Source of the DNA: a virus
Strand: one strand, 5' to 3'
IMG/VR virus record: IMGVR_UViG_3300010885_028878
Location: 1-23,699 of that record
DNA: 23,699 bases
Within the stretch, counting starts at the first letter, position 1. The number at the start of each line of letters is the position of its first letter. A program made the translations under genes and the position numbers. The notes under the pieces were generated by a model. The model was not told the origin of the DNA. It saw nothing but the letters and a program-made list of their open reading frames with translations, and did not search any database. This document shows, piece by piece, positions 1 to 23,699 of this stretch.

Positions 1-708
1 ATCGATGCTGAGATTACAAATGCTATGGCATATGAAATCCAAGCTGAAATTGACCGTGAAATGATTATCCGTATGATCCAAACTTCCTTAAATGGTGGTT
101 TCGGTAAGGGATACTCAGTATGGCGTCCTTCTACTGCCGATGGTCGTTGGCTTGTTGAACGTAATCGTGACTTCTACCAGAGAGTAATCATCGAAGCAAA
201 CCGTATCGCTATCCGCAATCGTCGTGGACCAGCAAACTTCATCGTAGCTACACCTCGCGTGTGCGCTATCTTTGAAATGTTGCCTGAGTTCCAGTGGGTA
301 ACTGTACAGGGTAATGTTAGCACCCAGTCAACTGGCGTTGCTAAAGTTGGTTCTCTCGGAGGCAGATTCCAAGTTTATCGTGATACAAGAACAGAAGCTC
401 AATATGCAAACATCTATGGCAATAACGGTTACACAGTAAACGGTTCAGCCAAGTCAAGTGGCATTGAGTATGCACTCTTAGGCTATAAGGGAACAGAGTT
501 CTATGATTCAGGTATTATTTACTGCCCATACATTCCTGTTATGATTCAACGTACTATCGGTCCAAACGACTTCGCTCCACGTGTTGGTCTATTGACCCGT
601 TACGGCGTTGTTGATAATATTTTCGGTGCATCACTATATTATCACACAATCATCTTGAAGGATCTTGGCGTAGCATTTACTCCCGGTAATCAAGCGACAT
701 ACTTCTAA
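1..708 (+). CDS. 23: Major capsid protein, T4 gp23-like (3' part)
   Basis: The reading frame is open from the first base, so the gene starts upstream; about 235 C-terminal residues are visible. The segment reading DGRWLVERNRDFY, followed by a conserved EANRIA..RRGPANFIVATP stretch, and the C-terminal PYIPVMIQRTIGPNDFAPR then LLTRYGVVDN block follow the plan of T4 gp23 major head proteins. The protein would form the hexameric lattice of the prohead. In T4 the order is 21 (prohead protease), 22 (scaffold), 23, so the protease gene is expected just left of the window. A strong terminator follows 25 nt after the stop, so this ends a head operon. Identification rests on recognised motifs, not a search. 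Confidence 0.9.
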   Translation: MDAEITNAMAYEIQAEIDREMIIRMIQTSLNGGFGKGYSVWRPSTADGRWLVERNRDFYQRVIIEANRIAIRNRRGPANFIVATPRVCAIFEMLPEFQWVTVQGNVSTQSTGVAKVGSLGGRFQVYRDTRTEAQYANIYGNNGYTVNGSAKSSGIEYALLGYKGTEFYDSGIIYCPYIPVMIQRTIGPNDFAPRVGLLTRYGVVDNIFGASLYYHTIILKDLGVAFTPGNQATYF

Positions 709-733
709 GTTGTTAAAAATTAAGTAGTTAAGT

Positions 734-770
734 AAAAAAACCCCACTAGAAATAGTGGGGTTTTTTGTTT
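734..770 (+). terminator. Intrinsic terminator after capsid gene
   Basis: An 8-bp perfect stem CCCCACTA/TAGTGGGG closes a GAAA tetraloop (741-760), with seven A before it and TTTTTT after it. A 34-nt block here (737-770) is repeated without change at 2198-2231. The A/T flanks could also let it work for minus-strand RNA. Confidence 0.93.
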
Positions 771-782
771 TTTGTTTTTTAT

Positions 783-790
783 GATAAATA
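783..790 (+). promoter_or_regulatory. Late-promoter-like box, HNH gene
   Basis: GATAAATA lies 7 nt before the ATG at 798 and just after the capsid terminator. It resembles the T4 late box TATAAATA. No Shine-Dalgarno sequence is present. Confidence 0.55.
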
Positions 791-797
791 ATAATAT

Positions 798-1142
798 ATG
801 ACAAGAATAATAAATGCTATTAAAGAAGGTATTCAAGGAAAACCATTAGCTTTAAGATCTTCTCACTGGGAAACTGTAAGGAAGAATCATCTTAAACTAC
901 AACCTACTTGTGCTGCTTGTGGAAATACTAAAGGTTTACAAGTTCATCACAAACAACCATTTCATATTCATCCAGAATTAGAATTGGATGAAAATAATTT
1001 AATCACTTTGTGTGAAGACAAATCAATAGAATGTCATTTTAACATTGGACATTTAAGAGATTGGAAGTCTTTTAATCCTAATGTTGAAATAGATGCTAAA
1101 GAAAAATTACTTTCAATACAAAAAATAAATCAACTTTTATAA
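798..1142 (+). CDS. HNH endonuclease
   Basis: A 114-residue protein with a zinc-type HNH (beta-beta-alpha metal) nuclease core. It has CAAC at 38-41, a VHH pair at 49-51 (H50/H51), N67 in the ENNLITLC segment, C72, and CH at 79-80. The paired cysteines fit the structural zinc and the histidines with N67 the catalytic centre. Small stand-alone HNH proteins in T4-like phages are usually homing nucleases, and some HNH proteins in other phages assist DNA packaging. Its position between two identical terminators, beside the capsid gene, favours a mobile role. No extra DNA-recognition domain is visible. Confidence 0.85.
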   Translation: MTRIINAIKEGIQGKPLALRSSHWETVRKNHLKLQPTCAACGNTKGLQVHHKQPFHIHPELELDENNLITLCEDKSIECHFNIGHLRDWKSFNPNVEIDAKEKLLSIQKINQLL

Positions 1143-1146
1143 AATT

Positions 1147-1344
1147 ATGTTAGAATTTAGAAATCCCATTCCAGTTATAACACCTTTCGGTGAAGGATAT
1201 GCCATATATGTAAGTAATGGTGGTACATTTGAAAATGATATATGGGCTGTATGTCTCATTAAAGGTGGAGATGTACGACATTTTAGATCAGATCAAATCA
1301 AAATTTATAAAAATGGTACATTTGATATTGAAGTTAATCCTTAA
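1147..1344 (+). CDS. Small phage protein of unknown function
   Basis: A 65-residue product starting 4 nt after the HNH stop, so probably co-transcribed with it. It is beta-rich, with ITPFGEGYAIYV, a GGTFENDIWAV segment and a C-terminal DQIKIYKNGTF. I have an impression that similar short proteins occur in T4-like phages of aquatic bacteria, but I cannot name a function. There are no cysteine pairs, signal peptide or membrane segment. It appears intact and has the base composition of its neighbours. Confidence 0.65.
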   Translation: MLEFRNPIPVITPFGEGYAIYVSNGGTFENDIWAVCLIKGGDVRHFRSDQIKIYKNGTFDIEVNP

Positions 1345-1409
1345 CTTTTATATTAAGATAGATATTTTTTATAATAAAGGATTTTATATTAAACAAATAT
1401 TAAAATAAA

Positions 1410-1688
1410 TTATTTCCAATCATGACAGCTCATAGCATTCGGACTTCCTGCTTTTGCATGTCCACATTTATGTCTAGCTTTGAAAGATTTCTTACGTTTG
1501 GTATTACCAGATTTACCAGTTACTCTAACTCCTGCTTGTCCCCAATGTATTCTTTTAATTGATCCATTAGGTTGACGAGCACATTTCATCCACTTCTTCC
1601 CCTTTCTTGTAGAATGTGCCTTTTTTGTAACCTTTGTACACTTTTCTTCCATTACTAAAACCATCTCTAACAATTGTTCAAACTTCAT
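1410..1688 (-). CDS. Small basic Cys/His protein with capsid-targeting-like N-terminus
   Basis: A 92-residue, strongly basic protein. The first 15 residues, MKFEQLLEMVLVMEE, form a short acidic helix much like the start of the gene at 14126 (MKFEELYNMYVEMYE). The body has KKWMKCARQPNGS, GQAGVRVTGKSGNTKRKKS, and a C-terminal KARHKCGH..SPNAMSCHDW. Cysteines and histidines there could bind zinc, and the charge suggests nucleic-acid binding. It is the only minus-strand gene in this structural region and has its own upstream promoter-like box. The N-terminal segment suggests that it is packaged in the head and cleaved there. Function unknown. Confidence 0.65.
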   Translation of the reverse strand: MKFEQLLEMVLVMEEKCTKVTKKAHSTRKGKKWMKCARQPNGSIKRIHWGQAGVRVTGKSGNTKRKKSFKARHKCGHAKAGSPNAMSCHDWK

Positions 1689-1694
1689 AAAATA

Positions 1695-1702
1695 TATTTA
1701 TT
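1695..1702 (-). promoter_or_regulatory. Late-promoter-like box, minus strand
   Basis: AATAAATA read on the minus strand, 6 nt before the ATG at 1688. The neighbouring palindrome CGATATATCG (1703-1712) lies between this and the divergent promoter for the gene at 1775. Confidence 0.55.
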
Positions 1703-1751
1703 CGATATATCGGTTTAAAATAAAATTAATTCAAAAAAATAGAAGAAATTT

Positions 1752-1769
1752 TATAAATAAGAATAAATA
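1752..1769 (+). promoter_or_regulatory. Double late-promoter box before 1775 gene
   Basis: A perfect T4 late box TATAAATA (1752-1759) is followed by AATAAATA (1762-1769). The second ends exactly 5 nt before the ATG at 1775. The first would give a leader of about 10 nt, the second none. Confidence 0.7.
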
Positions 1770-1774
1770 ATATT

Positions 1775-2179
1775 ATGGCTAATTTCGACTATTATGTAAC
1801 TGATGCATCACTAGAATATCCTCCAAAATTAGGAGTAAGTTTATCTGCTGCTGATAATTCTGTAATTTACATACCATCCGCAACTCCAACCTTTAGTGCT
1901 AGTAATGGACAAACAAAGAGTGTAGCTGGTATTTTGTTTAATTATGTTGCTGGTGCAAGTGCCGCAACTACAACTCTCACCATGATTACTGGTACTAGTG
2001 GAGCACAAGTAAAAGTACATCCTGCATATAATGGTCAAACTTTTGCTCTTTATTTTACCGATAATTCAACAACCAAATTCACTGTAGTAACAGGAACTAC
2101 TACTCAAGTATTGACTGCTGCTGTAACATTTGATGATAGAGGTCCAGAAGAAAGACGACACTTTGCATTAGAACTTTAA
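1775..2179 (+). CDS. Probable small virion protein
   Basis: A 134-residue protein rich in Ser, Thr, Ala and Gly, with a predicted all-beta character (repeated hydrophobic/threonine alternation such as ATTTLTMITGTSG and FTVVTGTTTQVLT). It has no cysteine, signal peptide or membrane segment. It ends with a charged FDDRGPEERRHFALEL tail. It has its own late-type promoter and its own strong terminator identical to that of the capsid gene, as expected for an abundantly made structural product. A head decoration or tail protein is possible, but no family is recognised. Confidence 0.7.
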   Translation: MANFDYYVTDASLEYPPKLGVSLSAADNSVIYIPSATPTFSASNGQTKSVAGILFNYVAGASAATTTLTMITGTSGAQVKVHPAYNGQTFALYFTDNSTTKFTVVTGTTTQVLTAAVTFDDRGPEERRHFALEL

Positions 2180-2197
2180 AAATATTTAAGTTTTATC

Positions 2198-2231
2198 AAA
2201 ACCCCACTAGAAATAGTGGGGTTTTTTGTTT
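2198..2231 (+). terminator. Intrinsic terminator, copy of the capsid terminator
   Basis: It has the same 8-bp CCCCACTA/TAGTGGGG stem (2202-2221), GAAA loop and T-run as the terminator at 734-770, identical over 34 nt. It closes the 1775 gene and insulates it from the baseplate operon. Confidence 0.93.
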
Positions 2232-2236
2232 ATGTG

Positions 2237-2244
2237 ATTAAATA
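2237..2244 (+). promoter_or_regulatory. Late-promoter box, baseplate operon
   Basis: ATTAAATA, then TTTTT, then ATG at 2250: a 5-nt gap and no Shine-Dalgarno sequence. It would drive the three genes that follow. Confidence 0.6.
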
Positions 2245-2249
2245 TTTTT

Positions 2250-2831
2250 ATGGGAATGATATATAATAAAACCTCATCAAATATACTTTATCCTATTAAT
2301 AAAAATGTTGACGGATTAATATCCGCTTCAAATGGATTGATGTGTTTAAAGCAAGCTATATTTGGTGCTGCATTAAGTCCTGCTACTATAATGCAAGGTT
2401 TAGCTAGTTATGCTGCTGACATGATCTCTTCCATAGTTAGTGCAGTGACAGAATTAGTAATGGAAAAAGTTGATGAAATTATTGATTCGGTATTATCACC
2501 ATTAAGAAAGATTAGAGGTATCATTAATGATATAACAGCACTATTAGAAGATGTACAAGATCTTATAGATAAGGCTACAAATATGGATAATTACTTTAAT
2601 AGTAGACAAGATTGTTCTTCTATGGCAGCTAATTTATTAGATTGTTTAGCTAAATCAGCAGTTAATAAAATAACAAATAAAGTTGTTATGAATGTTGATA
2701 AGCATTTAACAAAAATAACAGATAGCGTAGCAAAAGAATCTACAAAAGTAAACGGTAAAATTGATGGATTTGTTAATAGAAATACTAGCTTTCTTGATAA
2801 AGCCAATCTTCAGAATAAATTATTAATGTAA
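2250..2831 (+). CDS. Helical structural protein, baseplate-region
   Basis: A 193-residue, mostly helical protein. It has a hydrophobic, alanine-rich stretch at about 35-75, then amphipathic heptad-like helices (KVDEIIDSVLSPLRKIRGII and LLEDVQDLIDKATNM) and a polar C-terminal half. It could start at the second methionine (residue 3), but the late box is placed for the first. It is the first gene of a three-gene unit with the gp5-like hub protein and the long spike-associated protein, with 1 nt between its stop and the next start. A role in the baseplate hub or tail is inferred from position alone. Confidence 0.65.
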   Translation: MGMIYNKTSSNILYPINKNVDGLISASNGLMCLKQAIFGAALSPATIMQGLASYAADMISSIVSAVTELVMEKVDEIIDSVLSPLRKIRGIINDITALLEDVQDLIDKATNMDNYFNSRQDCSSMAANLLDCLAKSAVNKITNKVVMNVDKHLTKITDSVAKESTKVNGKIDGFVNRNTSFLDKANLQNKLLM

Positions 2832-2832
2832 T

Positions 2833-4053
2833 ATGGGAAATTCATTTGACGAAAAACATTACGGTTTCTTTCGGGGAATTGTAACACAAAATAATGATCC
2901 CGAAAGAAGAGGAAGAGTTAAAATCGCAATTCCAGAATTTAGTTCTCAAATATCCAGACATCTGGATGTTCCTGCTGATACATATCAAACTCGTTTCGTG
3001 GGTGGTTCTAATATAGAATCTTTCCTTTCTAAGGATATTATAGAACAATACAACCAAGTATTGATGTGGGCAGAGCAAGCATCTCCATTATTTGCTGGTG
3101 GAACTGCCGGTGTCTATGATGCAAAAAACGCAGTAGCAACTGTTGGTGAAGGACATCGTGGTACTTTAAGAGAACCATTAGGAGAAGAAAGCATTACCCC
3201 TTCTGGCGAGTCTGTATCACCAAAAGCTGCTATGTCCACAAATGCTATTCCCGGAGGCTTTGGCGAAGGACATAAAACTGGAATGTGTGATGTATATAAT
3301 GATTCGTTAGCACCATCACCAATCAATAATGCCACCAAAGGATTATTCTCCGTTCCTAGAGTAGGTTCTCAAGTATGGGTGTTTTTTGAAAACGGAAGTC
3401 TAGATCGACCTGTATATATTGCATACGCATTTGATAAACAAGATTGGAATAGTGTAATGAATCCTCAAGGTAGTAATCCTTCTTTACATTATCCAGCAGG
3501 AGCGGAAAATATGCCAGACGAAGAGCCATTCTTTTTTACTGGTCAAACTGTATTAAATTCTAAAGCAGGATCTATTGAGTTTATAGAAACTGACGATTTT
3601 GAAAAAATAAAAGTATCACATTATAGTGGTTCTTTTTATGAAATTGGTAATCATGTCACTGCTGAAGTCTCAGTAGAAAATAAAATTATAGTAGTAAATC
3701 AAGAAGAGACGCATACTGTAAAAGGCGACAGAGGCTTAAAAGTCGAAGGGGACAGTCATGAAATTTACAGAGGAGATCATTATGTAACATATGGTGATCC
3801 CGACAATAAAACTTTTTATGATCAATGGGTAGAGACTGCAAAACCAGCTTTTTTACATGCTGCAAATTTTTCAGAACAATTTAGATTGATAGAAGATCCC
3901 ACAAATTCTGGAGCATCAAAAGGTGGTCCAAATAAAACATATTCTCATCCAACAAAATTAACACTAGTAACAGATTGGACCAAACTATTGAAAGGAATGA
4001 ATCCATCAGAGTATTCTAAAAAAATACAACATAAAGAATTAGGAGTATCATAA
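2833..4053 (+). CDS. 5: Baseplate hub/spike protein, T4 gp5-like without lysozyme domain
   Basis: A 406-residue protein. The N-terminus reads YGFFRGIVTQNNDPERRGRV then KIAIPEF (about 10-36), the classical start of the gp5/VgrG OB-fold. The OB region continues to GSQVWVFFENGSLDRPVYIAY (about 177-197). The C-terminal part has short VK(V)GD-type repeats (ETHTVKGDRGLKVEGDSHEI, then YRGDHYVTYGD), like the beginning of the gp5 triple-stranded beta-helix. T4 gp5 has a lysozyme domain between these parts; I see no glycosidase motif here. The protein would form the central puncturing hub under the tail tube. The stop overlaps the next start. Confidence 0.8.
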   Translation: MGNSFDEKHYGFFRGIVTQNNDPERRGRVKIAIPEFSSQISRHLDVPADTYQTRFVGGSNIESFLSKDIIEQYNQVLMWAEQASPLFAGGTAGVYDAKNAVATVGEGHRGTLREPLGEESITPSGESVSPKAAMSTNAIPGGFGEGHKTGMCDVYNDSLAPSPINNATKGLFSVPRVGSQVWVFFENGSLDRPVYIAYAFDKQDWNSVMNPQGSNPSLHYPAGAENMPDEEPFFFTGQTVLNSKAGSIEFIETDDFEKIKVSHYSGSFYEIGNHVTAEVSVENKIIVVNQEETHTVKGDRGLKVEGDSHEIYRGDHYVTYGDPDNKTFYDQWVETAKPAFLHAANFSEQFRLIEDPTNSGASKGGPNKTYSHPTKLTLVTDWTKLLKGMNPSEYSKKIQHKELGVS

Positions 4054-5684
4054 TGATTACCGAAACTACACAAATTAAAGTTAATGGAAAAATGTTTACT
4101 CTTAGTAACGATGCTGATACTAGGAAGAAACAATTAGAAACTTATAAACAATATCAATTATCTGATGATGTTGAAGCCAGACTTAATGCTATTCCAATTC
4201 CAGAAAAGAAATATAAAATTTCTGTCGAATTAATAGAAAAGAGATATAAACAATGTCGTCAACAACAAGACGACATACAAGCCGAAAAGGATGCGTTTGC
4301 TCCTACTGATTATACTATTTGTGACAAATATAGAGAAAGGTTATATAAAGAAAATGAAGTAAAGGATAAATTAGAAGCAGCAGAAACTTCTAAAAGCGAC
4401 ACACCAGATCCTGTTCCTTCCGAAAAACCTGTTGCTGCACCAGTACCACAACCAAAAGAATCGGCACCAAACGAACAAAACGGAACTACAACATCTGCTC
4501 CAGTTTATCCAAAAGAAGTAGCCCAACCACAACCAGAGCCTATCTCAACTCCTTCTGGTAGTGCTCCGGTTGCTCCTACCCAGCCTAGTGTATATCGTGA
4601 AGCAGCAACAAATAATACTGTTTCTAAAAAGACACACATATTAAACGGACAAAAATATTCAAAAGATAACCATTCAGAAGTTTTAACTAAAGTAACAAAA
4701 GATTTAATTCCGATAGAATCAGACATTAAAGCGGGAGGAACCCAAATAACTTCTTACGAAAAAGATAAACATGTTACAATAGGATCTGTAATGAATAATT
4801 TCCCATGCATCAGAAAAGATGCAGCAGGAGAATTTCGACCAAAATCAGTTTCAATAGAAGGCAAAGGTGCTTTCGTAAATTATGCTCCAGTTTCTTATAC
4901 TGAAGAAGTGGAAAACTCCAGATTTCCGTGTGGAACCTATTCGTTAAATGTAACTAATAAATATGACTTGTCTGTTGGTGCTGGGGGAGCAAACATGTCA
5001 ACAGCAGGGAATATGAAAGTAGGTTCTGGGGGAAGAACTTTAATCACCGCTTCGGAGGAAATAAATATCAGTTCTGGAAACGGAAACACAAACATAAGAG
5101 CAAAACATAACGTTTCTTTAAAAGGTGATTCCGTAACATTAGAAGCACCAAATCAAGTTGTAGTAAATGCAAATTTAGGAGTTGCAAAAAACGCAATCAT
5201 TAATGGTTGTGCTTTCGTTGATGGAGAATTGTTCGTAAACCACATTACCTGTCCAGCAGAAGTGCAATATACTGGTGGTGGTATAGGCAGCTTTGGTCAA
5301 TTAATGGTTGGTGCTGGGCCAACAGGCTCACAGAAAGGAAACGGAGGAGGAGGCACTATCATAGCATATGCTGATGTCAGTTACATTAAAAATTTATATA
5401 ATAGTATTAGAGCAACCAAATCACCTTGGACTGGTCCAGACAAAGTGCCTGTATTGGTATTGTCCGATTCTCCTATGGGATTAGCGTCTAGCGTTGGAAA
5501 CGGCACTGCATCAAATCCAACTTATTCCGTGTTTGTGTATCCACACGAACATCCATTCAATAATATACCGCTTTCATTTACCACTGGCAACGAGCAGATG
5601 AGGCAGAGAGCATCCATACTGAATTCCGGCAATGTAGGTACAGCGGCCCCAATTCAGCATGGATACAAGACACCACTAGGTTAG
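4053..5684 (+). CDS. Baseplate spike-associated structural protein
   Basis: A 543-residue protein. Residues 1-110 are helical and charged, with KQYQLSDDVEARLNAIPIPE and a coiled-coil-like KDKLEAAE. Residues about 112-185 are a Pro/Ala/Gln/Glu-rich linker. The C-terminal half is beta-rich with repeated short strands (SLNVTNKYDLSVGAGGANMS, INISSGNGNTNIRAKHNVSL and VTLEAPNQVVVNAN), typical of beta-helical spikes. The ATG overlaps the preceding stop (TAATG), and AGGAG lies 7 nt before it, one of the few Shine-Dalgarno-like sites here. Translational coupling to the gp5-like gene suggests it extends or decorates the central spike. The 3' end overlaps the convergent thyX gene by 9 nt. Confidence 0.7.
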   Translation: MITETTQIKVNGKMFTLSNDADTRKKQLETYKQYQLSDDVEARLNAIPIPEKKYKISVELIEKRYKQCRQQQDDIQAEKDAFAPTDYTICDKYRERLYKENEVKDKLEAAETSKSDTPDPVPSEKPVAAPVPQPKESAPNEQNGTTTSAPVYPKEVAQPQPEPISTPSGSAPVAPTQPSVYREAATNNTVSKKTHILNGQKYSKDNHSEVLTKVTKDLIPIESDIKAGGTQITSYEKDKHVTIGSVMNNFPCIRKDAAGEFRPKSVSIEGKGAFVNYAPVSYTEEVENSRFPCGTYSLNVTNKYDLSVGAGGANMSTAGNMKVGSGGRTLITASEEINISSGNGNTNIRAKHNVSLKGDSVTLEAPNQVVVNANLGVAKNAIINGCAFVDGELFVNHITCPAEVQYTGGGIGSFGQLMVGAGPTGSQKGNGGGGTIIAYADVSYIKNLYNSIRATKSPWTGPDKVPVLVLSDSPMGLASSVGNGTASNPTYSVFVYPHEHPFNNIPLSFTTGNEQMRQRASILNSGNVGTAAPIQHGYKTPLG

Positions 5685-6500
5685 TTCTAAAATTGACTCT
5701 TTGTTAGAATTTTTTTGAGTGACATTTTTTCTGTATGATTTCCAATGATCAAAATTATCATGAATTCCGTTTTCACAAACTGCGGAATGTTCAAACGGAC
5801 TAAAATGTCCTTCCGTCAAAAGATCATCATGTAATTGATAATCTTTATCGTAGTCAATAATACCATCAAAGTTTTTGTACGAAATTCTTGCAGCCCTAGC
5901 AGTGGCAATTTTTAATTTTTGTTCAGTTGATAAACCATCAAGATACTTATCTCCAAAAGGAATATGCCATTCGCCTAGATTTTTCTCTACTGGAGTAGAG
6001 GAATTGTATAATTCTAACATTTGATATGCTAGAACTCTAATTTCTGGTTGTGCTGCTTTGTGTGCTCTTAGCTTAAAGAAATTACTAAACTCGGTGGCAG
6101 TAACTAATGTAGTAATATGAAAGAAAGGTTCCATCAATCGGTTTACGATTTGTTTATGTAAACCCAATTCGTGTAATTGTTTCGCATGAACGACAGCACT
6201 ATCTCTAGCAGAGTGCCAGATTTGCATAGCTTTAATTTTGGTTTCCTCGTCAACCTCATTATCAGCTTGCATACCTTTCTGGTTTGCTCCCCAATGCACA
6301 GGCATTGCAGGATTTGTTAAAACATCTTCTATAAATTTTTGAACTGGTATTGCCCTAGATGAAGCAGCATTTCTAGAAAATGCTCTATGAGTTAAAAGTT
6401 CTGAATGCACCATTCTTGGATACTCCAAAATGAATGTAGTAATTCTTTTACCCTTAACAAAAGATGACGTTGAATCAGCAATGATTTTAGCAGTAATCAT
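5676..6500 (-). CDS. thyX: Flavin-dependent thymidylate synthase ThyX, permuted motif order
   Basis: ThyX converts dUMP to dTMP with methylene-tetrahydrofolate and FAD. The signature RHRxxSxNxxSxR appears as THRAFSRNAASSR (residues 37-49), with Thr for the first Arg. The segment that precedes this motif in classical ThyX (xRxSYxx...LL..GHFSPFEH) lies here near the C-terminus (about 227-258), so the fold order appears circularly permuted. I chose the ATG at 6500 (MITAKII...), because the ORF's upstream ATG at 6518 adds only six residues. The gene follows the ClpP-like gene and belongs with nrdA/nrdB to phage dNTP supply. It overlaps the + spike gene tail to tail by 9 nt. Confidence 0.82.
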   Translation of the reverse strand: MITAKIIADSTSSFVKGKRITTFILEYPRMVHSELLTHRAFSRNAASSRAIPVQKFIEDVLTNPAMPVHWGANQKGMQADNEVDEETKIKAMQIWHSARDSAVVHAKQLHELGLHKQIVNRLMEPFFHITTLVTATEFSNFFKLRAHKAAQPEIRVLAYQMLELYNSSTPVEKNLGEWHIPFGDKYLDGLSTEQKLKIATARAARISYKNFDGIIDYDKDYQLHDDLLTEGHFSPFEHSAVCENGIHDNFDHWKSYRKNVTQKNSNKESILELT

Positions 6501-6541
6501 TTTCTTATAATAACACAAAAATTTATTTTATCAAGCTTTAA

Positions 6542-7174
6542 TTATAAAACTACATCTACCAATCCATACTTTAAACAAGTGGCAGAATCAAACCAAAGAT
6601 CTCTTTTTAGAATATTATCAATTTCTTTCATGGGAATCTTAGTATATTCTTTATATAGAGACTTAATAGTATTCATTATTCTCTTATTATTGTCGTGATC
6701 ATCCACTAATTGTTCAAAAGTCCCAGCGCAAACAGAACTTAATTGATGGATTAACATGAAACTATTCTTTCCTATGAAACGTTTATTTCCAGCAATACTA
6801 ATAATAGTAGCTGCACTTGCTGCTGCACCTTCAACATAAGTATAAACTTTTGTTTTTAAATTCCTAATTGTATCAACCGATGCAAGACCAGCTAATATAT
6901 CTCCACCATAACTATGAATTCTCAAATGAATAATAGGATCAAACGCAGAATCATTCATAGAGATTTTTGCATGTTGCATTCTAGTATCTAATTCTCTTAG
7001 TAATCTATTTAAAGTACTGCAAGATATTGCTGATATATCAGCATAAAAATGAATGGTATTATCTAACGCTTTAATAGATCCTGAAGGCAACAGGATATCA
7101 GTTGTTGGTGAAGATGAAGGAAGATCTCTTTGATCATCTTCTTCGTATGTTTCCGAACCCCAATATTTTCTCAT
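6542..7174 (-). CDS. clpP: ClpP-like serine protease
   Basis: A 210-residue protein of the ClpP/crotonase fold. The core reads IHLRIHSYGGDILAGL (82-97), GAAASAATIISIAG with nucleophile S120, MLIHQL with H143, and RDLWFDSATCLKYGLVD with D192, so the Ser-His-Asp triad is complete. The first 30 residues are polar and likely disordered, perhaps a propeptide. No ClpX-like ATPase is in the window, so it may use a host unfoldase, act on its own, or process a phage protein. A late-type box lies 9 nt upstream, inside the end of the PAS gene. thyX follows after 41 nt. Confidence 0.88.
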   Translation of the reverse strand: MRKYWGSETYEEDDQRDLPSSSPTTDILLPSGSIKALDNTIHFYADISAISCSTLNRLLRELDTRMQHAKISMNDSAFDPIIHLRIHSYGGDILAGLASVDTIRNLKTKVYTYVEGAAASAATIISIAGNKRFIGKNSFMLIHQLSSVCAGTFEQLVDDHDNNKRIMNTIKSLYKEYTKIPMKEIDNILKRDLWFDSATCLKYGLVDVVL

Positions 7175-7183
7175 ATTATTTTT

Positions 7184-7191
7184 TATTTAGA
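7184..7191 (-). promoter_or_regulatory. Late-promoter-like box, clpP
   Basis: TCTAAATA on the minus strand, 9 nt before the clpP ATG (7174). It overlaps the last codons of the PAS gene. Confidence 0.45.
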
Positions 7192-7783
7192 AATTAACTG
7201 CTACAATTTTTGATAAAGCTAAAATATAAATTCTGCTTTTCTTCTCATCCAAAATGTCTGATGCTGTACATTTAACTTTAGTGGTTTGATTAGATATTCT
7301 ATTTTGATAGGAAAATGTTTCCTCAAATGGAGTATTATTTTCTATCATATCATTCCACTTATTTTTAATATACTCTCTTTCTTCTGGTGTTGAGATAGCT
7401 AATAACCAATTATGACCTAAACATTCACTCTCCCCAAGACCTGTCATAGAAGTCCATTTTGAATTGACCTTTATGCATCTTCCCTCTGAATCACAAATCA
7501 TTTGTGCGATATCGATATTATCTAAAATACAATTTGATATTTTATTTTGTAATTGTATTTGGCAATACATATCGGATTGTAAATTTTTAATATGATCCAA
7601 CTTCTCGGGCATATTAAAAACCAATTTCAACGAAGAAAGGAAGCTACTACCAGTAAAATAAGATCTAACGGTCTTAGAAAAAGTTAATAAAACATTGAAT
7701 AAAGTATACAATACTGCAAGTGCTGATAGTATAAAATAAATGTGCTGAATGTTAGTGTTTATATAATTTATAATATCAATCAT
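7187..7783 (-). CDS. Membrane-anchored PAS-domain protein
   Basis: A 198-residue protein. One transmembrane helix spans about 15-35 (IYFILSALAVLYTLFNVLL), a short linker/coiled-coil region about 58-85, and a single PAS fold about 86-195. PAS signs are EGRCIKVNSKWTSMTGL (100-116), LGHNWLLAI, a TPEEREYIKNKW helix, and a final strand pair. The protein ends right after PAS, with no kinase, cyclase or GGDEF output domain. It could sense a small ligand or redox state at the host membrane and act through binding. It lies upstream of clpP. No late box or Shine-Dalgarno sequence is seen at its start; the 83 nt upstream are AT-rich. Confidence 0.82.
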   Translation of the reverse strand: MIDIINYINTNIQHIYFILSALAVLYTLFNVLLTFSKTVRSYFTGSSFLSSLKLVFNMPEKLDHIKNLQSDMYCQIQLQNKISNCILDNIDIAQMICDSEGRCIKVNSKWTSMTGLGESECLGHNWLLAISTPEEREYIKNKWNDMIENNTPFEETFSYQNRISNQTTKVKCTASDILDEKKSRIYILALSKIVAVNF

Positions 7784-7866
7784 AGGTTAGTTTGTGATTG
7801 GTTAATATCACATTATTATTTACTTTTTGTAAGGCTTTTATATCGTTAAAAATACAAAAAAATTTA

Positions 7867-8019
7867 TCAGTGTCTTATTATTCCTGCTATAATAAAAAAA
7901 CAAGTTATTAAATTAACTATCCAATAAAATGTTCTTATAGAAGCAGCTATGTCTGCATATTTATCTTCGGGGGAAATTTTATTCCCCATTGTTTTACACC
8001 ATATATCCCAAAAATTCAT
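7867..8019 (-). CDS. 50-residue single-span membrane protein
   Basis: The frame begins with MNFWDIWCKTMGNK (ATG 8019-8017), which overlaps the stop of the preceding gene as ATGA, and ends at TGA 7869-7867. A soluble start with charged SPEDKYAD is followed by a hydrophobic segment, FYWIVNLITCFFIIAGII, and a short RH tail. This predicts one C-terminal membrane helix with the N-terminus in the cytoplasm. The four-base overlap implies translational coupling. A small membrane effector or lysis accessory protein is possible, but the function is unknown. Confidence 0.65.
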   Translation of the reverse strand: MNFWDIWCKTMGNKISPEDKYADIAASIRTFYWIVNLITCFFIIAGIIRH

Positions 8020-8243
8020 GGACTCATTAATTTATTAGCTATATCTTGTGTTTGCTTTTTCTTTTTATCGTTAGATAATTTTTCTGAATATTCCATCAAC
8101 TTCCTGATGGCATATGGCTCCCTCGCCCATTGGATATTTGTTTCATCCAATCTGGGCGACTCAATATTACCATCGTTTACACAGTATAATAATACTGTAA
8201 GTTCGTCTGGACTTAATCGCTTTAGTTTGTGTCTATGTATCAT
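8016..8243 (-). CDS. Small unknown protein after nrdA
   Basis: A 75-residue, charged, helical protein beginning MIHRHKLKRLSPDELTVLLY. The chosen ATG (8243) is 1 nt after the nrdA stop (TAATATG), which suits termination-reinitiation; an upstream ATG at 8264 would overlap nrdA. The C-terminus is lysine-rich (KLSNDKKKKQTQD). It contains IQWAREPYAIRKLMEY but no recognised domain. It is the last soluble gene of the nrd transcript before the small membrane protein, whose start overlaps its stop. Confidence 0.6.
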   Translation of the reverse strand: MIHRHKLKRLSPDELTVLLYCVNDGNIESPRLDETNIQWAREPYAIRKLMEYSEKLSNDKKKKQTQDIANKLMSP

Positions 8244-8244
8244 A

Positions 8245-11019
8245 TTAGCCTTCGCAAGAAGCACAAGTTAAAATAGATCGAGCCAGTTCTTGTGCAGGAT
8301 TTGCATTACGTTGATAATAAAGACTCTTAATACCTTGTTCCCAAGCAAAGATCATAAGTTCGTTTACTTCTTTTGGTTTGGTATTTGGAGGAATAAGAAT
8401 GTTTAAACTCTGTCCTTGGTCGATATATTTTTGTCTTTGTGCAGCTTGAATGATGATTTCTTTCTGAGAAATCTCACCAAATGCTTTGAATACATTCTTT
8501 TCAAGATCAGATAAGAAATCAAGATGTTGCACACTACCAGCTTTGGTTAGAATACTCTTCCATGTTTCATCATCGTCTTTGTCATATTTCTTTAATACCT
8601 CTTTCAAATGGGGATTCTTGAAAGAAGAACGAATCTTAGCTAAATCCTTTACGAAATAATTATCACGAAGAGGTTCAATACTAGGAGAAACTTGTCCAAC
8701 AATAAAAGAACTAGAAGTAGTAGGAGCTATTGCTAGTAATGTAGTATTTCTCATGCCATAACCTTTTAATAGTTCTGGTTCTCCATACTCTTGTGCTAAT
8801 TCTCTACTAGCTTCTTCTGATTGTTGCTTCATATGTTTCCATAATTCAACATTCAAAAATTTAGCTTCCATTGATTCAAAAGGAATCATCTTGGATTGAA
8901 GTAATGAATGCCATCCAAGAAGACCTAATCCCAATGCTCTATGGTTAATAGCAAACTTTCTAGGAGCTTCCATAAACCGCATACCTTCGGTTTTATTAAT
9001 GAATTCTGTCATAACAGCATCCAAGAAGTAAATCATGGTTTTAACAGCATCTGTATCTTTCCATTCATCATATGTTTCAGCATTCATTGATGCTAGATTA
9101 CATACAAATGATTCATCAGAACCATTAGGAAGCATAATTTCAGTGCAATTATGTGTAACAAATCCATTACAAATCCAATGATGTTCATCAGAATCTACTG
9201 TAACACAATATACATCTTCTTTACCAACATACTCGATAGAAATTATTTTAAAGAATTTTTTCGTATTATCTCTATATTCTTTATCCTCAACTAATATATT
9301 TTTTCTGTCTAAAAATAATGTATTTTCATTAAATGTCAGTGCGTCATTTTTATTACTAATTATAAGTCTATAACAATCCTGTGTATTATAATATTTCTCT
9401 CCATGCTTTCCATTTGGTAAAAGACTATATCCAGATTTTCTCAATAACTTAATAGAGGATTGCATTCCTAAATTAGATAAAATTAATTGAACTTCCGTCA
9501 AAAAATCTTTATCAATTGATGCCAATGATATTTGAATTGGTTCTCCATTAGAACTAGATTTAAATACTGTTCCATCAGCATAATACAAACCTTTGATATA
9601 TTGCCATTGGGTTAATTCGTCTGATTCCCAAATCCAATCTGGAATATATCCTTTATCGAAATTTAAAGCTTTCTTCAAGGCTTTAGATGTCAATCTTTTT
9701 TTTGCGGAAGAATTTTCTCGAACAACACAATCTACGAACTTTGGATTGTTATACTTTCTTCCAAATTTTGAAATTTGCGTATCATATGTATCACAGACAT
9801 AATCATGATAAGATTGAACTTCTTCTAATAAATCAAAATCATTTTCCCAAATATCAAGCATAATATAATCTTTATGTTGAGTACCGTCTGCTTGATATAA
9901 TCCAAGCAAAAAGGCTTCTTTAGGTTTATGTACACTACCAAATAATCCTTTATTAGTTTGAACAGCTACAAAATCACCAATTTTAAGATCTTTACATTCT
10001 ACATTTTTAGTCAAAACTTCTTGAAAAGATTCTTTCTTTTGTGAAATTTTATCTTTAACTACAACTTTGTGATAATCTGTAATGGTATGACTCATTCCAT
10101 TTTCTAGAGTAATTTTATATACATCTGCATCCTTTTCGATTAGTTGCATCGGCGAAGATTTTACAACTTTTTTATTATCAAATAATAAAAACTCCGAACC
10201 TATTTCATGTAATTCTTTTGCTGTTAATAAACCTAAAGATGATACTACCCTTTGATCTCCAGATACACAAAGATTTGTATGATGAATCTTCATACCTTTA
10301 TCTTTGTAAACTTGAGGCTTATTGTTGTTTACATTATCTGTAAAGAATATATATGGATATCCAGTTTCAAACTTTTTCTTAATTATATCACCCCAAAGTT
10401 TTCTTTTTTCTTTGTCACCATCAATCATGGATTTCATCCATGCATCATCAATACAAACACCAAACGATAGATCTTGAATATTATTTCCTTCTGAACGAAT
10501 TTTAAGAAACTCACCAATATCAGGATGATCAATAGGCAAATATGCAGCAAAAGAACCTCTGCGAACATTACCTTGGGAAACTACATTCATGAGTTTATCA
10601 AACAGTTCCATGAAATGGACCGAGCCTGTTGATTCACCACCAGCAGAAATAGCTGATCCACGCCCTCGTAATGCCCCAAAATAGGCAGATGTTCCTCCAC
10701 CCATCTTGGTCATAATCCCAACCTCAGAAACCTTGTCTAAGATGCCTTCCATCGTGTCTGGAACATAGCTACCAAAACAACTAATAGGTAATCCACGATC
10801 TCTTCCAAAGTTTGAAATGATAGGTGAACTTAATGAATAAAAACCTCTGCTTAAATAATCATTAAATTTATCAGCAAAACCTTTTTTTGCTAAATAATTT
10901 TGTGCAACAGAAGCGATATTAGCATATCTTTGCTTGGCATCTTCACCTTCTAATAAATACCCTCTTTCAAGAAATTTAATAGATTCCTTGTTTAACCAAT
11001 AGTAACTGTCTTTTTTCAT
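8245..11019 (-). CDS. nrdA: Ribonucleotide reductase large subunit with intein
   Basis: A 924-residue precursor; after removal of the intein (residues 251-624), about 550 residues of class I NrdA remain. It reduces ribonucleoside diphosphates to deoxy forms with NrdB. Visible sites are C81 (first redox cysteine, PISCFG), N249-L250 plus C625 and E627 (E. coli N437, C439, E441), C640 in FVCNLASMN (C462), the YY pair at 901-902 (Y730/Y731), and a C-terminal CASC pair. The N-terminal ATP-cone is missing, so it should lack overall activity control by dATP. It follows nrdB and a GIY-YIG gene on the same strand and starts 12 nt after the latter's stop. Confidence 0.95.
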   Translation of the reverse strand: MKKDSYYWLNKESIKFLERGYLLEGEDAKQRYANIASVAQNYLAKKGFADKFNDYLSRGFYSLSSPIISNFGRDRGLPISCFGSYVPDTMEGILDKVSEVGIMTKMGGGTSAYFGALRGRGSAISAGGESTGSVHFMELFDKLMNVVSQGNVRRGSFAAYLPIDHPDIGEFLKIRSEGNNIQDLSFGVCIDDAWMKSMIDGDKEKRKLWGDIIKKKFETGYPYIFFTDNVNNNKPQVYKDKGMKIHHTNLCVSGDQRVVSSLGLLTAKELHEIGSEFLLFDNKKVVKSSPMQLIEKDADVYKITLENGMSHTITDYHKVVVKDKISQKKESFQEVLTKNVECKDLKIGDFVAVQTNKGLFGSVHKPKEAFLLGLYQADGTQHKDYIMLDIWENDFDLLEEVQSYHDYVCDTYDTQISKFGRKYNNPKFVDCVVRENSSAKKRLTSKALKKALNFDKGYIPDWIWESDELTQWQYIKGLYYADGTVFKSSSNGEPIQISLASIDKDFLTEVQLILSNLGMQSSIKLLRKSGYSLLPNGKHGEKYYNTQDCYRLIISNKNDALTFNENTLFLDRKNILVEDKEYRDNTKKFFKIISIEYVGKEDVYCVTVDSDEHHWICNGFVTHNCTEIMLPNGSDESFVCNLASMNAETYDEWKDTDAVKTMIYFLDAVMTEFINKTEGMRFMEAPRKFAINHRALGLGLLGWHSLLQSKMIPFESMEAKFLNVELWKHMKQQSEEASRELAQEYGEPELLKGYGMRNTTLLAIAPTTSSSFIVGQVSPSIEPLRDNYFVKDLAKIRSSFKNPHLKEVLKKYDKDDDETWKSILTKAGSVQHLDFLSDLEKNVFKAFGEISQKEIIIQAAQRQKYIDQGQSLNILIPPNTKPKEVNELMIFAWEQGIKSLYYQRNANPAQELARSILTCASCEG
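9148..10269 (-). mobile_element. Intein with LAGLIDADG endonuclease in nrdA
   Basis: A 374-residue class 1 intein. It begins at C251 (CVSGDQRVV, block A), has a block-B segment ENGMSHTITDYHKVVV (306-321), and ends HHWICNGFVTHN with N624, followed by Cys as the +1 extein residue. Two LAGLIDADG-type helices, FLLGLYQADGT (about 370-380) and YIKGLYYADGT (about 474-484), show a full-size DOD homing endonuclease, both with the acidic residue. All splicing residues are present, so protein splicing is expected. The +1 Cys is also the radical cysteine of NrdA, so the uncut allele would be cut at the most conserved part of the gene. Confidence 0.95.
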
Positions 11020-11031
11020 AATTAATTTTTA

Positions 11032-11769
11032 TTACTTAATAAATTTTTCTTGTTTATCCATCTTTTTTAATTTTCTTTTTTCCCATGCTAGTTTCATTTT
11101 TTGTTTAGTTGATTCGCTATGTTTTTTATTAAACATTTTATTATTTTCTCCAGAATTTATATCACTTAATTTCTTTTTAGTTTCTTCAGAAATTGGATTA
11201 TTTTTATAATATTGTTTCATTATATTAGAATGTTTTTCTCTTTCTAATTTATCATTAAATCTAATCAGATTTTTAGAACTGATTTTTTTTCTCATTTCTT
11301 CACCATTCCACAAAGGATTGTTTTTTCTCCTAGATTCTACCATCTTTAGATATGTCTCTTTTGATCTTTCGCGTTTTTGTTTATTTTGTTTTTCGATAGT
11401 TTCTTTCGATTTAGATTTTTTCATTTTATTTCTAGTAGATTTTTTTAATCTATAACCTCCATTATTTACAAAATCCGATCCTCCGTTATGGAGATTTATA
11501 AACTTTGGATTTTTTGAAGCATTCACTCTTTTCAAAAATTTAGTTTCATAATTTAAAGCTTGTTGCGGAGATTCAAAAATTTTAATTTTTAATACCGTAA
11601 ATGATTCAAGACCATCAGTTTTAATTAAAGATCTAACTAATTTAGATGAAGTTTTGTAACCATTTTCAGTCATAAATTTATTTGGATCTGCTGAATAATT
11701 TATTTTACATCCTGCATAATATTTTTTTGATGGAATATGCTCTATAATATAGAAATATGGTTTATACAT
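11032..11769 (-). CDS. GIY-YIG homing endonuclease
   Basis: A 245-residue, very lysine-rich protein. The N-terminal catalytic domain has FYII (6-9) and YYAG (17-20) as divergent GIY and YIG elements, and a likely metal-binding Glu in NYETKFLKR (E75). The C-terminal half carries short repeated DNA-binding motifs of the NUMOD3 kind, such as NNPLWNGEEMRKKIS and SGENNKMFNKKHSESTKQKM. It sits between nrdB and nrdA, as free-standing homing genes often do in T4-like phages, and would cut relatives lacking it. It has its own perfect late box 5 nt before the ATG. The target is probably in the flanking nrd DNA (inference). Confidence 0.85.
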   Translation of the reverse strand: MYKPYFYIIEHIPSKKYYAGCKINYSADPNKFMTENGYKTSSKLVRSLIKTDGLESFTVLKIKIFESPQQALNYETKFLKRVNASKNPKFINLHNGGSDFVNNGGYRLKKSTRNKMKKSKSKETIEKQNKQKRERSKETYLKMVESRRKNNPLWNGEEMRKKISSKNLIRFNDKLEREKHSNIMKQYYKNNPISEETKKKLSDINSGENNKMFNKKHSESTKQKMKLAWEKRKLKKMDKQEKFIK

Positions 11770-11774
11770 ATAAA

Positions 11775-11782
11775 TATTTATA
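11775..11782 (-). promoter_or_regulatory. Perfect late promoter box, GIY-YIG gene
   Basis: TATAAATA on the minus strand, then TTTAT, then ATG at 11769. A 5-nt gap places the expected start of RNA on the start codon. Confidence 0.7.
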
Positions 11783-11800
11783 CAAAAGACCTATCGAATA

Positions 11801-12772
11801 TTAGAATAATTCAGATATATCGAAAGATTGTCCTTTTTTAGAATATTCTGTTGGGCGAGAATTAAAAAAATCAGCCATATTATTTGCTAATAATTCTTCT
11901 TCAAACCACATCGAAGAAGAAAGTAATTCTTTATTTATTTTAAATGCATGAGGAAAACCTATTTGTTCTAATGATTGATTCATGCGATTTTTAATAAATT
12001 CTTTTAAAATAGGAGCACTCAAACCTTCCTCATCAAGACCATTGACCATCCAATCCACAATTTTTGATTCGGAAATAAATGCTTCTTCAGCTTCTTTAAG
12101 AATTTTATCCTGCAATTCTTCATCAAATAAGTCGGGATATTCTTCTCTGATAGTATTAATAATTTTTATTCCTATCAATGCATGAAGGTTCTCTTCATTT
12201 CTAGTGTACTTAACTTGTTGGTCTGTATCTTTAAGAACATTCTTGAAGCGAGCAAACCAATTAATTATATAAAATTGAGAAAACAAAGAAACATTTTCCA
12301 CAAATAAAGTAAACAATATAATTGCATACAAATATTGTTTTTTGCTATCTTTGTAAAATTTATGTGTATATTTACGAAGATACTTTACTCTGCCTTGAAT
12401 CCAGTCTAACTTTAGATTTTCTTCGAAGATATCGTCTAAACCCAACACTGTTAAAAGTCGTTCGTAGGCATCGTTATGAATAACTTCAGTGTTAGCCATA
12501 ACATATCCCAAGTCTTGGAAGCAAGGTTGGGGTAAATTGTCTCCCAGTTTTGCCCAGAAGGTTTTTACAGCTACTTCTATCTGACCAATAGCAGATAGAG
12601 TACGAATAATTATTTCTTTTTCTTTTTCGGTCAGAACTACCTTAAATTGATGTAAGTCTGAACTAAACGTGAATTCTTTGTCCGTCCAAAAGCCATCATG
12701 CATAGCTTTTTTGAATTTTTCGGTCCAAGGGTAATTGTTAGGTTTGCGCGAAATTTGTTCATCGAATATCAT
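11801..12772 (-). CDS. nrdB: Ribonucleotide reductase small subunit
   Basis: A 323-residue ferritin-like class I NrdB. It houses the dimetal centre that generates the radical for NrdA. Ligands seen are E96 and H99 in NTEVIHNDAY, with radical tyrosine Y103 (E. coli E115, H118, Y122), E159 in LFVEN, and E194/H197 in RNEENLH. The first ligand, Asp84 in E. coli, appears to be Glu (E66 in IGQIEVAVK). The C-terminus SFDISELF fits the tail that docks on NrdA. It is transcribed first, followed by the GIY-YIG gene (31 nt) and nrdA. A perfect late box lies 9 nt upstream. Confidence 0.94.
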   Translation of the reverse strand: MIFDEQISRKPNNYPWTEKFKKAMHDGFWTDKEFTFSSDLHQFKVVLTEKEKEIIIRTLSAIGQIEVAVKTFWAKLGDNLPQPCFQDLGYVMANTEVIHNDAYERLLTVLGLDDIFEENLKLDWIQGRVKYLRKYTHKFYKDSKKQYLYAIILFTLFVENVSLFSQFYIINWFARFKNVLKDTDQQVKYTRNEENLHALIGIKIINTIREEYPDLFDEELQDKILKEAEEAFISESKIVDWMVNGLDEEGLSAPILKEFIKNRMNQSLEQIGFPHAFKINKELLSSSMWFEEELLANNMADFFNSRPTEYSKKGQSFDISELF

Positions 12773-12781
12773 ATGCCTTTT

Positions 12782-12789
12782 TATTTATA
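12782..12789 (-). promoter_or_regulatory. Perfect late promoter box, nrdB
   Basis: TATAAATA on the minus strand, 9 nt before the nrdB ATG. The spacer AAAAGGCAT contains only a weak AGG. Finding a late-type box on a nucleotide-metabolism gene is unexpected by T4 rules. Confidence 0.6.
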
Positions 12790-12795
12790 GCAATC

Positions 12796-13173
12796 CTACA
12801 CATCATTTTTAACTTGTTCAAAATGAGTCTTCGATGATAAATACTCTTGGAGATTTTTTATATATTCAACAACGTCTGGATGAGACTTTTTTATAGAAGA
12901 CGATTCCATATCTGGGAAGTCGTCGTCCTTCATTTTTAAAATAGATTTTAATTTTGATTCGGAAATCGTAGGCAAAGATTCGTCCTCGATTCTGAGGAGT
13001 TTCTTTACATCATCCACCTTATATCCTCGTTTGAGGAGATTTTTAACTTGCCTAGAAATATACGATGTGTTAAATTTTTCTTCTGAACCAAATTCAGAAA
13101 CTTTTTTATCGTAATATTCATTACTTACAGTAATGGTTTTACCAGTAATAATACAAGTTATTTTATGAGACAT
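12796..13173 (-). CDS. Unknown small protein upstream of nrdB
   Basis: A 125-residue protein. It opens MSHKITCIITGKTITVSNEY, followed by a basic helix, YISRQVKNLLKRGYKVDDVK, which looks like a compact helical (possibly DNA-binding) module, and an acidic/serine C-terminal half (KMKDDDFPDMESSSIKK). No catalytic motif is visible, and there is only one cysteine. It lies 23 nt upstream of nrdB on the same strand. No TAAATA box precedes it; instead a sigma70-like TTGCTT-17-TATCAT element ends 6 nt before the ATG. Function unknown. Confidence 0.6.
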   Translation of the reverse strand: MSHKITCIITGKTITVSNEYYDKKVSEFGSEEKFNTSYISRQVKNLLKRGYKVDDVKKLLRIEDESLPTISESKLKSILKMKDDDFPDMESSSIKKSHPDVVEYIKNLQEYLSSKTHFEQVKNDV

Positions 13174-13179
13174 CTATCC

Positions 13180-13208
13180 ATGATATCACAACCAAGCCAC
13201 AAAAGCAA
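13180..13208 (-). promoter_or_regulatory. Possible sigma70-type promoter before 12796-13173 gene
   Basis: On the minus strand, TTGCTT (13208-13203), a 17-nt spacer and TATCAT (13185-13180). The ATG begins 6 nt later, so the RNA would again be nearly leaderless. The -35 match is weak. Confidence 0.3.
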
Positions 13209-13214
13209 GAAAAA

Positions 13215-14129
13215 TTAAGACAATGTTACAGATTCTCCATATGGATTGCGTTTAGCATTATACTCTGCATACGAATCCATACCAGCTTTTCTAGCCTTCT
13301 TGTCTTGGAAAGGAGAACCAAAATCAGGATTTAATTTATTTTTATGCGCTCCTGTTTTAATTTTTTGTTGACCTTGTTTCACCATCTCTCGTTCTTTTCT
13401 TTCTTCCTCTGTATTTTTTTTGACAGGAGCAGCAGGTGCGACATTATCGGTGAATTCTCTAAAGGTAATTCTTCTGTGTCTTGGGCCTTTATACTCGTCA
13501 TCTAGAAATTCTAGATATGCATCATACCATTGATCTCTGGGTACTCCTGCTTTATTTAGGATTCTTTTTACATGTGTTGATGTGACCTCATATCCATCAA
13601 CAATTTTTGTATTTGCTCCATCACCAAATGCTGTGGGATCAACATCTTTATTATGATCTTTATTTCTGAAACACCAAAAAGATATTATCACCACAGGCTT
13701 TCTGTCAACTTGATTGAGTGCCTTCGTCCAAATTCTTCCAGAAGGAGCAAAAACTAATCTAGCATTTCGTTCTCTACAGAAATCACCCTTCATAAAAAGA
13801 TTGTGTTGTATAGGATCAGACAAATCATATTCAACTGGTTTATTATTTTTATCTAAATCTTTTACGATTCCATTTTTTAATTTTTCAAAAAATAATTTTT
13901 TTAAATAACCATGCGACAAACCTCTACCCATTACTAATTCGCTATGCAATTCTTTTAAATTTTCTAATGGATGCATTCCTTTATACAAGACATTTGTATT
14001 CAGAAAACCAAATCCATATACTGTATCATCCGTTCCACCTTCCTCTACACTTACAGATAGATCATCTGTATCAATATAAACAGTATCTGGATCTTCTTTT
14101 AAGAAGAAATATTCTTCAAAATTTATCAT
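13215..14129 (-). CDS. Candidate packaged protein, unknown function
   Basis: A 304-residue protein beginning MINFEEYFFLKED, nearly the same as the start of the unrelated metalloprotease at 20903-22087 (MFNFDDYFFINEG). Both resemble T4 internal-protein targeting peptides with a prohead-protease site after the Glu. The middle part has mixed alpha/beta character (FCRERNARLVFAPSGRIWTK, then RKPVVIISFWCFR); the last 80 residues are basic and likely disordered (KKARKAGMDSYAEYNAKRNP). No known domain is recognised. The start overlaps the stop of the preceding gene (ATGA), so the two are translationally coupled. Confidence 0.65.
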   Translation of the reverse strand: MINFEEYFFLKEDPDTVYIDTDDLSVSVEEGGTDDTVYGFGFLNTNVLYKGMHPLENLKELHSELVMGRGLSHGYLKKLFFEKLKNGIVKDLDKNNKPVEYDLSDPIQHNLFMKGDFCRERNARLVFAPSGRIWTKALNQVDRKPVVIISFWCFRNKDHNKDVDPTAFGDGANTKIVDGYEVTSTHVKRILNKAGVPRDQWYDAYLEFLDDEYKGPRHRRITFREFTDNVAPAAPVKKNTEEERKEREMVKQGQQKIKTGAHKNKLNPDFGSPFQDKKARKAGMDSYAEYNAKRNPYGESVTLS

Positions 14130-14335
14130 TTTTTATATTTATTCTTGCGAGAAGATTTAGGTTTAGCTTGAGGAAACATTCCTTGCGGAAGAACACCATT
14201 CACACCTGCTCTACCATCGTCTCCCATGAAGCCAGCAGGCTTACCCCTAAACCAAGTATTGCCATCAGAAGCTCGCATACGATTAGGCTTTTCGTACATT
14301 TCTACATACATATTGTATAATTCTTCAAATTTCAT
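14126..14335 (-). CDS. Short basic protein with capsid-targeting-like N-terminus
   Basis: A 69-residue product. Residues 1-14, MKFEELYNMYVEMY, form an acidic amphipathic helix like that of the 1410-1688 gene; an xxxE cleavage-type site is possible at MYVE. The remainder is Gly/Arg/Lys-rich (RGKPAGFMGDDGRAGVNGV) with a lysine tail (KSSRKNKYKK), so it is suited to contacting DNA, as small internal head proteins do. It is the first gene of the unit with 13215-14129, preceded by a TAAATA box with the standard 5-nt gap. Confidence 0.6.
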   Translation of the reverse strand: MKFEELYNMYVEMYEKPNRMRASDGNTWFRGKPAGFMGDDGRAGVNGVLPQGMFPQAKPKSSRKNKYKK

Positions 14336-14340
14336 ATTGG

Positions 14341-14354
14341 TATTTAACTAAATA
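14341..14354. promoter_or_regulatory. Overlapping divergent late-promoter boxes
   Basis: Within the 24 nt between two divergent ATGs, GTTAAATA on minus (14348-14341) and ACTAAATA on plus (14347-14354) overlap head to head. Each ends exactly 5 nt before its own ATG (14335 minus, 14360 plus). The two polymerases should exclude each other. Confidence 0.65.
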
Positions 14355-14359
14355 TCTTC

Positions 14360-14707
14360 ATGGATATTAGTTTTTACCATTTAGGAGATTTGTATAAAAA
14401 GGATGTATTACTGCGAGAATTTACAAACAGCCCAGAAATGGATTCAAAAAATTCATACCAAACAACTGTCTCGATGAGCGGCCCCGGTCATGGGCCATCA
14501 AACGCATCCGATGGGCAGAATGCACAGTTTGGAAATCAAATAATGTTTCCAAACGGAACGTTACCAAATAATGCAAAAGCAGAACTTTTAATCGATTTCC
14601 TCAGACATGAGATCGACAAAGGTACTTGGAAAAAGAAAACAAAAGAGCAATTTAAACAACTACTCTCTCATTTGTTGGGTGCTGATTTTTCAGAAGACGA
14701 CAAGTAA
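14360..14707 (+). CDS. Unknown 115-residue protein
   Basis: The product starts MDISFYHLGDLYKKDVLLRE, an amphipathic start that may be another head-targeting variant. It then has a Gly/Ser/Asn-rich loop region (SMSGPGHGPSNASDGQNAQF) and a helical, charged C-terminal half (AELLIDFLRHEIDKGTWKKK). No known domain is recognised. It has its own late-type box and is transcribed alone. Its 3' end overlaps the convergent membrane-protein gene by 40 nt, so both coding sequences share this stretch. Confidence 0.6.
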   Translation: MDISFYHLGDLYKKDVLLREFTNSPEMDSKNSYQTTVSMSGPGHGPSNASDGQNAQFGNQIMFPNGTLPNNAKAELLIDFLRHEIDKGTWKKKTKEQFKQLLSHLLGADFSEDDK

Positions 14708-14997
14708 TTGTTTGCTGCATGTAAGAAAACAATAATACTGTCAAACAAAAACCCAAAAAAGGATACTGCAAACGGAAACGAAAGAATGCTTGCAGAAAAA
14801 TTTTCATTATAACTGATGAATGGGATGAAGAGTAAGCCTACCCAAAATCCCATACACAAGCAACATTTATATAATTTTTCTAAAACAGGAAAAATGCTTA
14901 TTGTAAATACCCTAATAGGTTCTAAAATTGAACCATATTTTAGAATGAGACATACTCCAACAGAGCAAATTAAATAATAATTGTAATCAAAATACAT
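14668..14997 (-). CDS. Small polytopic membrane protein with CxxC motif
   Basis: A 109-residue protein with about three membrane helices: near 7-20 (YLICSVGVCLILKYG), about 48-63 (CMGFWVGLLFIPFISY), and about 68-93. The short loop LEKLYKCCLCMGFWVG, a CxxC followed by GFW, resembles the signature I associate with the DUF1360 membrane-protein family (from memory). Topology suggests an inner-membrane location in the host. The ATG overlaps the preceding stop by 1 nt (TAATG). The C-terminus overlaps the convergent 14360-14707 gene by 40 nt. Confidence 0.62.
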   Translation of the reverse strand: MYFDYNYYLICSVGVCLILKYGSILEPIRVFTISIFPVLEKLYKCCLCMGFWVGLLFIPFISYNENFSASILSFPFAVSFFGFLFDSIIVFLHAANNYLSSSEKSAPNK

Positions 14998-15188
14998 TAC
15001 TCTTTAATCTTTTCGTTCAAGAAATTCTTGAGGATCACTAGCTCTTCTCTAGTCAAGAGGACAGAACCTTCGTAATCATCAGTCAAAGAAAACTGATTAT
15101 TGTCTAGTTCCGTTAGAACAGGGCAGCAAGTTTTGTTGCCACACAGTGTAAACTTTAAACGTTCTGTGGTAGGTTTTAGGGATTCCAT
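14997..15188 (-). CDS. Small CGNxxCC protein
   Basis: A 63-residue protein with a cluster CGNKTCCPVL at about 16-25 and a C-terminal helix (TREELVILKNFLNEKIKE). The cysteines could hold a metal. Two beta-type segments (QFSLTDDYEGSVLLTREE) follow. Short proteins of this design recur in large phages without assigned function (impression). It leads a two-gene unit with the membrane protein at 14668, with a late-type box 5 nt upstream. Confidence 0.6.
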   Translation of the reverse strand: MESLKPTTERLKFTLCGNKTCCPVLTELDNNQFSLTDDYEGSVLLTREELVILKNFLNEKIKE

Positions 15189-15193
15189 AAAAA

Positions 15194-15201
15194 TATTTAG
15201 A
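15194..15201 (-). promoter_or_regulatory. Late-promoter box, minus strand
   Basis: TCTAAATA, TTTTT, then ATG at 15188: a 5-nt gap. Confidence 0.6.
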
Positions 15202-15228
15202 ATTATACCATATTTTTTTCAAGTGTCA

Positions 15229-15236
15229 ACTAAATA
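15229..15236 (+). promoter_or_regulatory. Late-promoter box, plus strand
   Basis: ACTAAATA, TTTTT, then ATG at 15242: a 5-nt gap. Its spacer is identical to that of the divergent partner at 15194-15201. Confidence 0.6.
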
Positions 15237-15241
15237 TTTTT

Positions 15242-15535
15242 ATGCCTAACTTTGTAAATCGTAACGTCTGTAAAACTTTTGTTTATACTTTTGCTTCTAA
15301 TAATAAAGAAACATTATCTGCATTAAATCAAGAATGTTCACAAGTTAGTGTAAGACCAAGAACAAATCCTGCTACAATTTTTGATCCACAAAATCCTTCG
15401 GTTGGGTATCAATTACTAACAAACGAAGAATTTGTATTTTGTGGGTTAACAAATTTATCTAGTTTAAGCGCACAAGGAACTAGTGGAAGCGTAATTCAAA
15501 TTCGTACACAGTATTACGGAAATACTATTATCTAA
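15242..15535 (+). CDS. Small probable virion protein
   Basis: A 97-residue protein, beta-rich and polar, beginning MPNFVNRNVCKTFVYTFASN. It has FVFCGLTNLSSLSAQGTSGS near the end and a final VIQIRTQYYGNTII. There is no signal peptide, membrane helix or catalytic motif. Composition and length recall small head/tail proteins such as the one at 1775, but no family is recognised. It is transcribed alone from its own late-type box; its last 8 nt overlap the convergent fibre-like gene. Confidence 0.6.
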   Translation: MPNFVNRNVCKTFVYTFASNNKETLSALNQECSQVSVRPRTNPATIFDPQNPSVGYQLLTNEEFVFCGLTNLSSLSAQGTSGSVIQIRTQYYGNTII

Positions 15536-16763
15536 TTATAACGACTTTAATGTTCTGAATAGGGGAATCAAAAGATATTAATGTCTGATTTAAGTTAATA
15601 TTTTTTACGGAAGTTAATACCATCTCATCATTTTCATCATAAAGAGTAACTACTAAATCTTTAGAATTTAAATTATGATCCAAAACGTAATCAGTATCGA
15701 CATAATTACCAATATAAAAAACACGTTTATTATCTAAAGCAAAATTTCCATAGATATTGCCAACAACAGATAAACTAGAAGTGATACTAAGATCCCCATC
15801 AATGATTCCACCCTTCGAATAATCTATAGAACTGTTACTAGTTCCTCCACCACCACTGTTTTCTAGTAGTTTAGCCAAGTATTGTTTAGAATATTTCTCA
15901 TTAATTTCATGAACTTCCTTCTTTGTTTGTTCTGAAAAATGATTAAAGAAGCGTTTAATTCTAGGATCATCCTTTTTTGTATCTAATAAAGCAAACAATT
16001 CATCTTCTAAAGTCTTAGGTTTATCAATTTTAATGTACTCAGAAGTATCTTCTTTTGGTTTTTCTTCTTGTTTTGTTTGTTGATCTGCTTTTTTTAATGT
16101 ATCAACATACGCAGAAATTACAGAATGTTTATCGTCTGTTTCTTTCGGAGCAATTTCGTCTACATTTTTAACAATTTCTTCTTGACTTGGAATTTCAGGT
16201 TTGGTATTTTGTTCAAACTCTTGTGGAATTATAGGGTCTAAAGGTTCTAAGATATCCTCAATTTTTGATAAATCAGGAATATCTTTTTCTTCTTCTTTAG
16301 AAGGTATTTCTTGTTTAACTACAACTTGTGATTTTTTAACAATTTTTTGTTTTTTTATTAAAGGATTATCTTTTTGCTTGACAAGAGGTTTACTTGTTGT
16401 TATAATATCTCTTATAGATTTTAACAAATTATTGCTAATTTTATCTTCTACGTTTTTAGTATCTATTACATAATCTGTAATTGAATCTTCTTGAATGCCT
16501 AAATTATCAATTCTTACAATATTAGAAGAAGATTCTAATAATACGTATTTTTTGTTATTATGTAATATAATAGGTTTATCTTTCCAATAACCTACATTTT
16601 CAGATATAATTGTATTACCATCTGATTTAATATGAAATTTTTTATCAATTATTTTATATGAATAAAAGGGAATTATCGTTTCATTGTCAGATGTTTTAAT
16701 TTTATCTTCATTTTTTAATAGCAAAAGAGTACTAGTTAAGTGCTTTGCCAAGATGTCATCCAT
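15528..16763 (-). CDS. Fibre/adhesin-like virion protein
   Basis: A 411-residue protein. The N-terminal ~105 residues are mixed alpha/beta with short strands (IIPFYSYKIIDKKFHI and WKDKPIILHNNKKYVLL). Residues ~125-265 are a long Lys/Glu/Pro/Gln-rich flexible linker, and ~268-300 a probable coiled coil. After a GGGG hinge (304-307), the C-terminus has a beta domain (GGIIDGDLSITSSLSVVGNI, then FYIGNYVDTDYVLDHNLNSK and a DLVVTLYD strand). That HNL-containing domain is the type seen at the ends of phage tail-fibre or tail-associated proteins. A role in host contact or virion decoration is inferred. It is alone on its strand with its own late box. Confidence 0.65.
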   Translation of the reverse strand: MDDILAKHLTSTLLLLKNEDKIKTSDNETIIPFYSYKIIDKKFHIKSDGNTIISENVGYWKDKPIILHNNKKYVLLESSSNIVRIDNLGIQEDSITDYVIDTKNVEDKISNNLLKSIRDIITTSKPLVKQKDNPLIKKQKIVKKSQVVVKQEIPSKEEEKDIPDLSKIEDILEPLDPIIPQEFEQNTKPEIPSQEEIVKNVDEIAPKETDDKHSVISAYVDTLKKADQQTKQEEKPKEDTSEYIKIDKPKTLEDELFALLDTKKDDPRIKRFFNHFSEQTKKEVHEINEKYSKQYLAKLLENSGGGGTSNSSIDYSKGGIIDGDLSITSSLSVVGNIYGNFALDNKRVFYIGNYVDTDYVLDHNLNSKDLVVTLYDENDEMVLTSVKNINLNQTLISFDSPIQNIKVVIIR

Positions 16764-16768
16764 TTTCT

Positions 16769-16776
16769 TATTTATT
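16769..16776 (-). promoter_or_regulatory. Late-promoter box, fibre-like gene
   Basis: AATAAATA, AGAAA, then ATG at 16763: a 5-nt gap. The AGAA is only a weak Shine-Dalgarno candidate. Confidence 0.55.
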
Positions 16777-16808
16777 TTTATTTTTGTATTTAAATAGAAG
16801 ACAAATTA

Positions 16809-16816
16809 AATAAATA
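16809..16816 (+). promoter_or_regulatory. Late-promoter box, Gp88-like operon
   Basis: AATAAATA, ATCAT, then ATG at 16822: a 5-nt gap. It would serve the three plus-strand genes to 19582. Confidence 0.6.
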
Positions 16817-16821
16817 ATCAT

Positions 16822-18501
16822 ATGTTTGACAGAGACTCTAAAATGATATGGGAAAACTATTACTATAATAGAATATCAAAATCAAGAAGTTTAAATGAAA
16901 ATTCTGCTGTTGTTGGTATGAATTTGCCTCCCGGACTTGCTAAAACAATAACTGCGTTTGAATTTGAGGAAGATTTAGAAAAAGAACCAACACATAAAAC
17001 TCAACCACAAAATTCTCAACAAGAACCAAAACCAATTTTAAGAAAACAATCAAGTTTTAAAACAGATTTATCAGAGCCAGAATTAGAGCCAGAAGAGGAA
17101 GAAATTCCAGATTCAGATGATGAAGAAGAAGAGCGTATGGTATCATTCAAAGAAGCATTTAACGATGTTGGAGCCGTAGCTAAAATAGTTTCTCCCAAAG
17201 TGATGCAAGGTTGGATGCAAGATACTCATTCAAAGAAAGAATATTTAGATAGAAAAACAGCTTCTCCAGAAGAGATAAGAAAATACGATTCTTCTAAAGC
17301 AAACAGACCTATTATTCATAAAGGTAATGTAGCAGTATTTGAGATTGTTAATAATAATGGAGATACTATTAAAACATATGATCTTGAGGGATACAAAAAA
17401 TTAATTTCAGAAAGACCTAGAGAATTGCTTAAAGCTAATGCAAAAATGGAAAAAAGTGGTGGAGATACATTAGTATTTTATAACACTACACTTCCAGCAA
17501 TTATGGGACTAGCGGTAAACGAAGCTACCGGGGATTTAATTGTAGTTAATACATGTCCGGGTGCAGGAGATTGTAAAATTGATTGTTATGCAAGACATAA
17601 TAATTATATTAAAAATAAAGCAGTTTCTATTAATCAACAAAGAACTTTAAATTATATTTTAAATGATTATGAAGGTTATAAAGAAGAATTAAGAATGACA
17701 TTGCATTTAAATACAATGAAAAATAAAAGAGGAGGAAAAAAAACCGTTCTCAGATTTAATGATTCAGGGGATATGTTATCCGAAAAATATTTTGCAATGG
17801 CAGCAGACTTAGCTCGTTCAATGCCTGATGTATTATTTTATGGATATACAAAATCAATTGCAACTGCAAAAGCAGCAAAACTTCCCGAAAATTTTGTGAT
17901 GAATTATTCAATGGGAGGAAAGCAAGATAGCTTTATTAGTCCTTCTGATAAACAATCCGTTATCATATATCCAGCAAAAGTTTCAGAAAAAACTTCATTT
18001 AATTTGGATGACTTAATTCTCAAGGAATGGTCTATTGAAGATGAAGTCAATATGAAAAAGAAAATTTCTCAAAAATTCAATATACCTGTTAATAGAATTT
18101 TTACTGTTAAAGACGTACAAAATAGTGGACATATGGAATTACCACAAGGTGCTATGATAGTAAAATTACCAGATGAAAAAATTTCAAATTATCCAGAATC
18201 ACAAATTATTGATATAAGAAAAAAAGATCCATCAAAACCAACTAAAAAACTTACGGAAACAATGTCTAAAATTTTTACATCTAGATACATTTATTTAAAT
18301 GGACAAAAAGGTGTTCGGAAATTTAAAGAGGTAATGGCAGCAAATTTTAATATTGATATTAATAAATTGTTGACTATGGATGAACTTATAAATACACCAA
18401 ACGGTAAAGTAAATGAATACAATGTTATTGTTTTACCCGGTGAATCGGATCTTTCTGCTGCTAGAAGAGATGTTCACGTTACATTCTTATATTTACACTA
18501 A
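16822..18501 (+). CDS. Gp88-like cysteine-motif protein, candidate packaged
   Basis: A 559-residue protein. It begins MFDRDSKMIWENYYYN, similar to the unrelated gene at 22096 (MYNKDNLILESLY), so probably a second type of head-targeting tag. Residues ~50-105 are a disordered, very acidic linker. The core (~214-400) has CPGAGDCKIDCYA (C245, C251, C255), VLRFNDSGDMLSEKYF (309-324), and FYGYTKS (339-345). This combination matches the phage Gp88-type family as I recall it; the three cysteines could bind a metal or an iron-sulfur cluster. The biochemical activity is unknown. The C-terminal ~130 residues look like a separate repeat-type region (KIFTSRYIYLNGQKG). It is first in a three-gene + unit. 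Confidence 0.7.
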   Translation: MFDRDSKMIWENYYYNRISKSRSLNENSAVVGMNLPPGLAKTITAFEFEEDLEKEPTHKTQPQNSQQEPKPILRKQSSFKTDLSEPELEPEEEEIPDSDDEEEERMVSFKEAFNDVGAVAKIVSPKVMQGWMQDTHSKKEYLDRKTASPEEIRKYDSSKANRPIIHKGNVAVFEIVNNNGDTIKTYDLEGYKKLISERPRELLKANAKMEKSGGDTLVFYNTTLPAIMGLAVNEATGDLIVVNTCPGAGDCKIDCYARHNNYIKNKAVSINQQRTLNYILNDYEGYKEELRMTLHLNTMKNKRGGKKTVLRFNDSGDMLSEKYFAMAADLARSMPDVLFYGYTKSIATAKAAKLPENFVMNYSMGGKQDSFISPSDKQSVIIYPAKVSEKTSFNLDDLILKEWSIEDEVNMKKKISQKFNIPVNRIFTVKDVQNSGHMELPQGAMIVKLPDEKISNYPESQIIDIRKKDPSKPTKKLTETMSKIFTSRYIYLNGQKGVRKFKEVMAANFNIDINKLLTMDELINTPNGKVNEYNVIVLPGESDLSAARRDVHVTFLYLH

Positions 18502-18507
18502 TACGTT

Positions 18508-19152
18508 ATGCTATTACTTTTCGATCAACTAGTAGAACAAATATTGAGTGAGGCGTTTGGTGGGTCTGGTGGGCAACATGGACTCAGGAAAGGTTCTGAA
18601 ACCGAAAGGAGATTCGTTGAAGCTCTAAAAAGGGTAGGTTTAAAAGCCGTAGCAGTAAGTAGCGATGTCGAAAGAACTAAGCATATCGATTTTACCGTAT
18701 TTCTTAATAAAAATGATGCGAAGGGTAAACCTATGCGTGCATGGGTAGATTTACCAGAAAACCAAGGTGTGGGTGCCAATTCAAATACTGTAGAAGTAAA
18801 AGGTGATAAAGTTAAAAATGGTTTCCTTAATATGGAGTTAAGAGGTATAACAGGTCATCCGGGTTGGCTTTATTCTCAAGGAAATTATATGTCGTTTGAA
18901 ATTGAGGATGAGATTGTAATGGTAAAAACTAGAAAAATGAAAGATTATATAGAAAGAAAATATAATTTTAAATTTGACACATTACCAAAAATAGTACAAG
19001 TTACACACGATCAAAATGCTAATCGTGTGTTTCCTGTTGTCTTCAATCGAAGCGTAGATGCCAACGGAAGAAACGATCAATCGTGGATGACTAGATTCTC
19101 ATGGGATGATATATATCAGAATTGTAAATCAGTATTAGTATTTAAAAAATAA
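18508..19152 (+). CDS. PD-(D/E)XK-type nuclease, candidate packaged
   Basis: A 214-residue protein. The N-terminus MLLLFDQLVEQILSEAFGG contains ILSE, which fits the (L/I)xxE prohead-protease consensus, followed by a Gly-rich linker (17-24). The body follows the restriction-endonuclease-like fold: ETERRFVEALKRVGLKAV (31-48) as the first helix, HIDF with D61, and NTVEVKGDK with E96 and K98, giving D-x(n)-ExK. A later FSWDDIYQ may belong to the core. It could attack host or competitor DNA after injection, or act as a repair nuclease. It is second in the unit, 6 nt after the Gp88-like stop, with no Shine-Dalgarno sequence. Confidence 0.65.
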   Translation: MLLLFDQLVEQILSEAFGGSGGQHGLRKGSETERRFVEALKRVGLKAVAVSSDVERTKHIDFTVFLNKNDAKGKPMRAWVDLPENQGVGANSNTVEVKGDKVKNGFLNMELRGITGHPGWLYSQGNYMSFEIEDEIVMVKTRKMKDYIERKYNFKFDTLPKIVQVTHDQNANRVFPVVFNRSVDANGRNDQSWMTRFSWDDIYQNCKSVLVFKK

Positions 19153-19153
19153 T

Positions 19154-19582
19154 ATGAAAAGTAAATTTTATACATTATTCGACAACGTAGTTAATAATCT
19201 TACAGACAAAAAAGCTATTAAGAATATGATACTACAAAAGTATGGTCATTTGTCAGAGGAAGAAATGCTTCCATTGCCTGATGATCCTGAGATATATTTT
19301 AATCTAGATTATCCTAACATGGAAATGGTGGATGTAAATGAACTATCTAATACCAGAGCCAGAGAATCTGGAATTAAAAATGCACTAGTAATGATATATG
19401 CTTTGTCCCAAGGAATAGGGGAAGGACTAGGAAAAAGAAATCCGATTACAGTAAGAGAGGTTTCTACAGGTCAATATGAAGTACTAGACGGAAATAGTAC
19501 ATATAATATTGCAAAAAGATCTGGTTGGAAACAAATACCAGCGGAGATTGTAGACGAGCTACCTCCAGAAGAAGTACACTAA
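19154..19582 (+). CDS. ParB/sulfiredoxin-fold protein
   Basis: A 142-residue protein starting 1 nt after the nuclease stop. The C-terminal part, NPITVREVSTGQYEVLDGNS (96-115) followed by TYNIAKRSGWKQIPAEIV, is the ParB N-terminal pattern: a short PI.V strand, then Y.V.DGN.xY and a helix with GW..IP. This fold includes CTPase, nuclease and kinase members. The usual helix-turn-helix DNA-binding part of ParB is missing. The N-terminus, MKSKFYTLFDNVVNNL, is a weaker head-targeting-like helix. Its 3' end overlaps the convergent 2H phosphoesterase gene by 4 nt. A partner or modifier of the nuclease just upstream is possible (inference from the tight operon). Confidence 0.65.
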   Translation: MKSKFYTLFDNVVNNLTDKKAIKNMILQKYGHLSEEEMLPLPDDPEIYFNLDYPNMEMVDVNELSNTRARESGIKNALVMIYALSQGIGEGLGKRNPITVREVSTGQYEVLDGNSTYNIAKRSGWKQIPAEIVDELPPEEVH

Positions 19583-20022
19583 ACACAAACTTCTTCTACT
19601 TTACCAGAAAGTATAACAGATTTTTTTAAGGGAACCCATTCGGTAATAGTATTACTTTGTCTGGGTTTTCCTCCATTTTTTGTATCTACTGCAACTGTAA
19701 TGTGTGGCGTTGGGTTATCGCTAACACCATTCACTCTAACGGCAAGAACTTTATGATCTTCTGTAACGCCTATATGAGTAACGTGTAAACTTTCGGTTCT
19801 TCCTAAACGATATTCGTGTGCAGTCCCTTCCAATCCTCCCATTTTAATCGTCATATGATGGGCGAATATTTTAAAATTTGGATTTATACTTTTCGAAATT
19901 TCTGGATCTTTAATAAGCTTTACGTGGGATGCTCTATCCAAAACAACTGCACTATAACATAATTTATTTTTTTGGAATTTGTTTACAAATTCTTCGGAGA
20001 AAAATTTTTGGAAGCTCATCAT
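19579..20022 (-). CDS. 2H phosphoesterase-like protein, candidate packaged
   Basis: A 147-residue protein with the two HxT motifs of the 2H superfamily: AHHMTIK with H56/T58 and TPHITVAV with H107/T109. Spacing and surrounding strands (CYSAVVLD near the start, LAVRVNGV before the second motif, VILSGKVEEV at the end) fit the bilobal fold. Members cleave 2',3'-cyclic or 2'-5' phosphodiesters, and some phage members destroy cyclic-nucleotide defence signals (Acb1). The N-terminus MMSFQKFFSEE closely resembles T4 head-targeting peptides with a FFSE site. It may start at either of two adjacent ATGs. Exact substrate unknown. Confidence 0.72.
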   Translation of the reverse strand: MMSFQKFFSEEFVNKFQKNKLCYSAVVLDRASHVKLIKDPEISKSINPNFKIFAHHMTIKMGGLEGTAHEYRLGRTESLHVTHIGVTEDHKVLAVRVNGVSDNPTPHITVAVDTKNGGKPRQSNTITEWVPLKKSVILSGKVEEVCV

Positions 20023-20027
20023 ACAAA

Positions 20028-20035
20028 TATTTATT
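20028..20035 (-). promoter_or_regulatory. Late-promoter box, 2H gene
   Basis: AATAAATA, TTTGT, then ATG at 20022: a 5-nt gap to the first of two adjacent ATGs. Confidence 0.6.
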
Positions 20036-20040
20036 CGATT

Positions 20041-20052
20041 GTTAAATAAATA
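20041..20052 (+). promoter_or_regulatory. Late-promoter box, RelA/SpoT-like gene
   Basis: GTTAAATAAATA holds two overlapping TAAATA boxes. The nearer one ends 7 nt before the ATG at 20060. It is divergent from the 2H promoter. Confidence 0.5.
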
Positions 20053-20059
20053 TAAACAT

Positions 20060-20902
20060 ATGAATTTTTCGTTTAATTTAATTTCAGATAATTATCTTTT
20101 CTCTTTATTATCAGAATCCCATCAAACAAAATATCTTGACACTCTGCCTGAAGTTCAAAGATTTGATAATATGTTACGTAATCCTAGTATTGATAGAGAA
20201 ACACTAATTGCTGAATTGACACCTATCTATGAGAAGATACAACCTGTAGTAGCTACCACACAAGCCAGATATGAAAAATTTTTAAAGAGGTTAGCATATC
20301 CAAAAGGGAAAAATAATAATTTAACTAATATAATTATGGGAAAACCTAAGACATTAAAGTCTTTGATATCCAAGGTTATTATTAGAAGAAGAAAAACGTT
20401 ACAACAAATTAATGATTTGGTAAGAGCAACAATCATGTTCAGCGACCAAAATGATATGGATGAATTCGTAAATAAATTAAAAAGAAAAAAGGATATTATA
20501 ACTGGGTATGAGCATAAATCATTTGGTGCCGATCAAACATTTGGTTATTATGGATCACACCATTTTTCTATATTATTAAATGGGATTGAATGTGAATTGC
20601 AAGTAATGACAAAAAAACTAGAGGCACATAAAACTGTAGCGCATGGTATATACGACAAATACAGAGAAATGGTTCCACAGGGTTTAACGCCTAGTGCTGC
20701 AAAAGAAGTAAGAAGATCAAAAGGTTTATATAGTAGAGCAAATATTCCTAAAGCTGGAAGAAAAGGAAAACGTAGGAGCGATTTGATTGGTAGTCTTGCT
20801 GCCAGAGGCGAATCATTATTCCTCAAACAAAACGTAATAAACGAAACTTACGATCCTAAATTAGTATTAGCGATATTAGAAAAGGATTATAATTTAAAAT
20901 AA
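20060..20902 (+). CDS. RelA/SpoT-type nucleotide synthetase-like protein, candidate packaged
   Basis: A 280-residue protein. The central part fits the RelA/SpoT synthetase fold: a basic GKPKTLKSLISKV segment (94-106), INDLVRATIMF (117-127, D119 and R122), FGYYGSHHFSILL (161-173), and NGIECELQVMTKK with the expected catalytic Glu at 179. There is no HD hydrolase domain, so it resembles small alarmone synthetases or toxSAS toxins that make (p)ppGpp or related products, or modify tRNA. Residues 1-20, MNFSFNLISDNYLFSLLSES, include LLSE, a good prohead-protease site. The start at 20060 is chosen because of the promoter box; an in-frame ATG at 19979 would lie inside the 2H gene. It abuts the convergent metalloprotease gene with no base between stops. 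Confidence 0.72.
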   Translation: MNFSFNLISDNYLFSLLSESHQTKYLDTLPEVQRFDNMLRNPSIDRETLIAELTPIYEKIQPVVATTQARYEKFLKRLAYPKGKNNNLTNIIMGKPKTLKSLISKVIIRRRKTLQQINDLVRATIMFSDQNDMDEFVNKLKRKKDIITGYEHKSFGADQTFGYYGSHHFSILLNGIECELQVMTKKLEAHKTVAHGIYDKYREMVPQGLTPSAAKEVRRSKGLYSRANIPKAGRKGKRRSDLIGSLAARGESLFLKQNVINETYDPKLVLAILEKDYNLK

Positions 20903-22087
20903 TTATTGATTCAGGAAAGCTCTTTGCTTGTCGCTTATTGTTTTGACTGGATTCATTAAATTAATGATCATCCTACGATGAGTCATGGGTAATTTAAAGA
21001 AGTCATCAATTGCAGTTGCCCACAATTCATCAGGACTAGAAAGACCATAAGCATTATTCCAATTAACCATTTTATTTAAAAATTCTTTAAAATGCATTCC
21101 TGCCTTCCCCTGCAATAAAGTTTCGAGTTTTGATTTGGGAACGACACGCTTAGAGCTAAACTTTAAATAAAGTTCTTTTATTTTATTTAAAATTATTTCT
21201 ATTACATTAGTTTGCATACCAGCACAAGCAAGCTTTGCAAAGTTATTATTTTCTATGTCTTGTTCTAATATAGAGAATGCCTGATCAGAATCATCAGAAA
21301 GATTATCGACTATGGAATCGAAAAAAACATATGCGATATTATCCGAATCGACTAAAAGATCATCATGAATAGAATGGATTTTATCGTCTTTTATTTTTAA
21401 AGAGGTAAGACTCTTAACGATTACTTCCATGATTCTATTAGAGATCTTATTTTTGGCTTCGTCTTCGTCATAATCCATACCATTCATTAATCGCATAATG
21501 TCAGGAATTTTTGCCATAGAGTTTATCGTATAAGTAGTATATGCTCTTATTCTAAGAAACTCTCTTTTGAAAACCTCTTCGTGTTTAACTTTAGAGGGGA
21601 TAGTTTTTAAAACTTCATTATAAAGTTTTGTAACAGTTTCATTAAATTCTTTTGAATGACCAAACATCCAAAGATGCGCCCATTCATGAACGATAATTTT
21701 TTTTGTTCCTTCCGAAAAATACATTAAAGATTCATAATCAATCTTCATATATCTACGACTACGAAAGGCCGTACCACCAACACCACCTTGTTTAAGACCA
21801 GTGTTAAAATTTTCTACGTCCTGTAAATTGGCGATTATTAAATTACAATGCATACTAGGAAATCCTATTGCTCCGATATCTCTCTTAGCATCTGCTAATA
21901 ATTGTCCTATCCTTCCTAAATTAACTTTTAATTTATGAGCAAGTTCAGCATCAGTTAAACCTATACTAGATGCCAAACTATTTTCATAAAAAACAGAAAA
22001 CATTGGAAAATCTTTTAGATGAGTATTGTGAGGGGAATTTCTAAACTTACCCTCATTTATAAAAAAATAATCGTCGAAGTTAAACAT
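20903..22087 (-). CDS. HExxH metalloprotease-like protein, candidate packaged
   Basis: A 394-residue protein. Residues 132-148 read IVHEWAHLWMFGHSKEF: H134, E135 and H138 form the zincin motif, and H144 is at the metzincin-like spacing (third ligand ten residues after the first). The N-terminus MFNFDDYFFINEG matches the start of the unknown protein at 13215 and looks like a capsid-targeting peptide cleaved after Glu. There is no signal peptide or membrane helix, so action inside the host cell (or in the head) is expected. The C-terminal ~240 residues are helical and unassigned. It follows the 22096 gene by 8 nt and shares its late box. Confidence 0.72.
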   Translation of the reverse strand: MFNFDDYFFINEGKFRNSPHNTHLKDFPMFSVFYENSLASSIGLTDAELAHKLKVNLGRIGQLLADAKRDIGAIGFPSMHCNLIIANLQDVENFNTGLKQGGVGGTAFRSRRYMKIDYESLMYFSEGTKKIIVHEWAHLWMFGHSKEFNETVTKLYNEVLKTIPSKVKHEEVFKREFLRIRAYTTYTINSMAKIPDIMRLMNGMDYDEDEAKNKISNRIMEVIVKSLTSLKIKDDKIHSIHDDLLVDSDNIAYVFFDSIVDNLSDDSDQAFSILEQDIENNNFAKLACAGMQTNVIEIILNKIKELYLKFSSKRVVPKSKLETLLQGKAGMHFKEFLNKMVNWNNAYGLSSPDELWATAIDDFFKLPMTHRRMIINLMNPVKTISDKQRAFLNQ

Positions 22088-22095
22088 GATTAATA

Positions 22096-22680
22096 TTATT
22101 CTCCTAGATATTCTTTTCTAGATTCTGCAAATTCGTTTGAATTTGTTTCTATTTCTTTATCTTCAGGATGAAATAAGTTTTCTATCGACCATACCCAAGA
22201 CATAGGTTTATCATCATCATCGTCATCATCGTAATTATCTTCCATGCTATCATCATATTCTCTTTTGTATAAGAAGCAAGGTTCGCCATTTATTTTTGCA
22301 AAGTAATCTGTGTCGGTATCTAAAGTAAGAAACCAATCTCTACTATCGGTGACTTTATAAGGTTTCTTATTAGCTAGTGCTGTATCGGGTTCTTTTACTA
22401 CACCCATGATAGTATAAATTTGTAATGCTCTATGTAATCCATTTGGTTTTAATTTATGAGAATCAAATTCACTAATTTCTTTACGTCTTACCGCATCTTG
22501 CATTTTGATATAGATATCATCTACCCATTGTTCAGCTTGTTGTCTTGACATGTTCTTTAAAGTATTATTATATAATTCTATACCAGCATATTCGAAATCA
22601 TATTTATTATTATTATTATTTTCTTTAATTACTTTTTTTATATATAAACTTTCTAATATTAAATTGTCTTTATTATACAT
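22096..22680 (-). CDS. Acidic protein, candidate packaged, unknown function
   Basis: A 194-residue protein. The start MYNKDNLILESLYIKKVIKE resembles the start of the Gp88-like protein at 16822 (MFDRDSKMIWENYYYN), and LILE fits the prohead-protease consensus. A run of six Asn follows (24 nt of AAT-type codons, a likely slippage site), then a helical middle (MSRQQAEQWVDDIYIKMQDA) and a run of aspartates (DDDDDDD, about 152-158), before a C-terminal acidic tail. It is the first gene of a unit with the metalloprotease, so it might be its regulator or partner. No domain recognised. Confidence 0.62.
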   Translation of the reverse strand: MYNKDNLILESLYIKKVIKENNNNNKYDFEYAGIELYNNTLKNMSRQQAEQWVDDIYIKMQDAVRRKEISEFDSHKLKPNGLHRALQIYTIMGVVKEPDTALANKKPYKVTDSRDWFLTLDTDTDYFAKINGEPCFLYKREYDDSMEDNYDDDDDDDKPMSWVWSIENLFHPEDKEIETNSNEFAESRKEYLGE

Positions 22681-22685
22681 AAACG

Positions 22686-22693
22686 TATTTATA
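22686..22693 (-). promoter_or_regulatory. Perfect late promoter box, 22096 gene
   Basis: TATAAATA, CGTTT, then ATG at 22680: a 5-nt gap. It is the last phage-type signal before the composition changes. Confidence 0.7.
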
Positions 22694-22700
22694 TTGAAAA

Positions 22701-22716
22701 TTTCCCTTTAGGGAAA
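22701..22716. terminator. Small AT-rich hairpin, possible terminator
   Basis: TTTCCC/GGGAAA with a TTTA loop, in an A/T-rich setting. It may mark the border of the phage gene block. It is weak, with only 6 bp. Confidence 0.35.
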
Positions 22717-22740
22717 AATTCCCAAAATATACAAAAAAAA

Positions 22741-22911
22741 TTTTTGGCATCCCCCCCTCCCCCCTCCGCGTTTTCTATGCACCTAGTGCAAGATTAAAAT
22801 ACCTCATTATCAAAATAATCCTTGTTATCTGTAGCGGAGTATGGTACACTGGAGGTGTCGGGAGGGGAGCAGACGCGCCCGCGCCCGCCGAGCGGTGCTG
22901 GTCGGCCCCGT
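22741..22911. other. Non-coding stretch with C-runs and base-composition switch
   Basis: With its flanks this forms the 311-nt interval 22681-22991, where I see no convincing gene. It starts with poly-T, then pyrimidine runs of seven and six C (22751-22766), a short AT-rich island (about 22785-22830), and then very GC-rich DNA (about 22851-22911) with alternating CG. The plus-strand frame through here is rich in Arg, Pro and Gly and is not credible as protein. Confidence 0.7.
22822..22850 (+). promoter_or_regulatory. Possible sigma70-type promoter
   Basis: TTGTTA, a 17-nt spacer, TACACT, followed at once by GGAGG. No good gene follows on this strand, so it would drive an untranslated RNA through the palindrome array, if it is real. 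Confidence 0.28.
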
Positions 22912-23003
22912 ATGCGCTTGCCGCATATTGCGGAAGGCGCATCCCCCCGTGGGGGGGGGAGGCCAATGTTCCACGTGGAACATTCCCGACCCTATAGGTT
23001 GGG
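22912..23003. repeat. Array of four consecutive palindromes
   Basis: Four dyad elements lie end to end. First, ATGCGC/GCGCAT with an inner CCGCA/TGCGG (22912-22942). Second, six C facing a run of nine G (22943-22959). Third, a 20-bp perfect palindrome (22965-22984). Fourth, CCCGACC/GGTTGGG with loop CTATA, including one G-T pair (22985-23003). Such packing suggests a replication, partition or recombination locus. Confidence 0.65.
22965..22984. other. parS-like ParB binding site
   Basis: AATGTTCCACGTGGAACATT is a perfect 20-bp palindrome whose 16-bp centre TGTTCCACGTGGAACA equals the parS form I recall from Pseudomonas-type chromosomes, a variant of the general TGTTTCACGTGAAACA. parS sites are bound by chromosomal ParB (Spo0J). 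The ParB-like protein at 19154 lacks a DNA-binding part, so host ParB is the likelier ligand. Confidence 0.6.
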
Positions 23004-23351
23004 GAAGAAGAATGCTTCAAACTCCGCATTCTTCACTGAAGTGCTACGCACTCCAGCCAAGTAGTATTCTACACCTTCAGTTGTGAAACCGTTGTCGTCC
23101 AGTTTAAAGCCAAGCTGAAGGCGAGTGCTACGCTCCAGCATCCACTTGTAATGCTTCCGTGCGTAAGATGCAGAATGCACACGATCCTGCGTGACCTCGT
23201 CACCGAGGATGCCAACGCCTCGTTTAATCGTTGCAACCGCTGCAATACGCACGCTTTCGCCTTTACCGATATACCAGACGACAACGTCCTGTGCCCGCAG
23301 GGCAACAGTGCGAGTGGAGGAGCGAGTGGAAGAGGAAGTGGTGTTGTTCAT
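22992..23351 (-). CDS. Possible small protein in GC-rich region
   Basis: A 119-residue frame with Ser/Thr/Arg-rich start (MNNTTSSSTRSSTRTVALRA), then VVVWYIGKGESVRIAAVATI and a more protein-like C-terminal half (HYKWMLERSTRLQLGFKLDD then GVEYYLAGVRSTSV). Codons are GC-rich, unlike all genes to the left. It ends in the fourth palindrome of the array. Three other frames overlap here, so coding is uncertain. No family or Shine-Dalgarno sequence is recognised, and no late-type box precedes it. Confidence 0.4.
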   Translation of the reverse strand: MNNTTSSSTRSSTRTVALRAQDVVVWYIGKGESVRIAAVATIKRGVGILGDEVTQDRVHSASYARKHYKWMLERSTRLQLGFKLDDNGFTTEGVEYYLAGVRSTSVKNAEFEAFFFPNL

Positions 23352-23555
23352 GGCAAAAGAGTATTCGGCTGGTTCTGTCAGGACTTTAGAAAAAAGTTAA
23401 AGAAAAGATGTTTATCATTTAATCGAACGCTGATACCCCTAGCGAGGATTTTATAGTGTCCGCTGATAGACTATAGCGGAGACACCTAGTCAGGCTGGCT
23501 AGCGAGGCGTCTAGACGGCAAAGCGGCGAGTTTGTGGTAATGATGTTTGCCGATT
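23352..23555. other. Non-coding GC-richer stretch
   Basis: I see no credible gene here; with the repeats and stem-loops to the end it forms a 348-nt gene-free region. The word GCGAG recurs many times (for example near 23441, 23501 and 23526). Confidence 0.5.
23456..23485. other. Imperfect stem-loop
   Basis: GTGTCCGCT pairs with AGCGGAGACAC around a 10-nt loop, with a two-base bulge. It lies in the gene-free region; there is no T-run after it, so it is not a standard terminator. Confidence 0.45.
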
Positions 23556-23558
23556 ATC

Positions 23559-23602
23559 GAGGCGAGTTGCTTGTAGAGGCGAGGCGAGTTGCTTGTAGAG
23601 GG
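23559..23602 (+). repeat. 22-bp tandem duplication
   Basis: Two head-to-tail copies of a unit beginning GAGGCGAGTTGCTTGTAGAG (23559-23580 and 23581-23602), differing only in the last base. The unit itself contains the GAGGCGAG word that is scattered in this region. Confidence 0.9.
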
Positions 23603-23607
23603 AAAGT

Positions 23608-23691
23608 GAAGGGGAGGATCGAACTCCCCTTCCGAGAAGGACTTACATCACGCAGGCCACAAAAGCCTGCTGGTTTTTCTTACGAAAACCA
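23608..23691. ncRNA. Run of stem-loops with a tRNA-like T-arm
   Basis: Three perfect stems, each with a 7-nt loop: GAAGGGGAG/CTCCCCTTC (23608-23632), GCAGGC/GCCTGC (23652-23670) and TGGTTTT/AAAACCA (23671-23691). On the minus strand the first loop reads TTCGATC, like a tRNA T-loop, and CCTTC/GAAGG (23628-23640) resembles a long variable arm. No pairing acceptor stem is found in the window and the 'anticodon' loop TTTTGTG is atypical. The GCAGGC hairpin followed by TGGTTTTT could instead be a plus-strand terminator. A structured RNA is likely, but its identity is open. Confidence 0.35.
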
Positions 23692-23699
23692 TTTGCAAG

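Follow-up and report, generated by a model that had tools for sequence, protein, structure and literature searches.

Probable copying of a terminator hairpin between two adjoining late units in a T4-like phage

Why should two adjoining units of one phage genome end in the same terminator, base for base? The question is raised by a 23,699-nt stretch of viral DNA (IMG/VR record IMGVR_UViG_3300010885_028878, a T4-like phage fragment; here called the window), in which one sequence follows both the major capsid gene (TERM1) and the gene starting at position 1775 (TERM2). A repeat search of the record confirmed what the initial annotation had noticed, namely, a direct repeat with 34 of 34 positions identical and a spacing of 1461 nt. 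This pair was the longest perfect repeat reported in the record, the next being a 22-nt tandem pair at 23558-23601. Further copies had been suggested as something to look for in the complete genome; in the whole 23,699-base record, no third copy was found at up to three mismatches to the 20-nt hairpin, and there were none in 100 shuffles. Both copies fold into an 8-bp G+C-rich stem (CCCCACTA/TAGTGGGG) with an A-T extension, a GAAA loop, and a T-tract, with predicted folding energies of -20.5 kcal/mol for TERM1 and -18.2 kcal/mol for TERM2 (z, -5.5 and -4.4, respectively). TERM1 starts 28 nt past the capsid stop codon and TERM2 18 nt past that of the 1775 gene, and at both sites the G+C-rich stem-loop 3' of the gene is followed immediately by a T-run. 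A search of Rfam at the gathering threshold gave no matches. The two elements are strong predicted intrinsic terminators, at which transcription presumably ends.

Table 1. Features of the terminator locus and late-type boxes of the window
Feature	Position	Strand	Remarks
gp23-type major capsid gene, 3' part	1-708	+	Cut by window start; Pfam Gp23, E 4.3e-48; PHROG 138, major head protein
TERM1	737-770	+	Hairpin 741-760, behind capsid gene; T-run on minus strand too
Late-type box ATAAATA	784-790	+	Precedes HNH gene
HNH endonuclease gene	798-1142	+	Adjoins TERM1 in cassette; Pfam HNH, E 5e-5; PHROG 144, E 2e-11
Small ORF	1147-1344	+	Also in island of L019, L021, L102, L103, L104, and L111
Small basic protein, common island gene	1410-1688	-	Weakly DUF5754-like, under Pfam cutoff
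Late-type box ATAAATA of minus-strand ORF	1695-1701	-	
Two late-type boxes, ATAAATA at 1753 and 1763	1753-1769	+	Precede 1775 gene
1775 gene	1775-2179	+	Conserved single-gene unit behind capsid gene; likely virion protein
TERM2	2198-2231	+	Hairpin 2202-2221, behind 1775 gene; native home of the sequence
Late-type box TAAATA	2239-2244	+	11 nt before 2250 gene
2250 gene	2250-2831	+	Conserved, right of TERM2; weak baseplate/tail-like matches
gp5-like baseplate hub gene	2833-4053	+	Phage_base_V
TAAATA boxes before starts	785, 1764, 2239, 14349, 15231, 16811	+	Distance 11 nt (785: 13)
TAAATA boxes before starts	1700, 11780, 14346, 15199, 16774, 20033, 22691	-	Distance 11 nt (1700: 12)

The enclosed segment contains the HNH gene, two small ORFs, and the 1775 gene, as originally listed (Table 1). 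The label "structural-type" given to the 1775 gene agrees with its place and promoter, whereas Pfam and PHROG returned no match and hence no structural identification; its product is likely a virion protein, judged only by the conserved place and the late-type promoter. An AlphaFold model of this protein (11-row alignment) was uninformative, with a mean pLDDT of 39, and tblastn of the 1775 and 2833 proteins against named phages gave no matches. A scan with the HNH protein found 14 further, more distant HNH relatives. The scan with the 2250 protein returned three stretches and no relatives, which says nothing about absence, since it missed relatives of 42 to 64% identity present in the loci already collected.

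Elsewhere in the window, the gene for the large subunit of ribonucleotide reductase (RNR) contains a LAGLIDADG intein (8245-11019, minus strand), and a GIY-YIG/NUMOD3 endonuclease gene (11032-11769, minus strand) lies between it and the presumed small-subunit gene at 11801-12772, which was assigned by eye. At the right end of the contig (~22800-23699), the GC content rises to 54%, compared with 23 to 44% in earlier 600-base bins, and the perfect 22-nt tandem repeat lies within this segment. The right end had no match among named phages and is possibly foreign or chimeric.

Related loci were collected with the capsid protein, and the best 80 of 597 relatives were kept; all locus counts rest on this sample, which later scans extended to 124 loci with a readable capsid end, and very near relatives of the window may be missing from the scans. 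Collapsing identical capsid ends reduced the 124 loci to 84 distinct ones, 78 of which had at least 60 nt behind the gene. Throughout the closest group, the order was constant: capsid gene, TERM1, a variable island, the 1775 gene, TERM2, the 2250 gene, and the gp5-like gene. The positions of TERM1 and TERM2 are both ancestral, old, and separate. The island between them is variable (~0.1 to 5.4 kb) and changes independently of them: the distance from the capsid end to the 1775 start ranged from 80 nt in distant loci to 5360 nt in L175, and two loci without a cassette (L017, identical to L112, and L020, identical to L149) had a gap of 107 to 108 nt. The window, L014, L019, L022, L026, L028, L004, and L010 had an HNH relative, either between the capsid and 1775 genes or 3' of the capsid gene; L112 and L149 had none. 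Second TERM1-like hairpins were seen inside the island of L107 (2970-3887; CCCGTAGAGAAATCTACGGG) and L111 (4348-4693; GCCCATAGAGAAATCTATGGGC), the former behind a frame whose end, by eye, resembles the homing endonuclease gene of L014 (PHROG 314).

Among the 33 distinct loci in which both 3' regions were available for comparison, the longest stretch shared by TERM1 and TERM2 was 34 nt in the window and 0 to 10 nt in the other 32, in a comparison that demanded at least three G/C and so ignored pure A/T matches; the maximum in 1024 cross-locus comparisons was 13 nt. Only the TERM1 stem of the window had changed. All 27 other distinct capsid loci with at least 81% identity and enough 3' sequence carried another TERM1 hairpin, and among the TERM1 hairpins listed, the CCCCACTA stem was found in the window only. 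Close relatives have the stem ..CAGA-GAAA-TCTG.., and stems in the near group include GAACCACAGA, CCCGCAGA, CCCGTGGA, CACCGCAGA, CCCCGCAGA, and similar sequences. TERM2 stems are also variable (CCCCACTA, CCCCACCA, CCCCGC, CCCAGC, CCCCGTC, and others). The nearest relatives and sister of the window, L100/L014 (branch support, 100/99), combine an ordinary TERM1, GAACCACAGA-GAAA-TCTGTGGTTC, with the TERM2 that they have in common with the window, and the direction of change is therefore most simply from TERM2 to TERM1. The flank upstream of TERM1 in the window was 57 to 65% identical to the TERM1 flanks of five relatives and 53% identical to the flank of its own TERM2. We infer copying rather than a double origin: a TERM2-type hairpin was probably copied onto TERM1 in the window lineage by a very short ectopic exchange.

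A double origin would mean that chance mutation, constrained by pairing, brought TERM1 to the stem of TERM2. The two hairpins do have the GAAA loop, the A-tract, and the T-tract in common, stems change often in the clade, and if pairing is maintained a CCCGCAGA-type TERM1 differs from the TERM2 stem at only four pairs, a number that makes such convergence unlikely and not astronomically so. The state was seen in 1 of 33 loci, however, without intermediate stems, and its sequence is very rare elsewhere. An exact match to the 20-mer of the window hairpin occurred in 11 IMG/VR contigs and twice in a GTDB collection of 84,980 genomes, a scarcity implying that independent origin is rare. The 20-mer was the TERM2 in four of the 11 contigs (L004, L005/L014, L008, and L010); it stood with a T-run next to unrelated genes in L001 and L011, which have one common context, and in L009, and it was not clearly a terminator in L002, L003, L006, and L007, in the last of which ATTTTT follows. 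Forty-three stretches contained the TERM1-type core CCRCAGAGAAATCTGYGG, with one match apiece. Furthermore, the TERM2-type hairpin was single-copy in the long relatives G001 (87 kb) and G005 (236 kb), and no identical hairpins at two places were present among the 8 and 14 terminator sites scanned in these two genomes, respectively. Taken with these counts, chance convergence is a very unlikely origin of the window's TERM1.

At TERM1 and TERM2 alike, loops are mostly constant (GAAA, GATTGCTA, or GCCGAAGA by subgroup) while stems vary. Across the capsid-gene hairpins, an 8-nt or 4-nt loop (GCCGAAGA, GATTGCTA, or GAAA) was preserved and the stems were rewritten, which suggests that the structured loops are under selection. 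The hairpin is thus preserved as a structure with fairly free stem letters, and the exact identity of TERM1 and TERM2 is for that reason hard to attribute to selection.

The proposed copying can be laid out as follows. TERM1 and TERM2 would end two adjoining late transcription units, those of the capsid gene and the 1775 gene, and the site between the units would be tolerant, with homing-endonuclease-type and other small genes coming and going and neither unit harmed. In the window, the TERM1 hairpin would have been overwritten by a TERM2-type copy through a very short exchange with its joints in the A-tract (left) and the T-tract (right) common to these terminators. The copy could have come from gene conversion or from template switching within one genome, or from a crossover with the terminator of another phage. 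Against the proposal stand the A/T-rich flanks, which show no clear exchange borders, and the occurrence of the state in one genome.

In a related scenario, the hairpin would be the leading edge of an incoming HNH cassette, a donor with this terminator to the left of its HNH gene having crossed over with the recipient at TERM1, as at a joint like those of the PeSL (promoter early stem-loop) elements discussed below. The HNH start lies only 37 nt past the changed hairpin, further TERM1-like hairpins occur within the island of L107 and L111, and a terminator copy accompanies an insertion behind the capsid gene in the sister-clade loci L033 and L036. In L022, however, the HNH gene occupies the equivalent place 27 nt past an ordinary TERM1, so that gain of an HNH gene needs no matching terminators, and no HNH gene was among the downstream ORFs listed for the 11 contigs with the 20-mer (at most two ORFs each; none in L003). 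We consider this origin unlikely and prefer copying of a TERM2-type hairpin.

The initial annotation had proposed that recombination between the direct repeats could remove or add the cassette, all 1.4 kb of it. T4-type recombination reportedly works with ~50 bp of homology and perhaps less (PMC4177764), and such a repeat-bounded arrangement is present in L033 and L036. Recombination between the repeats would remove the 1775 gene, however, and this gene was kept in all 17 distinct loci that hold the capsid and 2250 genes in this order, leaving the deletion model unsupported here; the window and 13 of these loci were reached independently via the capsid protein or the TERM1 pattern, and L008, L106, and L107, found only via TERM2 or 1775 scans, could not have lacked these elements. 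Relatives with a single terminator and no cassette at this locus were absent from the sample: the cassette-free L112 and L149 retain two different terminators. No product of recombination between TERM1 and TERM2 was seen among the loci compared. For the window locus, recombination between the repeats is accordingly highly improbable, and the general idea held in the sister clade described below. The other readings offered in the initial annotation did not survive. A duplicated expression unit is contradicted by a match limited to the hairpin and its A/T flanks, and simple reuse of one terminator after many genes around a conserved cassette by the single-copy hairpin in long relatives and the variation of the cassette.

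Imperfect duplications behind the capsid gene were scanned in 71 loci, with values of 89 in L036, 75 in L033, 68 in the window, and 47 in L010, compared with a maximum of 29 in a reversed-query control. Lower-ranking candidates, L076/L077 (41), L022 (38), L020 (32), and L024 (30), were rejected as A/T-rich, promoter-like, or partial terminator matches. In L033 (identical to L186) and L036, the hairpin GCGCTGGAG-GATTGCTA-CTCCAGCGC (26 nt) occurs twice, 1860 nt apart (cassette at 4970-7200 in L033 and 6680-8930 in L036), with no third copy at up to three mismatches in 50,945 bases of L033 and 203,774 bases of L036. In L032 (224,703 bases), the hairpin occurs once and is followed directly by the gene that lies past the second copy in L033 and L036 (empty site, 6680-7100); L034 and L037, which branch outside, have one hairpin, with another stem and the same loop, before that gene. 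A repeat-bounded cassette with an empty site in relatives, as originally envisaged for the window, was thus found in this clade. The repeat extends over ~75 nt and comprises the capsid gene end and the terminator, and in L036 it takes in the final 9 nt of that gene. Downstream, the right copy matched L032 at 70% and the left copy at 49%, compared with 65% and 64% upstream; on this comparison, we lean toward the left copy as the import and the right copy as the native end, displaced. The 1.86-kb insert has two ORFs with weak PHROG matches and no Pfam match: one matches a family of unknown function and has an endonuclease-like motif by eye only, and the other has matches to a second such family (E, 2e-8) and to DNA methyltransferases (E, 1e-4).

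Assembly might also yield a repeated terminator if two genomes were joined at a short common repeat. A 34-nt repeat falls within assembler k-mer sizes, and the different composition from ~22,800 onward makes a join elsewhere in the contig possible. Conserved gene order, however, flanks both terminators on either side, and the capsid-side flank with the window hairpin must have existed in the reads, and an artefact is therefore an extremely doubtful explanation of the pair.

Late-type boxes are regularly placed at the same locus. For the 1775 gene, TAAATA lay exactly 11 nt ahead of the start in all 33 distinct loci. The distance was 11 to 13 nt for the 2250 gene (15 of 15 loci, 13 at exactly 11), the HNH gene (8 of 8, 7 at 11), and the minus-strand ORF (24 of 25, 19 at 11), and none of 62 capsid starts had the box at 11 nt; these counts gave start codons a few codons' freedom, which favours matches. 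Genome-wide, the box-start distance also peaked sharply at 11 (60 ORF starts in G005, 39 in G009, 33 in G001, and 11 in the window, counts that include alternative starts and overlapping frames). TAAATA-N5-ATG versus the N8 spacing gave 34/2 in G001, 72/5 in G005, 42/5 in G006, 42/11 in G009, 30/7 in G013, 25/3 in G014, 25/4 in G015, and 10/2 in G018, compared with 10/6 in T4, 2/0 in S-SM2, 5/4 in Melnitz-3, 14/3 in HTVC008M, and 1/2 in C48C1; the control, the N5 motif read backward, gave 1 to 5 per record. Enrichment of N5 was clear in 8 of 8 relatives, moderate in HTVC008M, and not clear in T4, S-SM2, Melnitz-3, and C48C1. Seven of seven relatives tested contained a relative of the annotated late sigma factor of phage C48C1, that of G005 being the weakest and most doubtful (E, 2e-8; 502-aa frame). 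Some motif-bearing late genes of G005 (e.g., those for 529-, 410-, 325-, and 299-aa proteins), and perhaps the window gene at 16822, encode an N-terminal pattern like MNDxxLIWExY, which we take to be reminiscent of the capsid-targeting peptide of T4 internal head proteins.

A Shine-Dalgarno-like stretch preceded 1 of 129 TAAATA-N5-ATG genes (at least 80 aa) versus 46 of 502 others, a gap partly built in because the fixed box occupies six of the positions searched. Late boxes of T4 are described as lying roughly one turn of the helix ahead of the transcription start (PMC2988020), a spacing that would put the start point on or beside the A of the ATG, and late mRNAs in this clade are thus predicted to be leaderless. 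Phage transcripts in general are often leaderless (PMC5312081); leaderless late mRNAs of T4-like phages were mentioned in none of the titles and abstract starts among the matches listed in a literature search. The late box of cyanophages has been given as NATAAATA (PMC2984593). The TAAATA-N5-ATG motif possibly has a translational role. Tentatively, and with more doubt than confidence, the late genes may be viewed as plug-in units in which a terminator is followed by TAAATA-N5-ATG without a Shine-Dalgarno sequence and a leaderless mRNA, the joint between terminator and box being the seam for cassettes and hairpins; a gene carrying such a joint would then be expressed wherever it landed. Leaderless late transcription, if confirmed by RNA data, would be unusual as a way of expressing T4-type late genes, and this observation is the more surprising lead of the analysis.

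The locus has counterparts in known phages. Free-standing homing endonuclease genes (seg/mob) sit between conserved genes in T4-like phages (PMC2988022), as does the endonuclease gene here, for which homing is putative; the L033/L036 insert differs in being bounded by the ~75-nt repeats of capsid end and terminator. T4 itself has the order 23, segD (minus strand), 24, with terminators reported up- and downstream of segD (PMC2988022). A hairpin and T-run follow gene 23 in the T4 record, and a terminator was predicted behind this gene in six of six T4-like genomes compared (PMC1524935), from which it follows that the hairpin behind gene 23 is old. As with segD, a homing endonuclease gene lies directly behind the major capsid gene and is present in some relatives and absent from others. 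In contrast to T4, the window has an HNH rather than a GIY-YIG endonuclease, the 1775 gene in place of gene 24 as its right-hand unit, and two terminators of identical sequence.

PeSL elements (Arbiol et al. 2010, Comeau et al. 2014) are described as short intercistronic composites of a stem-loop and a promoter through which genes of T4-type phages are proposed to be shuffled (PMC4503421, PMC3950731), and their density is high where genes shuffle (PMC4503421). The window likewise has a stem-loop and a promoter-like box in intercistronic space, with TAAATA 24 nt from the hairpin end at TERM1 and 17 nt at TERM2. The adjacent box is of late type, however, two copies stand against the many of PeSL (one each in G001 and G005), and only one hairpin was exchanged; none of 60 listed sigma-70-like sites lay between TERM1 and the HNH start, with 35 weaker ones outside this list. 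With two copies rather than many and an early promoter in doubt, the window terminators are not classed as PeSL, and they may function like one. Terminators are among the regulatory signals proposed as recombination seams (PMC4177764), an idea that the window, together with the sister-clade insertion and its empty site, makes testable in T4-like phages. The window offers a clean case, from nature, in which the identity of a terminator hairpin changes between adjoining late units, and it adds one more instance to a kind of phage gene shuffling that is already known.

Follow-up and report, generated by a model that had tools for sequence, protein, structure and literature searches.

The DNA analysed here, hereafter the window, is a stretch of 23,699 nucleotides (IMG/VR record IMGVR_UViG_3300010885_028878). 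This 23.7-kb virus fragment starts inside a T4-type gp23 major capsid gene, which places the source phage in the T4 superfamily, and its other genes include a gp5-like baseplate gene, thyX, an nrdB-like gene (named from sequence only) and an intein-bearing nrdA (8245-11019, minus strand), whose intein carries a LAGLIDADG homing endonuclease. Neither a tRNA nor any Rfam family was detected in the window. The gene under study, encoding a 2H phosphoesterase, has an intact reading frame whose product begins MMSFQKFFSEE; it is convergent with a ParB_N-like gene (4-bp overlap) and divergent from a RelA/SpoT-like gene across a gap of 37 bp (20023-20059). The relevant features are as follows.

13215-14129, minus strand: gene for a protein of unknown function with a similar N-terminal tag, MINFEEYFFLKE
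16822-18501, plus strand: GP88-family gene; L012 and L040, two relatives, likewise have one adjoining the 2H gene
19579-20022, minus strand: 2H phosphoesterase gene, CPD type, 147 aa (ORF, alignment, profile matches, fold model)
19651-19668, minus strand: K119-P-x-x-S123-N124 motif of the 2H family (S123 and N124 without variation, K119 and P120 conserved in 90% or more), within the tRNA_lig_CPD match
19696-19704, minus strand: second HxT motif, H107-I-T109 (HIT), invariant in 43 sequences
19849-19857, minus strand: first HxT motif, H56-M-T58 (HMT), H56 and T58 invariant in 43 sequences
19963-20022, minus strand: N-terminal extension, residues 1-20 (model confidence 61-66; absent from relatives L007, L012, L013 and L040; alignable with T4 IPIII)
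20028-20033, minus strand: TAAATA element, T4-late-promoter-like, 11 nt upstream of the 2H start
20060-20902, plus strand: RelA/SpoT-like gene (PF04607, E 3.9e-8), divergent neighbour, association not conserved
20903-22087, minus strand: YgjP/SprT-like metallopeptidase gene with a similar N-terminal tag, MFNFDDYFFINE

The initial annotation had described a RelA/SpoT-like gene alongside the 2H gene, divergent from it and with near-abutting promoters, and the divergent gene pair was borne out, the PF04607 match being real and a TAAATA element lying close to the start codon on each side of the 37-bp gap. The nucleotide-signal theme that had been read into the pair did not hold up. RelA/SpoT was found in none of the 24 other 2H-bearing records, and the three phages with relatives of the window RelA/SpoT gene all lack this 2H; since the two never occurred together in the other phages tested, the divergent pair is no conserved unit. 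In phage phiN3 a RelA/SpoT relative shares its neighbourhood with a tRNA nucleotidyltransferase and a peptidyl-tRNA hydrolase, which if anything points to a tRNA theme.

Of the 27 window genes, 15 (0.6 expected) have a TAAATA that starts 9-13 nt, mostly exactly 11, before the start codon; it may be either T4-late-promoter-like or a translation signal, and were it a promoter, the mRNAs would be nearly leaderless. Its use as a late-gene marker was rejected, since nrdB and clpP have it as well, at slightly different spacing, and it thus separates no gene classes. At 18508-19152 the plus strand encodes a possible PD-(D/E)xK nuclease-like protein (assigned by eye) whose N-terminus is of the ILSE type; distant relatives of this protein directly follow the 2H gene in L026, L028, L029 and L060. 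Between 22500 and 23699 the GC content climbs from a value near 31% to one near 49%. This stretch has TGTTCCACGTGGAACA at 22967-22982, a perfect parS-like site for ParB binding, and may be a chimeric end of the contig that contains bacterial DNA.

Motifs and predicted fold

The two HxT motifs, described as intact in the initial annotation, are among nine invariant positions in the alignment of 43 relatives (L28, H56, T58, N103, H107, I108, T109, S123 and N124). AlphaFold2 modelled the protein from 39 sequences with a pLDDT of 91.8, and residues 1-20, at 61-66 compared with more than 90 elsewhere, form the sole notable ill-defined part. The features that define the 2H superfamily, two HxT/S motifs and a bilobal beta fold, were recovered by the alignment, the model and Foldseek matches to 2H enzymes, and the identification of the product as a 2H enzyme stands. 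Sequence comparison of the single protein was less informative: its sole Pfam match is a weak one to PF08302 tRNA_lig_CPD (E 0.0084; 16.1 bits, cut-off 23), it matches PHROG 36523, of unknown function, at 3.7e-6, PADLOC and NCBIfam returned nothing useful for it, and phmmer and profile searches of PDB sequences gave chance matches only.

In the Foldseek comparison with the PDB, CNPase ranked first (E 6e-4), followed by LigT, a fungal tRNA ligase (6u05) and Acb1 (7t27; prob 0.72, E 3.4e-2). Among viral models the top matches were a CroV protein (771 aa) and a Marseillevirus RNA ligase (765 aa), with a predicted Acb1 at rank 12 and rotavirus VP3 models low down. The E-values of these fold matches are weak and the CPD matches span chiefly the C-terminal half; with CNPase nearest and Acb1 a distant fold neighbour, the modelled structure points toward RNA-end enzymes and away from Acb1.

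Relatives, fusions and gene neighbourhoods

When viral contigs were searched with the window protein alone no relatives were found, and the family search needed an alignment built with LR756511 and crAss relatives as seeds. A tblastn search in phages gave crAss-like phage proteins and one protein of the 595-kb phage LR756511, and the seeded alignment search retrieved 80 IMG/VR loci with 27-46% identity; in a single scan of bacterial and archaeal genomes no relative was confirmed. Within the family the tree did not resolve the nearest relatives. All 39 scanned members matched PF08302 at E <= 0.05 (best 1.8e-7), and L002 (35.8 bits), L081 (27.7), L080 (26.6) and L024 (25.5) exceeded its curated cut-off of 23 bits.

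Several relatives are fusion proteins. The 2H domain is joined to a P-loop AAA_33 kinase in L027, L037 and others, the best solved relative of this kinase being T4 polynucleotide kinase (weak, E 0.0047); to a CCA tRNA nucleotidyltransferase in L016, L051 and others (E 1.2e-36 to 1miv); to a HAD_SAK_1-like RNA-repair phosphatase in L024 (24.7 bits, slightly under the cut-off of 25.6); and to an ART-PolyVal domain in L070. In some relatives it closes large proteins, 1400-2700 aa long, that also contain GNAT and CCA-enzyme domains. Such proteins occur in L014, L015, L026 and L047, where a kinase-like domain was also recognized by eye, and L047 has a second 2H domain of the 2_5_RNA_ligase2/Acb1-like type.

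Some relatives also have genes for such enzymes in the neighbourhood of the 2H. In L083/L086 a PHA02142 OB-domain protein, the 2H, a PF09414 RNA ligase and a CCA enzyme follow one another with a kinase upstream, and the same OB domain (PF21189) starts the RNA ligase of L040. The order in L040 is kinase, polymerase, clamp, clamp loader, 2H, GP88, RNA ligase and cREC (polymerase and clamp by eye), with the kinase, RNA ligase and cREC genes all within about 5 kb; proximity of 2H to GP88 is common to the window, L012 and L040, and a crAss relative has its 2H near a TROVE gene. In a permutation test over lineages, RNA-ligase proximity (3 of 8) did not reach significance (P 0.19). We thus use it as support only, and the fusions carry the RNA-repair argument. 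Upstream of the kinase-2H genes in L037, L042, L045, L050 and L062 a TAnnTTTG-like sequence lies immediately before the ATG; TAnnTTTG is a typical Bacteroidota promoter sequence, and these upstream ends suggest Bacteroidota hosts for the five loci.

Proposed role in RNA-end healing

We consider it probable that the window gene encodes a stand-alone CPD-type 2H enzyme which opens 2',3'-cyclic phosphates of RNA, such as those of tRNA halves, and which is packaged and injected by virtue of a head tag. Action on RNA cyclic-phosphate ends had at first been offered as a fallback, and it now gains support from the PF08302 matches throughout the scanned members, the RNA-repair fusions and the CNPase-first fold ranking. 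The enzyme would act at RNA 3' ends, chiefly on tRNA halves generated by host anticodon nucleases or HEPN-type RNases, and, by analogy with CNPase and the fungal Trl1 CPD, would leave a 2'-phosphate, an end that could allow a kinase and an RNA ligase to reseal the RNA. In this tRNA-repair sense the 2H may be an anti-defence enzyme. The kinase/RNA-ligase linkage of the CPD type is present in relatives through fusion or neighbourhood; since neither a kinase nor an RNA ligase was seen in the 23.7-kb fragment, we can only infer such partners for the window enzyme. Two points count against this reading: KptA/Tpt1, the 2'-phosphate remover, was absent from all 26 related records searched, and ATP-grasp ligases require free 3' hydroxyls according to Iyer 2021 (PMC7824862). 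RtcB was sought as well and was not found.

The N-terminal tag and possible packaging

The first ten residues of the protein, MMSFQKFFSE, look like the capsid-targeting sequences of T4 and may include a cleavage site for the prohead protease, directly following FSE. T4 IPIII and IPII start with MKTYQEFIAE/A (slash, cleavage), which aligns residue for residue with the window tag. In the IPIII tag, targeting depends mainly on residues 4 and 7 and processing on residues 8 and 10, the cut falling after L/I-x-E (PMC9026906). The window protein has the corresponding aromatics at 4 and 7 (F4, F7), a hydrophobic residue at 8 (F8) and Glu at 10 (E10), an agreement that backs the earlier reading of a head-type tag (MSFQKFFSEE); in place of the strict L/I-x-E protease site it has F-S-E, a conservative change. 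The LR756511 relative starts in a similar way, with MMNFAQWVENE. Judged from these residues, the window 2H carries a probable capsid-targeting tag, which would most likely direct the enzyme to the interior of the prohead for possible cleavage by a gp21-type protease (FSE/E), and the packaged enzyme would then enter the next host alongside the DNA.

A competing account disputes delivery only: the CPD-type RNA-end enzyme would be made during infection and stay unpackaged, its extension being an ordinary helix. It draws on the close relatives L007, L012, L013 and L040, whose sequences open with strand 1, no tag preceding it, and whose genes have replication genes as neighbours; since several close relatives are tagless, the tag looks like a lineage-specific addition. 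Moreover, the annotated start of T4 Acb1, MMEFKDF, is similar to the window tag, and T4 Acb1 is not known to be a virion protein. Strict aromatic-4/7-Glu tags occurred at chance level over all loci (5 seen, 4.4 expected), without enrichment. However, aromatics at both 4 and 7 were present in 4 of 30 window ORFs, the metallopeptidase among them, as against 0.27 expected (P 1.5e-4), a pattern taken from published IPIII data but picked after the tag was seen. Likewise, [LIF]xE at positions 5-10 was found in 198 of 885 ORFs of the related loci compared with 9% internally, 1 of 43 E. coli proteins and 5 of 31 T4 early genes. On this balance we regard an unpackaged enzyme as rather unlikely.

A wider form of the packaging proposal is put forward tentatively. 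An RNA-end-healing enzyme pre-packed in the head and injected with the DNA might let tRNA repair start before phage gene expression, and the separate tagged genes (2H, metallopeptidase, perhaps also RelA/SpoT-like and GP88) might represent a disassembled polyvalent toolkit. Were the tag to function, the phage would bring along a tRNA-repair counter-defence packed in advance, with no need for prior expression, which would matter against fast-acting anticodon nucleases.

Other possible activities

The headline of the initial annotation, an Acb1-like anti-CBASS nuclease that cleaves cyclic oligonucleotide signals, now appears improbable. The window protein has the superfamily and the HxT tetrad in common with Acb1, which also appears in both fold lists, and a strand-1 Tyr apparently corresponds (Acb1 Y12, window Y23; by eye). 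However, PF23474 was matched by none of the 39 members, while the positive control T4 gp57B scored 2.6e-60; the hhalign probability was 8-13%, profile kinship thus being near nil; no aromatic residue was seen opposite W74 and F107 of the Acb1 cradle in weak alignments inspected by eye; and the fusion partners of the family are RNA-repair enzymes.

We also give little credence to degradation of linear signals, 2'-5' oligoadenylate-like or other, by an injected enzyme, or to a Usb1-like RNase. These activities were proposed for polyvalent-type 2H domains on the grounds that such versions were never seen with RNA ligases (Iyer 2017, PMC5512222), and the rotavirus VP3 models in the viral fold list and the fusion of L070 to an ART domain of the polyvalent kind would agree with them. 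In the present family, however, ligases, kinase, CCA enzyme and HAD_SAK are fused to the 2H or lie nearby, links of the sort that were missing there. Some 2H enzymes have ADP-ribose 1'',2''-cyclic-phosphate phosphodiesterase activity. Such a step downstream of KptA/Tpt1, a 2H acting after KptA being noted in PMC7824862, is very improbable here, given that KptA/Tpt1 was found in 0 of 26 related records.

Comparison with known systems

Nearest among described enzymes are the fungal Trl1 CPD (PF08302) and vertebrate CNPase, which share the 2H fold and the two HxT motifs with the window protein, and the kinase-CPD half of Trl1 is mirrored by the polynucleotide-kinase-like fusions of the family relatives. 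In contrast to these enzymes, the window 2H is viral and stand-alone, with a core of about 125 aa, a head-type tag, no fused ligase and a score below the Pfam cut-off. Acb1 (T4 gp57B) is alike in 2H superfamily, HxT tetrad, similar size and a short N-terminal extension with two Phe, but sequence and profile kinship is undetectable, the window family conserves N103, KPxxSN and W129, and the context differs. With T4 IPII and IPIII the tag shares aromatic 4, Phe 7, hydrophobic 8 and Glu 10; unlike in T4 IPI, IPII and IPIII, the cargo in the window is an enzyme and the cleavage motif has Phe instead of Leu/Ile.

Polyvalent proteins repeatedly feature 2H, RelA/SpoT, ParB-like and metallopeptidase domains, which serve there as weapons delivered by the virion (Iyer 2017, PMC5512222). 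The 2H relatives inside proteins of 1400-2700 aa resemble this organization, whereas in the window the domains are separate genes and the 2H family is tied to RNA-repair enzymes. That study saw no RNA-ligase link and left the role of virion-associated phage 2H domains open; the family fusions described here supply RNA-repair links where the opposite had been argued for polyvalent-type 2H (PMC5512222). For phage 2H domains, a role has been proposed in removing 2',3'-cyclic phosphates to serve ATP-grasp RNA ligases (Iyer 2021, PMC7824862; Iyer 2022, PMC9503650), and the accessible parts of these two papers describe neither CCA-enzyme-2H or kinase-2H fusions nor a T4-type tag. In summary, phage 2H enzymes in RNA repair are already published, and what is new here is a stand-alone, probably virion-delivered CPD, whose function is directly testable through the fusions of its family to a kinase, a CCA enzyme and a repair phosphatase.
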